Of a stretch of 64,000 nt of DNA, positions 1 to 64,000 are shown piece by piece (the first letter of the stretch is position 1; each line of letters begins with the position of its first letter). This stretch comes from Ascaphus truei (taxonomy: Eukaryota; Chordata; Amphibia; Anura; Ascaphidae): assembly GCA_036426205.1 (NCBI GenBank), contig CM071568.1, positions 217,421,372 through 217,485,371 on the forward strand, given 5' to 3'. The notes under the pieces are model-generated. The model worked only from the letters and a program-made list of their open reading frames with translations. It was not told the origin of the DNA and did no database searches. The translations under genes were made by a program, and so were the position numbers.

Positions 1-149
1 ATTCGTCTGGTGTGTTTTTCTTCTAGGTTTTAAGATAGGTAATCAGGGAAAGGAAAGACATTTCTAAACTAATATGACTATTTATTGCGGATGAAACTAC
101 TGTATTTAGTCCACACCAAATATGTATATCTGTTAGATTTGGTCCGCTG

Positions 150-1010
150 TAAGAATGCCTAATTGTTGCAATTATTTACCCAACCTTCTTAAACACTACC
201 AAGCCTTTGCGGCTGAAAGTTCAACTTGTACAACTCTCAAAGAGAACTCTTACAATATGCTATTTAGGTGGTCTCTAACCCCGGATACACTACATGCAAT
301 AAGCAAGGGGAGATCTTCTCTCTGCTTCAGTGTGGGCAAACGGGTTCCGTAACACATATGTGGTGGTCATGTCCAATATTAACACCCCTATGCAAAACAA
401 GTGTTCAGCTTGTGTAGGCACAATGTTGGGCAAGCCTCTTGTCCCAGATCCATGTTGCGCCCTGCTAGGCAACCCCTCCCTTCCCCCCAGGGCCTGTCCA
501 AACACCTATAAATTTGACTCATTCTAATTTTAGCGACACGATTCTGCATCGCAACCATGTAGAATAAGAAAGAGATCCCAAACATCAACAAAAGTAAACG
601 TACGGTGTGGTGTATTCACTTTATGGAAAGAAAGAACACCTTTCCGGAGGGAGAACACACTGGAATTCTCGTCAGTCTGGGAGCCATGGTTGACCTCAGA
701 GAGGTGGAGGTGGCCAGAACCCAATATAGATTTGATGTTGTGAGGTATAACAGAAAAGGGGCAGCAGCAGTGCAGTTTCTGACCTTAGTTTGTTAAAATA
801 AAGTCTTTGGACCACAGGTGGGCTGAAAGGTTTGTTTTCCCCCTGCCCATTTCTTAAAACATTAGTTGTTACCCCCCCCCCCCCATATACATGTTACCCA
901 TTCTAATTTGCTACAGTGCAAATATGTTATATGAAATAACTGAATGTATGCTGTTATTTCCCCTATACCCCATGAAAATCTCTGAATAAATAAAGTTATT
1001 TAAAAAAAAA
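150..1010 (+). pseudogene. 3' end of a Tx1-like (L1 superfamily) LINE, 5'-truncated and frameshifted
   Basis: Seen: residues coded from 155 (AAESSTCTTLKENSYNMLFRW) closely match the C-terminal ORF2 segment of the Tx1-like element at 17-25.7 kb (AAKSSICTTLKENAYKVLMRW). A frame shift near 330 continues the match (CGQTGSVTHMWWSC against CGERADMLHMLWSC). A further piece near 600-660 is consistent with the extreme C-terminus. Two overlapping AATAAA signals at about 985-994 precede an A-run that ends at 1010. Known: L1-superfamily copies are usually 5'-truncated and end in poly(A). Inferred: a dead copy of a relative of the 17-25.7 kb element, not the same young subfamily, because several frame breaks separate the blocks. 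Confidence 0.8.
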
Positions 1011-1269
1011 GCCCATTTTTACTAAGTGGTGTAAATCCATGAGATCCCTTCCGTCTCTGGAAGGCGAATAGAGGTACAGCATATAAGGTTTCGGCCCATT
1101 GCGCGTAGACCCTTCACCTGTCCCTGCAGCTATCACATAATGAATGTTCTATGCATTACGGCCCAAAACGTTATGTCCCTGTTTTATTTAGAGGGTAAAA
1201 TTTTGGCAAGACTTCAATGACGTGTAGCCCTGGTAAGAAATGGGGGCTATATATCTTTTCTCCTACTGG

Positions 1270-1890
1270 TGTAAGTCCTGTTAAGGGCAGGCGCCAGTAG
1301 TTAACATGGGGTTTTCCCCCGCTTAAGCCTTGCCTTGAGTGATGGAGACAGGCCTCTGACTCTGTGTGCAGGCCTGAGACAGAGGGGAGGGCCTTCTGAC
1401 ATCATGAGCAGAGAGTGCTGGAGTGTCTGACCTGAGAGGTCATGCTGAGAGTGACAACAGTGCTTGGAGGAGAAACTCAGACCCAGTCTGAGTAGAGCAG
1501 ATAGAACCATAGGCGGTGGACCTATGCCCCTCACCCTGCTCAATGGGTGAGGGGGATCTTGCCTCACCCAGAGGAAATACCCTAAGGGTGGGTGCCGGGG
1601 GCATTGAAGCCCAATACAGCCCATCCTGCAGGGGTACAGCCTGGAGGAGAAGGTGTGGAGGAAAAGACCCTGTATACATTTGGAAGTACTGCTGTGTATG
1701 AACTGCGGTGCATGATCTGCTGTGTGCTGCTACAGAAAGAATAAAGAGACATTGCTGCTTTTAACAAAGAACTGACTGAGACTGGAATCTCTCTTCCCTT
1801 AGTGGGAATTCTCTGTAAGGGTTCCACCCCATATCCCTGGGGCTTATAGAGATGGAGGCGCTGCACCGTTGCTAGAGAAGATGGAGGCAT
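1270..1890 (+). repeat. Possible LTR-like repeat with polyadenylation signal
   Basis: The block starts at a TGTAAG-type end, is GC-rich, and carries an AATAAA signal at 1740-1745 followed by a T-rich stretch. It has no long ORF. The layout resembles a retrotransposon LTR, but I could not find a target-site duplication, a primer-binding site or a second LTR. It could equally be an unrelated repeat. The short piece at 1011-1035 just before it resembles the end of the 'TTTACTAAG' MITE family also seen at 6.4, 36.4 and 57.1 kb. Confidence 0.25.
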
Positions 1891-2201
1891 ATACCCCAGA
1901 AGCCTGTCCCTGTTATCCCCAATCCCAACGCGGGAGACTCAGGCCCTCCTGTTCCTCACAGGTATGCACCACCAACATGCATGTAGCCAGCCCTCACTAC
2001 ACCCTAGAGGTCCAATCTGCGACTGGGGTGGGAGGTGGGGGGGGGGGGACATGGGTTACAGATGTATGGACTGAACTACTGTATATGTAACAAACAATAT
2101 ACCATTTGGTTTCTGGAATAGGAGAGACTGCTGTGTAAAATTTGCTGTGATGGTCTTGAACTGATCTCAACAGATTTAGCAAAGCATCCTAAAAATGAAG
2201 G
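1891..2201. other. No gene seen
   Basis: The only distinctive feature is a short G-rich run near 2034-2048. Open frames here are short and have no recognisable content. Confidence 0.4.
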
Positions 2202-2209
2202 TGTTAAGG

Positions 2210-2378
2210 CAGGGTTGGGCAACAACACTCCTCATGGGACACCAACAGGTCAGGTTTTCAGGATATCCCTTCTTCAGCACTGGTGGCTCAATCAGATCAA
2301 GCTACCTGTGCTGAAGCAGGGATATCCTTAAAACCTGATCTGTTGGTGGCCCTTGAGGACTGGAGTTTTCCACCCCTG
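2210..2378. mobile_element. hAT (Buster-type) MITE, palindromic, 169 bp
   Basis: The ends are CAGGGTTGGGCAAC and its imperfect complement closing CACCCCTG. They are flanked by 8-bp duplications TGTTAAGG (2202-2209) and TGCTAAGG (2379-2386), which match at 7 of 8 positions. The body folds almost end to end: 'CAGGTTTTCAGGATATCC' on the left pairs with 'GGATATCCTTAAAACCTG' on the right. A second copy lies at 35,148-35,336. An 8-bp TSD with central TA is the target preference described for the Buster branch of hAT. No transposase is present, so it needs one in trans. Confidence 0.85.
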
Positions 2379-2386
2379 TGCTAAGG

Positions 2387-3489
2387 ATTTTAAAATACTT
2401 TCACTGATAAATATGGTGGTCTTTTCTCTTTAGTGGAAAGTTAAACAAATCCTGCATGTGTAAAGAAATCGTAGGTGTTTTTCTCATCTCTGCGTTTTCT
2501 CCAGTTTAATTAAGAAGGAAATAAAAAGTGAGGTAAATAGATAATTAAGGTTACTCTCTTCATTGCTGATGTTTCTACACAATTACAGATGCCAGCAGTG
2601 CTCACACAGCGTTACCTTTGGAATCTAATTATATATATATATCACAGTTGTCTTATTTAGTAGCAAGGAAGTACATTACTTTCATTGGCACATTTTACAA
2701 GTTACAAGAGAACATCGGCTCTTGTAACCCTATTTCTGGTTAATGGACCTACAACTAAATGCACTGCACGCTGTCTTTAGCACTACAGTATGGTGGACTA
2801 AATCCTAAACTGCCAGCAGACCCAACAATTAACTAAGAACCTATGTGTTTGTAACACCTCTCCCCCCGACCAACAGAAGAGGGGCCACACCAAAATGCCC
2901 CAATGTGGATGTTGTGTAAAGTGCAATAGATGCTCAGCGGCTGTTTTTTTTTAACCTTGATCCTCATGGGGTCGATGTCCGTGCAGGCTGGTATGCCAGG
3001 CAAGAAGTAAAAGCGTGCCAGGTATTTGTATGTAGTTTATTTGAACATAACAGCAGAACAAGACAGGAACAGTTCCATAGATAGATCTTCCTTGGGGTGC
3101 TCATTCAGCATCCCCCAAGAAGGCACATTTCTTCTTGACTGATAACTAGGAGTTGCAACGTCATACGTTGTAGATAACTTCTGGTGTCCCTGTATGGGCT
3201 ACCCCTTTATCTATTTGGTACATGATATGGCACTTCCTGCTTCTCTGGTTCCAGGACTACCATACACTTGAACAGGTGGTTCCTCAACCTCTGGGATCTT
3301 TGAGTAGGGACCATCTCTTTCCTAAGCCTTCAACCTTATCACTGAGAACAGAACTAAGGGACATACTTCCCCTATGTAATTCCCCAGCAGATACCTTCAG
3401 GCTTCCTTGGAGAACCTAACAATAAGGTGCTCAATGTTCTCCTAATGTGGGTAACCTGGCCAGGACTACCCCTTTACACTGGGATACTT
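2387..3489. other. No gene seen; AT-rich spacer
   Basis: Contains a short (AT)n at about 2629-2641 and several T-runs. A 65-codon open frame at 3222-3419 has no recognisable domain. No feature can be supported. Confidence 0.4.
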
Positions 3490-4345
3490 TCTGGCGTTTA
3501 ATCCGCCAGTTCTTTGAGCATTGCTATCATGGTATTCAGAAAGCCCGGATTACCAGTGATAGTACGATTTCCAAAACGGGCGAGTAGCCGGCGACGTGAT
3601 GATCGCTCTCTCAAAAGGTCAAATTCGACGATTTGTTTTAGCTGCAGAGAGAGCTGTTCAGAGAAGGCCGCCTGTCCCTGCGCAAATCTCGCCCGAAATT
3701 AATGTTTTTTAATACAACTGTTATTAATAGTGTAGATGAGCAGGGGGTCTCTGGAGCAGAACCGCGCTGAGTTCAGGTCCGGGGACCCCCTGCTTCACGA
3801 GATACAGGACCTAACCTCCCACCCTGGACCCACTATAACCACCTTCTGATTGGTACAGTGGTATATCACTGGTAGTTAACCACTTCATTGCGCTAAGGTA
3901 ATGAAGTTGCCTGTAAATGCATTTTTATTGCATGGGATTCATGCTGGGGGTCTCCGGTGCTGATATTAATGGGTATCCACTCCGGAGACTCCCGGCATGA
4001 ATCTGATGCAGAAAAAATGCATTTTATTTTCTCGCCGCCTTATCGGCAGGATCTCACCACCTTCATGCCAGCTTTTCCTGGCGGGAGGATTTTGAGATTA
4101 AATCGCCATTCTAGAGCCTCGATTAGCCCCGATAACCTACCCGAGGCTACTAGAATTGCACGAATGTGAGAAACTGGCAATAAGTGGCCTATGCGGCTTG
4201 ACTGGCGATCTTTTTAAAAAAAAATGCTGATAAAGGCTTTTATCGGCCACTTATCGAGGCTACCTGAATAGCAGTAGGCCTTTTTGGTGAAAAGACCTTG
4301 ATAAGTGGCTTATTGAGGCTTATAGCATAGGCCCCTTATCTCCTG
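3490..4345. repeat. Unclassified interspersed repeat, copy 1
   Basis: The part from about 3870 to 4345 matches 29,575-30,077 in the same orientation. Shared blocks include 'GAAGTTGCCTGTAAATGCAT', 'CTGATATTAATGG' and 'CGGCAGGATCTCACCACC'-like text. It holds many small inverted repeats of the ATAAGTGGC/GCCACTTAT type and ends in an 'AATAGCAGTAGGC...ATAGGCCCC' segment. Just upstream, 3739-3805 forms an inverted repeat (GCAGGGGGTC with GACCCCCTGC). I do not recognise the superfamily; internal hairpins and lack of coding suggest a MITE-like element. Confidence 0.6.
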
Positions 4346-5810
4346 CAGCTACTCAGTGAACACCAATCATGTTAGTGGTATAGGAAACAAGAGACTGGCA
4401 AGTTAACAATCTGTAAATAAAGTCTTTCCAGCTGAATTGTGAAAATATGAATATTTTACTAACCACAAATGAAAAAATTGGAACATTAAAAATAAGGATT
4501 TTCGAGAAACATAAAGAGGCAAAGTACACCTAGCATGTTTCGCAGGTAAGCGCGGAGCTTCATCAGAGGTATACAGCAATGCCTGGCCAGTGTCCGCCAA
4601 TAACCACAATAACTATAAACTGGATGAATGGGATGGGAGCTTTGTGATTATGCGAATTACAGCTGCCTGTGACTCTGAGCAAGTCACTGCCAATATTAAG
4701 CACTCATAATCAGATTGCAAGCTTTATCAGACATTGAACCTGCATGTATTAACCTACACAGTTCAGCATATAATGGGATCACTATTTAAAAAAAATAGAA
4801 TATTATTATCATTATGACATACCCCCTTACTACTAACTTATGGAAAAGTACTGCAATCAGACAAATCCATTCTTCAACGCAAACAGCATCATTCTAAAGC
4901 ACTGACACTTATGGACTTAGTAAGTGCTTACGCTTGTAGGTGGTGCATGGGATAACTATTAAGCATAATATCACCCAGTGCTGTGCAATCATAAGGGACA
5001 GATCTTGCAGCCCCCATTACCATGTTTTTTTTTTTTTTTTTTGTAAAAACAAGAGAAAAGCACATTACGTGCAGTTTTATTGTTTTTGTTTCTCGTGCAG
5101 ACTCCAATAATTTGTCACTCTAAGTACTAAATTACTGAAGCTACAAGCCCAAGATCCCTCCCAGGTGCTGTTTGAAGTAAACTTGCACAAGGACAAATTT
5201 ATTTTCTGACCAACAGAGGTGAAATGCATTACATCTGCTTCAAAGCGGCTCATTTCTATATTTTTGCTTAGAGAATTGCTCTTTTTCCCCCCAAGGTATC
5301 AGTTAATCCTGTTGATACAGACGTAATGCTGCATAATGCAGAGTTATGGCCACCCAGGCTGTTAAATTTCACAGAAGTAAATCTGGGCTAAATGCATTTT
5401 ATTGTTTGTAGAGTTGGCTTCCTGTCTTTATATTTTATGTCAGGGGACTAGGAGAAAATATATATTATTGCTGCTGGACAATGTAGACCAATTTAAAGTG
5501 ACTTTATGGTGCATCACTGAAATAGAATGATATAAGGTAAAACTTTGGATTCATCCTATAAAAAAGCATAGAGTGTACTTAACCCAGTTCTTTTGGTCAC
5601 ATCTTTGCCTAACTGGCTACATGTATTAAATCGTCACCATGATGATAGGTAACTAGGCATATTTACTAAGCGGCACAAGCACTGTAGCTTGAGATAACAC
5701 TATTGATAGGGATATAGGGAATGATGCTATTACCATGTGGCAATAGGAATTTAGGAAGGTTTTGTTTCTTACTTGGAAATATCAGTACATAGTTAGAAGA
5801 GAGCTATTTA
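4346..5810. other. No gene seen; one hammerhead-like motif on the minus strand
   Basis: Mostly unremarkable AT-rich sequence with a T-run at 5023-5042. On the minus strand near 4531-4575, CTGATGA and GAAAC lie 18 nt apart in hammerhead-core order, but the intervening bases pair poorly and no cleavage triplet is in place. I read it as a decayed copy of the motif set described in the findings. Confidence 0.4.
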
Positions 5811-6060
5811 TTTATAAAAAATGTTTTACCAGGACGTAATACATTGAGTGTTACCTCTCGTTTTCAAGTATCTCCTGGGCACTGAGTTATATCAATACAT
5901 GGTTACATAAAAAGAACAGAGGTTATATAGTCAATTCACAGACATTTCATGGACAGATAGAGCTGGAAAATTGGGTACAGGGGATAAAAGCGCTGCTGAG
6001 TTTCAGATTGAAATAGAGAAGCTTTAACATCACCAAACGGCTCACACCCTCACGGCTGTG
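5811..6060. repeat. Probable interspersed repeat (unclassified, possibly a LINE/SINE 3' part)
   Basis: The stretch 'AATGTTTTACCAGGACGTAA' at about 5820 and the following 'TTACCTCTCGTTTTCAAGTA' looks like a repeat family I associate with frog genomes. I cannot name it, and no coding frame or tail is visible. Confidence is low because no second copy lies in this window. Confidence 0.3.
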
Positions 6061-6350
6061 ATGTCCGCCTTTGGGGTGACGCAGATGTACACTTAAGGGG
6101 TTCAGGTTGAATGCAGCTGCGAATACAAGGTCTTTGTCCTCTTGGCTCATTAACATTCCAGTGGGTGGGGTTGATGTTCCACAAAGTACAAGCAAATGTT
6201 AACCCTTAGCACGCTGGTCCTGTGCAGAGGAGAGCAGCTCTTGGGGAGCCCCATCAGGCGTCCACCTTTGGGGCAACGAAGATGTACACTGAAGGGGTTC
6301 AGGTTGAATGCCGCTGCAAATACAAAGTTCTTTGTCTTCTTGGCTATTAG
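6060..6350. repeat. Two direct copies of an ~85-bp unit
   Basis: 6065-6150 and 6262-6345 are about 85-90% alike: both contain 'GATGTACACT', 'AAGGGGTTCAGGTTGAATGC' and a 'TCTTTGTC...CTTGGCT' end, at an offset of about 196 bp. On the minus strand both copies read the same peptide core (FVFAAAFNLNP-SVHLR-PKGG) without a stop, though in short ORFs (5947-6195 and 6150-6383). This may be coincidence from recent duplication. Confidence 0.6.
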
Positions 6351-6405
6351 TTGATGGTAACTAAACAAACCCAATGCGCTCATATAACGAATATCCTAGC
6401 CAAAG

Positions 6406-6660
6406 AGGCATATTTACTAAGCCATACTACGTCAAAGGCACCTCCCGGCGTTAGAAGACACCCTCTGTCTTATTTATTAGTGGGCTATTTCACTTCTTGG
6501 TTCTCTTAAAGCAGCAGTACTGTACATTGAAAATCCTATATGTGTGTTTTTAAAATAAATCAGTTGTGTTGTATTAGATAATACTTACTGCATTTCTATT
6601 TAAATGAAAGGGCTCTGGGAGGTATGTTATAGAATAGCACTGCTTAGTAAATGTGGCCCC
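6406..6660. mobile_element. MITE of the 'TTTACTAAG' family
   Basis: The left end AGGCATATTTACTAAG and right end CTTAGTAAATGTGGCCCC are inverted complements. Comparable elements lie at 36,418-36,544 and 57,072-57,196, and a single end sits at 1011. No coding capacity. The interior here includes a TTAAAGCAGCAGTAC segment like the ends of the TTAA-type elements elsewhere in the window, so one element may have inserted in another. The superfamily is not resolved because no clear TSD was found. Confidence 0.6.
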
Positions 6661-6768
6661 AAATGTATCATAGCTATTGTCACTAGGATTTGTACAGGCA
6701 AGCTCTCAGTTTGCCATGTATTAACCCTAAATCTAGCTTGCCTTTATTAAGTTGGCCTTAGTCTAGTC

Positions 6769-7117
6769 CAGGGGGGCGCAAACTTTTTTCCCTGCGCCCC
6801 CCTGCCGGCTGTCCCCTCACTCCCGCGCCCCCCTCCCAACCCCAACTTACCCGCGCTCCGGCGTAATGACGTCACGTTGCCATAGCAACATGACGTCACA
6901 TGACCTCGCAGCGTCATTTTGACGCCGCGTTGCCATGGCGACACAGGGAGGAAGCCGCCGGAGCCACGGTAAGTTAGGTTTACAGAGGCCCTGCAGCTCC
7001 CCCGGCACTTAATTTAAGTGCCTTCGGGAAGCGCGCGGGGCCTCTGTAAACCCCGCGCCCCCGTCGACAGTGTCGCGCCCCCCCTGGGGGTCGCGCCCCA
7101 CAGTTTGCGCACCGCTG
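6769..7117. mobile_element. hAT (Buster-type) MITE, 349 bp
   Basis: Begins CAGGGGGGCGCAAAC and ends GTTTGCGCACCGCTG, giving about 15-bp inverted ends. A perfect 8-bp duplication GTCTAGTC lies at 6761-6768 and 7118-7125. The interior is GC-rich and palindromic around repeated GACGTCA/TGACGTC and GTTGCCATGGC boxes, and includes ACGGTAAGT at about 6966-6974. Related copies are at 26.65, 52.1 and 59.2 kb. No transposase. Confidence 0.9.
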
Positions 7118-7125
7118 GTCTAGTC

Positions 7126-7631
7126 TATGATATTAAGAAATGTATTGTGATTTATGGCGATATATTTCTGTTCAGCAGGAAAAATATAAAACATTTTAAA
7201 AAGTGGGCACTCTCCTTGTCTTTTGTCTACCCCCACTTCCTGACCCTGTGTGTCTTTACCCTTACCACTGTATTAGTAGGGTCCCTATACCCGCTTGTGC
7301 CGTCATCACTCCAAGTGTAGTTATCTTGTGCTTGCATTAAATTGTTTATTCTTTTGGCATCTATCCAGTTTTCATCATTTGTTTCTCCTTGTCGGTGAGT
7401 GCTGGAACTCTAGTAATATTTTGACTATTGGTTTCGGGGGGATTTGGGTCCCCCTTTTGTTCCTTGGGCACCCTGCACATAACTGTCTATACTATCTAAT
7501 TGAGTGCTGTCTCTTCTATCATCTTTGTTTTGATTTTAAAAAGTGTTTTTTTTTGTGTTTAACATTTATTACAAGTTAACTGTGTTTTATATATCTTAAA
7601 ATAGAATACAAATAATATAAAATCTTATTTG
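7126..7631. other. No gene seen
   Basis: T-rich sequence. Two overlapping open frames (7018-7320 and 7295-7579, +) code hydrophobic, low-complexity peptides with no family resemblance and no supporting context. They are most likely chance ORFs. Confidence 0.4.
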
Positions 7632-8379
7632 CATCTATCTAGGGTTGCAAGGTGGCTTGTCCAAAAATACTGGACACAATGCTAAAATATGCAATACATA
7701 TAAAAATATACCCCACCCCCCCCCCCCCCCACACTACATATAAAAATATACCCCAATCCCTCCACTACATATACAAATATACCCCCCTCCCCCCACCATT
7801 CTGGATCCAGGCTTACTTGTAGCTTGTGAGAAGATCAATATAGCTTAACTCATCCCCTTTTTAAAGTACACAAAGTCCTTCTATTTTCTTCAACTTTATT
7901 GAGTGGGATTAACAGATATATAAAAGTACTTGCATGTAGTTTGTGGTAGGAAATATCTCTTGTGAGGAGAAGTATCCTATTTGAGAGGTAGTGGCTGTGG
8001 TATAAGGGGAAGTGCTTCTCTGAGGGGAAGGTAAAAAGGAATCCCTTCATAAGGGAGCAGTGGAAGATGTGCTACTCACTTTGGCTGCAGTTGAAAAGAG
8101 AGTGCACACTTTCCTTTCCAGACAGGAACAAGCCAAGGGGCATAACAATACCAGAGAAGGGCAGGGGGAGAGGGCTAAACCAATATCAACTATGAGCATT
8201 GGGAGGTTGCCAGGGCAACTAACTAGTGGCTTGTGGAAAAGGTGATATGTAACAACTATGTTGCAGTTTACACAGCAGCACTGACTGCTTGAACAGGGAA
8301 AACATGAAACTTTCCCTGGGGAGAGCTGGCAGCCTGAGAGCAGAAAAAGTACACTGAAAATAAACGACCCTGTTCCAGG

Positions 8380-8660
8380 ACACGTCCATTACATATAAAA
8401 AATATACCCCAACCACCTCACTACATATAAAAATATACCCCAACCACTCCTACAAGAAAAATATACCCCAACCACCTCACTACATATAAAAATATACCCC
8501 AACCCCCCACTACATACAAAAATATACCCCAACCCCCCACTACATAGAAAAAATACCCCAACCCCCCCAACACATATACAAAATACCCCAACCCCCCCAA
8601 TACATATACAAAATACCCCAACCCCCCCAATACATATACAAAATACACCCCCAATTCATA
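8380..8660. repeat. ~30-bp tandem array (TACATATAAAAATATACCCCAAC-type)
   Basis: About nine imperfect units alternate an AT-rich TACATATAAAAAT half with a C-rich ACCCCAACC half. Three further units at 7690-7793 show the same motif, so the array has been split by unrelated sequence at 7800-8380. An uninterrupted minus-strand frame (8421-8654) reading FVYVLGGLGY-type repeats is produced by the unit and should not be taken as a gene. Confidence 0.85.
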
Positions 8661-8689
8661 TAAAAATCAGACTTACCTTGGGGATGGTC

Positions 8690-8925
8690 TCAGGTCAGGC
8701 CCGATGGCTATGGGAGGGCCGGTGGCTGCGGGGGGGAGGTGGTGAGTCATTGGCTGCGGGAGGGCCGGTGGCTGCGGGGAGGGGGGCATTGCTGCAGAAG
8801 GGCCGGTGGCTGCGGAAGGGCCGGTGGCTGCGGGGAGGGGGGCCATTTCTGCAGAAGGGCTGGTGGCAGCGGGGAGGGGGGGGGATGGCTGGGGGGGTGG
8901 TGGCTGCGGTGGGACCTGGCGGCAG
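8690..8925. repeat. GC-rich minisatellite, GGGCCGGTGGCTGCGG units
   Basis: Irregular 18-27-bp units carry GGTGGCTGCGGGG as the constant core. The same core builds the much larger array at 31.2-32.7 kb. Long open frames cross it on both strands only because the unit lacks stop triplets. Confidence 0.8.
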
Positions 8926-8929
8926 GTCA

Positions 8930-9175
8930 CAGCACTTGCTGCCGGTCCCGGCTATTCGCAGCTGCAGGCTTCTCCCTCACTGTGTGTCACGCCGAGGTGT
9001 CTGATGCTGACATCCCGTGCGCCGGCAGGTTAGCCCAGCTAATTTTCGGTGCTGACGTCAGAGAGACCCGGCGTGAGCGTCAGCAGCAGACACCTCGGTG
9101 TGGAACAGACACTGAGGGAGAAGTCTGCAGCAGGGGAGAGCCGGGACCGGCAGCAAGTGCTGTGATCTGCCGCCG
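8930..9175. repeat. Large imperfect palindrome
   Basis: The left arm (from about 8934, TCACAGCACTTGCTGCCGGT) pairs with the right arm (ending near 9164, ACCGGCAGCAAGTGCTGTGA). The interior also pairs (CCGAGGTGTCTGATGCTGAC with GTCAGCAGCAGACACCTCGG). It lies inside the hAT-like element, and RNA or single-stranded DNA from it would form a ~100-bp hairpin arm. Confidence 0.85.
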
Positions 9176-9321
9176 GGAGCCCCGCATCCACCCTGCGTTC
9201 AGAGAGAGGTAATACCGGACACATACATGTCCGGTATTACCTTTCATTTTATACCGGATGCAGGGGCAAAATACCGGGCTTTCCGGTTCAAAACCGGACA
9301 CCTGGCAATCCTACATCTGTC

Positions 9322-10445
9322 CCTGGACATCAGGGATGGGGCTAGGCAAAGAATTAAAAGATTGCAAAGCGATCCTCGATTGAATGATGCGTGCTGAGAT
9401 CCCTCCTACATTGGCAGGTCTACTTTCTATACACATCCTAAACGTCATGCCATGAACTGTCCATAGAACGTTCATGACTGACTACAGTGATAATACAAAT
9501 TAAACTATTGAAGTATCGTAATTATTCATTATAGTGATATTTAGTATATTACCCAAGTCTAGTCCACCTCTGAGATTTGCATAAAATATATAAAAAGCCG
9601 AAAAACAACTTTTTACATTTTATGCACATGCACTCAACAGAATAATATGTGAGGGGCTATATATCATTAATATGGTGTGTGTGATTCAGAACTACTGGTT
9701 TTTAAGCCGTAAAAATAGCACACAAATAATAAAAGATATATATAGAGAATATTTTCTCTACTAATTGAATGTTCAACTTTCCATAACTTTCCATATGCAC
9801 GGGAGGGGGGGATCCTTACCACGCTCTGATTTGCATTCTGTACATTTGAAATAATTGAGGCCACAGCTGTGGTACGGAGTAAAAAAACATTTTTTTTTTT
9901 AAAGTGCTTGATCACTGTGCAGACACAGGAAACTAAAGATGTTTCATTGTGTTTTATAGAAGAAAAGAAAGTGAATACATGATCATTTATTTATATAAGA
10001 TGTTTCAACAAGGTGTGCAGCTGTCGTGTATGAAAACATGACATGCACATTTTCCTTCTGCTGGTCGATGGATATCTATGAACATTCATAAAAATAGCAT
10101 GACCTAATGAAATGACAGTAACTGGCCTATCTCTCGTCTGCGTTACTGAACATTTTTAGCTTTCAAACCGCGATACCATTTATTGCAAGTCATGAAAATT
10201 ATTATGGATGTTGCCACCTTTAAAAAGACCTTGATGTCCAGAAAAGTGAGATTACTGTTGCAACTTGTATTTGTATTCCACACTAACAGTATTACACAGT
10301 GTAAAGACAGGAGAAACAATGGGTTAAAGAAAAATGATCTCTATTTCACCCCCTTTCTGTGTCAATTCTTGAAAAGCAGGGAGAAGGATCACATTCATCT
10401 CTTGATTGTTAAAGTGGACTATTTCACTTCTATGTCCTGTTAAAG
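9322..10445. other. No gene seen
   Basis: AT-rich spacer. Open frames at 9667-9915 (-) and 10,183-10,443 (+) show no domain. The last part (about 10,405-10,450) ends in TTAAAGCAGCAATAC, the motif found at the ends of TTAA-type MITEs in this window, so an end of such an element may abut the LINE relic. Confidence 0.4.
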
Positions 10446-10449
10446 CAGC

Positions 10450-11860
10450 AATACATTCAATACATTCAATTCGATACTTTGTTGAACCTTGGGACTATGA
10501 ACAATCTTTTGGAGTCAGATCTCAGATGATAAGTGCTGCATGTGGTAGGGGTGAGGAGCTTGTTCAGATAGACGGGTAGCTTGCCCAGAAAGTATTTGAT
10601 GGCAAGATCGTAAAGATGAACTTTGCGCCTAGGCTCGAGTGATGACCAATCTAGTTCTTTGAGCATTTCGCAGTGATGTGTGTTGTAGTTGCATTGGAGA
10701 ACAAAACGGCATATTGAATTGTAGAGGGTGTCAAGTTTGCTAAGGTGGGTTTGGGGTGCCGAGCCATATACTATGTCCCCATAGTCGATAATTGGCATTA
10801 GCATCTGCTGTGCGATACGCTTTCTGACCAGCAGACTTAGGGAGGATTTGATCTGGTAAAGTACACCTAGTTTGGCATAGGTTTTGGATGTCAGGGTATC
10901 AATACATCCCGAATGTTAAATGGGAGTCAAATCAGACCATATGCCCAAGTTTTTAAAACTTGTAACAGGAGTTAGGGAGGTTTTAGCGTTGGTTCTGATC
11001 TGGAGCTCAGTCACTGGAAGCTTTAGGAATTTAGCCTTTGTCCCAAATACCATTGTTACAGTCTTGTCAGTGTTTAAAAACCGTTTGTTTTGGGAAATCC
11101 AATTTTCAAGTCTCAAAAAGTCAGATTGAAGTATGTGTTCAAGGTCGGAGAGGCTATGGCTGTGTGCATATAAGATTGTGTCATCTGCATACAAGTGTAT
11201 TGAGGCTTCCTTACAGGCTGTAGGAAGATAATTGATGAACACTGAGAAGAGTAGGGGCCACAGAACAGAGCCTTGCGGGACACCACAGGGGATATCCAAG
11301 GGGTTGGAGTTAGAGCCTGAGATGGACATATGTTGGGATCTAAATGATAGGTTAGGACTGAAATCAGTTTAAAGCATGCTTCCCTATTCCAGAGCACTGG
11401 AGTTTGTTAAGCAAGATAACATGTTCAACAGTATCAAAAGCATTTGCAAAATCTAGGAATATTCACCAGTAAGTTGTCCCTGTTCCATTCCACAATGGAA
11501 TTCATTGCAAACTTTTAGCAGGGTAGTTACCGTGGAGTGTTTAGGGAGAAAGCCAGATTGGGATTGGCTAGGGAAATTTGCCTTGGTATAGTAATCGCTT
11601 AATTTGGAGTGAATACATTTTTCAATGACTTTGGATAGTATTGGGAGAAGAGAGATTAGCCTGTAGTTTGAGACAGTGTTTTTGTCCCCACTTTTGAAGA
11701 TTGGGACAACTCTGGCACTTTCCAGGCCTTAGGGATATGGCCTGCAGACAGGATAGAGTTGACTATGGAAGCAATTGGTTTGGCAATGGCTGGGGCACCA
11801 AGTCTTAGGAACTTAGATTGCAGTAAGTCAGGTCCACAATGGCTGCTTAGTTTTTATTTT
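10450..11860 (-). pseudogene. Decayed L2/CR1-type non-LTR reverse transcriptase
   Basis: Reading the minus strand from about 11,730 downward, the RT blocks appear in order: RVVPIFKSGDKNTVSNYR, a fingers/palm block with AFDTVEH (about 11,430), GVPQGSVLWPLLFSVF (about 11,280), LYADDTILYA with its YADD catalytic pair (about 11,180), then a thumb and C-terminal part from 10,804 (IIDYGDIVYGSA). Known: GVPQGSVLGP and YADDT are typical of the Jockey/CR1/L2 group, not L1. The block is broken by stops and frame changes, the second G of the GPLLF motif is W, and there is no endonuclease upstream. It is a relic cut off near 11,860. L2 against Rex1 cannot be settled by eye. Confidence 0.8.
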
Positions 11861-11869
11861 AGGAGCGCT

Positions 11870-13640
11870 TGTTCTCCTCTTCGGATACTGGGATAAATTG
11901 AAAATTGTGAGCAGTGTTGGGAAAGGTTGGGCTATAGGGGTACTCTCAGAATGAGGTTCATGTTTGTGGTTTGGGTTGCGTTTCGCTAATACACTGTTAG
12001 AGCAATGCAAAGTAATTGAAGAAAAATAAAGCATTCATATATGTTAAATGTGCGCACTAGGTAAAACACTTTTTATGACAGTGAGTTAAACTAAGTCAAT
12101 TGAGAGCAGGGGCACATGTCCAGGTAATTGTTTCATAAGGGAAATTGTAGCACAGTGTCTGGAACAGGCATTCTGACTCTGAAACAGCTTTAGGAAATTT
12201 TATTGCTATCCAATTAACACTACATGAACATACTCCTGAGTCAGGAATAGACAGATTTCTTAGAGAGTGTTCTAGTTGGAAAAAATGTACTTGTCCCTAA
12301 CAGCAAAGACATACAGTAGACTCTCTTGAACTCCTAAAGTGCCCATATTTTAATTTTAATGCAGAATCTGAAGGGAGAGCTATGTTAGAAGAGCAATAAA
12401 GAACAAGTTATTGTATGTGCTGCTTCATTTCCGAATAGCTGAAAAGATTAATGCACTCATCTGCATTGCTCTCTGCAGCTGCTATGAAATGAAACATTGT
12501 GCACAGTAACTTGTTCTTTATTGCTTAAATAACATATACTCTGCTAATTTTACCTTGTCCTCTCTTGGTACCATTTGTAGCCGACACACAAACATCATAG
12601 AAATGTTATTACCTGGAAACATTTGCAGGTCTTGTTTTTTTTTTTTTTATTATTATTGAAAATTCATTCTGTTATACAACCCAGTGGCCAGCACAGCATG
12701 TTCTATTTGAGTATTGAAAAATAAAAAGCTTTTTGTGCGCTCTCTTAAAAGCAAGAAGAAACCAATGCTCACATTGATGCTATGCTTACAAATAGAATAC
12801 AGGCGAGCCAAGGTCTTACTAATGTAAGGCAATGTAGAACGCAGCAGCACTTCTAAGTCGCAGTGCAAGTTATTTTTCAATCATTCCCCAGCAGGCGATG
12901 GCTTCAACTTTACATTTTCATGACAAGTATCACAAATATAAATGATGATAGAAAATAACAATATTTTTGTTTTATCTTACATTGTACTGCCAGCCCCATC
13001 CCAGAAGGTAATGGTATCAAAGTGATCCTACGTCTATGAATGATAATGTGGCTAATGGTTAGTCGGCACATTATTTTTAGCTTTGAGAATTATCATTGAA
13101 ACATTTCCATTACATGTAAATATTTAAAAAAAAAAAAAAAAAGATAAGCACATCGAGAATTCAGTGCATTTAAAATAAAGATCCGTGGTCTATACTGTAA
13201 TTATGTTTGTGGAACTGGCCAAAGTTTCACAAATATGGAAACAAATGTCCTGTGTCTTCCTGTTGGTAATATAGAAAGTCATTAAAATCTTCAGAGAAGG
13301 ATAGTGGCATAGGGATTATTCAACCAATCTTGTTAGTGAGATTTATAGCAATAAACAAAAATGTGCCAAATAATCCAATTTGTAACTAGGAAAGCAATAT
13401 TTTGAATGTTTAGAGAAGAATGGTGTTATCTTGGATTCTTGTTCAATATCTCGAAAATCCTGATTCCTGCAGAACTTTCTTGTCATGTTTATGACAATGA
13501 CCTAAATTTACTCAATTTTCATATTGATATTGTTGTGTTAATGGTAAAAATAAATGTTTTGTTTTTTTAACCGCCATTTATATTGCTATTTATTGCTTCA
13601 ATAATGCACGAATAACTCTCATTTAATCCCAGTGATTATC
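11870..13640. other. No gene seen
   Basis: AT-rich sequence with a T-run at about 12,636-12,648 and an A-run at 13,125-13,142. The pieces 12,400-12,420 and 12,500-12,520 contain GAACAAGTTA and its complement, suggesting a small decayed inverted repeat. Open frames are short and featureless. Confidence 0.4.
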
Positions 13641-13800
13641 TCAGGCTGGCGTTAGGAATAGACAGATCACAATGTCTCCTGACGCGCACACTCACCCCGG
13701 TAGAAAGTTTTCTCTGCAACAACCCACGTGTGTTTCCAGGCGTAATGACGGAAGAATGGCTGCCGCAGTAGCCCAACGGGTTTTTTTAACAGCAACGGCA
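13640..13800 (-). repeat. Interspersed repeat, minus-strand copy of the 16.06-kb block
   Basis: Over about 150 bp this is the reverse complement of 16,050-16,215, at roughly 85% by eye. Shared text includes ACAATGTCTCC, GACGCGCACA, GGTAGAAAGTTT and AATGACG. The 16-kb copy also carries a degenerate CTGATAAAG/ACGCGTTGG motif. The two copies flank a Tigger MITE and the ribozyme element in an inverted arrangement. Confidence 0.75.
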
Positions 13801-14247
13801 ACGTCCTCCATTTCTTTTTTTATATATACTAGAAAATAATTTTACTTCCTATTCTAATGGTGAAACCTATAAGGTGAAAGGTTACATTAACTGTAAAACC
13901 ATTTACATGATTTATATGTTATCTTGTGCCTATGGCTTTCAATATATTGATTGTACAATGCGCCCTCCACATACATATTAGATTTCTTGAGTACAGAAGA
14001 AAAATATAAAAGTGTACCTAGACATTTTGCATCCTGTTAAAGTAGGCACCTGAGAGCATGTGCATTATGGGCCTTGAGCATATTCCTCCCTCTATTTTGC
14101 GGGGGAATGCGGATAGGTTCAAGACCCTAAGCAGACAAAAAAACATTTTGGATTTGTAAATTAGGCACTTTATCACCTAATGGTCTTAATGAATGTCTGG
14201 ATATAGTACATTAGTTTGAATGATCTTTTATGGCTTAGAATAATATG
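13801..14247. other. No gene seen
   Basis: Nothing recognisable in this AT-rich spacer. Confidence 0.4.
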
Positions 14248-14249
14248 TA

Positions 14250-14571
14250 CAGGCATACCTCGGTTTAAGGATACTCACTTTAAGTACACTCGCGAGTAAG
14301 TACATCTCACTCAATAGGCAAACGGCAGCTCGCGCATGCGCCTGTCAGCATGTCCTGAACAGCAGTACTGGATCCCTACCTGTACCAAAGCTGTGCGCAA
14401 GCGGGGAGACTATAGAGCCTGTTACAAATGCGTTATTTACATCAGTTATGCACGTATATGACGATTGCAGGGATCGATAAGTGGAAAAAAGGTAGTGCTT
14501 CACTTTAAGTACATTTTCGCTTTACATACATGCTCCGGTCCCATTGCGTATGTTAATGCGGGGTATGCCTG
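14250..14571. mobile_element. Tigger-like (Tc1/mariner superfamily) MITE, 322 bp
   Basis: Starts CAGGCATACCTCGG and ends GGGGTATGCCTG, with TA on both sides (14,248-14,249 and 14,572-14,573). The CAGGCATACCTCG end is typical of Tigger/pogo-type elements. Subterminal TTTAAGTACA repeats occur in both halves. No coding capacity. A more distant relative (CAGGCAGTCCTCG ends) is at 47,541-47,976. Confidence 0.85.
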
Positions 14572-14573
14572 TA

Positions 14574-14965
14574 TATGGTAGGCTACAGGATGCATAACCT
14601 TCCCAAAGACTGTCCCATCCAATACCAAATAATACACTGACAGCCATTTGGATCAAACCGGCCACAGCTTTTATTAACATTTTCCAATCCTTGCCAGTAA
14701 TTTATCATATTTAACATAACCATATGCCAGCCACTGACATTACTGCCAAGTGGGCACGTTCACCAAAATAAACCAAAGGTTAAAGCAGCACACCATAAGA
14801 TGATGCATTGATATTCCCTTCCCAGACTTCACCAGGGCCAAACCACCTGTCTATTCCATAACATACCGTTCCAGCTGGCAAGGAATCGCACCCCTGCGAC
14901 AAATCAAATCATCCATTATAGAAATAAAATGCATAGTAATAGAATAAATAATATAAACTTACATT
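14574..14965. other. No gene seen
   Basis: Nothing recognisable. It contains TTAAAGCAGCACACC near 14,780, resembling the end motif of TTAA-type MITEs. Confidence 0.35.
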
Positions 14966-14969
14966 TATA

Positions 14970-15395
14970 TATATACTGTGGAGGGTTTTTGTCACTTTTT
15001 TCCCCACCATAACTTTACTAAGTGTGGTGAAACCTATCCTAAGCTTCATTTTGCAAAGCCAGTATAACCAACCCCACACTGATGAGACCCATTAAGGTCG
15101 AAACGGCTGTCTGTGGGTGGGTTTACTGGCTATGCATCTTAACCCTGGCTGTGCTCAAAGCTGTGAAATGCAGCAAGCAAAAGCTTACAGGGCACCATGT
15201 TATATGGTTTTGAAGCAAAAGGTGGCAATGTGTGCTCATTTGCATGTCATTTCCCAGAATCCCTTGCTGCCATGGAAGCACTGTGTGCTGGGTGATAATG
15301 GTGAAAGGCAGGGTTGCAGATCTGTCTAAGACATGCAAATGAGCATACAGTAATATTTCCATTTGATATAAATATATATTTGTTTCTTTTAAAGG
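14970..15395 (+). mobile_element. Short interspersed element carrying a hammerhead ribozyme
   Basis: The body from 15,112 to about 15,360 is shared with 44,795-45,260 (minus strand) and 45,830-46,030 (plus). Shared text includes TTAACCCTGGCTGTGCTCAA, GGTTTTGAAGCAAAA, CCCAGAATCCCTTGCT, GGGTGATAATGGTGAAAGG and ATGAGCATACAGTAAT. The leader (GTGGAGGGTTTTTGTCACTT) recurs at 46,060. There is no ORF of note. Known: short non-autonomous retroelements with type I hammerheads (retrozymes) and Penelope-like elements occur in animals. Inferred: this is such an element or a fragment of one. No RT or GIY-YIG coding is seen nearby, so what mobilises it is unknown. Confidence 0.65.
15057..15131 (+). ncRNA. 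Type I hammerhead self-cleaving ribozyme
   Basis: All core parts are present and in order. CTGATGA is at 15,079-15,085. Stem II is GACC/GGTC (15,086-15,089 with 15,096-15,099) around a CATTAA loop. GAAA is at 15,100-15,103. A minimal stem III (AC/GT) encloses GGCT, and the cleavage triplet GTC ends at 15,111. Stem I is long: CCCACA just before the core pairs with TGTGGG just after the cut, and further out AGCCAGTA (15,057-15,064) pairs with TACTGGCT (15,124-15,131), with internal loops between. A short stem III and open stem I fit the minimal type I hammerheads of Penelope-like elements and retrozymes. Activity is inferred, not shown. Confidence 0.88.
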
Positions 15396-15399
15396 GAGG

Positions 15400-16050
15400 T
15401 AGGGAAACCTGTCTTTCAAAAGTTGACAAAAAATGGTTGCTCTGACAAAGCCTAACTGATATTAGTTCCGCCCCTTATTTTAATTTGAACATTCTAATTC
15501 ATACTCAAACTCAATCTCTATATATCTCCAATCCTGGCAATGTAGGCGTCACGTCTGTCATGATACCCATTCCCAAGAAGTACATGGGTATCTTCTTTAT
15601 TTATTCTTGTGTATTTTAGTCTTTCTTGGGTCTGATCTTTTTAAAAACAAACATTAACTTAACATATTCAGTCAGGTGTATATGTGTGCGAATGTTGTAT
15701 TGTATTTTGAGTGTATATATATTTTCAGTTATGTGGTATGTAATGGATGTATGACATTAACTTACTCATTCATTGTGGTCATTTAAACTATTGAGGCAGG
15801 AAGTCATCACAGTGCGATATAAGCTCACAGACGAATCAGCGAAACTTACCATCGCAGTCAATGGTAGATATTGCTGATTCCGACACGATAGTGCTTTGAT
15901 GACCCCATGCCCTTTGATGACTCCTGGCCCGAGTGCTTTATTACTTAGTGACAAATTGATATATTGATGTGTTACTTAGCAACGAAGCACTACTTATACA
16001 TGGTATTACAGACCCATCAGCATGCCCCTGATAAAGTCGCCTTTGCTGTA
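15400..16050. other. No gene seen
   Basis: Spacer with T-rich stretches. Short frames (for example 15,766-15,954 on the minus strand) have no recognisable content. Confidence 0.35.
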
Positions 16051-16240
16051 ACAAAACGCGTTGGTCTAATGACAGCCATTCTGTCGTCATTACTCCCGGA
16101 AACACAAGTGGGTTGCTGCAGAGTAAACTTTCTACCGGAGGGACTGTGCGCGTCGGGAGACATTGTGGTCTCTGTCTCCTGTGGCTGTCTCCGATTGGAC
16201 TTCGGATCTTCCTTTATCTTTAGACCCAACACCTAGACGT
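16050..16240 (+). repeat. Interspersed repeat, plus-strand copy of the 13.65-kb block
   Basis: Inverted counterpart of 13,640-13,800. The adjoining CTGATAAAGTCGC...ACAAAACGCGTTGG (about 16,026-16,062) resembles a hammerhead core with the GAAA changed to AAAA and G8 changed to A, so it would not be active. Confidence 0.7.
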
Positions 16241-16964
16241 GACGGCTGGTAACTGTAGAGTATTGAACTCTTGCAAATGCTACTATATATTTTACTCTTG
16301 TGAGTGAATTTTTTGCCTATGCGCTTGCATTAAAACTCCGATTTTTACATTTATATTTTTACACAATGGAACATTTTTGTATTTAAGCAAATTAAGGCCT
16401 ATGATTTAAAATGCTCCGATTCCTCAAAATTGAACTATATGAAATCCCACAGTTCATACTTTTCCATTAAATAAGTGTTTCTTGTGTGGAATTCTATTCA
16501 AAGGGCTCTACTAATTTTTTCAGGAATATGGACTCATGTATATCAAATGTTCTCATTCATAAACACGTGGAAAATATTTGAAACTTTGCCTAATCCAAGA
16601 AGAAAGTTGTTCTGGCACCAGCAGCATCTTCTAAATACATTCTTGAAATTAGATCACTTCTGCTCTTTGAGGTGAAAGTAGTTTTTTTTCTGTAACAGAT
16701 ATGTCCTTTTTTCACCCACTCAGCAATTCAAAGAACGTCAATATAATTCTCTACAGGGAGTTTTCTAACAACATTCCCACAGACTCTATAGCTGGAGACC
16801 AAGTTAACAATTGCTAATACTGTTTAACTTCAAACAATGCTGGAGTGAAGATACATTCTGTATCTAGTATGGGGTTTTTATTAAAGGGGCAATCCCACCC
16901 AGGACCAAAGTGTACTGACAGTGACATGTTTAAGGGGTTACATCTAGATGATTTCTGTATGACA
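16241..16964. other. No gene seen; possible end of a TTAA-type element
   Basis: At 16,873 the text TTAAAGGGGCAATCC matches the end of the TTAA-type MITE at 48.8 kb. If this is a left end, the Tx1-like LINE inserted about 90 bp inside it. A possible partner end is TCCCTTTAA at 26,585-26,593. This is speculative. Confidence 0.35.
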
Positions 16965-16980
16965 CATATAAGCACTGTTC
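16965..16980. repeat. Target-site duplication, copy A, of the Tx1-like LINE
   Basis: CATATAAGCACTGTTC is repeated exactly at 25,698-25,713. The LINE's T-run (its poly(A) on the minus strand) begins at the next base. This is the expected footprint of target-primed reverse transcription. Confidence 0.95.
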
Positions 16981-17379
16981 TTTTTTTTTTAAACTTTCAT
17001 TTTATTAGGTGAGGCAATACAGACATATTAACACAATCCATTGGCTTACAATGCGTCACTGTGTTTTCATACTTCTTCTCCAAACAACATAAAAAACATG
17101 ACATGACATACCGGACGAACAAAGGAACCGGGGAAAGGAGAGAAAGGGGGGGGAGGAAGGGGGTGTGGGGGGTGGTGAGCGACACTGGCGGTTTTTGGTC
17201 TGTGCTAGTTTAGGCTTTCCTAATTAGGTCCGGGATCGCAGCTCTTTATGTGGCTGTGTGCCTACTTTCCTCTACCAGTTCGGAATATCCTTTAACTAAA
17301 TCTCCCCTTTTTATGTTGCTTACCTCAGGGCCTAGTGTCTAGGATCCATTTCGCCACCGGAGAACGCCTTTGCTAGCTA

Positions 17380-20300
17380 TCATTGCAATATGTTGGTGAG
17401 GTCAACCCCCGGGATGTCTGTCTGTGTCAGCCAAGGTGACCACACTTTTAGAAAATTTGTGCCGGTGTCGTTGACCAGACTTGTCAACTGTTCCATCCGG
17501 CAGACGAACCAAATTCGATTTCTGATTTTGGGTATAATTGGAATCTGTGGTTGCTTCCACAGTGCTGCGATCTCGCATCTAGTGACAGTGGCAAAATGTG
17601 CCACTAGTCTGTGTGTTGCGTTCGAGAACCCCTGAACCCGCCGGCCTAACAGGAACAGCCACGGATCCAAGGGGACCTCGATCTCCAACAGCCGTTGTAG
17701 CCACTCCTGTACCTCCTCCCAAATCGGGGCCACTTTTGCGCATGACCACAGCATGTGGAGCATGTCCGCTCTCTCCCCGCACTGTTTGGGGCAGAGCGGG
17801 GAGTAGCCTCTGACAAATTTCGAGAGTTTTGTTGGGGTATAGTACCAACGCATGAGGACCTTATAGGCGTTCTCCTTTAGCGTGGTACAGATAGAGCTCT
17901 TTGCTGCTGCCTGTAGGATCCTATCCCAATCGTCGTCCTCTAATGTGTCCCCTAAGTCAGCTTCCCACTGCCTCATATAATTAAGTCTAGGTGTGTCAGT
18001 TGTCTCCGGACAAATCACTTCCCTGTACATTCGAGAGGTTAGGCCCCGTGTGTCCGTTTGTCTGGCGCACAGCTGCTCGAAATTTGTTCTCCGTGGCCGA
18101 ATTGGGGTCTTGGCATAGAAGGCCCTTATCTGTAGGTATCTAAATAATTCAGTATTCGGAATGTTTTTTTCCTCTTTTACGTGAGCGAAGGATTTAATTA
18201 CACCCTTGCTGCCAAGATCATACAATCGGAGGTAGCCTGCTAGTCTCCACTTTGTGAACTGAGCGCTGTCTAGACCAGGAGCGAAATCCGGGTTGCCCCA
18301 TATGGGGGTCATCAATGACTGCTGTGATGTAAGAGAACATCTAAATTTAGTGGCCCCCCATACCTTCAGGGAATTTCTCATGGCCTGCAGTGGTGTGGAC
18401 ATCCGTACATGACTACTCTTGGGTAGCCATATCAGGTTCTTCAGATCCACCGGGGCGCAGCACTCCCTCTCCAGTGCCACCCATCTCCTAAGGGTTGGGT
18501 CTGTGTGCCACTGCAGAATCTGCGTTAATTGAGCTGCTTCGTAGTAAGCAAACAAGCACGGCACGCCCAGCCCCCCTCTTGAGGTCGGCCTCCTCAAGAT
18601 ATCTTGTTTAATTCTGGGCCTTTTTTTATTCCAAATGTATTTTGTTATCGCGGACTGTAAAGAGAGGATCTCTTCTCGTGGCAGGGGAATCGGGAGGGTC
18701 TGAAAGAGATACAGCACTCGTGGGAGAAGATTCATTTTTACGCTTTGTATCTTGCCTATCCACGAGATGCTATATTCTGCCCATCTCCGTAGATCCTCCT
18801 TTAGTGTCTTGAACAACTGTGGGTAATTTGCCTTATATAAGGTTTTATAATCTTTGGTGAGGTTAACCCCTAAATATTTAATCATAGAGGGCTGCCATTT
18901 AAAATTGAAATTGAGTCCAATTAGTTTTTCAGTTGATTTAGGTAGATTGAGATTGAGAGCTTCTGATTTGGCCTGATTTATTTTGAAACCCGAGATTTGA
19001 TGGAATCTCCCCAGAATTGAGAACACATTGGGCAGAGAGGTAAGAGGCTGCGATAATGTCAGGATCACATCATCTGCGTACAGGGCAACCTTGTGTGATT
19101 GCTCTTTAAAAGTTATGCCCTTGACATCCGGGCTTGACCTAATATGTGCCGCCAAGGGTTCTATACATAGAGCGAACAGCAAGGGGGACAACGGGCATCC
19201 CTGTCTCGTGCCACTATGAATCTGAAAAAGCTCTGAAGGGAATCCCTGATGCCTCACTCGAGCTGCCGGCCCCTCGTACAGTGCCATGATGGCCTCCAAT
19301 AAGCTTCCTCCGAAGCCAAACGCCCCCAGCGTCTCTTTCAGGTAGGGCCAATCGATCCAATCAAACGCTTTTTCAGCGTCCAGACTAAGCACCATCGAAG
19401 GAATATTTTGCTTTTGGGCCAGATCGATAACGTCAATTATTCGTCTGGTGTTGTCTGCCGCCTGTCTGCCGCTAATGAACCCCACCTGATCTGGATGTAT
19501 CAGCTTTGGCAGGACGATACCCACTCTATTAGCTATGAGTTTTGAGAAAATTTTAATGTCTGTATTAATTAAAGAGATGGGCCGGTAGCTCTTACAGTCT
19601 GCCGGGTCCTTTCCAGCTTTGTAGATCAGTGAAATAGACGCCTGGAGCATCCGCGCCGGGAAGGAAGCTCCCTGCAATACCGAATTAAAGAGTTGCAATA
19701 AGTATGGGGCTAGAAGTTTTATGTATTTTTTGTAATAGAGGTTGGAGTATCCATCTGGGCCCGGCGCCTTGGCTGGCTTAAGAGACTTTACGACATCCGT
19801 CAACTCATCGGAAGAGAAGTCTTCCTGTAGTGCCTCTCTTTCCGCTCTGCTCAATTTGGGCAAATTTGCCTCTTTCAGGAATTCTCGGAGATTTTTGTTT
19901 GTTTTTTGATTGTGGATAACCTTACCCCCATCGTACAGCGACTCGTAGTAGTGCTTAAATTCCTCTACGATTCGCGCAGGATTAGAGGTAAGTTCCCCTC
20001 CCTGCGTGCGAATTGATTGTATTTGGTAATTTGGTTGTTTGTTTCGAAGTTTAGTCGCTAAGAGCGTGTCTGGCTTGTTCGCTTTCTCGAAGAATCGGCG
20101 TTTCGTCCAGCTCATTTCTTTTTCAGCGTGAGATGTCAGTTTTAAATTTAGTTGTTTTTTGGTATCTTGGATCTGAGTCAAGATTGCCTCGCTTTTTGAG
20201 GTTTTATGTATTGCTGTCAGGGAGGCCAGTTTCCCCTTCAGTTCTTTGATCTGACTCTCTTGTTCTCTCTTGCGTCTAGCAGCTAGGCACATGAGAGATC

Positions 20301-20541
20301 CACGGAGGGTAGCTTTATGGGCCTCCCACAAAGTGGCAGGTGAGGATACACTTCCCTCGTTCTCTGTAAAGTATTCTCTGATTTTGTCTGCAATTTCGAG
20401 ATCAAATTTAGGGATTTTTAGCAGTAGTTCATTTATTCTCCAATTCGCTCCCGGTCTGTCCCGCAACTGTAGTTCGCACCGCAGCTCTATCGGTGCATGG
20501 TCTGACCACGAAATTTCGTGTATGCCCGTGTGGGAGACCAT
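17380..20541 (-). CDS. ORF2 (APE endonuclease/reverse transcriptase), 3' open part, 1053 codons
   Basis: The open frame starts at an internal Met (MVSHTGIHEISWSDHAP, the last endonuclease motif) and runs through the whole RT to the C-terminus. Blocks seen are APGPDGYSNLYYKKY, YKAGKDPADCKSYRPISL, SGRQAADNTRR, LSLDAEKAFDWIDW, RQGCPLSPLLFALC and LYADDVILTLSQ, then a C-terminal zinc-knuckle-like stretch (CPKQCGERADMLHMLWSC). Upstream in this duplicated copy the frame continues, but Glu120 of ORF2 (GAA) has become TAA at 20,827-20,829, so the endonuclease N-terminal part is cut off. R in AEKAFDR is W here. Alone it lacks most of the endonuclease and is unlikely to support retrotransposition. Confidence 0.9.
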   Translation of the reverse strand: MVSHTGIHEISWSDHAPIELRCELQLRDRPGANWRINELLLKIPKFDLEIADKIREYFTENEGSVSSPATLWEAHKATLRGSLMCLAARRKREQESQIKELKGKLASLTAIHKTSKSEAILTQIQDTKKQLNLKLTSHAEKEMSWTKRRFFEKANKPDTLLATKLRNKQPNYQIQSIRTQGGELTSNPARIVEEFKHYYESLYDGGKVIHNQKTNKNLREFLKEANLPKLSRAEREALQEDFSSDELTDVVKSLKPAKAPGPDGYSNLYYKKYIKLLAPYLLQLFNSVLQGASFPARMLQASISLIYKAGKDPADCKSYRPISLINTDIKIFSKLIANRVGIVLPKLIHPDQVGFISGRQAADNTRRIIDVIDLAQKQNIPSMVLSLDAEKAFDWIDWPYLKETLGAFGFGGSLLEAIMALYEGPAARVRHQGFPSELFQIHSGTRQGCPLSPLLFALCIEPLAAHIRSSPDVKGITFKEQSHKVALYADDVILTLSQPLTSLPNVFSILGRFHQISGFKINQAKSEALNLNLPKSTEKLIGLNFNFKWQPSMIKYLGVNLTKDYKTLYKANYPQLFKTLKEDLRRWAEYSISWIGKIQSVKMNLLPRVLYLFQTLPIPLPREEILSLQSAITKYIWNKKRPRIKQDILRRPTSRGGLGVPCLFAYYEAAQLTQILQWHTDPTLRRWVALERECCAPVDLKNLIWLPKSSHVRMSTPLQAMRNSLKVWGATKFRCSLTSQQSLMTPIWGNPDFAPGLDSAQFTKWRLAGYLRLYDLGSKGVIKSFAHVKEEKNIPNTELFRYLQIRAFYAKTPIRPRRTNFEQLCARQTDTRGLTSRMYREVICPETTDTPRLNYMRQWEADLGDTLEDDDWDRILQAAAKSSICTTLKENAYKVLMRWYYTPTKLSKFVRGYSPLCPKQCGERADMLHMLWSCAKVAPIWEEVQEWLQRLLEIEVPLDPWLFLLGRRVQGFSNATHRLVAHFATVTRCEIAALWKQPQIPIIPKIRNRIWFVCRMEQLTSLVNDTGTNFLKVWSPWLTQTDIPGVDLTNILQ

Positions 20542-21045
20542 TGGGACCAGTCTGTTGGATACAAGGAAGTAATCTATCCGGCTATATCTGTCATGGGGGT
20601 GGGAGTAAAAAGTATAGTCCTTGGTCTGTGGATGTTGCTCCCTCCAGATGTCTACTAGCTGACAGTCCCGGAGTCCGTGGGAGATTGTTAGTATGTCTCG
20701 TTTATTGGACTGATTAGGGGCTGTACATCTATCTAGCTTTGAATTTAACGCTCTGTTCAGGTCGCCTGCTAATATGATTTGGCCCTTTGCTTCCCTCTGT
20801 AAGCGCCTAAAAAAAAGAGCAAAAAATTATTTTGCTTGTTCGCATGGGGCGTACAGCGAGACTAATGTGATAGCTTGACCCTGGATGGAGCCTATTAAGA
20901 TAATGTATCTGCCCTCAGGATCTATAACTTTCTTTTCTAGTTCAAACAGTATGTTCTTGTGGAATATAATGGCCACCCCTCCCTTTTTTGTTAGGGCGGA
21001 GGCTAGATATATTGTGGGGTACTCTTTGTCTATATATTTGGGGTA
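19049..21045 (-). repeat. Tandem duplication unit 2 inside ORF2 (1,997 bp)
   Basis: Matches 21,046-23,042 at a constant offset of 1,997. By eye about two dozen substitutions and no net indel separate the copies (roughly 1%). It carries the nonsense change at 20,827-20,829. It spans the codons for residues 48 to about 712 of ORF2. Confidence 0.93.
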
Positions 21046-23183
21046 TGCGATAATGTCAGGATCACATCATCTGCGTACAGGGCAACCTTATGGGATTGCT
21101 CTTTAAAAGTTATGCCCTTGACATCCGGGCTTGACCTAATATGTGCCGCCAAGGGTTCTACACATAGGGCGAACAGCAAGGGTGACAACGGGCATCCCTG
21201 TCTCGTGCCACTATGAATCTGAAAAAGCTCTGAAGGGAATCTCTGATGCCTCACTCTAGCTGCCGGCCCCTCGTACAGTGCCATGATGGCCTCCAATAAG
21301 CTTCCTCCGAAGCCAAACGCCCCCAGCGTCTCTTTCAGGTAGGGCCAATCGATCCGATCAAACGCTTTTTCAGCGTCCAGACTAAGCACCATCGAAGGAA
21401 TATTTTGCTTTTGGGCCAGATCAATAACGTCAATTATTCGTCTGGTGTTGTCTGCCGCCTGTCTGCCGCTAATGAACCCCACCTGATCTGGATGTATCAG
21501 CTTTGGAAGGACGATACCCACTCTATTAGCTATGAGTTTTGAGAAAATTTTAATGTCTGTATTAATTAAAGAGATGGGCCGGTAGCTCTTACAGTCTGCC
21601 GGGTCCTTTCCAGCTTTGTAGATCAGTGAAATAGACGCCTGGAGCATCCGCGCCGGGAAGGAAGCTCCCTGCAATACCGAATTAAAGAGTTGCAATAAGT
21701 ATGGGGCTAGAAGTTTTATGTATTTTTTGTAATAGAGGTTGGAGTATCCATCTGGGCCCGGCGCCTTGGCTGGCTTAAGAGACTTTACGACATCCGTCAA
21801 CTCATCGGAAGAGAAGTCTTCCTGTAGTGCCTCTCTTTCCGCTCTGCTCAATTTGGGCAAATTTGCCTCTTTCAGGAATTCTCGGAGATTTTTGTTTGTT
21901 TTTTGATTGTGGATAACCTTACCCCCATCGTACAGCGACTCGTAGTAGTGCTTAAATTCCTCTACGATTCGCGTAGGATTAGAGGTAAGTTCCCCTCCCT
22001 GCGTGCGAATTGATTGTATTTGGTAATTTGGTTGTTTGTTTCGAAGTTTAGTCGCTAAGAGCGTGTCTGGCTTGTTCGCTTTCTCGAAGAATCGGCGTTT
22101 CGTCCAGCTCATTTCTTTTTCAGCGTGAGATGTCAGTTTTAAATTTAGTTGTTTTTTGGTATCTTGGATCTGAGTCAAGATTGCCTCGCTTTTTGAGGTT
22201 TTATGTATTACTGTCAGGGAGGCCAGTTTCCCCTTCAGTTCTTTGATCTGACTCTCTTGTTCTCTCTTGCGTCTAGCAGCTAGGCACATGAGAGATCCAC
22301 GGAGGGTAGCTTTATGGGCCTCCCACAAAGTGGCAGGTGAGGATACACTTCCCTCGTTCTCTGTAAAGTATTCTCTGATTTTGTCTGCAATTTCGAGATC
22401 AAATTTAGGGATTTTTAGCAGTAGTTCATTTATCCTCCAATTCGCTCCTGGTCTGTCCCGCAACTGTAGTTCGCACCGCAGCTCTATCGGTGCATGGTCT
22501 GACCACGAAATGTCGTGTATGCCCGTGTGGGAGACCATTGGGACCAGTCTGTTGGATACAAGGAAGTAATCTATCCGGCTATATCTGTCATGGGGGTGGG
22601 AGTAAAAAGTATAGTCCTTGGTCTGTGGATGTTGCTCCCTCCAGATGTCTACTAGCTGACAGTCCCGGAGTCCGTGGGAGATTGTTAGTATGTCTCGTTT
22701 ATTGGACTGATTAGGGGCTGTACATCTATCTAGCTTTGAATTTAACGCTCTGTTCAGGTCGCCTGCTAATATGATTTGGCCCTTTGCTTCCCTCTGTAAG
22801 CGCCTAAAGAAGAGAGCAAAAAATTCTTTTGCTTGTTCGCATGGGGCGTACAGCGAGACTAATGTGATAGCTTGACCCTGGATGGAGCCTATTAAGATAA
22901 TGTATCTGCCCTCAGGATCTATAACTTTCCTTTCTAGTTCGAACAGTATGTTCTTGTGGAATATAATGGCCACCCCTCTCTTTTTTGTTAGGGCTGAGGC
23001 TAGATATATTGTGGGGTACTCTTTGTCTATATATTTGGGGTAGCTTTTTTTGGAGAAGTGGGTCTCTTGAAGGAAGAGGATGTCAGCTCTATGTCTCTTA
23101 TAGTCTTTAAAGGCTAACTTACGTTTAGCTGGGTGATTCAGTCCCTTTACATTATGGGAAAGGCAACATATCTCTCTACCCAT
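21030..23183 (-). CDS. ORF2 5' part, truncated by the duplication junction, 717 codons
   Basis: Starts at MGREICCLSHNVKGLNH, the usual beginning of an APE-type L1 endonuclease. Endonuclease motifs seen are QETH (E40), AGDLN (D142, N144), SRIDYFLVS and SDHAP. The RT follows up to LYADDVILTLS at about residue 712. At 21,045/21,046 the sequence jumps back to the second copy; because 1,997 is not a multiple of 3 the frame shifts and stops after a few residues (HTPNI). The thumb and C-terminal domain are therefore lost. The start overlaps the stop of a 70-codon upstream frame (23,388-23,176) by 8 nt, which would suit reinitiation. Confidence 0.9.
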   Translation of the reverse strand: MGREICCLSHNVKGLNHPAKRKLAFKDYKRHRADILFLQETHFSKKSYPKYIDKEYPTIYLASALTKKRGVAIIFHKNILFELERKVIDPEGRYIILIGSIQGQAITLVSLYAPCEQAKEFFALFFRRLQREAKGQIILAGDLNRALNSKLDRCTAPNQSNKRDILTISHGLRDCQLVDIWREQHPQTKDYTFYSHPHDRYSRIDYFLVSNRLVPMVSHTGIHDISWSDHAPIELRCELQLRDRPGANWRINELLLKIPKFDLEIADKIREYFTENEGSVSSPATLWEAHKATLRGSLMCLAARRKREQESQIKELKGKLASLTVIHKTSKSEAILTQIQDTKKQLNLKLTSHAEKEMSWTKRRFFEKANKPDTLLATKLRNKQPNYQIQSIRTQGGELTSNPTRIVEEFKHYYESLYDGGKVIHNQKTNKNLREFLKEANLPKLSRAEREALQEDFSSDELTDVVKSLKPAKAPGPDGYSNLYYKKYIKLLAPYLLQLFNSVLQGASFPARMLQASISLIYKAGKDPADCKSYRPISLINTDIKIFSKLIANRVGIVLPKLIHPDQVGFISGRQAADNTRRIIDVIDLAQKQNIPSMVLSLDAEKAFDRIDWPYLKETLGAFGFGGSLLEAIMALYEGPAARVRHQRFPSELFQIHSGTRQGCPLSPLLFALCVEPLAAHIRSSPDVKGITFKEQSHKVALYADDVILTLSHTPNI
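21046..23042 (-). repeat. Tandem duplication unit 1 inside ORF2 (1,997 bp)
   Basis: The upstream copy in the sense of the element, with an intact endonuclease frame. The junction reads GGGTA/TGCGATAATG on the plus strand. Comparing both parental edges (GAGGC/TGCGATAATG at 19,049 and GGGTA/GCTTTTTT at 23,043) shows no shared base at the break. Confidence 0.93.
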
Positions 23184-24603
23184 TTGGATCAGCGTCTGGT
23201 GGCTGCTTTAAGGAGGTTTGTAACATCTGGGTGGGCTCCTTCTGCGTAGTCCTTTTCCTTTTTCGGTCTGGTAGGGCCGTGTCCTCCGCCTCATTGATGA
23301 CCGCAGTCGCTGGGATGGGAGGTGGGGGGGGGGGAGGAGGGCAAGACACAAGAGGGTAGGTACAAACATAACATGACAAAAAAAACACTGTTTAAATGAA
23401 CATATCCAAACAGCATGGGCTCCCCATCAAGACTCCCCAGTCCTGATATAGAGTCCAGCGCCTTCGGGGAGTGTGGCCCCTTTCCCCTAGGGCCTCTACC
23501 CTCCTTCCCTCCCCAAAGGACTTTGACAGGGTTCCGGGAGACCCTCCATCCCAGGCCCTGTCCAAGGCACATGCCTACCTCGGGGTATAGAGCTCCCTCC
23601 TACCCTCCGGCCCGCGCTCATTTGCGAACTACCAACTGTAGGTCTATCTAGACCGTAACTTCAACTTCTGTGTAGCTGTAAGTAGCTGTAACATTAACCT
23701 ATAATTGCAACTCATGTTGTGCCTTTTTCTCTCCTATCGTTTGTGTTGCAGACCCCTAGTGTTCTTTCAACTATTCTCATAGTTGTATCTGTGTCTCTTC
23801 CCTAGCTCCCTTCACTTTATATCCCTCTTATGAGCAGTGCTGCGGGGCCTTGTGTGTGTGACATCTTAGGAGTGACTATCCGTAGCTGAGTGATAGCCCT
23901 TGCCGTCTGCTCCCTCTTGTATCGCTATCTAGGTGTGTGTGGGCATGGTGCTATCTCTTTTATTCTGTTAAGTGCCCGTGTCTCCCTGCCTCCGCGCTGA
24001 GTATAGTGTCTTAGTTCGGGGCCTGTCGGATCCCCGACTCGCGTCAGGTATATGAGTCGGCGCCCTTTAGGTGTCCTCTCATGCCTGTGGGGGCTTTCAC
24101 GGCCTGTGGTCGCTCGGGGCAGCTCTGCCACCTCCAAGATGGCGCGGGTGTCTCTCCTTCCGTTTGGTGCCATCCGCTTCCGGTTTCCGGCGGCGGCCAT
24201 TTTGGATCCTTGGCTGGTTCGTGTAGGATGTGCTGATCTCTGCTCCCGCGCGTCGGCCATTTCCTACCTGTGCGCTTCACGGTGGGGTGCAAGAAGCTCC
24301 AGCATGTCAGCCATCTTCTCCTGCCCACATGGCGTACATCAAAAAGTGAGTCTCTTGGGTTCTTTTACTGGAACTTGGCTCTTTCTTGGGTGGATATGAC
24401 GGGAAGATTTAGATTTTATTCCAGGGGTTTGTTGGAGGTAGTCCGCTTGGGGTCTGCAGACACTATGTGGGTGTAGGTCTGCTTCTATTCAGTACCACCC
24501 TTGGCACAACGTGGTGTTTTAACAGTAAACTTGGGAGAACTCTGAACAACGTATTTTAAGTGACATGCACTTGTGTTTTATTACATGCGGTTTATTACAT
24601 GCA
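23184..24603 (-). other. Inter-ORF region of the Tx1-like LINE
   Basis: About 1.4 kb, GC-rich, between the ORF1 stop and the ORF2 start. It contains short open frames on both strands, including 24,260-23,925 (-, 111 codons, Arg-rich, no domain) and 23,388-23,176 (-, ending across the ORF2 ATG). A G-run at about 23,321-23,340 is C-rich in the element's sense. An inter-ORF region this long is unusual compared with mammalian L1 but not unexpected in Tx1-type elements. Confidence 0.6.
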
Positions 24604-25554
24604 TCATTTCGTGCGCTTTGGTTTTGGAGTGGAAGGTCCGCCGGACCATTCCGGTTCCAGGGTTGGTTCTTCCTCTGCTGCTCCCAGCGGGGGGCTGTGT
24701 AGGCCGAGTGCTTTCAGAAACCCTGGGCCCTCTCCAATGTTTTTTAGCACAAGGGATCTCCCGTTTTGCGTGACTTGGAGTCCAAACGGAAACATCCAGC
24801 GGTAGCGTGTGTTTGATTCCCGGAGAACTTTAGTTACAGGGAACAGGGTGCGACGCCTCGCTAAGGTAAGGGGAGATAAATCTTGAAATATTTGCAGTTT
24901 CGTGGCTTCAAATTCTACTACTGGCATTCCTCTTGTTAACCGCAGTATAGCTTCACGTGTAGAATAGTAGTGCAGCCTGAGAATTATATCCCTCGGCTGC
25001 TCGTTCTGTGTCGGACGCGATCGCAGGGCCCGGTGACATCGGTCCATTAGGAGTTTTTCTTTTGGGCTGTCTGGCATGAGGGACTCCAGCCATCTTTCGG
25101 TAAAGGCCTCACAGTCTCCTATCTCTTCTGGGACTCCGCGGATCCTAATGTTGTTTCTTCTATCGCGGTTTTCTGCATCTTCTTGTCTTTCTTTGAGGTC
25201 GTCAATCTGTTGTTGTAAGTCAGTCATTTTTTTATCTGTTTTTCTCCCTGCTTTAATCGTAAGATCCACCTTAGTTTCCAGGTCGTCTGTGCGTGTCCCC
25301 AGTTTTGTGTGTTCACGTTTGAGCTCTTTAATATCTGCTTGGAGCAGTTTTTTTAAGTCCATATATAATCGCTCGAAGTCGCAGCGTCTGACTGGGAGTT
25401 GGGATTGATTACTTGTATCCTCATCGTCTCCTTCCATTTCATTGTCTGTGTCGGCCATTTCTCTTGGTGGGGCGCTTTCAGCTGCTCCACCGAAATATGT
25501 CCTTACATCCGCCAGTTTTTGTTTTTTTTGCCCCCCTGATTTCTTCGGCGCCAT
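24604..25554 (-). CDS. ORF1 protein of the Tx1-like LINE (316 aa)
   Basis: The frame is intact. Residues 1-57 are basic then acidic and likely disordered (MAPKKSGGQKKQK...). Residues about 58-130 form a heptad-rich coiled coil (LKKLLQADIKELKREHTKLG...MTDLQQQIDDL). Residue 132 onward begins an RRM-like core (RRNNIRIRGVPEE), followed by a C-terminal domain with MDRCHRAL, as in L1 ORF1p (Transposase_22 family). Known: L1 ORF1p trimerises through the coiled coil, binds element RNA and acts as a nucleic-acid chaperone in the RNP. The ATG lies 143 bp inside the element's 5' end, which fits a short 5' UTR. No disabling change is seen. Confidence 0.9.
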   Translation of the reverse strand: MAPKKSGGQKKQKLADVRTYFGGAAESAPPREMADTDNEMEGDDEDTSNQSQLPVRRCDFERLYMDLKKLLQADIKELKREHTKLGTRTDDLETKVDLTIKAGRKTDKKMTDLQQQIDDLKERQEDAENRDRRNNIRIRGVPEEIGDCEAFTERWLESLMPDSPKEKLLMDRCHRALRSRPTQNEQPRDIILRLHYYSTREAILRLTRGMPVVEFEATKLQIFQDLSPLTLARRRTLFPVTKVLRESNTRYRWMFPFGLQVTQNGRSLVLKNIGEGPGFLKALGLHSPPLGAAEEEPTLEPEWSGGPSTPKPKRTK

Positions 25555-25697
25555 CCTGGGATGTTAGTAGTGCTCCGGTTAGGTGTTTGAAACTCTGATT
25601 TTATTTTGAGGTAGTGTTATACGTTCTCTTTTAATCGCGCGGGACGGAGCTAGTCTTTTATGCCTCCATACTCCGATCCTTCGCGCATGCGCCTCCT

Positions 25698-25713
25698 CAT
25701 ATAAGCACTGTTC
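25698..25713. repeat. Target-site duplication, copy B, of the Tx1-like LINE
   Basis: Exact repeat of 16,965-16,980. It fixes the 5' end of the element at 25,697. Confidence 0.95.
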
Positions 25714-26049
25714 AACAAACCTATACACTTGCACGCCCCGGGCGAGTGGATTTAACATCGTGGCGAGCTCCTATTGGCCCAAGCAGCACACGTGTGGTAC
25801 TAGGTGGCGAGTAGATTTTTTGGTGATTTGTCGACCACTGCATATAAGTATATTTTTTTTTTTTTAAATTAATTTGTAAACATAGTGAGCTAAGACTTGG
25901 GAGGGGTTTGATTTCCTATGGCTACTAACCCCCTTTCTGTGATATCTCTGTGTTCAACAAGCGTTTGCACAGCCAAAGTCCCACTCTTTCTTCCTCCCCT
26001 TGTCATTTTTGGCTCTCTGATAAGGGTAGGATACGGGTAAAGAAAACAG
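25714..26049. other. No gene seen
   Basis: Nothing recognisable beyond a T-run at about 25,852-25,865. Confidence 0.4.
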
Positions 26050-26052
26050 TAA

Positions 26053-26403
26053 GGGCCAGATCCACAGGGGTCCGTTAACTGCTAATGGGTCGTTATCAAA
26101 AACATTAACGGACGTTATTTACCCTGTAGAAGAGTCACTTGGGACTTTTCAAAATTAGGATGAACTAATGTTAGGTTAAATCCCTGTGTTGGGACTATAA
26201 TGGATCACCGTTGTTCTGGGGAAAACCTCTTTGCATATTATCAGCACTAACGGCCGTTATAGTTAATGCAATGCTCTTTCTGTCCAAAAACAGCACTTAA
26301 TACTGCGCTAGTGAGCTATTGAACATACATGTTAGCACTTAACGAAGCGATAACTTAGGTTAACGCCTGCTTAAGTCAATAATAGACCTCAGTGGATTTG
26401 GGC
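26053..26403. mobile_element. MITE with GGGCCAGATCCACAGGGG ends
   Basis: The left end GGGCCAGATCCACAGGGGTC pairs with GACCTCAGTGGATTTGGGC at the right. The subterminal CCGTTAAC and GTTAACG elements repeat inside. It is related to 37,815-38,523 (GGCCCAGATGTACAGAGG ends) and, more distantly, to the block at 54.7-55.7 kb; all share the ATTAACGG and TTAAATCCCTG type text. The 37.8-kb copy has TAA duplications typical of Harbinger. Here the right flank does not give a clean TAA. Confidence 0.65.
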
Positions 26404-26653
26404 ATTAATTGATAAACACCTCCCTTCTCTCCAGTCAATGCAGTCTCCTAGAAAATGCAATCTGTACATTTTCACAGGAACGACAGATGCCAAATCTTTG
26501 CATGGTAGATTAGTTAAAGAAAGACAATTTGATTGCTAAATTGTTTGCCAAAGGATATTTGCTGTGTGGCTATGTAGGAGTGTCCCTTTAAGTGTGTCTA
26601 TTATACAGAGCCTACATTAGAATGGCATAAAAAGCTATTTCATGCATCTACAG

Positions 26654-26953
26654 CAGGGGTGAGCAAAGTGGGGGGCGGAAGATTCACTACGGGGGCGCGG
26701 GCTTTACAAAGGTCCCGCACGCTTCCCGAAGGCATTTAAATTAATGCCGGGGGAGCTGCAAGGCCTCAGTAAACTTCTTCTTACCTGGGTTCAGACGCTC
26801 CTGGTGACGCGTCGCCATGGCAATGTGGTGTCAAATGACGCCGCGGGGTCACGTGACGTTATGACGCCAGAACAAAGGTAAGCAGGGGGAGGGGCGCGAG
26901 GAGAGGGGGACAGACGGCAGGGGGGCGCAGCGAAAAAATACTGCGCTCCCCTG
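26654..26953. mobile_element. hAT (Buster-type) MITE, 300 bp
   Basis: Begins CAGGGGTGAGCAAAG and ends CTGCGCTCCCCTG. A perfect 8-bp duplication ATCTACAG lies at 26,646-26,653 and 26,954-26,961. The interior matches the 6.77-kb copy in reverse orientation (GGCATTTAAATTAATGCC, GTCACGTGACGT, GTCGCCATGGCAA), and it has AAAGGTAAGC at about 26,874. Confidence 0.9.
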
Positions 26954-26961
26954 ATCTACAG

Positions 26962-28060
26962 TATGGAGACAGAAAAAGAGCTTTTGTAAAGCTAAAGAAT
27001 AAAATAAGCTAAACGTGATTCCTTTAATGGCTGACTGGTGTTATTATTAATATTCAACTATTCAGGACCACTCATGTACCTTTTTCAAGCCTGAGTGGTC
27101 CTGAAAGCTTGCACTCTTTTTAAACATGTCACCCATTAAAGCTATCATTTTACCTTACCGTTGTTATTTTTTATTACAGATCCCTTTATTCTGTCTACTC
27201 TACAAGTTACAATGGTGTCAGCCTCTATCTGCACATCTACATAAAAAAATACAGTACTTCAAAATGAGACACAGTCATAAACAAAAGTACCATACATAAC
27301 AATTTATTATAGTGTTCTTACTTGTTCTTTCTGTAAAAGTCCCCAAACACTTGCCATTAAGCTAATGGAAAATGTAACTGACAGATGCTTAGATAACAAA
27401 TCTTGTTTAACATAAAAGTTAAAATTGCCATGATTTAATGACCGCAGATAAGTAAGTGCTGAGGTCATAGCTGTCCTGAATGTGTACTTGGAGGGTATTT
27501 AAAGAACTACAGTATAATGCAATAAATTTACGAGATCTGTTCAAACCTCTTAGTGCTTAGAAGAAAACATTTAAGAGTCGTAAAGCATTAATATGTGGCA
27601 TATGTTGGCAACATACACAAGAAATCTTATTCATTGGCATTTGTGCAGCAGAACAAATCCATTCAGACTGACTTACTGCTTCTCAACAGTGTGTTGCTGG
27701 TTCATCCAGCTCTGAAGGTGTTAAAATGTGGTATTTTTTTGTTTTGTTTTTTTACTTTATTACACATCCTGTTTTTATTTGTAATATCTCTAAAATGATC
27801 TGTTGCACCAGGCAACATGGGCACTGAAGTCAGCTTACTTTATTGGACCCACGTGCATGTTCCCCTGAGTATACACCAGCAGAACAGACCACTCATAGTT
27901 TCAGTGTTTCAACAAATACTGTAAGAAATGTGTAAATTCACCTTCAAGTATGAGTGTAGTATTGGACTTAAATAGCAATGCAGATGAACCCTTTGTATCA
28001 AAGCAGATGTGGGGTACAAAAACTGTGCCCCAGCAATACACAAAAACATTTAAAAATACA
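26962..28060. other. No gene seen
   Basis: AT-rich spacer. Near 27,065-27,115 a piece reading CCTGAGTGGTCCTGAAAGCTTGC resembles the tail of hammerhead-like motifs but lacks a CTGANGA core in place. No ORF with a domain. Confidence 0.4.
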
Positions 28061-28079
28061 TTTAGAGCAATGTTTTTTT

Positions 28080-28165
28080 AACACCCCTCTGACTTTCATA
28101 CCAAGCCCTCAATGGAGGACATGGCCCAGCAGTATGCTGACGAGGACGCCCTTCAGAATGGCAGG
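28080..28165 (+). other. Possible exon-like segment with splice donor
   Basis: A short open stretch reads SMEDMAQQYADEDALQNG and ends at GGCAGGGGTAAGTAG, a good 5' splice-site match. About 185 bp on, TTTTTTTAACAACAG/GTTTGG (about 28,338-28,357) is a reasonable acceptor that leads into the proline-coding minisatellite. The peptide is not from a family I recognise. It could be a chance frame or an exon-like part of a repeat. Confidence 0.25.
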
Positions 28166-28371
28166 GGTAAGTAGAAAGGTTTTTATTTACTTTATTTATG
28201 CTGACTGGCTAATGTTTGTTTTAATAATGGGCAAATGAGCTATTATCAATATCTGGATAATAGTTATTTTGCCCATTACTGTACTGTATTTGTTTGGTGG
28301 GGGGGAGGTGTATTTATTGAAATGTATGCCAATTTAATTTTTTTAACAACAGGTTTGGTACAGCAGGCCAG

Positions 28372-28650
28372 CGGGGACCACCCGATGACCCCCGGACACC
28401 ACCCGAGGACCCCATGACACCAACGGGGACCCCTGTTGGGCCCCCAGACACCCGTGGGGACCACACGAGGGCCCCCAGACAACCGTGGGGATGACCCGGG
28501 GACCCCCAGACACCTGCGGGGACCACCTGGAGGCCCAGACACCCACGGGGACCACCCAAAGACCCCAGACACCCGTGGGGACACCCGCAGGTACCACCTG
28601 GAGACCCAGGGACACCCTCGAGGAACACCCGTGGACCCCCTCAGGCCTCT
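28372..28650. repeat. Minisatellite, ~27-30-bp GGGGACCACC...CCCAGACACCCGT units
   Basis: About nine imperfect units. On the plus strand they code Pro/Asp/Thr/Gly-rich peptide (PDTHGDHPKTPDTRGD), and on the minus strand Gly/Val/Trp-rich peptide. Long ORFs in several frames over this stretch are explained by the unit. A real protein would need RNA evidence. Confidence 0.8.
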
Positions 28651-28877
28651 GGTATGAATCCTGTGTATAAAAAAGTGTGTGTGTGCTGAATACGCACATT
28701 TTAAGTGAAACTTCTTTGTCTTTTGTCACTGTTTTGTCACAGAAATTGTATTTGTTATGGTGATGTTTTTAATTAAAAATCAAAACACAATTTCAGTGCC
28801 AAAACGCAATGAACTTTGACTTAGAACACGTGTTTTAGCAATTTGCAATTCTATATTTATAATAACTGTGAACTCCT

Positions 28878-29010
28878 TGTGTGTCTGTCAGTGTGTGTGT
28901 CAGTCAGTCAGGTGTGAGTCAGCGCATGTGTGTCAGTCAGTGTGTCTGTGTGTGTCAGCCAGTGTGTGTGTGTGTGTGTGTCAGTGTGTGTGTGTGTTTA
29001 GCCTTCTGCC
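28878..29010. repeat. TGTG/TCAG microsatellite
   Basis: Interrupted TGTGTG and TCAGTCAGTG repeats. A 76-codon frame across it (28,881-29,111) is repeat-derived. Confidence 0.85.
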
Positions 29011-29089
29011 GGATTAGCCAGAGTGCCCCGGAGCAGCCCCCATTGTCTCCCCCGGTGGAGCTTTGTCCTACTCGGCAGAGGTACGGGGA

Positions 29090-29245
29090 CACAGGGGTGT
29101 TCGGCGGCTGACTGGGAGGGGGGGGGTGCTCTGCGGCTCACTGGGGGGAGGGTGTACTCGGCGGCTCACTGGGTGGTTCACTTGTGCTCGGCGGCTCGCT
29201 AGGGGGAGGGGGGGAGAGGGTGTGCTCGGCAGGGGTGTACAGGGG
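29090..29245. repeat. GC-rich minisatellite, CTCGGCGGCTCACTGGG units
   Basis: About five imperfect units with G-runs between them. Frames on both strands at 29,063-29,407 arise from it. Confidence 0.75.
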
Positions 29246-29574
29246 ATACAGTCACCAAGCTGGTGCAGACGAGCTATCCCCGTCCGTCCAGCGCTGCTTC
29301 CTCCTGGTGGTAGAAGCTGGCAACACTGCTGGCCTCTTCTGCCAGGAGTGATGTCACTTCCGTCACCACTGACTTCCGTCTCCAATCAATTGCATTCACG
29401 CCGCTAAAGAAGTTTCACTTCAAAAAATAAATGATGGTTTTATGTGGGGGCACAGGGGATGGGTTGTGTATTGGTGATTATAACATATTGTAATGTTTAT
29501 TGGGGGCAGAGGGGGTGAGTGAAGGGCCAAGTACCCCCTTCACGCACCCCTTCTGCCCCCAATAAAGCTGCTGT
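29246..29574. other. No gene seen
   Basis: Contains an inverted pair TTGGGGGCAGAGGGGGTG / CACCCCTTCTGCCCCCAA (about 29,498-29,562), probably part of the following repeat. Confidence 0.4.
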
Positions 29575-30077
29575 TGTCCATTAACCCCTTCATTGCCTTA
29601 GCGGTTAGCCTCTAAGGTAATGAAGTTGCCTGTAAATGCATTTTTATTGCATCGGATTGATGCTGGGGGCCTGCCATGCTGATATTAATGGATATCAGCT
29701 CCAGAGGCTCCCGGCATCAATCCGATGCAGGAAAAATGCATTTTCCTTTTCTAAGTACCCTCTCGCCGCTTATCGGCAGCTTCTCACCACCCTCTTGCCA
29801 ACTTTTCCTGGCGATGCGATTTTGTGAGGAAATCTCAATTCTAGAGGCGCAATTAGCCTCGATAAGCTAATTGGGGCTTCTAGAAAACCATGAGTTTGAA
29901 AAGCTGGCGATAAGTGGTGATAAGTGGCTTATCGCGCGCGTCTTTGGCGATTTTTTTATTTCCGGCAAAAGAATTTGCCGAAAAGCTCTCTTATCGCCGA
30001 CTTATCGGGGCTTACTGAATAGCAGTAGGCTTTTTTGGCGATAAGTGACTTATCAGAGCTAAGTGAATAGGCCCCTA
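29575..30077. repeat. Unclassified interspersed repeat, copy 2
   Basis: Direct counterpart of 3,870-4,345: TAATGAAGTTGCCTGTAAAT, GCTGATATTAATGG, CTTATCGGCAG, CTTTTCCTGGCG, TACTGAATAGCAGTAGGC. Rich in GATAAGTGG/CCACTTATC inverted repeats. It ends AAGTGAATAGGCCCCTA. Confidence 0.7.
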
Positions 30078-31127
30078 TATGTCATATTTTCCGTAGGCAT
30101 CTGGTGAATTTAAATTGCTGTTTCATTATTCGAGAATATGTTCATAAAGAACGTAGGCGATTCCATTGTCCAATAACCTTGGACCGCTAACAATGCAAAG
30201 GATACAGCGTATGGAATAAGATTCACTAATTCTCAGAAAAGGATTACTTCAGTAGTATTTAAAAAATTCAGATATCATGATTATTAGAGTAATACTCAAC
30301 AATATTTTATTGCACTAGTAAAATGTATGCATCTATACCTACAGTATATTAAATGTGCAATGGAGCTCTCACTATACAGATTTGCATTTGGATACTGTCA
30401 CAACCAAAGCAAATAAGTCTGTCAATAGAGATTTCTTTTAGCTATTTCCCTAAATTAAAATGATAGTAGTCATTTATTAGCCAGCTAAAGACCCTGGGGA
30501 GTAATACAAAAGGCTGTAAGTGAATTCACTGCATAGAATACTGATGATCCTCACTCTGATGAAGGGCTTAGATCAAAACACTTCTATAAGCACTTTAAAT
30601 AGTATATGATATATTTTATAATAACGTGTTTATTCAAATCATAAACACCAATAATAGACAAGTCTGTGCATCAAGGCTTTCTGTTTAATCAGTCAAATGC
30701 AACGCTATAAGTGTGTCCTAGATATGAACGTATATTAAACAAGATAAGGAGCAGGTGGTATTTAGAACATGAAACGCTGCCTTGTTGTTCTCTAGTTATA
30801 AATTCCTTCACCAGTGCAGCTTGATATTGTGCAGTTCACAGCAAATGCACTTTGGAGTATTTTAGGACCAGCTTAGTTAATTTGATCATAATACTTTGAC
30901 TTCAAAAGATGAATAGAAAGTCACATCACAGGCAATTTTTATATTACTTTCACCAAACAGAGTAATTTATAAGGACCTCCTCAAAAATCAGCGTATGTGT
31001 TTCCTTTCTTCTAATCATTTATACGAATACAAAAAAATGTCATTTTTACAACACGGTTCTTAAATCTAAAAAAACAATAAACTATTGCAAAAAATGTATC
31101 GCATTAAAACCCCTTGGTTGCCAGAAC
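30078..31127. other. No gene seen
   Basis: AT-rich spacer. At 30,562-30,590 CTGATGA is followed by AAAACAC at hammerhead spacing, but stem II does not form. No recognisable ORF. Confidence 0.4.
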
Positions 31128-31199
31128 GTCTAGTGCAGCGGTGTCCAATATGTTCGCCACTCGCCACATGTGGCAAACAGCACACTGTGTTGTGACGAA

Positions 31200-32690
31200 T
31201 GGGGGTACAGGCAGGACATCTGCCGGTGATTGCTGGCTGGTGGCTGCTGGGCGCTCAGCTGGCTGATGGCTGCGGGCTGGTGGATGGCTGTGGGTTGCTC
31301 GGCTGGCTGGTGGGTGCGTTCGGCTGGCTGGTGCACTCGGCTGGCTGGTGGCTACAGGGCACTCAGTTGTCTGGTGGCTGCGGAGCACTCGGCTAGCTGG
31401 TGGCTGCTGGTCTGGCTGGTGGCTGCTGGTCTGGCTGGTGGCTGCAGGGCACTCGGCTGGCTGGTGGCTGCGGGGTGCTTGGCTGGCTGGTGGCTGTGGG
31501 GCGCTCAGCTGGCTGGTGGCTGCGAGGTAATCAGCTGGATGGTGGCTGTGGGGCAATCGGCTGGATGGTGGCTGCGGGGCAATCGGCTGGCTGGTGGCTG
31601 CGGGGCAATCGGCTGGCTGGTGGCTGCGGGGCACTCAGTTGTCTGGTGGCTGCGGGGCACTCGGCTAGCTGGTGGCTGCTGGGCTGGCTGGTGGCTGCGG
31701 GCCACTCGGCTGGCTGGTGGACTGCGGGGCGCTACGCTGGATGGTGGTGGGGGCAATGCGGATGGGGGTGGCTGCGGCGGCATCTAGTTGTCTGGTGGGC
31801 TGGGGGCACATGGCTAGCGCGTGGCTGCGTTGGCGGCTGGTGGCTGCGGGGTGCTGGGCTGGCTGGTGGTGCGGGGTGCTGGGCTGGCTGGTGGCTGCGG
31901 GGTGCTGGGCTGGCTGGTGGCTTCGGGGTGCTGGGCTGGCTGGTGGCTCGGGGCGGTGCTGGTGGCTGGTGGTTCGGGTGGGGGGTTAGTGGCGTGGTGA
32001 TGGGCTGGTGGTGGCTGGGGGTGCTGGGCGGCTGGGGGCTCGGGGGTGCTGGTGGCTGGTGGGGCGAGGTGTTGGATGGCTGGTGGCTGCGAGGTTCGGG
32101 GAGGCTTGGTGGCTGAGGGGGCTCGGCGCTGGGGGACGGAGGGGGGAGGGGGGGCAGGGGGGAGAGGAGGATTGGCTGGTCGCGTGGGAGGGAGGGAGGG
32201 AGGGGCGGGATGAGGGGGTGAGGGGAGGGAGGCGGGGCAGGAGGGGGAGGCGGAGGGCGTGGGGCGAGGAGGGGGGCAGTCTCTTTCCTGGGAGGGAGGG
32301 AGGGTGGATGAGCCGGGGAGGGATGGGGAGGGTGGAGGAGGGGGGTGCCGGCGGGGAGGGGAGGGGGTGGATGAGGGGTGATGGGAGTGGCAATGGTGGG
32401 AGGAGGTACGGGTCGGTGATGGGATGGATGGTGGATGAGAGGGGGATGGGGATGGCTGGTGGAGAGGGGGGATGGCTGCGCTGGGTGCTGCGAGGGGGTT
32501 GCTGGGCTGGATGGTGGCTGCGGGGTGGGGACGGGGCTGGTGGTGGCTTGCCGGGGGTGCTGGGCTGGCTGGTGGCTGCGGGGTGCTGGGCTGGCTGGTG
32601 GCTGCGGGGTGCTGGGCTGGCTGGTGGCTGCGGGGTGCTCGGCTGGCTGGTGGCTGCGGGGTGCTGGGCTGGCTGTACAATCGGCTGGCC
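31200..32690. repeat. Large G-rich minisatellite, 26-bp unit GGCTGGCTGGTGGCTGCGGGGTGCTG
   Basis: Units recur at exactly 26 bp in the cleaner parts (for example 32,571, 32,597 and 32,623), with degenerate G-runs at about 32,110-32,480. Variants replace the end with GCACTC, GCAATC or GCGCTC. Because 26 is not a multiple of 3 and the unit has no stop codon, long open frames appear in nearly all six frames (for example 31,400-32,116 + and 31,814-32,695 -). They are not genes. The plus strand has dense G-tracts. Confidence 0.95.
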
Positions 32691-32779
32691 GGCACTATAA
32701 TTTACAGCAACACCCCTGTATCCCGCTTCTGCATTTGCCTGCGTGATCATCGTGTGCCACTGGAGTCCTCCCCCCCAGG

Positions 32780-32945
32780 TAAGGTGTAGGGGTTGTATGT
32801 GTATTTAGGGTGTAGGGAGTTATGTGTTTTTGGGGTATCGGGGGTTATGTGTTTTTGGGGTTAGTGTGGGTTATTATCTGTATTTAGGGTGTGGGGGTTA
32901 TTATGTGTATTGGGGATGAGGGTTATGTGTATTGAGGTGGGGAGG
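32780..32945. repeat. ~25-bp tandem array TATGTGTATTTAGGGTGTGGGGGT
   Basis: Six to seven imperfect units next to the large minisatellite. The alternation of a T-rich and a G-rich half resembles the complement of the array at 8,380-8,660. Confidence 0.8.
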
Positions 32946-33147
32946 CTTAGGTTGAGTCCATGCTGCCGCAGACCGCCCAGCGGCGCAATCACATTGCCTT
33001 TGCGCCCATAGACTGCGCGGGTTCACACAGGAGGGGGAGGAGGGGGTGCGCGAGGAATCAGTTGAAACTGATTTCGCGACACGACAGGCAGATCACGTGA
33101 GCAGTTCTGTGACGTCACTGATACGCCCCCCAACGGCACGTCTAGCA

Positions 33148-33661
33148 TGTCTGAAAACACACCCTCTTCACGCGGATGATGTCACGGATGTGCACGCCAC
33201 CGCACAGACGATGGCTGTATGGACTCAGTGTGTATTGGGGGAAGGGGAGAGAGGTTGAGAGGTTGAGAGGGAGAGATGCTGCCGAATCCGGGGGGGGGGG
33301 GGGGGGGGAGGGGATAGTGGAAACTGTAGATCTGAGCCCCGGGAAAGTTATCTGCGACCCTGGGCACAGGCATAACGCGGTGGGCGGCGCGACTCATGAG
33401 CACGACGCAATTGAGTATTACGACTTACACAAGAATGTGGTGAATATGGAAAGAGGACAACCACAAGTGTGGCTGGCTTTGAATTCCTATTGGAAACCGC
33501 TGGTCTTGGCACAAAGTGTTAATATATGGTCTGGCTCCTTCCGTGGCACATGGCCGTGGACCTACCCCTGGTTGTTAACGCTTATCAACAGGCATACTAG
33601 GAGTGATAGTCCTGCTTTTCTAAATACAATTTTTAAAAAAACAGGACAAAGCAAAGAAGAC
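33148..33661. other. No gene seen; G-run
   Basis: A 19-20-bp G-run at about 33,290-33,309. The open frame 33,176-33,664 (+, 162 codons) crosses this run and has no recognisable domain. I do not call it a gene. Confidence 0.4.
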
Positions 33662-33664
33662 TAA

Positions 33665-33947
33665 GGCCGTGCGTAGAGAGCCCGCGACGGGCGATGTCGC
33701 CCAAAAACAAATGCATTTCCGCCGCGTGCGCTTATAGTAAGCGCGACGGCGATAATGCGACGGAGCGACGTCGCGTCGTGAATTTTGGAAGCTGGCAATA
33801 TTTGACTGTTTCCAGGGCTGTCGCCTCATGTGACAGCACCTGAACCAATCAAGTGCCAGTAAGCTCGCGCCGCAAAGCAAAATATAACTTTCGCTTGCGG
33901 CGACGGGTGACGTCATCCGTCCCGTCGCGGGCACTATACGCGCGGCC
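33665..33947. mobile_element. PIF/Harbinger MITE, 283 bp
   Basis: The left end GGCCGTGCGTAGAGAGCCC and the right end GGGCACTATACGCGCGGCC are inverted complements, and TAA flanks both sides (33,662-33,664 and 33,948-33,950). TWA 3-bp duplications are the hallmark of Harbinger. The interior has CGCTTATAGTAAGCGCGACG and a GTGACAGCACCTGAACCAAT block. Related copies are at 56,114-56,393 and, truncated, 54,131-54,192. Confidence 0.88.
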
Positions 33948-33950
33948 TAA

Positions 33951-35139
33951 AGGATATGGTCTAATCAAACTGGCCTGAAAAATTGGAGTTAGGTTACATG
34001 TACGGATTAGCAAAGCGTACTGTTCTCGGTGCCGCATTCAAGTGTGCTTGTTCTGTATTGTTTGGGTCTCCTGCAAGGTCCAGCCCGTGTGAGCTTAATT
34101 TTACCTTTAAAATAGTTACATTAAACACAATTTTAAAACATTATACGGGAAACGACACAGCTCATTAAACACTTGTAAGTTGATCGCGCAACAGCAATGT
34201 AAATAAGTAGATATCACAGTTCTGCCAGAGTAGCAGCTTTGGGGCTTCCCTGTCTGTGAAGTCTCTGTTAGCATCTCCCAGTGTCAGATATGAGAGGAGG
34301 TGGCCAGCTGCACAAAGAGAACAGCACAGAATGATATAGGGACCTGCACAGTACAATGTGGGGACACTTCACCCAGCTTTGGCCACCAGTATCCTCAGAT
34401 CCCCCTCTAAGCCACAGGGAGCATAGGGGGGTCAGGGGTCTCTTGGAGGGAACAACTTGTCTCTTTAGGATTTCTTTACTTACAGTAGTTATAGGTAAAA
34501 ATATGTATACATGCATATACAGTATATAGTATATAGTGCCAGAAGCATGGACCCCACGCCACAATGCTGTGACCGGCACTGTTTTTCAACCCGCGGTTCT
34601 GCAGACAGTGAGTCTGGCTACATCCGCAGTTGCACTTTTCTTTGCCCTACAATCCAAAACAACACTAGGAGCCGATGTACTAACATTTTATTTAAAAACC
34701 ATTTGTGCTAAAAAGTAAAACAAACCTCCCCAAAAATATATGCTCGCCGTACGTACGAAGACTTCATCAGACGCACAATCAAATGATTTCAAATGACGTA
34801 TATAATGAGAAATCCCTGCTGCAATCAGATTTGTGGGTTCATACAACTTTGCGCCAACACTACTAAAGACTTTTTAGCGTTTACACCATGTTGAACTTGG
34901 CGGACAATTTTGATGCACTTTTCATAAATTTTGTGGTGAACAGAAATGTACTTTTTTTTTCCGCGTATACCATTTATATCTGTACCCCAAGCCACCCCCC
35001 ATTTCTGTGCTCCAAAACTCATGAGACATGTTTTTTTTAATGCAGCTGGTTCAGATGGAGCACAGGACAAAGGAGCACACAAAGAAATTGAGTTTGTCAA
35101 GCATCAATTTTGTGCCCAAAATAGCAGTGACACATAGGT
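33951..35139. other. No gene seen; motif at 34.74-34.78 kb
   Basis: At 34,744-34,776 (minus) CTGATGAAGTCTTCGTACG is a hammerhead-like start without a GAAA box. Open frames on both strands at 34.2-35.1 kb have no domain. Confidence 0.4.
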
Positions 35140-35147
35140 CCCTAGGT

Positions 35148-35336
35148 CAGCGGTACTTAACTCCAGTCCGCAAGCCCCCTCAACAGGTCAGGTTTTGATG
35201 ATACCCCTGCTTCAGCACAGGTGGCTCAATCAGAGGCTCAATCAATGCTTCAGATTGAGCCACCTGTGGTGAAGCATGGATATCCTGAAAACCTGACCTT
35301 TTGGGGGGGTTTTGAGGCTGAAGTTGAGCACCCCTG
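35148..35336. mobile_element. hAT (Buster-type) MITE, palindromic, 189 bp
   Basis: Starts CAGCGGTACTTAACTCC and ends GTTGAGCACCCCTG. A perfect 8-bp duplication CCCTAGGT lies at 35,140-35,147 and 35,337-35,344. The arms fold on CAGGTCAGGTTTT / AAAACCTGACC and GCACAGGTGGCTCAATC. Same family as 2,210-2,378. Confidence 0.9.
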
Positions 35337-35344
35337 CCCTAGGT

Positions 35345-36417
35345 GACAATTGTTCAAATTAAGGGTGTTGGTGCTCCCTAAAAAATTACCTGCGACGGCA
35401 TGAGTTTAAAAACAAACAAACAAAAAAAGAACTTGTATCTAAATTATTCCCCTGCCAATAGGCATCAACCATGCATAAATAATGCTTCAAACTGTCGCCC
35501 TGGCAATGTTAACCTTATCTACAGGCTGTCAATGTACAATATGAGTAACCACATTTTAAATTTTTGAAGCTGAAAGGTAATCAAATTAATCAAGAAATAT
35601 GCTATGAATTACTGTCAAAAACCTTAGTGGGAAAACGCCACTGTTAATCTTCAGGGACACTATGCTTTTCACTACAGTCTAACTGTATTTTGTCAAGCAA
35701 GGAAAACAAAAGAAAATTGCCAATTAGGTTATCTCTGCAGAACCATGCATTTGGGGGAAATCTTCTGCTAAATTGACTGGTTTAATTATTGGGCTAAAGA
35801 TGCTGTGTGCTCTCAGTTCAATTACAATATGTAATCGATCTCTGTCCGAGGAAATCTAATGAAATATTACAAGACTGATGAGCTATTGGCGGCTGTTGTG
35901 TCATTCAGTGTCCAAAATATACAAAGAGTACAATGTGAGAAAGGGTAATAAGTGCATGGACAATCTCCCCAACAAGAACTGTTGAGGATCAACATGGTTG
36001 TAATAAAGGTAAATGTCCTTGCAGCCATGGGTAAAGGAAAGAACAGAGTATGAGATTAAAGTACTAATGTCTTACAAAATAAACATACATAACCATAAGA
36101 TATCATCAGGGTTCTTTTTTTAAAGACATTTTAATTTCAAAGGATTAAAGCAGAAATACCATCCACAATGCAGAAGGTCATGAGATGGTGTTCCACATAC
36201 TGTATGTAGGTAATCCCTCATTTCTAAGATTCCTATAGATGAAGACATTGTTGAACATGTTTTCTTTTTTGTTTGGTTTCTGTGGGTTCAAGAACAGCAG
36301 CATTGCAGAATAATGGCCGATAGGGAGGGAAGAACAGCAAAAAAAATAAATCACTGGGATTTTAGAAATTCTATTGTATTACAGCGAATAGGCAATAGGG
36401 CTGACATTTAGGTTTAA
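35345..36417. other. No gene seen
   Basis: AT-rich spacer without a notable ORF, array or inverted repeat. Confidence 0.4.
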
Positions 36418-36544
36418 GGGCCATATTTACCAAGTGGTGCTACTCCACAGTACATCTTCCGGTGCTGGAAGACCCTTTACAAACCATGGCAGTAAGGTGT
36501 CTTCCATCGCTGGATGAAATAGCACTGCTGAGGAAATATGGCCC
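36418..36544. mobile_element. MITE of the 'TTTACTAAG' family, 127 bp
   Basis: The left end GGGCCATATTTACCAAGTGG pairs with AGGAAATATGGCCC at the right. The centre also folds (TCTTCCGGTGCTGGAAGA). Same family as 6,406-6,660 and 57,072-57,196. Confidence 0.65.
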
Positions 36545-37069
36545 ACAGAGATCTCCAAATGCTGTACATGTCAACGTATCAATGTACTTAACTCAATTTC
36601 AAATAACTATTTTATTTTGTTTGGCCTCCTAAACTCAGAATAAGAACCCTATAAATACACTGCACATTTGTAATAGGTAATAATAATAAAGTTTCTGACT
36701 CAGCTGTCCTTGGTGAACTCAAACATCTGGGAATACTGTTGATACTTAGCTTAGAATATGCAGAGATATAACAGTCCAACTTGATTTTGGCTGCTCTGAG
36801 TTTATTGTTTGTATGCTGTTTGTAGAGAATGTACAGACTCTTGAAACCTCCTGTGGGATAGACCGCTACTTAAGTGTTTCGTACTTTTTCTGTGTGTTGT
36901 TCCACCTTTTATACTTCTAGACATGCGCGTTTACAGCTGTGAGACTCAGTTCCATAAAAATAATACAAATCAGGTCCAGTACGTCGTGTTATGGCTATTT
37001 AGTCATAACCTTAAAACCTTGCCAGACCTTGTCCATTTTCACTGTTTAGGAGGTATTTATTTACATTTT
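36545..37069. other. No gene seen
   Basis: Spacer without a supported feature. Confidence 0.35.
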
Positions 37070-37364
37070 CAGGGCCGGCTTGATGGCAGTGCTATCGGTG
37101 AGACTGCACCTGGCCCCTGCGCTCTTCTGAGGCCCAACTTCCGTAATCACAGTTTCAATGTTGGGGACCAAAACATCATTTATACTGGGATTGCCGGGTC
37201 CTCTGTAAGTGCTGCATCCCCCCGACGTCCCATGGTGCGAGTGGACGAAAGGCCCCACACATCACGTGACATCAAGACGTCACGCAGGAGGAGATGCCGG
37301 CTCTGGAGGAGGTAAGTGGCCACATGCACACACAGTGCACCCGCCAAACCCCCAGCCGGCCTTG
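37070..37364. mobile_element. Possible hAT-like MITE with CAGGGCCGGCTT ends
   Basis: CAGGGCCGGCT at the left and AGCCGGCCTTG at the right are inverted complements. Near the right end lies GAGGAGGTAAGTGG, again a splice-donor-like box. No matching 8-bp flanks were found, so the boundaries and superfamily are tentative. An open frame (36,923-37,315, +) crosses it without a domain. Confidence 0.45.
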
Positions 37365-37811
37365 CTTAAAGTAATTGTGTAAGCACTGCCTAATTCACTG
37401 TACTTCTGTATGGTACTCACGCTCAAAAACACAGTTGCTATTCTGTCATGCCCTCATGTGTGAAAAGTTGACAACATTTATGATTATCTGTCTGAAGATG
37501 AAAGTCTTGCAAGAGAGAAAGTGAAGAATAAAATATATCATTCACTATCAATAGACTAACATGCAGTCTGAGTGTCCAGGACAAGTGGAAAATTGGGGGT
37601 GGTGTGTGAAGCTGACAGACTGCGGCGGCTGCTGCAAAACCTCCTCAGAAGAAGAGCTGTCAAATCCCCGCTCTGCTTTCTCAAATTGTGTGCCACAAGG
37701 CACTGAGTTGTTTAGCATGTGGGTAAGGAGGGCTACACTACAGTAATTGGATGTGTATCTGTAACTGTACGCATAATACATGGCTTAATTCTAGATTGCA
37801 ATATTTAACAT
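37365..37811. other. No gene seen
   Basis: Short overlapping frames on both strands near 37.55-37.78 kb have no recognisable content. Confidence 0.35.
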
Positions 37812-37814
37812 TAA

Positions 37815-38523
37815 GGCCCAGATGTACAGAGGTTCGTTAACTCAGTGCTAATAACAGACCGTTGTCAAAATCATTAACGGCCATGTTTCCTGAGGTTAAT
37901 GCAAATCTAGAAAGATAATTATATGCAAAAACAGCAGCCATTGTATAACTCATGAGTGTCTATTTTACAATCCTTGATAAAGCGCTGGGGCGCGAAACGC
38001 GTAGGTGTTGCTTTTTACCTGTAAGCTGTCCATGTGAGCTTAATACATTCTATTGTTTATGGGAGTTACCTGTGGATGACCCTTTGTTGTTTGTCCTGCT
38101 GTAGCTGTGCTTCGTGTCATACAGACCTCGCTTGGATATTTTACAGCGGTGGCCTGCATGGCTCCCCATCTCATGTGTGTTCCTTTTAGTGTACATGTAT
38201 CTCTGCATATGTTGTACAAAGGTGTGTGTTGGGGAGGTATATACATCACTTGACACTAGTCAAAAAGATCTTTCTCCTTTCCAGTAAAACCCATATTTCA
38301 GGGTGTGGATGGGAGTAGCGTCTTGTTAAATCCCTGCGTTAACTATAACAGAGTTTTGTGGATACGCATTGTAAGAGGGAACACATCGTTTGCATATCCT
38401 TAATACTAACGACCATTACAATGAACGCAATGCCCTCTCCGACCCAAAGCAGCACTTAAAACTGCATTAGTGAGCTTTGAACAAGGCGTTAACGTTGATA
38501 ACGGACCTCTGTGCATATGGACC
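37815..38523. mobile_element. Harbinger-type MITE interrupted by a second repeat
   Basis: The ends GGCCCAGATGTACAGAGG and CCTCTGTGCATATGGACC pair. TAA lies on both sides (37,812-37,814 and 38,524-38,526). The family's internal blocks (ATTAACGG, TAATTATATGCAAAAAC, GTTAAATCCCTG) stop near 37,960 and resume near 38,325. The ~360 bp between carries TTGATAAAGCGC/GCGCGAAACGCGTAGG at 37,975-38,005 and is best read as a nested insertion with a degenerate hammerhead-like core. Confidence 0.7.
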
Positions 38524-38594
38524 TAAGCACTTTGGACAGAATATTAGGGATTAATAGGGCAACTAGTCAATTAATGAAAGTTACATGTTTAATA

Positions 38595-39257
38595 CAGATG
38601 TGTCCAGACTTACTGTTTTCAATGCCACGACCGCTTGCGGCTGGCCGAACGGCACTGCAGCCACGTGCAATTGCAGCCCCATAAAGAGTACGTTGGCATG
38701 GAGTATTAACTTTGCAGGGTCCATGCTTCTGAATGGGACCCGCAGCGTTAATCCTTGTGGGCCATCTGTGGGGACAGAAAAAACGATACTCACCTTTCAG
38801 ATGAGCCGTGCAGCCGTCTCTTCATATCTCCGCCTGCAGCCGTGTCCCTGCAGCGCTGACGGCAAGATGCAGGGCTGTATTTCCTAGATCCCCGAATATG
38901 GGTCTCTACATCACGAGGGGACTGGACAAGACCCGAAACACTGTCCAGCCCCTTGATGATGTAAATGACCAAATATGGCCATACAAACTCCCCCCCTCAT
39001 CTTACCGTCAGCACTGCAGGGACACCGCTGCAGGCGGAGATATGGAGAGACGGCTGCGTGGCTCATCTAAAAGGTGAGAACAAGTATTCTCTCCCTGCAG
39101 TATGGCCCATCAAGTGGAGGATTAACACTATGGGGTCCCGTTCAAAAGCATAGACCCCCGTAGTGTTAATCCTTCCGGGCCACAAGACTCACTGTTTTTG
39201 GGGCCGCAGCAGCATGTTGGTCCGCAGACCCGAAAACCCGAAGTCTGGACACATCTG
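38595..39257. mobile_element. Long palindromic MITE with TA target duplication, 663 bp
   Basis: CAGATGTGTCCAGACTT at the left and AAGTCTGGACACATCTG at the right are exact inverted complements, flanked by TA (38,593-38,594; 39,258-39,259). The pairing continues inward, e.g. GCGTTAATCCTTGTGGGCC with GGCCCATCAAGTGGAGGATT, and GCCGTCTCTTCATATCTCCG with CGGAGATATGGAGAGACGGC. The whole element can fold as a snap-back. TA duplication points to the Tc1/mariner superfamily. Short ORFs are by-products. Confidence 0.8.
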
Positions 39258-39259
39258 TA

Positions 39260-39949
39260 GGTTAAATGTAGCTGACCGAAAACTTTTAAAAAATATATAT
39301 ATATATGTTTATTTTTTTTTTTTAATACTTTTTTAAACTGTTGACATTTCCCTGATAAACAAATTCTGTGGAGGATTTTTACAAACGTCATCTGATTTCT
39401 TATGCTGATAAGACTGTTTCTCAGTCCTCCAAACTCTGTTTTTAGTTTGCAAAGTAATTAAAAAGCCGGCATTAGTAAAACATTTAAACATTAGGGGGGG
39501 GGGGGGGGGGGGGGTCGTCTATGAACCAAGACAATTGTTGTGCAAAGCCGTGGCATTTTTATCCTGCATTTATCCTGGGGGTTTTGGTTTCTCAGCCCCC
39601 CTGGCTCTTGGTTTAGTCCTGGCCTGTTCCCCTCATGGTCAGTTCTACAAGCTAGTACAGCACTTTCAGCTCTTGTAGTCTACCACCTTCTGTTACCCCT
39701 GCTCTGCTAGAGATAACATTGTTTTTTCACCATACTTATATTATGCATTCTGGACATTTTTATGTCATTTCTGTTTATGTTTCTGTAATAAAATTATTCA
39801 GAAATTCAAAGAGGACTTAATCTTTGCATGAAAGAGGATGAGTTTAACTGCCTGTCAAAGCTTACTGAGCGCAAGGAAGCCCAGGACAGAACACTCATTT
39901 TTGTTTGCCTTTCAGACTCTCCTTTACGCCAGCAATTATTTATATATAT
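39260..39949. other. No gene seen; G-run
   Basis: A G-run of about 20 bp at 39,494-39,514 and T-runs near 39,310. A small open frame near 39,838 is not supported. Confidence 0.4.
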
Positions 39950-39954
39950 ATATA

Positions 39955-40022
39955 TTTATTTTGGTACACAGCCGATATAACAAAACTTGTATCAGTGTCC
40001 AATTATTTCCGGACCTACCCTG
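39955..40022 (-). mobile_element. Tc1 inverted-repeat fragment, opposite to the full element
   Basis: Reverse complement of the first ~68 bp of the Tc1 element at 40,236 (TATCAGTGTCCAATTATTTC and CGATATAACAAAACTTG). Between it and the element, at about 40,108-40,134, lies a tip-to-tip pair CAGTTAGGTCCGGACCTAACTG embedded in (AT)n. Confidence 0.85.
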
Positions 40023-40025
40023 TAT

Positions 40026-40066
40026 GTATGTATATATATAATATTATATATATATATATATATTAT

Positions 40067-40105
<39 letters not shown>

Positions 40106-40150
40106 CATACAGTTAGGTCCGGACCTAACTGTATGTATATATATATATAT

Positions 40151-40181
<31 letters not shown>

Positions 40182-40182
40182 G

Positions 40183-40224
<42 letters not shown>

Positions 40225-40232
40225 ATATCTAC
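40026..40232. repeat. (AT)n microsatellite tract
   Basis: Nearly pure AT repeat broken only by the Tc1 tip palindrome. The Tyr/Ile-rich open frames 39,905-40,318 and 39,987-40,265 come from it. Confidence 0.95.
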
Positions 40233-40235
40233 CTA

Positions 40236-41885
40236 CAGTTAGGTCCGGAAATAATTGGACACTGATACAAGTTTTGTTATATCGGCTGTGTACCAAAATA
40301 AATTCGAGTTACAGTTAAATAATGAATATGGGCTTAAAGTGCAGGCTATCTGCTTTAATTTGAGGGTATTCACATCCAAATTGGAGAAAGGGTTTAGGAA
40401 TGACATCTCTTTAATATGTAGCCCCTCTTTTTCAAGGGAACAAAAGTAATTGGACAATTGACTCAAACGCTGTTTCATGGACATGTGTGGGCTATTCCTT
40501 CGTTATTTCATCATCAATTAAGCAGGTAAAAGGTCTGGAGTTGATTCCAGGTGTGGCATTTGCATTTGTAAGCTGTTTCTGTGAACCCACAACATGCGGT
40601 CAAAGGAGCTCTCAATGCAAGTGAAACAGGGCATCCTTAGGTTGCAAAAAAAAAGAAAACCCATCAGAGATAGCAGGAACATTAGGAGTGGCCAACACAA
40701 CAGTTTGGTACATTCTGAGAAAAAAAGAGCGCACTGGTGAGGTCTGCAACACAAAAAGGCCTGGACGTCCACGGAAGACAACAGTGGTGGATGATCGTAG
40801 AATCCTTTCCATGGTAAAGAAAAACCCCTTCACAACAACCAGCCAAGTGAAGAACACTCTCCAGGAGGTAGGCATATCATTATCCAAGTCTACCATAAAG
40901 AGAAGACTTCACAGGAGTAAAAACAGAGGGTTCACCACAAGGTGCAAACCATTCTTAAGCCTCAAGAATAGAAAGGCCAGATTAGACTTTGCCAAACAAT
41001 ATCTAAAAAAGCCAGCCCAGTTCTGGAACAGCATTCTTTGGACAGATGAAACTAAGATCAACCTGTACCAGAATGATGGGAAGAAAAAAGTATGGAGAAG
41101 GCTTGGAACGGCTCATGATCCGAAGCATACCACATCATCTGTAAAACACGGTGGAGGCAGTGTGATGGCATGGACATTCATGGCTTACAGTGGCACTGGG
41201 TCACTAGTGTTTATTGATGATGTGACAGAAGACAGAAGCAGCCGGATGAATTCTGAAGTGTATAGGGATATGTTGTCTGCTCAGATTCAGCCAAATTCTG
41301 CGAAGTTGATTGGATGGCGCTTCACTTTACAGATGGACAATGTCCCAAAACATACTGCGAAAGCAACCCAGGAGTTTTTTAAGGCAAAGAAGTGTGGAAT
41401 ATTCTGCAATGGCCAAGTCAATCAACTGATCTCAACCAGATCGTGCATGCATTTCACTTGCTTAAGACAAAACTTAAGGCAGAAAGACCCACGAACAAAC
41501 AACAACTGAAGACAGCTGCAGTAAAGGCCTGGCAAAGCATCACAAAGGAGGAAACCCACCGTTTGGTGACGTCCATGCGTTCCAGACTTTAAGCAGTCAT
41601 TGCCTGCAAAGGATTCTCAACAAAGTATTAAAAATGAACATTTTATTTATGATTGTGTTAATTTGTCCAATTACATTTGAGACCCTGAAATAAGGGGACT
41701 GTGTATGAAAATGGTTGTAATTCCTAAACGTTTCATACGATATTTTTGTTCAACCCCTTGAATTAAAGCTGAAAGTCTGCACTTCTATTACATCCCGGTT
41801 GTTTAATTTCAAATCCATTGTGGTGGCGTACAGAGCCAAAATTATGAAAATTGTGTCAGTGTCCAATTATTTCCGGACCTAACTG
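40236..41885 (+). mobile_element. Tc1-type DNA transposon, 1.65 kb
   Basis: The left end CAGTTAGGTCCGGAAATAAT and right end ATTATTTCCGGACCTAACTG are exact complements, and TA flanks both (40,234-40,235; 41,886-41,887). The inverted repeats include subterminal ATTGGACACTGA/TCAGTGTCCAAT. It contains one broken transposase gene and is a full-length but inactive copy. Confidence 0.93.
40594..41592 (+). pseudogene. Tc1 transposase (DD34E family), broken
   Basis: The reading begins MRSKELSMQVKQGILRL, shifts frame by a one-base loss near 40,667, then stays open from about 40,670 to 41,390. Seen: paired HTH DNA-binding part (IAGTLGVANTTVWYIL, GRPRKTTVVDDR), first Asp in LWTDETKIN, second Asp in LQMDNVPKHT. 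A second frame shift near 41,390 leads into WNILQWPSQSTDLNQIVHAFHLL and on to 41,592. Known: the third catalytic residue lies in DLNPIE; here the Glu is Val (and Pro is Gln). The TAA at 41,590-41,592 probably replaced a Gln codon, because AVIACKG follows in frame. It would normally cut and paste DNA at TA in the nucleus; this copy cannot. Confidence 0.92.
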
Positions 41886-41887
41886 TA

Positions 41888-43140
41888 TATATGTATATAT
41901 ATCTTTTTTTTTTTCCCTCCTACCACAGCACTCCAAGCTACAGAGACACCCTGGCTCCTGGGATATTTAATTTTGAAATTCCATTACAAGGCTTCTGGTC
42001 TGGGAGAAACAATATGGCTACCGGACGGAATCCCTTACTCTGGCAGCCAATAAAACGCGATGACATCATTGTGAGATGACTTGGCAGCTTGATGTTGATA
42101 AACCGAGAAGCCATGTTTGTTTTTCTTTGTAAGTACTGGTAAAAGTAAAGAAAATACATATCTCATAAATAAGGGGGTCCAAGGATCTATGACTGCCGCG
42201 GTTCATCTATGGGGGACGCAAGGTAATGAGGTTCATACTGTACAAGGTAAAAAATAAACACTTTTTTTTGGGTGGGGATTATTGCTGTAAAGCACATAGA
42301 AAAAGAAGTAGTATGTTATGCGTTAAATTGGAATACACTTCACCCCGTGAAAAAATACGGGTGTCATTTTAATAACCCTGGCACTGCCGACCTTCTCTTT
42401 GTTCCCCCCATATGGCTATGAAATAAATTAACCGGTGTTACCTTTAGGATCTGTCACACGACAAAAATATCTCCATTCTTGTCATTCTGGCATTTAGTAT
42501 CACAATACAAATGTACTAAGAGGCTGAAAGCACATTTCACATTTGTCATCACTTCAGCGTCCTATGTATTGCCGTTATGTGTTGTTTTTGGTAATGTAAG
42601 TTTTTAGGCAATGTGTGCATTTTTATCTCCTGATGATTCCAGACATAAGCAGCATTAAAAGCCTGACACAGCTGCTGCGGAGTGAAATGAATGTGGCTCA
42701 TCATTCTCCTCCTATTGTCACATAAAAGTTTATTTTTGTCTTTCTGATGTTTATTTTTGCACTGACAGCTGCTTCTTGATCTTCTTTAAGATGGCAAATA
42801 AAACACTATTTTCCACGTGTTAGAGTGAAATGGAAAGTTCATAAGCTCTTCATCCATTGTGTATCTGGTTGCTATCAAAACTGTATTATTTTAAACTAGA
42901 ATATGTTGGCGTTACACAAACAAGGGCTAAAGCTGAGACAAGACAAATAGCATTGGCATCAGTCATTTCTGTATCACTTTTCTAAAGTAAAAGATCATGT
43001 TCATCATTTCCCTGGACATGTTACAAGACATTGTGATACGGAGTATTATTATCATCATCGTTTATTTGTAAAGAGCCAACATATTCTGCATCGTGGTACA
43101 ACGAGGGAACAGTGATATTAATTACATAAACTGAAGAGGG
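41888..43140. other. No gene seen
   Basis: Spacer, moderately AT-rich, with short frames and no feature. Confidence 0.4.
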
Positions 43141-43149
43141 GATATGATA

Positions 43150-43212
43150 ACTACAGCTTAACGCCGTTATAGCGCGGTCCTCGGGGGCCACCCGCGACCA
43201 CCGCGTTATAAA
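43150..43212. repeat. Fragment of a palindromic repeat
   Basis: AACGCCGTTATAGCGCGGTC and GACCACCGCGTTATAAACGG are imperfect inverted complements around a GC-rich centre. It looks like the end of a MITE, cut off by the following Tc1 end. Confidence 0.45.
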
Positions 43213-43251
43213 CGGGGTCGCAGAAAAAAAATGGCCGCCGAAAAAAATGAG

Positions 43252-43592
43252 TTTTTCACACATAGCTTCTCCATTTTGGCTTTATTTTTGTTAAATAAAT
43301 CATGACAGTGTAATATGTCACGTGTTGTTCATCTGAGGTTGTATTTACCTAATTTTAAGACCTGCTAAGGAACAGATGATTGTTATTATGTCCTGATATG
43401 TAAAACCATAGAATTCAAAGAGGGTGTAGTTGCTTTTTCACACAACTGTATATATACCAGTATGAGTTAATGTAAGCTCACCTAAGGAACGATAACAAGC
43501 AATTTAATAATGTAATTTTCTCTCAAGGACAATCATTCTAGCAAAAACAAATTCTTCCAATACGGCTATGTATGAATGTTTATTCACTGCAA
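43252..43592. repeat. Tc1 inverted-repeat end plus flank, inverted duplicate of 50,333-50,690
   Basis: 43,252-43,450 is one ~200-bp inverted repeat of the Tc1 family at 50.5-52.1 kb (TTCTCCATTTTGGCTTTATT, AAACCATAGAATTCAAAGAG). The match continues past the transposon tip into the flank (CAGTATGAGTTAA, AAGGAACGATAACAAGC, AATACGGCTATGTATGAATG), as the reverse complement of 50,333-50,467. Both loci therefore share one older insertion event or a host repeat. Confidence 0.85.
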
Positions 43593-43703
43593 GTATTTAA
43601 ACTTGATACTTATTACTTTATGGTTTGTCAATTGGATGTAGCATTGGGCACCCCTGTCTTTTGTTTGTATACATTTGCCACGCTCAGTAGCAATCTTATT
43701 GAC

Positions 43704-43707
<4 letters not shown>

Positions 43708-43790
<83 letters not shown>
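43708..43790. repeat. (TG)n microsatellite, about 40 repeats
   Basis: Uninterrupted TG dinucleotides. The Cys/Val and Thr/His frames at 43,572-43,997 are artefacts of it. Confidence 0.97.
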
Positions 43791-43792
<2 letters not shown>

Positions 43793-43854
43793 TAATATAG
43801 ATATATATAGTAATATCAAAAAAAGCAAAAACAGTCAGCCACACTGATGTATGG

Positions 43855-44130
43855 CAAAGGCATTTGCTAATCCCATAGAAATCCACACAGCATATGAACC
43901 GCCCAAAGACCAGTAAAGGACAGCACACCAGCAAGGATGAGTCCAAAATAAATTGTATTAAAACATACTTACATGATAGCCAATGTTTCGGTCCCACAGG
44001 GAGACCTGCACAGCCCTGAGTAAGTCTCCCTGTGGGACCGAAACGATGGCTATCGTGTAACTATTGTTTTATACAATTTATTTTGGGATTACTCCTTGCT
44101 GGTTGCTGTCTCTTTACTGGTCTTTGGGCT
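43855..44130. repeat. Palindromic repeat with hammerhead-like motifs on both strands
   Basis: The left arm (CAGCATATGAACC, AAAGACCAGTAAAG, ATGTTTCGGTCCCACAGGGAG) pairs with the right arm (CTCCCTGTGGGACCGAAAC, CTTTACTGGTCTTTG, GGTTCATATGCT). The motif CTGAGTAAGTCTCCC/GGGACCGAAACGATGG lies at 44,016-44,050. An (AT)n tract follows at 44,141-44,190. Confidence 0.75.
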
Positions 44131-44141
44131 GGTTCATATGC

Positions 44142-44172
<31 letters not shown>

Positions 44173-44394
44173 TATATTATATATATATATGTGGTGGTGT
44201 TGGAGTTAGAGCGTGCTGGGAATGTGTGTGTGTAAGCTTTTACAGAGCATGGTTTATGTGCATTTTCAGGTGCTGGACTCTTTTTCACATTATCCGTTTG
44301 GATTGACTTTATTTACGTTTATCACAATCATATAGGGAGTTTTTACAGGGAATAAAGGGAAGTACCATTGGACACCTATTACCTTTGGGAGTGG

Positions 44395-44440
44395 GTCTGA
44401 AGAAGGGTTCTTAACCACGAAACGTTGCCCCCCTTCCCCT
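44395..44440 (+). other. Hammerhead-like motif
   Basis: CTGAAGA fits the CTGANGA core consensus, followed by GGTT/AACC pairing and CGAAACGTTG. An extra base sits before stem II and there is no GTC/GTH after a stem III, so it is not a complete ribozyme. Confidence 0.45.
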
Positions 44441-44794
44441 GCATCACCTTTTGTTTGCACCCCCCTCCCCCACCCTCTCCTCCTTCCATTCTCTTTTCCA
44501 ACCCCAGTTTGTTTTTCTTTCCATCTTTCCCATTCCCGTTTTCTCCCATTTACCCATTTACCCTTGTTGCTTATACGCTTTTTGCAATTTGACCTATACC
44601 CCCTGGGGTTTTGTGTTCTTTTCTTCATTAAATCAATTTGGCTTATACCTTTTTCCATTTGTCTTTTATGAGTGCTGGGAACATTGTTCTGTATCTATTG
44701 TTGTGGAAGAAGTAGGGTTTCTCCATGTTCCACATTGCACCATTTAATACATGCTTGCTATTTTGAGTGCGGCCTATTTTTGTTTTATTACTTG
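44441..44794. other. No gene seen
   Basis: Pyrimidine-rich stretch (about 44,450-44,560) followed by AT-rich spacer. Frames at 44,290-44,747 on both strands have no domain. Confidence 0.4.
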
Positions 44795-45260
44795 TGAGCA
44801 CATTCACATGTCTTAGACAGGTCTGCAAGCCTGCCTTTCACCATTATCACCTAGCATACAGTGCTTCCACTGTAGCAAGGGATTCTGGGAAATGACAAGC
44901 AAATGAGCACACAGTGGAAGCACTATATATAGCTATATATATATGCAAATAGAACTGTATGCTCATCTGCATGTCTTAGGCAGGTCTGCAACCCCACCTT
45001 TCACCATTATCACCCAGCATACAGCACTTCCACTGCAGCAAGGGATTCTGGGAAATGACATGCAAATGAGGCCAGTGCCACTTTTTGCTTCAAAACCATT
45101 TTAAACATGTTTCCCTATAGGCTTAGCTTGCTGCATGGTCACAGCTTTGAGCACAGCCAGGGTTAAGTGCATACCCAGAAACAACCCACAGACAGCTGTT
45201 TTCGACCTTAATGGTCTCTATCAGTGTGGGGTTGATTAACTGGGTATGCAAAGAAGCTAT
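44795..45260 (-). mobile_element. Ribozyme-bearing short element, copy 2, with partial second body
   Basis: On the minus strand: degenerate hammerhead (45,240-45,165), then the body shared with 15,112-15,360, ending near 44,950. A second, partial body (about 44,800-44,915) repeats the CCCAGAATCCCTTGCT and GTGATAATGGTGAAAGG text. This head-to-tail arrangement is what a multimeric or rolling-circle-like RNA template would leave, though simple tandem duplication is equally possible. Confidence 0.65.
45165..45240 (-). ncRNA. Decayed type I hammerhead ribozyme
   Basis: Homologous to the 15-kb ribozyme. The core reads CTGATAGA (one inserted A) from 45,224 downward. Stem II GACC/GGTC is intact. GAAAACAGCTGTC has one inserted A before the cleavage triplet GTC (45,193-45,191), and CCCACA/TGTGGG of stem I is kept. 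The two single-base insertions in the catalytic core should abolish activity. Confidence 0.75.
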
Positions 45261-45295
45261 GGAATAGGCTATACCATAATACTGATTAAGTTATC

Positions 45296-45600
45296 TATTA
45301 TATATATATATATATATATATAGTATATCGTTACCGTTCCAAGGATTGGTAACAAAGACAAACACTCAATGTTGAAAATCAAAGTGTATTAGTGAAGCAA
45401 AAATACATCCAGAAACCCAACGTTTCGTGTCCTACAGAATGGGACCTTCCCCAGGGGTATACCCTTTGTATTCCCCTGAGGAAGGTCCCATCCTGTAGGA
45501 CCGAAACGTTGGGTTTCTGTATGTATTTTTGCTTTCACTAATACACTTTGATTTTCAACATTGAGTGCTGTCTCTTGTTTACCAACCTTGGAACGTGTAA
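45296..45600. repeat. Palindromic MITE-like repeat with paired motifs
   Basis: Arms of about 125 bp: GTTCCAAGGATTGGTAA, CACTCAATGTTGAAAATCAA, AACCCAACGTTTCG on the left against their complements on the right, ending CCAACCTTGGAACG. Each arm holds CTGNGGAAGGTCCCAT... GGAC(A)CGAAACGTTGGG, so the motif appears on both strands (45,415-45,455 and 45,474-45,515). An (AT)n tract lies at 45,298-45,323. Confidence 0.8.
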
Positions 45601-45674
45601 CGTATAACTACATTCTCTATATGGGACGTGCACCTGTGGCTTACCAGCACCTATTGGAGTGCCAACTGCCTTAT

Positions 45675-45712
45675 CTGACTATATATATATATATATATAG
45701 ATATATATATTC
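45675..45712. repeat. (AT)n microsatellite
   Basis: TATATA repeats with one interruption. Confidence 0.9.
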
Positions 45713-45829
45713 TTTGTCTTATAGATCTGTCGTCATTTATTGAGTGGGAGAATAACTATTTTCCTTCCCTTTATATACATTTCTGTTGAACTGAAGTCTT
45801 TGTATATATATATATAACACATGGAAATA

Positions 45830-46090
45830 TTACTGTATGCTCATTTGCATGTCTTAGACAGCTTCAGGGGACCATGTGTTATATAGTTTTGAAGCAAAAG
45901 GTGGCACTGTGTGCTCATTTGCATGTCACTTCCCAGAATCCCTTGCTTCAGTGGAAGCACTGTAAGCTGGGTGATAATGGTGAAAGGCGGGGTTGCAGAC
46001 CTGTCTAAGACATGAAAATGACCATACAGTAATATTTCCATTTGCTATATGCTTTACTGTGGAGGGTTTTTGTCACTTTTTTTTACCCAC
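45830..46090 (+). mobile_element. Ribozyme-element body, copy 3, without a ribozyme
   Basis: Shares GTTTTGAAGCAAAAGGTGGC, CCCAGAATCCCTTGCT, GGGTGATAATGGTGAAAGG and CAGTAATATTTCCATTTG with the 15-kb element. It continues into CTGTGGAGGGTTTTTGTCAC, which at 15 kb is the leader upstream of the ribozyme. So leader follows body here, while leader precedes ribozyme there. Confidence 0.65.
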
Positions 46091-46147
46091 CATAATATAA
46101 AATCAAAACTGAATAGACGATACTGTTCTGTGGCTAAAGAAATGCTT

Positions 46148-46195
46148 TTATTTGTGCGAGCTTTCGAGATACACTGATCTCTTCTTCCGGTGTTG
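46148..46195 (-). other. Hammerhead-like motif with long stem II
   Basis: On the minus strand GGAAGAAGAGAT...ATCTCGAAAGCTCGC: a GAAA box after an AGAGAT/ATCTC stem. The first core box has drifted from CTGANGA to CCGGAAGA. It resembles degenerate motif copies elsewhere in the window. Confidence 0.35.
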
Positions 46196-46344
46196 TTACA
46201 ATGGATAAAGCAAAGACACACACACAAAATTAATATATATATATATACATATATATATATTTATTTTTTTTAAACTTCAATTTAAAAAAAATCCTTTTTC
46301 TCTTGGAAGTTCCAGAGAAGTAGCGTAATCATAAATAGAGAAGC

Positions 46345-47030
46345 AATAGCAGAAGAATGCCAACGCTGCTGCCAGAATCACTCTACTCTTTCCTAAATCT
46401 GTCTCCGCATCTCCCCTCCTGAAATCCCTCTCCTGGCTTCCGATTAAATCCCGTATCTCACACTCAATTCTCCTGCTCACCTTTAAAGCTTTACATTCTT
46501 CTGCCCCTCCTTACATCTCAGCCCTAATTTCTCGCTATGCACCATCCCGACTCTTGCGTTCTTCTCAAGGATGTCTTCTTTCTACCCCCTTTGTATCTAA
46601 AGCTCTCTCGATCCTTAAACCTTTCTCACTTTCTGCTCCACACCTCTGGAATGCCCTTCCCCTCAATACCCGACTAGCCCCCTCGCTATCCACCTTTAAG
46701 ACCCACCTTAAGACACATCTGCTTAAAGAAGCATATGAATAGCACTGGATAGTCATGGACACATGATACATAAAGCTTGGCCCCCTGCAGACGCACTTAC
46801 TAGAATTCCCTCCTACTGTCTCTGTACGTTCTCCCTACCTACCAATTAGATTGTAAGCTCCTCTGAGCAGGGACTCCTTCCTTAATGTTACTTTTACAGT
46901 ATGTCTGAAGCACTTATTCCCATGGTCTGTTATTTATATTATTTGTTATTTATATGACATGTATTACTGCTGTGAAGCGCTATGTACATTTATGGCGCTA
47001 TATAAATAAAGACATACAATACAATACTAC
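46345..47030 (+). pseudogene. L2-type LINE, C-terminus and 3' tail
   Basis: A mostly open frame reads NAAARITLLFPK, LSWLPIKSRISHSILLLTFKALHSSAP, then RSSQGCLLSTP, SAPHLWNALPLNTR and FKTHLKTHLLKEAYE before a stop near 46,740. These are the hallmark C-terminal blocks of L2/CR1-group ORF2. The untranslated tail contains GATTGTAAGCTCC...GCAGGGACTCC and ends CTGTGAAGCGCTATGTAC...GCGCTATATAAATAAAGACA with a short ACAATACAAT repeat, as L2 tails do. Endonuclease and RT are missing; a 5'-truncated copy. Confidence 0.85.
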
Positions 47031-47540
47031 GAATGTTATATTTGTGCCATCAGAAAATAAGACGGCCAACCATTGGCTGGACTGCAGCTACTGCATTGCC
47101 ATGACTAAAGAATAATGCCCAAGGAAACCTCACACACAGATTGCACAGCAAGCCTTTCCTACTGTGTCTTTCCAGGATAAGCAAAACTACTGAACAGCAG
47201 TTATACAATGTCCATATCGCAGAGCATTTATTGGCATAAGGGAAAACATTTGTAAGATCCATCTTCAAACACGCAGGGAATTAACAGATATTGAGCAGAT
47301 CACTCCCATTCGTTAGAGAATTCACTGTAGTCAGATAAAGAAGATTTGTAAGGTTTCCAGGTCTCATCAATTTCGAGAAAAGTACTTCTCAAACCAGAAA
47401 TGTACTACTTGTGGAGGGGAAATAAATCACTGCATTGATATATGCAAATCAGCACTACAGACATTGTCCCACCAGACTCGCTAGAGTGTTAAAATGTGAT
47501 GATAATTTAGCACATTAGCTTGGGATATACATAGCACAAA
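47031..47540. other. No gene seen
   Basis: Spacer without a supported feature. Confidence 0.35.
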
Positions 47541-47976
47541 CAGGCAGTCCTCGTTTTACAACGCTTCGCTTTACAACGAATGGCTTATCCAACGCTAGGC
47601 AATGTATACCTATGTTCATTTTTACAACGCCAAAACGGCTTATCCAACGCTCTTACGACGCTTTGCAACGTTGTTTATGTGTATATAATATAAATATTAT
47701 ATAATATTATATTATACTATATAATATATTATTATATTGTATATTATGTTATATTATATATAAAATACAGTATATACACTATATAATTTATGTGTGTGCT
47801 GCATATCTTATTGCCTGTGTAAAATATTTGGTGTATTTTAGTGTTAAAAATGCCTTCAGGAACGGAACCTTTCATTTAAACAGTGTTCCTATGGGAAACG
47901 TGTTCCGCTTTAAGACGTTTCGCTATCCAACGCCATTTTGAGTAACGCATTGTGTCGGATAACCGAGGACTGCCTG
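47541..47976. mobile_element. Tigger-like MITE with CAGGCAGTCCTCG ends, 436 bp
   Basis: The ends CAGGCAGTCCTCGTTTTAC and AACCGAGGACTGCCTG are inverted complements. The right side is followed by TA; the left flank (AA) is one base off. The interior has repeated TATCCAACGC/GCGTTGGATA and TTTACAACG boxes. An AT-rich low-complexity tract (47,683-47,790) sits inside. Confidence 0.75.
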
Positions 47977-48455
47977 TACATACAAATTCATATTTCAAAC
48001 ATTAGTAATAATTATTGTGCAGAAAACCCTAACCGTAAGCTACAAGGTTATGAAAAGAAATATGTGAAAGGTTTGCAAAACTTCGCAAAATGTACGAAAT
48101 TTGCAGTTTTTTCGCGAAAGAAATAAAAAAGATTAAAATGTGATGAAATGTCACCAATTACGCGAAATTACCACTAAACTTGAAAAAAAAAAAAACGACC
48201 TTTCAAGCCTATAAAAAATAAATCTTATTTAAAGCAGTAAAAGGATCACCAGCTCATTAAAGACTTCAGTACTGTATATCCCAAGAGGACAAATCAAAGA
48301 GCAGCAAATTAACACCATTCGTATTGATCTAATTATGAGATTCATAAGTAATCATTTCAGTGAATTCATGTCTTATTCTTCAGAATAAAAACCAAAAATT
48401 ATGTAAATTATCTAAAATTATGTTTTTGAAGCTTCCAAACTATATATATATATAG
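47977..48455. other. No gene seen
   Basis: AT-rich; the A-run at about 48,183-48,195 is the only distinctive feature. Confidence 0.4.
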
Positions 48456-48458
48456 ATA

Positions 48459-48571
48459 CACATTTCTATATTCTGTGAACACATCCATCACTTTGAACAA
48501 AGTGTAACTATACACACACACACACACACACTTCAAAGTGGTGAATGTGTACACAGAATATAGAAATGTAA
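48459..48571. repeat. Hairpin-forming inverted repeat
   Basis: ACATTTCTATATTCTGTG...CACTTTGAA (48,459-48,498) pairs with TTCAAAGTG...CACAGAATATAGAAATGT (48,532-48,570), arms of about 38 bp. The loop has a (CA)n tract at 48,513-48,531. Possibly a tiny MITE. Confidence 0.8.
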
Positions 48572-48825
48572 GACTAAGTAGCTCCTAAATCTCCATTATT
48601 TGCATTACTCAGCACAAAGGACTATTTAATGTTCTTCATACCGACCACCACAGAAAGGTAAATATTTGGTGCACTGGCAATTAAAATGAAACAGTGATAT
48701 AGTCATTAAAATAGAGCATACATATACAGTAGCTTTTGCTCGGCTTGCTTTAGCATGTGATTCAGGAGTGCTTCTACAGAGGAATAGAAATGGTGGAGGC
48801 GCTGTAAACTTGAAATACATGTTAA

Positions 48826-49251
48826 AGGAGCAATCCGCACCAACTAACCTCCCTTTTTATTTACAGGATTGGCACCGCGGCGTCTTTCAGAGCTGAACGA
48901 CACTATTCTCAGCTCCGGGACCCTTCAGTTCCTGAGATACTTACTGGTAAAGTTACTGCTATTACGTCCTGGTTTTTAAAGGGCTTTTATATGGCTGTCC
49001 AATAGGAAACCGCATCCGATGATGTCGTACTGTAGCTTCCTATTGACCCCAAATTTGTCAGAAAGTATGTTTCTCCCCCCCCCCCCCCCCCCCCCGAGGG
49101 AGATTTAAACCCGGTAACTTCACTGGTAATTATAACTTGAACCGGGAGGTCACCGAAGCTGAAAAAGGTGGCGTTCAGTTCCTGGGGAGCCCCAATTCCC
49201 TATCTGTAAAAAAAATATGGGGACCAAAAAAAAAAAAGAGGAACTGCTTCC
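48826..49251. mobile_element. TTAA-type MITE (Kolobok/T2-like), 426 bp
   Basis: TTAA at 48,822-48,825 and 49,252-49,255 flanks AGGAGCAATCC and its partner GGAACTGCTTCC. Known: T2/Kolobok and piggyBac elements use TTAA, and T2-type ends in frogs start TTAAAGG. Arms pair further (GGGACCCTTCAGTTCCTGAG with GTTCAGTTCCTGGGGAGCCC in part). A C-run lies at 49,074-49,095. The 49,175-49,519 minus-strand frame is not a gene. Confidence 0.7.
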
Positions 49252-49255
49252 TTAA

Positions 49256-50332
49256 AGTGCAGTGTATTGCTGCATGGTAAACATAGTTCTTCCCAGACGT
49301 TGGCCCTAATTCATTAAAGTGAATATAACTCTTAACTCCCTGCCACGGAGAAGAGGCTTCACAGCACATTGAATCTGGGCCATAGTTGTACACAAACGTT
49401 AAAGAATTCACAAGTCTTTTCTTCAAATGTGTTGTCATATTAAAATGACACGTATCATTTCTTGTGTATCGTTGTGCAATATTTTCTTTCAATTTGTGGT
49501 GCATCCAATAAATTGCCAAGACTGCGCTAAAGTGAAGATATTTCTACTTGGGAAATACGTATCTTATATTGGACTCAGTGATGGAACTTGACTTTACAGA
49601 CAGGGGGTTTCTATCTTTTGTAGTTGACAAGGGATTGAAAGATATAGGTAATACCTGAAGTTGACATTCTTCTTTCATTATGTAGCAGTCAATATGAAAC
49701 CATGAAAGGTCATGTAGTATAGTTTCATATTGATTAAAAAAAAAACTAAAATCCATATGGCCTTGTATTGACATTAACAACATTGTATGAGCCATTAATC
49801 ATATAAAGACTAAACATCATGCATATGCTCCAGGAACAGCAGACAATTTCAACCCAACACCTAGGGTCATGCATCAACATATACTCACTGTGAGAACCAT
49901 CTGTGGGGCTATTTCACCAGTTCCAGACTGGTTTTCGACAAAAACCCCTTGATTACTATTATACACCTCTTATTCATACTATCTAGAACAGTGCAAGGAA
50001 AGTTAACAAATGCATTTTGTTCTTGATTTTAAAAAGAAATGTGGTATTTTAGTGGGTAATATTGACTATTCTGCTATCAGGTGCTAATCTATTTTCTTTT
50101 CTTTTTTAATTATTATTAACAAAAAAGCCACAATAGTACTCAGGTAAAAAAGAGCCTAACATTTTGGAGCTACTCAGGGAGAAATAAATATCCACACCAA
50201 CTGTAAAGCACAGTTAACATTAGTAAATGATCTGAACACTTTGGGGTGTTTTCCAAGCTGCAAAACTTGGGCAAATAAAACCCCTCAGTTGTTAGATTGT
50301 TTCTAGTGCTGTGTTTTGCACCTCCTCGCTTT
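49256..50332. other. No gene seen
   Basis: AT-rich spacer without recognisable coding. Confidence 0.4.
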
Positions 50333-50467
50333 GCAGGGAATAAACATTCATACATAGCCGTATTGGAAGAACTTGTTTTTGCTAGAATGATTACATCTAC
50401 TTGAGAGAAAATTACATTGTTAAATTGCTTGTTATCGTTCCTTAGGTGAGCTTACAGTTAACTCATA
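50333..50467. repeat. Tc1 flank shared with 43.46-43.59 kb (inverted)
   Basis: See the entry at 43,252-43,592. This is the reverse complement of that flank, at about 90% by eye. Confidence 0.8.
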
Positions 50468-52076
50468 CTGGTTGTGTGAAAAAGCAACTACACCCTCTTT
50501 GAATTCTATGGTTTTACATATCAGGACATAATAACAATCATCTGTTCCTTCGCAGGTCTTAAAATTAGGTAAATACAGCCTTAGATGAACAACAACACAT
50601 GACATATTACACGGTGTCATGATTTATTTAACAAAAATAAAGCCAAAATGGAGAAGCCATGTGTGAAAAACGAAGTTTACCTTATGATTCAATAGCTTGC
50701 AGCACCACCTTTAGCAGCAATAACTTGGAGTAATCGTTTTCTGTATGACTTTATCAGTCTCTCACATCGTTGTTGAAGAATTTTGGCCCACTCTTCTTTA
50801 CAACGTTGCATCAGTTCATTGAGGTTTGTGGGCATTTGTATATGTACAGCTCTCTTAAGGTCCAGCCACAGCATTTCAATCGGGTTGAGGTCTGAACTTT
50901 GACTGGGCCATTGCAACACCTTGATTCTTTTCTTTTTCAGCCATTCTGTTGTAGATTTGCTGGTGTGCTTGGGATCATTGTCCTGTTGCTTGACCCAATT
51001 TCGGCCAAGCATTAGCTGTCGGACAGATGGCCTCACATTTGACTCTAGAATACTTTGGTATACAGAGGAGTTCATGGTCGACTCAATGACTGCAAGATTC
51101 CCAGGTTCTGTTGCTGCAAAACAAGCTCAAATCATCACCCTTCCACCACCGTGCTTGACAGTTGATATGAAGTGTTTGTGCTAATATGCTGTGTTTGGTT
51201 TTCGCCAAACGTGGCGCTGTGCATTATGGCCAAACATCTCCACTTTGGTCTCGTCTGTCCAAAGGACATTGTTCCAGAAGTCTTGTGGTTTGTTCAGATG
51301 CAACTATGCAAACCTAAGCCATGCTGCCATGTTCTTTTTAGAGAGAAGAGGCTTTCTCCTGGCAACCCTTCCAAACATACCATACTTGTTCAGTCTTTTC
51401 TAATTGTACTGTCATGAACTTTAACATTTAACATGCTAACTGAAGCCTGTAGAGTCTGAGATGTAACTCTTGGGTTTTTTGCAATTTCCCTAAGCATTGC
51501 ACGGTCTGACCTTGGGGTGAATTTGCTGGGACGTCCACTCCTGGGAAGATTGGCAACTGTCTTGAATGTTTTCCACTTTTGAATAATCTTTCTCACTGTA
51601 GAATGATGGACTTTAAATTGTTTGGAAATGGCCTTATAACCCTTCCCAGATTGATGGGCAGCAACAATTGCTTCTCTAAGATCATTGCTGATGTCTTTCC
51701 TCCTTGGCATTGTGTTAACACACCTGAATGCTCCAGACCAGCAAACTGCTAAAACTTCGGCTTTTATAGAGGTCTTCACACTTGCTGATGATCAATTAAT
51801 CAAGGGCATTTGATTAGCAGCACCTGTCTGCTACCTAGCATCTTAATTCCTATGGAAGCAGTAAGGGTGTACTTAGTTTTTCACAAATAGCTTCTCCATT
51901 TTGGCTTTATTTTTGTTAAATAAATCATGACAGTGTAATATGTCATGTGTTGTTGTTCATCTGAGGTTGTATTTACCTAATTGTAAGACCTGCTAAGGAA
52001 CAGATGATTGTTATTAAGTCCTGATATGTAAAACCATAGAATTCAAAGAGGGTGTACTTTCTTTTTCACACCACTG
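50468..52076 (-). mobile_element. Tc1-type DNA transposon with ~210-bp inverted repeats
   Basis: Terminal segments 50,468-50,690 and 51,870-52,076 are inverted complements (GTGTGAAAAAG at the tip; TACACCCTCTTTGAATTCTA; TAGAATTC...AAAACCATAG; AAAATGGAGAAGC inside). TA lies outside both tips (50,466-50,467; 52,077-52,078). Known: long inverted repeats with internal direct repeats (IR/DR) are typical of vertebrate Tc1 elements such as the Sleeping Beauty type. One broken transposase gene is inside. Confidence 0.9.
50689..51710 (-). pseudogene. Tc1 transposase (DD34E), catalytic triad present but frame broken
   Basis: Begins MPRRKDISNDLREAIVAAHQ (Met at about 51,710) with the first HTH (GYKAISKQFKVHHSTVRKII) and GRPSKFTPRSDR. 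The frame is lost after VHDSTIRKD. Between 51,390 and 51,080 a shifted frame with in-frame stops still reads LWTDETKVEMFG. The last part is open (51,075-50,689): QQDNDPKHT, DLNPIEMLW, and a C-terminus ending GGAASY. All three catalytic acids remain. Breaks are stops and frame shifts in the middle, so no functional protein is expected. Confidence 0.9.
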
Positions 52077-52124
52077 TAGATTTGATTAGAGAGGAGCCTA
52101 GGTCCTTTAACCTTGGCCATAGAG

Positions 52125-52360
52125 CAGCGGTGCGCAAACTCGGGGGCGCAAAATTATTCAGGGGGGTCACGGGCGGTTGTAGGGGCCACGCGCTCTTCCC
52201 CCAAGGCATTTAAATTAATGCCAGGGGATTGCGTGAGGCCTCTGCAACTAACTTACCTTCTCTTCGGCGCTGCGTCGTCATGGCAACGCGGCGTCATTTG
52301 GGTAATGTGACGTCACGTGAGGAGGGGAGAGGCGAGAGCAGGAAAGATTGCGCAGCGCTG
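52125..52360. mobile_element. hAT (Buster-type) MITE, 236 bp
   Basis: CAGCGGTGCGCAAAC at the left and GATTGCGCAGCGCTG at the right. Flanks are CCATAGAG (52,117-52,124) and CTGTAGAG (52,361-52,368), matching at 6 of 8. The interior matches 26.65 kb (GGCATTTAAATTAATGCC) and has AACTTACCTT, the complement of AAGGTAAGTT. Confidence 0.85.
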
Positions 52361-52389
52361 CTGTAGAGTACACATACGAGGTCCGTACC

Positions 52390-53645
52390 CCTTAGAGAAA
52401 GGTACCTGAAAATCCCATGTGTGTTAGGACAGCGAAAAGGTAGTTCCAGTCAAGCTTGTCAAATGCCTTTTCGGCATTTAGAGAGGCCAATTTCTGGAAT
52501 ACATGGTATGTGAGCTTTATGAATCAGATCAACATGTCTAACATTATTTGGGGCATGTCTAGAGGGAATTAACCCCACCTGGTCGTGATGAACAAGCCAG
52601 CTCATGAATTCGTTGAGCTGATTGGCCAGAATTTTGGCATAGAGTAGTGTCAGAATTAATCATAGAGAAATCGGAGGGTAACTGGTGCAGTTGAAGGGAT
52701 CCTTGCCCTTTTTGAGAATAAACACAATGTTGGCCGACGCCATGTGTTCTGGTATAAATTCACATTTTAAAAATGTATTGAAAAGTATACCAAGGTAGGG
52801 AATTAGAAGACTCGCAAATTGTTTATAATAAGCAATGGACAGGTCATCTGGGCCCGGGTTTTCGTGTTTTTTAAAGATCTTTAATGGGTGATGTAAGCTC
52901 TTCCTCTTAAAATGGCTCATTCAGTTTGGCTAAGTGATCCGACCTTAGTCTCGGGAGCCGACACAAGTTGTTAAAAGGCGTTTAGGATGACCAGGATGGA
53001 CTTTTGCATGTCAACCTTCTTGCCGTCATGGAGGGCCTGGTAAGCCTTTAAATTGAGCTATTATCTCAGTGGGTTCATGTGTTAAAACACCATTAAGGAG
53101 TGTGTGTTGTGCAGCTTTCTAGCCAGCATGGTGTGGACCTTATTGCCCCTCTCATAGTATTTTTGAGAGGTTCAATGCATGGCTTGTTCTGTTTTGTCTG
53201 ATAACAATAAATTAAGCTCAACCTCGGAGCTTGATCAGGCCAGCAAGAATGGATTCTGATGGTCTAGATTTATGCTCACCCTCCAAGTTAGCCAACGTAG
53301 CTGAGAGATCTTCCAATTTTTTAAGACCGCATCTTTTCCTATGTGAGGTGATCTTGATAAACGAGCCTCTAATAAATATCTTGTGCGATTCCGAAATAGT
53401 TGGGCAGGCAATGTCTTGGAATAATGTGATTCAAAGAAGAATTTGATGTCCTCTAACTGCAAAAGGATATCGGAGACACAGAGCAGAGATTTGTTTAAGT
53501 GCCAGTGTCATGCTGTCCATGGGGGGGTCACATTAGGGATGGTCAGGTCCACTATTGCATGGTCCAACTATGTGATATTGTGTATGCCTGCCTGGGAGAT
53601 CTGTGAGATTATGTGTGCATCTACTAAAAAGAAATGAAACCGGTA
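52390..53645 (-). pseudogene. Old L1/Tx1-type ORF2 relic
   Basis: From 53,640 downward: HIISQISQAGIHNIT-LDHAIV (compare SHTGIHDISWSDHAPI of the young element), then a helical region, then NPGPDDLSIAYYKQFASLLIPYL and FILKKGKDPFNCTSYPPISL (52,920-52,660), and an AEKAFD-like block near 52,480. Many stops and shifts. It ends near 52,390 before the thumb domain. It belongs to the same broad group as the 17-25.7 kb element but is much older. Confidence 0.75.
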
Positions 53646-54130
53646 GTAGGATTTGCCATAACACTTTAATACCAGCACACTGGATTATGAGGGTTATCTA
53701 CCAACGTTTTCCAAACTGCTGGACAGGAGCTAAGTGTCCAAGTCTCTCTGCTGCAAAAATAGAACAAAAAACAAATCTACAACAAATTAATTCAAAACAC
53801 AAAAGTCCCACTGGGTTTTTTTTCGTTGATAAATCTGGTGCAGTTTTTTTGCTTCGGTTTTGCCCACGTATTTCAGATAAATAACCCCCATTTGGGAGGG
53901 GAATTTTTGCCTTTGATAAATCTGGTGGTATTTAAGTACTTTTTTTTTTTTTTTTTAGCATTTTTCATACAGTTTAAATTTCATTACAGCAAAATTACAT
54001 GAGTAAAGAAAAGCAACATAATGCAATTACGCATTATTTAGCTAAGCAAACCCAGGTACTAAATGTTACAATTTGAACCTTAACATTTCACATCTGAAAT
54101 TGATGTTTGTGGCTTATTTTTCTGCTGAGT
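53646..54130. other. No gene seen; T-run
   Basis: A T-run at 53,939-53,957. The part 53,800-53,935 (GATAAATCTGGTG repeated) resembles the MITE at 62.6 kb in its TTTTGCC...GATAAAT text. Confidence 0.4.
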
Positions 54131-54192
54131 AAGGCTGCGCTTATACTAAGCGCGATGAGACAGAGCGACGGTTTGGTCGCGATCGCTGGAAG
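54131..54192. mobile_element. Truncated Harbinger MITE end
   Basis: TAAGGCTGCGCTTATACTAAG and GCGATCGCTGGAAG match the first ~60 bp of the 56,114 copy. The rest is missing. Confidence 0.6.
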
Positions 54193-54260
54193 TTAACTCA
54201 CAATAAAGAGAACACTTATTACAGTCAGCTACAGGATAGCTATAAAATGGAGGAAAAATC

Positions 54261-54290
54261 CTTTATTAATAATAATAATAATAATAATTA
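54261..54290. repeat. (AAT)n microsatellite
   Basis: Eight or so AAT/TAA repeats. Confidence 0.9.
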
Positions 54291-54718
54291 CAGTTAGAGC
54301 ACACGTAGTAGTTGTGGAAGAGGAAACAAGAGTTATAAAAAAAACCCCAGTGATAACTGGAAAAATTATAAAATTGAGGGATCAGTGGAAACTTTAATAG
54401 TAAAGTAGATAAGACATTTTAGGTGGATCTGACTTGGATCTGTCTGAAATAAATCCCTCTGACAGATTCAATCCACATTTTCAGCCTGTTGCTCAGGTTG
54501 CTGCTGGTATGAATGTGTGTTGTGACTTCCAGCTCAGTACATTGAGTCCTTGCTGCAGCATTCTATTCCATTCTGTTCATCGAATGGTGTGGGCCTACTG
54601 TATGTGCTTTTTAAGCATCAGTTACTACAGTGCTATCCTTAACGTGGGGACCTTTAAAACCAAATCATTGGGTGTATTCTTTGATTAGTTCATTCAGAAA
54701 ATGCATATAGGGTTTTAG
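54291..54718. other. No gene seen
   Basis: A short frame at 54,434-54,688 has no domain. No other feature. Confidence 0.35.
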
Positions 54719-55690
54719 GCACAGATCCTCAAAGCACTGTTAAGTCAGGGCTCATAACGTCATGTTATCCAAATCAGCAATGGGCGTTGTGTTCCCTGAG
54801 GTCAACGCTCTAAGGAATCGGGGAGCGCGTCCCCCGTGGCGCACTCCCTCCTTACCTGATGGCTCGCGCAACCCCGCTGTCCTTACAGGCCGTGCGCGCT
54901 CCCGAATGATTTTTTCTGACTTCGCGGAGTCTGGCTCTGCTCCCGCTTACAACGCGTGTGTGCACCGCTCTCAAGCTGCATGTCAACTCTCTTTATTATG
55001 CCCACCTGTCTTCTATGTCTCTCCTTCTATCCGTGCCCCCCTCTCTCATTGGTCATGCTCTCCCATATATGCTCACCTGTGCCACTTGCACTTTGGCTGA
55101 GCATAGTTCCAGTTAGCGCTGTAATCTCAGTTCCTGGTTCCTTGTCCTGCCTTGCCTTGTCTCCTAGCTCCTTGTTTTAGATTGACCTCCTGTGTACCGA
55201 CCCGGCTATTACTTTGGACTCCGCACTTCTGTCTTACCGACCCGGCTTTCCTCTGACCTTACGCATCTCTCCAATCCTGACCATGGCATACGGACCTCTA
55301 CGCTCCTACTGGCTCCAACCCCTGACCACGGCTAAACGGACACTGACCATTCTACTGGCTCCTACCTCAGACCTCGGCAAATACCTGACAATTCTACTCT
55401 CTCCAATCCTGACCCGGCTGCCTGACCTTCCGCACTCCAGACGTGCCCCTGTGGCTGGCGTTTATACCCATTCAGTATCGGGGTCCCGCCTTGTTTGTGG
55501 TGAGCACAGCATTACAAACGCCAATCCACAAAAGATAATTATATGCAAAAACGACTAGCATTAGTTATCTCATTAGAAATGGGGTAACGCCATGCTAAGT
55601 TAGCACTGCCTTGTGTTAGCCGTACATCCTAATAGGATATGCAAAGTATAGTGTAATGACTCCTATTAGCATATAGCATCTCCCAGGTAT
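54719..55690. mobile_element. MITE of the 26.05/37.8-kb family, split by an LTR
   Basis: The left part (CAGATCCTCAAAGCACTGTTAAG... TTCCCTGAGGTCAACGC) and the right part (AAAGATAATTATATGCAAAAAC... GGGGTAACGCCATGCTAAGT) correspond to consecutive text in the 37.8-kb copy (CCTGAGGTTAATGCAAATC...AAAGATAATTATATGCAAAAAC). The break is the LTR at 54,809-55,516. Outer ends are only approximate. Confidence 0.55.
54809..55516 (+). mobile_element. Likely solo LTR of an LTR retrotransposon, 708 bp
   Basis: A 5-bp duplication AACGC (54,804-54,808 and 55,517-55,521) bounds a block that starts TCTAAGG (expected TG) and ends TTACA, consistent with a TGT...ACA LTR whose first bases have mutated. Its interruption of a known MITE sequence independently fixes both edges. 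It is GC-rich at the left and C-rich (CCTGACC, CCGACCCGGC repeats) at the right. No internal region, PBS or gag/pol is present. The family is not identified. Confidence 0.6.
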
Positions 55691-56110
55691 CTCAATTGTG
55701 CACCCGTTTGAAAACATGTGTTTCTCCACATGTTGTTCCAAGGCTTGAGGGGATATATATTCTACAGCACTTGGGACTCAAGTAAAATAGGATCTCTCTC
55801 TTGTCCAATCGGGATACTACTGCATGGAAACTCCCATTTCCGTGTGCTAGTGCCCCGATAAGCGCTATAACAGTTTAATAAATAACTTCCTATGTAAAGT
55901 AGAGAGAAATGAGTTTTGAAGCAGCGCTCCATTTTTCGGAGGACAGTAAAGATTAAATAAAGTGTCTTACATCTGGTGAAGATGATTAAAATACATAGTT
56001 AAGCCACTTTAAGCCGGGCACATTTTGTGACGAAGAATGAAGGGAGAATGCATGGTACAGCGAGAGATGCAGATTTGATACCTCACATTACAATATCTGC
56101 ACCATGTAAC
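55691..56110. other. No gene seen
   Basis: Spacer without a supported feature. Confidence 0.35.
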
Positions 56111-56113
56111 TAA

Positions 56114-56393
56114 GGCTGCGATTATAGTGCCGGCGACGTCGCCCAAAAATCAATGTATTGCCGCCATTGCGTGCGCTTATAGTAAGCATGACGCGACGGA
56201 AGCAAGGCAAAATTTGGAAGCCGGTCAAATTTGATTTTTCAGAGGCTGTCACCACATGTGACAGCCTCTGAACCAATCACTGACCTGGTCGCCCGCGACA
56301 TTGCCACAAAGCGAATTACAACTTTCGCTAGCGGCGACGGTGATGGGTGACGTCACCCGTCGCATTGCTGTCGCGCGCACTACAAGCGCGGCT
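56114..56393. mobile_element. PIF/Harbinger MITE, copy 2
   Basis: The left end GGCTGCGATTATAGTGCCGG pairs with GCGCGCACTACAAGCGCGGC at the right. The left flank is TAA; the right flank (TTTA) has drifted. The interior matches 33,665-33,947 (GACGTCGCCCAAAAA, CGTGCGCTTATAGTAAGC, TGTGACAGCCTCTGAACCAA, ACAACTTTCGC). Confidence 0.8.
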
Positions 56394-57071
56394 TTACTCT
56401 GCAACTTGTCTTATTGACACTAACCAAAGCGTAAACTGGTGTACACATGGGAAAACTGATACAAGATTAAATAACAGTCGCAGTATCGCTCCAAAATTAC
56501 CATAATACATAGACCCTGTATACGTATATACTTTATTCACATAACAATAACAATATAAGAGTATGGACCTGTTTTTCTGCCCCAATACAATTGGTAGAGT
56601 AAAACTTTAACTACCCCTTTTAATATTTGTTATAAATGTGTATGTGATGTAGACATGTAGGATATTCATATCTGTAGCAAAATAGTTTGTGAACACTTTA
56701 AATCATTGCCAATTGAATAATCTGGCATCTTAAACCAAGATGAAAATATTTAAATATGCCATATTTATTTCACAAAATATGAATCTACAGATAACTAATC
56801 ATCTACCCAAAGAGCAAGACTGAGCAAGGTAAAGTTCTTGTTTCCAAAAAAAAAACCGTTAAAACTTGTATTCTTACAAGACTGCTCCTTTAATAAAAAG
56901 GATAAACCACACATATGGAATTATAGGAAGATGAAAACAGGTGAATGAAACCGCTGATCAGAGTTTGAAAGCAAAATAATGAACTATAAAGATCTAGCCA
57001 TTATATTAGTAGGATGGGGAAACCTTAAAATCAGACAGACAAGGAGAGGCAGAGCCACAATCTAGACATAC
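56394..57071. other. No gene seen
   Basis: AT-rich spacer. Confidence 0.4.
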
Positions 57072-57196
57072 GGGCCCATATTTACTAAACGGTGCCAACT
57101 GGAAGAACTCTCAGCCAATTCAAGTGAATGAATGGGTATCTTCCGGCGGGGGGAAAGAGGTCTTATGGCTTAGTACCACATAGTAAATATGGCCCC
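57072..57196. mobile_element. MITE of the 'TTTACTAAG' family, 125 bp
   Basis: GGGCCCATATTTACTAAACGG at the left pairs with ATAGTAAATATGGCCCC at the right. The interior has GAAGAACTCTC/ and GGTATCTTCCGGC text like the 36.4-kb copy. Confidence 0.7.
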
Positions 57197-58650
57197 TGGT
57201 GTTTTCTTTTCGGATACAGGAGCGGCGCATTGGCTTATCGAATATATATTTTATTATAACATATATAAAAAATGTCAGGGAAAGTGCCCAAATAAACACA
57301 TCAGCGATTTACTGGATGGTTTTAGTTTCAGCAGAGTGTGTTTGCACAGATACATTGCAGGATGTGTATGCTGCACTTACTAGCTGGAGATGGCGTGCTG
57401 CACCCGCTTGTTGGAGGATGACCCTGAAAGCCATGGAGAGCTGGCAGTGAAAGTCCACCGATGACAGGAGGAAACAGGAATGGATAGTGGGTGGCTGGAT
57501 AGTGATTCATATGTCCATTCACAGCTGGTGCAGGATATGTACGACTGCTCGTTGTCATATTAAAATATCATTGTATACATTAGCTCATCTATGAAAATAA
57601 TGCAGCATTACCCCCAGCTGTTATTTGTCATGCCGGGTTAATACAATAAAAAATGTATAGAGTATTCCACCTAGATCGGAAAGTGATTCAGATAACGATT
57701 GCACAAAGCTTTTTCAATGTGGTCTTCTGTTCTGTATCACACTACAAATTAAAAAATCGCTGGCTTCATTTTGTGCTTTCAATGAATATTTTCTTTTATG
57801 TGTATGATGTATTTAATAGCAGATCCTTCCAGGAACGTGCACCCTGTAAAAGAGAAAGAACGAGAGAAAACAAATTCAAACAGTGATAGCACAAGATAAC
57901 AGGTACAGATAACAACGATACATTAAATAAATATATATTTTGTAATAAAATTAGTTCATGAACAGGCAGTTCTAAAAGTAGAAGCAAAGATGCTTAATTT
58001 CAAAGAAAATGTAATTGCCGATTTCGCTTTTGAAACCAACAAATCCATCCATTTTCTTTAACCCATTTCTAGTAAGAGGGGACTATACACACACATCGTC
58101 CCGTTGGGTTGGCAAATGTCTGTTACTCAGTGCGATCTTGAAAGAAAACATAGATGTCCATCAATATCACAGTCATAAAGACGAGTCATTAAAATACCAC
58201 ACATTACAATGACATTCCTATTATTGAATGTTTAGTTGATGATGGCATAGGCCAATTTCAGCCCACCAATGCTGGGACCAACACAGTTAAGTGTTTTCTG
58301 CACCTTGGGTTTTCAGTGGTAAGAGCAGGCTTGGTGAGCTCTATATGCTAGATACAGTATGTGAAGTAAAGAAAAATGATCACATTATGGGCACCAGACA
58401 TTCCTGCCTTAACAGCTATGTATTTCATGCTGTCGTTTCTTCCTAATATTACTGTAGTCACAGGAAACTTATTTATATTTGTTAGGTTTTAGAGTGTATA
58501 AAATTGACAGTCTTATCTAATAGGAAGTCAAGTTTCATCGTTAAATTCCATGGGTATGACACAGATAAGTGAGTAGATATAAGCAAGAATAAAGACGAAA
58601 AGAAGTCTGCGCTAGATGTAATACTTAAAAATGTTAGTGATGCGTTACTG
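57197..58650. other. No gene seen
   Basis: AT-rich spacer with short frames on both strands; none has a domain. No repeat was recognised. Confidence 0.4.
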
Positions 58651-58659
58651 TGTAATACC

Positions 58660-58840
58660 GATGCAGTTAAAACAAAGGATTGATGCACTCACATTGTGTG
58701 CAAATAAAAAGCGCGTATCTGTCAGATCAAACCGGAGGAAAGCCCCTTCAATATCCCGGCTAAACCACTCATCTGACAGATACGCTGTTTGTATTTGCAC
58801 ACAATGAGAGTGCATCAGTCCTTTGTTTTAACTGCATCGT
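58660..58840. repeat. Snap-back inverted repeat (MITE-like)
   Basis: The left arm ATGCAGTTAAAACAAAGGA...TTGTGTGCAAATA...GTATCTGTCAGAT (about 58,661-58,726) is almost the exact complement of ATCTGACAGATAC...TATTTGCACACAA...TCCTTTGTTTTAACTGCAT (about 58,772-58,839). The loop is 45 bp. No clear target duplication. Confidence 0.85.
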
Positions 58841-59227
58841 TATTACATTTAGAGAATCACACTGTGGGAGCATACGTTTCTCTTTTCTTCTTTCTTTAAG
58901 TTAGTAGGTATTTTTTAGGTTAAATTGTTTATCATTTTCTTTTTAATCCTAGCAGAGCTAGAAGTAAGGACACTTAAGGTTATATGCTTGGCTACCTGCA
59001 TGCATTGTATTTCGAAGCTCATAAGCAGCTATGCCAAAAGAGTGGTTAAATACAAATACACATCTTTCTATGGACACTGTATTTGGCCAATCCACGTCTC
59101 TCACGTCTCGCTGATCTTCAGAGAGATTCACTTTTTCAGTCTCAGCCACGCTGATTTTTAGCAAGGAAATTAACGGGAACATGGTTCTTTCTCATCTCTG
59201 AAATCTCACCCCATAAAAATCATTAAC
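58841..59227. other. No gene seen
   Basis: Spacer with short open frames only (58,925-59,161 +). Confidence 0.35.
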
Positions 59228-59235
59228 CTTTAGAG

Positions 59236-59538
59236 CAGGGGTGCGCAAACTTCCTGCGCTGCGCTCCCCCTGCCTGCTCTCCCCGTGTCGCACCTCGGCG
59301 TCATATGACGTGACGTCTATGACCCACAGCGTCAGTTGACGGCGTGTCTCCATAGCAACGGTCGTCAAATGAAGCCACGGGGTCATGTGACACATGGCCC
59401 GCGGCGTCATTTGATGCCGCGTTGTCATGGAGACGAGTGGACATGGAAGGCGGGTAAGTGAGCTGCGCCCTCCCCCCCCCCCCAAAAAAAAGTCTTGCGG
59501 TACCCCTGGGGGCACGCCCCCCAGTTTGCGCATCTCTG
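59236..59538. mobile_element. hAT (Buster-type) MITE, 303 bp
   Basis: CAGGGGTGCGCAAAC at the left and GTTTGCGCATCTCTG at the right. A perfect 8-bp duplication CTTTAGAG lies at 59,228-59,235 and 59,539-59,546. Repeated GGCGTCATTTGA and TGACGTC boxes occur inside; GCGGGTAAGTGAG at about 59,449. Minus-strand frame 59,192-59,728 crosses it and is not a gene. Confidence 0.92.
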
Positions 59539-59546
59539 CTTTAGAG

Positions 59547-60112
59547 GACAATAAAAATCCTTGCACTCCAGGGCATGCATTCGGATACAGTAAATTCAAC
59601 AAAACGAATCTCTGCCCCAAAAGGACCTCAAATCTTTCTTGTCCTGTGATGTACATTTTCATGCTCACTACACCAATTACATAAGACTTTTTCTTAACTA
59701 AAAAGGAACTTTCTTTCCATTTAAACAATAAAATAGTAATTTATGTAGCGGTATCGTGTTGACAGGCCTCCAACTTTATCTGCTGTACAGGGATATGTTT
59801 CTGAACTGTAACCCTCTGAATGTCCATTGCAAAAGCTGTAGGCTTTCAACAACTTTTAAAAGAGTTTAAATATGTGATTACATGCAAGGTTTATGTCTTC
59901 TAATAAGCTGTAAAAGCAAAAAAACAAAACAGAATGATGTTTATTTTTTTTAAGACTGTTTTGAATTTTTGTGTTTTTTCCAAAGGCAAATTCAGAGCGC
60001 TCTATCTGCACGTTTTAACAATGACACATACTCAATAGTGTTCTTGCCAACTGCCTCTTATGTGATCAAAGTTTACTATACATATGGGATAACAGGAAAT
60101 CATAAGGGTTCA
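59547..60112. other. No gene seen
   Basis: AT-rich spacer. Confidence 0.35.
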
Positions 60113-60123
60113 GAAACCACATC

Positions 60124-60837
60124 ATTAAAGCAGCAATAGTACATCACCCCTTCCCCCTTTTTTCTTCTTCTTTTAAATACAGTATGTAAAGCATGACCAT
60201 GTATAATATATAATACTATAATAATATATAGTGTTAGGACCTGCAGATTGGGCATGCCGTGAAGTGGCTGCAGGCTTATAACCTTTTGGCCAAAGGGTTT
60301 AACTGAATGTCCCTTTTTCATGAGCAGATAAGCACTGAGGTATTGCACTATATGTTGTGTCATTTTGTATGATGCGCTGGCCTTTCTGTTTTTGTTTGTA
60401 TAATTCTACATTCTTACCTAAACTGGCAATTAAATCTGTAAAAATCTTGATTGTGTGCCACCTTTCAGTTCCAACCAATCACACAGTCAGTGTAATTCGG
60501 CAGCTACAATGTATTCTTATATTACTACGGTAACGCTATATATTGTTAGTTTACAGCTCAAACTGCAGGGAACATTGGAAACAAATTACACAAACAGGAT
60601 CTTGTACTGTTGGGGAAGTCTGCTAAAACCTGCTACAGAAATCAAAGAATGCTTCAGTATATTACAACTAATTAAACATGCGATTAAGAGATGAATAAAA
60701 AAAAATTACAAAAAGAAACAGTCACTATTATCTAATACAACAGCACTGATAAAAAATTTAAAAAAACGTTCTGTAGTATTAGATAATAGTGGCTGTTTAT
60801 TTTTGCTAATTTCACATGTTTTGCTGCTTTAACCCTC
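60124..60837. mobile_element. Possible TTAA-type element
   Basis: TTAAAGCAGCAATAG at 60,125 and TTTTGCTGCTTTAA at 60,824-60,837 are inverted ends containing TTAA, like the 48.8-kb MITE. Near the right end, CACTATTATCTAATACAACAG pairs with CTGTAGTATTAGATAATAGTG (60,723-60,791). The 6.5-kb MITE interior shares TTGTATTAGATAATAC. The two ends may belong to separate copies. Confidence 0.4.
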
Positions 60838-61700
60838 ACACAGGCTGGAAAAATGCACTGCCGACTTGTAGGGCCGAGTGCTGTTTTCCTCCCGAATCAG
60901 GTCTTACTGCTATCATTTTATTTTTAAATAGCAATAACAGTTTATGCAGAGGTTAAGAATACATACCCAAGAAGAACAATGCAAGGAAGCAATTGATAAC
61001 CAGCAAAAGGACAAAACGGCACAATATGACAGCAGGATGCCTCAAAATGTTAAAAATGCATGTAGATGTTACAAGTACAGTAGATAACAAGAGCTGGAAA
61101 AACAGTAGGGGTTGGTGAATTACAGTGTTAGGTTCAATAATTAAAAAGTTAAGCCCTGCAAACAAAGGGAAGCGGATTTTCCTTTTAAAGGCAATACAGC
61201 AACTACTATACTGTATGCTCAGAAATGCTAAGCAAGCAGTCATGTTGATGTATTAGCTGTCCAAGCTCATTAATGTACCAATCTGAAACTTTTGGGGAAT
61301 CTCTGAAAGAGATTATGAGACAAGATATGAGATATTTTGTGTGAACCTGCACATTTTGTGGTTGAAAGCCTGTCCTCCATCACTGCCTGTGTAAACCTCT
61401 TCTTGTCTAATCTAATTCCTCCTTTGCGCTAATGTCAAGTCTACCTATAGATGGTTCCATATGCCAAAACCTGAACAGCTTACATCAACCTACTGTAAAA
61501 CACTTGACCAGGACGTCACATTTGTTCCATTTGTCTTTCTCACCTCCCCAGTCCATTATAGCTACCTCTCACTTTCTTTATCTTCGCCTACACAAATGAA
61601 TCTCTCGCTCTCCCAGCATGCCTGAGGGAGTCGAGATGTCCAACCGTGACTTTCCTTGGGAAATGCAGTCTCACAACTAATAAAACAGCATCCAAATTCT
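60838..61700. other. No gene seen
   Basis: A 96-codon minus-strand frame (61,243-60,953) codes a hydrophobic peptide without family resemblance. No other feature. Confidence 0.4.
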
Positions 61701-61711
61701 TTATTTTGTGA

Positions 61712-61935
61712 GGAGAAGGAGCGGCTCAGTGAGTAAAGACACTGATTGGCACTGAGTTTGAAGCAGGGGAACCTGGTTCAATTCCTGGTGTCAGCTCCTT
61801 GTGACCTTGGGTAAGTCACCTTATCTCCCTGTGCCCCAGGCACCAAAAACATAGATTGTAAACTCCACGGGGCAGGGTCTGTGTCTACAGAATGTCTCTG
61901 TAAAGCGCTATGTAAAACTAGCAGCAAAAGAAAGA
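61712..61935 (+). mobile_element. tRNA-derived CORE-SINE (MIR-like) with L2-type tail
   Basis: Box A-like GGCTCAGTGA (61,723-61,732) and box B GGTTCAATTCC (61,775-61,785) mark a tRNA-related head. The core TTGTGACCTTGGGTAAGTCA followed by CTCCCTGTGCCCCAG is the hallmark of CORE/MIR SINEs. The tail GATTGTAAACTCC...GGGCAGGGTCTGTGTC...TCTGTAAAGCGCTATGTA matches the tail of the L2-type LINE at 46.85-47.0 kb. Confidence 0.88.
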
Positions 61936-61939
61936 AAGC

Positions 61940-62577
61940 GTTAGTGCAAGTTATCAATTTAAAGTGCCAAATATGATAAAATGGTGTCTAAGTGATTGGT
62001 GGGGAAATCATCTTTCTGCAGCCAGAATGTAGGGGGTTCTCAAATCCACTATGAACAGAGTACAAACAGGAGAGATCTGGCGCATGAAATAAGATCTAAT
62101 TTAAAGCTGTAATAGCCGAGGTGCCTGAAGATAAAGTATATAACTCACTGTTATTTAGTATAAAATACATAGACCGAGAACCAAATACTGACCCGGCATG
62201 GAGCACCCAAAGGGTTAAGGCCAAATAAATGGGCCGTAATGTGTCTAATTAGTAAAGCACCACCTGGTTCTTTGAGAGGTACAGACAAGCTCATGTATTT
62301 CCATGTGTTCATTACCTTATTTCTAATTGAAAGTAGTCAACAACCCATAATATTTGGTTTATCTACTTAACCTTCAAAAACAACAAGAAAATGAATGGGC
62401 ATTAGGACCTTTTAAGGTGTTTTAGATTCTGTAGGAAGTTGACAATTCTTTTTCCTGTATCACTTTTTTTGCTTTCTCAAGTGCTCCTTGCAGACTGCAT
62501 ACTGGCAGCCTGCAGCTATGTTAAAGAAGCAATACCATACCTAAAATGCATCAAGAATGTACAGAGGACACAGACAT
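61940..62577. other. No gene seen
   Basis: Spacer without a supported feature. Confidence 0.35.
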
Positions 62578-62745
62578 AGGGGCCTACGGTATGTATCAAG
62601 GCAAAAATGGTGCAGTTCTGGGGCAAAACAAAAACTGCACTGTGTGTATCAAAGAAAACAATCCCATTGAAACGAATAGGATTTTTTTCTATGATACAAC
62701 TGGAGCAGTGCTTTTATCTCACTTTTGCCTTGATACCCATGAAGG
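62578..62745. mobile_element. MITE-like hairpin, TATCAAGGCAAAA ends
   Basis: GGTATGTATCAAGGCAAAAA at the left pairs with TTTTGCCTTGATACCC at the right. Internal GTGCAGTTCTGG/GGAGCAGTGC and TGTATCA/TGATACA also pair. No transposase. Confidence 0.65.
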
Positions 62746-63340
62746 GGTGGACAAAAACATAAAATACTTTGGAGCCAATCAGAATTTTTAAGAGCCAGCG
62801 CTTTGTTAGGCACGCACACACTTTCCACCGCCTTCACATATACACACACTCTCTCACAAAGACTGGCACACTCCCACACACACCTCATTTCCCCTGCCAG
62901 TGTGCATTGTGGGGAGGTGTGGGCAGAGTACAGAAGGGCTCCAACTAGCTCTGTCCCCTCTGGCTAGCTTCACTCCCTCCAGTCAGCTCTGCCCCTAGCT
63001 CTCAAGCAGCTTCTGCCTCCTGTTCTCCGATGAGGATTCCTCCCCCCCCCCCCATCCCCCACCCCCCTCAATGAATGGCGATGGTCAGTAAACAGGTAGG
63101 CGGCATACAACGATAGTCAGGAAACAGGCCCCCTGCCTCAGGACAACAGAGGCGCAACACAGTAAGGTCGAAATAGGGCCCAGTACATGACACAATGCGC
63201 TTGTTTACTGAGGAAACCACACTAAACAGGTAGGGAGGAACAGGAAGGGGAGGTTTATAAAGGCTGGCTACAGGTAGGAAGCAAGTGCTGGTATTGAGGC
63301 AATCAGCCACCTTCAGAAAGTTCTCGGCAGAGAACAGCCG
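62746..63340. other. No gene seen; C-run
   Basis: A C-run and C-rich tract at about 63,042-63,067. Minus-strand frame 63,394-63,068 has no recognisable domain. Confidence 0.4.
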
Positions 63341-63425
63341 TCCCAGTGGCAGATCGGTAGAACTCCAGGCTGGGAGTGAGAGACCAGGGTTCAAGACCCA
63401 ATATGCACACTCCTAATACTGGGCT
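63340..63425 (+). mobile_element. tRNA-like SINE head
   Basis: Box A TGGCAGATCGG (63,347-63,357) and box B GGTTCAAGACC (63,388-63,398) both fit the Pol III consensus, 41 bp apart start to start. The flanks do not fold into a clean cloverleaf, so a SINE head is likelier than a tRNA gene. Confidence 0.55.
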
Positions 63426-64000
63426 TTTTCCATCCCTGCCCCATAGACTTCTGGCTACACTTTGTGCTGTCTGGTATGTGTGGGATTGCCGGTGTATGTT
63501 TAATAAACACAGTTATGGTATCGTGGAGACTGAATGTAGTAATGGTTCTACCTACAGCCGGAGCAAGGGGCTTGCCAGCTCACAATCTGAAGAGAGGCAG
63601 GAGTTCACAACCCACAAGATGGCGTAAATATACTCACCGGATATAATAAGCAAGACAATACCATAAGGTATTATACCACAATAATTACAATATTCACCAA
63701 CACAAGGCTAACGTTTGTTCAATAAATGAATACACAGATATACTGTATATATATAAATAAAATATATACTGTAGAGAAATCAAACAAATAAATGAACAGT
63801 CCTTGGAATTTGTCATTGCTAGCAAATGTATTAAACCTTTGTGACAAATATATGTATTCCTATTCCATACTGTTTTTGGAAAAGGGAATAAACCATTGTA
63901 CAGAAATTACACGATCCATGTAATTAAAGCACATGTACGATTCATTGTAACAGTCTGCGTTGTGTTTTTTCTCTGTAGTTTGTTTGAACTTTTAATGTCG
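63426..64000. other. No gene seen
   Basis: Spacer; short open frames at 63,376-63,646 cross the SINE edge and have no domain. Confidence 0.35.

Follow-up and report, generated by a model that had tools for sequence, protein, structure and literature searches.

The segment examined here can be read with good confidence as a type I hammerhead ribozyme within a non-coding, dispersed and partly tandem repeat of ~403 bp, likely a non-LTR retrozyme. Such a retrozyme would be a small non-autonomous retroelement, copied to DNA by the reverse transcriptase of another element. The segment lies in a stretch of 64,000 nucleotides from Ascaphus truei (the window). Two points concerning animal retrozymes, the enzyme that mobilises them and their promoter, are both addressed by this repeat family, which has preferred ends and a candidate promoter. 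As many such copies are present in a 2.8-Gb genome, both points are directly testable.

The hammerhead ribozyme and its stems

An earlier note, made from the letters alone, had described a complete type I hammerhead with an intact core and a GTC cleavage triplet, and had proposed a covariance-model search as a check. The letters, stems and core were found at the places it gave, in the layout described (Table 1). When the whole window was searched against Rfam, RF00163 matched at 15073-15117 (+) with 34.3 bits (E 8.6e-5), just 0.3 bits over its cut-off of 34 bits, and was the sole family over its own cut-off anywhere in the window. The match has the conserved core, three stems and open stem I of that family. 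A family model scored the window hammerhead at 116.1 bits, the same sequence having helped to build that model. Pairing was confirmed at 15057 and 15131, where the note had placed the ends of stem I, but the true ends lie a little further out, at 15052 and 15136. The extended stem I holds one bulge and one internal loop; natural hammerheads form loop contacts at such places.

Table 1. Features of the repeat in the window, and loci with head-to-head copies (u, position in the 403-bp unit)
Feature	Position or locus	Strand	Evidence
Copy 1, about one unit, u1 = 14976	14976-15372	+	aligned to the 403-bp unit of L026, 85%
Type I hammerhead with full stem I; core 15079-15111	15052-15136	+	RF00163, family model, covariation between subfamilies
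Stem I extension TGCA/TGCA	15052-15055/15133-15136	+	read from letters
Stem I AGCCAGTA/TACTGGCT	15057-15064/15124-15131	+	read from letters
Stem I AACC/GGTT	15066-15069/15120-15123	+	read from letters
Stem I CCCACA/TGTGGG	15073-15078/15112-15117	+	read from letters
CTGATGA	15079-15085	+	read from letters
Stem II GACC/GGTC	15086-15089/15096-15099	+	read from letters
GAAA	15100-15103	+	read from letters
Stem III A15103-T15110 and C15104-G15109, loop GGCT	15103-15110	+	read from letters
Stem III and loop ACGGCTGT, self-complementary with G-U	15103-15110	+	duplex and co-fold prediction
GTC	15109-15111	+	read from letters
Candidate PSE-like block, CACCATAACTT at 15005-15015	15001-15020	+	pattern match; weaker evidence
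Candidate DSE: octamer ATTTGCAT (15238-15245) and SPH/Staf-like site (15251-15268)	15238-15268	+	pattern and conservation
Favoured 3' end site B, ~u39-53; copy 1 does not end here	15014-15028	+	contexts of B ends
Favoured 3' end site A, ~u384-402, here into AT-rich sequence	15358-15375	+	segment ends
Partial copy u257-386, without hammerhead	44786-44916	-	alignment to unit
Copy 2, degenerate hammerhead 45161-45250	44941-45294	-	85% alike to copy 1
Left arm of head-to-head pair, u353-393, site A end beside (TA)n	45821-45861	-	alignment
Right arm of that pair, u217 via unit junction to u42, site B end	45866-46100	+	alignment
Head-to-head copies, first set	window, L002, L004, L009, L022, L027, L028, L029, L031		
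Head-to-head copies, second set	L051, L055, L056, L060, L065, L074, L075, L082, L085, L087		

When a 101-nt segment containing the hammerhead was folded, an energy of -38.3 kcal/mol was obtained (z = -4.48). Its 200 shuffles averaged -23.26 +/- 3.36, and not one of them folded as well. Folded as a single molecule, the 92-nt stretch had its energy minimum in a structure other than the hammerhead, at -38.1 against -33.5 kcal/mol. Given the position of the GTC triplet, the RNA is predicted to cut itself after C15111.

Stem III reads ACAGCTGT, ACGGCTGT or ACGGCCGT in 31 of 40 rows of the alignment, and each of these could self-pair over 8 bp. When two window hammerheads were co-folded, both came out complete and joined through a common stem III, with an energy of -81.5 kcal/mol, compared with 2 x -38.1 for two separate molecules. 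The self-complementary stem III is thus predicted to make an 8-bp helix between two hammerheads, which fits a double (dimeric) hammerhead. As stem III is short but self-complementary, cleavage would occur mainly in this double form. According to PMC7229834, those axolotl hammerheads whose stem III is weak show poor cleavage as single molecules and good cleavage as dimers, and hammerheads of the repeat type with a self-complementary stem III have already been noted (PMC3088659).

Whether stem I and the core covary among copies had also been proposed as a check. In 40 copies aligned without regard to structure, mostly from loci picked by the hammerhead model, 91.7% of the cells pair. The doubly changed cells numbered 35, compared with 11.4 +/- 4.7 in shuffles (0/500 reached 35) and with at most 20 when the partners were slid. 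The number of pairs with a double change was unexceptional (5, against 3.9 when shuffled); the excess of cells comes mainly from two stem I pairs and so reflects few events counted many times. Judged from this alignment, compensating changes have preserved stem I between subfamilies, but within the young subfamily (41 stretches from 39 loci picked by whole-repeat similarity) covariation did not exceed that of shuffles. A strict core pattern was intact in 23 of those 41 hammerhead stretches; one outcome that would have spoken against the earlier note, other copies consistently lacking the core, did not occur.

Copies of the repeat and their ends

The unit of 403 bp was defined from tandem loci, with L026:2138-2540 as the reference. 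The aligner placed copy 1 at 14953-15362, its AT-rich ends not being sharp. Beyond copy 1, the window has a second copy and three further pieces. The hammerhead of copy 2 keeps stem I and has extra bases in the core; Rfam gave no RF00163 match there up to E 1. No part of 14976-15372 falls within an ORF of at least 120 aa, in agreement with the earlier claim that the host repeat is non-coding. Elsewhere in the window, 31104-32750 is GC-rich and repetitive, and both strands there carry long open frames that overlap; it is probably a tandem repeat and not coding.

At least 42 hammerhead matches, all over the cut-off and the best at 48.8 bits, were found in the 2.82-Gb host genome; this is a lower bound, since 74 of 344,898 first-look candidates were scored. 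The repeat was present at all 42 loci, 27 of which cross the unit junction by at least 10 nt. A DNA search, in which 40 of 6,391 candidates were scored, gave besides the window at least 39 near-full-length relatives at 91-95% identity. Five 10-kb stretches at fixed genome positions contained one copy in 50 kb, too few to extrapolate. Viral contigs and other genome contigs, searched with one exact repeat pattern each, gave 0 matches. The suggestion of a vertebrate retrozyme-like element was supported, with non-coding ~403-bp units, dispersed in many copies and in partial tandem, that carry a type I hammerhead; these are among the features by which non-LTR retrozymes are recognised. Across 71 aligned segments the conservation of the unit peaked at u1-40, u101-140 and u261-300, the second of these being the hammerhead, which is among the best-conserved parts.

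The 5' ends of the copies are variable, and the copies often finish in (TA)n or (GT)n microsatellites. Two favoured 3' ends, A and B, lie ~50 nt apart. Site A accounts for 25 of the 71 segment ends, and 14 of these 25 have a short tandem repeat of at least 10 nt within 40 nt, as against 5.6% of random 40-mers of the window. For all segments together, such repeats occurred near 19/70 of the 3' ends vs 15/70 of the 5' ends. In the 39 further loci, 17 of 33 A ends examined had a repeat of at least 12 nt, whereas the rate in random 50-mers was 2.6%. These loci had been selected for their likeness to the window copy, AT-rich flank included, and the set is therefore biased in favour of A. Site B ends read CTTAAC(T)(AAGTGT), and (GT)n or (TA)n frequently comes next. 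Of 10 composite insertions none showed a convincing target-site duplication; such duplications are hard to see there, since the targets are themselves repeats.

Two other candidate ends were rejected. A fixed 5' end at q353-356, suggested by the match table, gave way to variable starts on realignment of the 39 loci. Several segments stop at u138-148, near the cleavage site, and they do so at no single exact base; one of them resembles an internal deletion and one joins U2 snRNA sequence. We therefore claim no trace of cleaved RNA from these ends. The U2-like stretch (L042:1624-1793 (-); RF00004, 46.6 bits, cut-off 46) directly follows a retrozyme fragment (1794-1927 (-)) that ends at u142, and the junction is perhaps a template-switch chimera. 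U2-like letters past the last copy in L026 stayed below the Rfam cut-off.

Head-to-head copies numbered 19, 9 in the window and the 42 loci and 10 in the 39 further loci (Table 1). Two weak cases were counted (L029, with a 19-nt arm, and L074, 71 nt at 75%). AT-rich pieces in L059 (39 nt, overlapping) and L083 (54 nt) were dropped beforehand, and L019 (the one clear tail-to-tail pair), L005 (complex) and L063 (an adjoining tail-to-tail arm) were left out. Both outer ends lay at A or B in 9 of the 19; eight of these nine were A plus B (window, L002, L022, L051, L055, L056, L075, L087) and one, L082, was A plus A. In the remaining 10, at least one outer end was elsewhere or unclear. Among them, L031 ends at u44 (in a poor alignment) and u59; if both were taken as B, it would break the A-plus-B rule once. 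Likewise, an outer end of L009, at u44 according to the aligner, runs to ~u80 by eye. The inner junctions were variable. For six classifiable inverted arms in the 39 loci, the probability of at least five B ends was P = 0.005, in a post hoc test assuming a B rate of 1/4 that was read roughly from single copies.

A candidate snRNA-type promoter

An octamer is followed after 5 bp by a site that differs by one mismatch from what we take to be the SPH/Staf consensus. The window contains four SPH sites with at most one mismatch, and all four are inside copies of the repeat. The conservation of the octamer was 0.954 and that of the SPH site 0.934, compared with a mean of 0.859; around the inverted-repeat partner of the octamer (u361-380) it averaged 0.85. 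The sequence evidence supports this block well as an octamer-plus-SPH enhancer. The second element, CACCATAACTT in the u21-42 block, is presumably close to the human U6 PSE. Its pattern YACCRTAACTT had one match in the window, against 0.14 expected, and as a PSE it is only a candidate.

The two elements occur in cis only across the unit junction, in 19 pairs, 16 of which are spaced at 156-177 bp, and the right arm of the head-to-head pair in the window (45866-46100 (+)) contains both. The candidate snRNA-type promoter would therefore be complete only across a junction, and the PSE-like site of the window copy would act with the DSE of the preceding unit.

Promoters of the host were read for 7SK (one match) and for three of six U12 matches, the PSE positions being assigned by a pattern written after those sequences had been viewed. 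The 7SK gene and one U12 gene have an octamer at -215 and -211 and a presumed PSE at -67 and -62, respectively. Their octamer-PSE distance is 148-149 bp, somewhat shorter than in the repeat. The two other U12 copies read had no octamer, so that one was present in 2/4 host promoters. None of the four host PSEs (TCTCCCTATG and alike) closely matches the PSE-like block of the repeat. It may be noted that the six U12 matches lie on one contig (G000:C14495, L088-L090), that five of them exceed the cut-off, and that 1/3 of the U12 promoters read there has an octamer.

A possible alternative, short of being probable, is that the octamer and SPH block belongs to an RNA hairpin and is no promoter, transcription occurring by read-through as suggested in a review in Cells (2020). 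The block does form one arm of an inverted repeat, the PSE-like site is unlike the PSEs of the host, and retrozymes seem to harbour no promoters according to PMC7761336. On the other hand, the octamer is better conserved than the surroundings of its inverted-repeat partner, and it adjoins the SPH site as in the chicken 7SK and U4B promoters, where SPH lies close to 4 bp past the octamer (PMC2235858). For newt satellite 2, moreover, a promoter of the snRNA type has been reported (PMC2220036, citing Coats 1994).

Proposed mobilisation of the repeat, and its relatives

Being non-coding, the repeat has no ORF with reverse transcriptase and GIY-YIG domains and is not itself a Penelope element, although it may be mobilised by one. 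At least 16 GIY-YIG matches were found in the host genome (150 of 697 candidates scored). Two GIY-YIG-bearing ORFs were read (560 and 551 aa, with direct repeats around each); GIY-YIG was the only domain over its cut-off in either, while RVT_1 fell short of its cut-off in one ORF and was missing from the second. We call these two loci Penelope-like on the basis of the domain, the layout and our own reading. They had no significant sequence in common with the repeat, the best E being 0.016, and a hammerhead was looked for in both and not found. The link to Penelope-like elements made in the earlier note is supported only indirectly: the layout of the copies fits, but the two loci have neither significant sequence in common with the repeat nor a hammerhead.

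According to PMC3846280, Penelope elements form partial tandems, and their inverted copies are mostly head-to-head with an optional tail on the inverted copy. The purified Anolis Penelope enzyme cleaves AT-rich DNA on both strands and initiates on its RNA from a pair of adjacent internal sites, giving a tail of 30-40 bp, and hammerhead mutants had no effect on its insertion in vitro (PMC11167929); the ribozyme need not, then, belong to the insertion step. Penelope-like elements are named as strong candidates for mobilising animal retrozymes in PMC7229834. The ends and orientation of the copies suggest a Penelope-type enzyme as the copier, and A-plus-B head-to-head pairs are the layout to be expected of its priming on both DNA strands. 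We infer the following course of events. Transcription would be driven by the promoter across the unit junction; the RNA, for the most part in the double hammerhead form, would cleave itself after C15111 to give single units; and the unit RNAs would be ligated into circles, which has been shown by others in the case of axolotl retrozymes. A Penelope-like enzyme would then start reverse transcription at internal sites A and B on nicked AT-rich DNA, and priming on both strands would leave head-to-head copies. This last step and transcription from the promoter are the least certain. The full combination, a Penelope-like reverse transcriptase that nicks both strands of an AT-rich microsatellite and begins on retrozyme RNA at one fixed site per strand, A or B, leaving a head-to-head pair with each double event, together with a promoter found only at junctions, is put forward tentatively. 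As the promoter would exist only where two units meet, only tandem insertions could make new RNA.

A LINE-type enzyme, with the head-to-head copies arising as 5' inversions through twin priming, would also be conceivable, and we regard it as a serious possibility, though not a probable one. An L1-like element is present in the window, the 5' ends vary as they do in LINE truncation, and the inner junctions vary as well. Twin priming is, however, not expected to fix the outer end of the inverted arm, yet eight of the nine pairs with two classifiable outer ends are A plus B; in addition, a poly(A) tail is absent and insertion is into (TA)n and (GT)n repeats. It is unlikely that the family is a decayed repeat of another kind, either a plain satellite or a DNA-transposon-like MITE, that inherited a hammerhead without a present role. 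A 20-bp inverted repeat (15229-15248/15330-15349), the existence of partial copies without a hammerhead and the limited share of strictly intact cores would agree with it. Against it stand the dispersed copies in partial tandems, with variable 5' ends and not bounded by inverted repeats, the compensating changes in stem I between subfamilies, and the place of the hammerhead among the best-conserved parts of the unit. A chance match, already thought very unlikely in the earlier note, can practically be dismissed in spite of the narrow RF00163 margin, as the same repeat accompanies every genomic match, with scores up to 48.8 bits, and covariation is seen.

Hammerhead-bearing repeats in Xenopus and non-LTR retrozymes in salamanders and invertebrates are already known. 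In the open-licence literature we found no report of frog retrozymes or of retrozymes with snRNA promoters; nor did we find there a description of the octamer-plus-SPH/PSE-like promoter, the two 3' ends or the A-plus-B head-to-head layout.

The axolotl retrozymes Rtz_331 and Rtz_353 (HHR_Amex1 and HHR_Amex2) likewise have a type I hammerhead in which stem III is weak and closed by a tetraloop, and they are non-coding tandem repeats in very many copies (126,247 motifs); one hammerhead type has a palindromic loop, and the units are of 331 and 353 nt as against 403 bp here (PMC7229834). By its description, the stem III found here, with 2 bp and a self-complementary loop, is a mix of the two axolotl types. 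The 403-bp unit is slightly longer than the published range for animal retrozymes (~170-400 nt). Newt satellite 2 resembles the repeat in its hammerhead with an extended, internally looped stem I; its cleavage depends on dimers and it has an snRNA-type promoter inside the repeat (PMC6155905, PMC7229834, PMC2220036), whereas here the dimer is suggested by folding and the promoter is a candidate. Compared by description, it is a satellite of ~330 bp (Epstein and Gall 1987; Coats 1994). A frog element, that of Xenopus tropicalis, is alike by description in being a multi-copy interspersed repeat with a type I hammerhead, and the Xenopus type has been suggested to be still active in some frogs and to be a source of the conserved vertebrate hammerheads (PMC3088659). 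Penelope-like elements share with the repeat a hammerhead, partial tandems, head-to-head copies with an optional 3' tail on the inverted copy, two adjacent internal start sites, proposed here from the favoured ends, and AT-rich targets (PMC3846280, PMC11167929). They differ in that their hammerhead is minimal, while the repeat has a full one and no ORF, and in that the tail of 30-40 bp (PMC11167929) compares with ~50 nt between the two ends here; the variable inner junctions are also unlike theirs.

Other elements were noted in the window. A head-to-tail duplication of 1,997 bp (19049-21045 and 21046-23042, 98.9% identical) lies inside an L1-like element with ORFs at 17380-20541 (-) and 21030-23183 (-). 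The best-scoring named relatives of the L1-like protein were from the frogs Dendropsophus, Leptobrachium and Xenopus, followed by fish and lizard, in agreement with a frog host. The ORFs at 40688-41509 (+), 50689-51075 (-) and 51390-51779 (-) are presumably pieces of Tc1/mariner-like transposases. A near-perfect long hairpin at 45418-45511 scored 43.5 bits for mir-3158, far below the cut-off of 97, and is probably an inverted repeat of another element.
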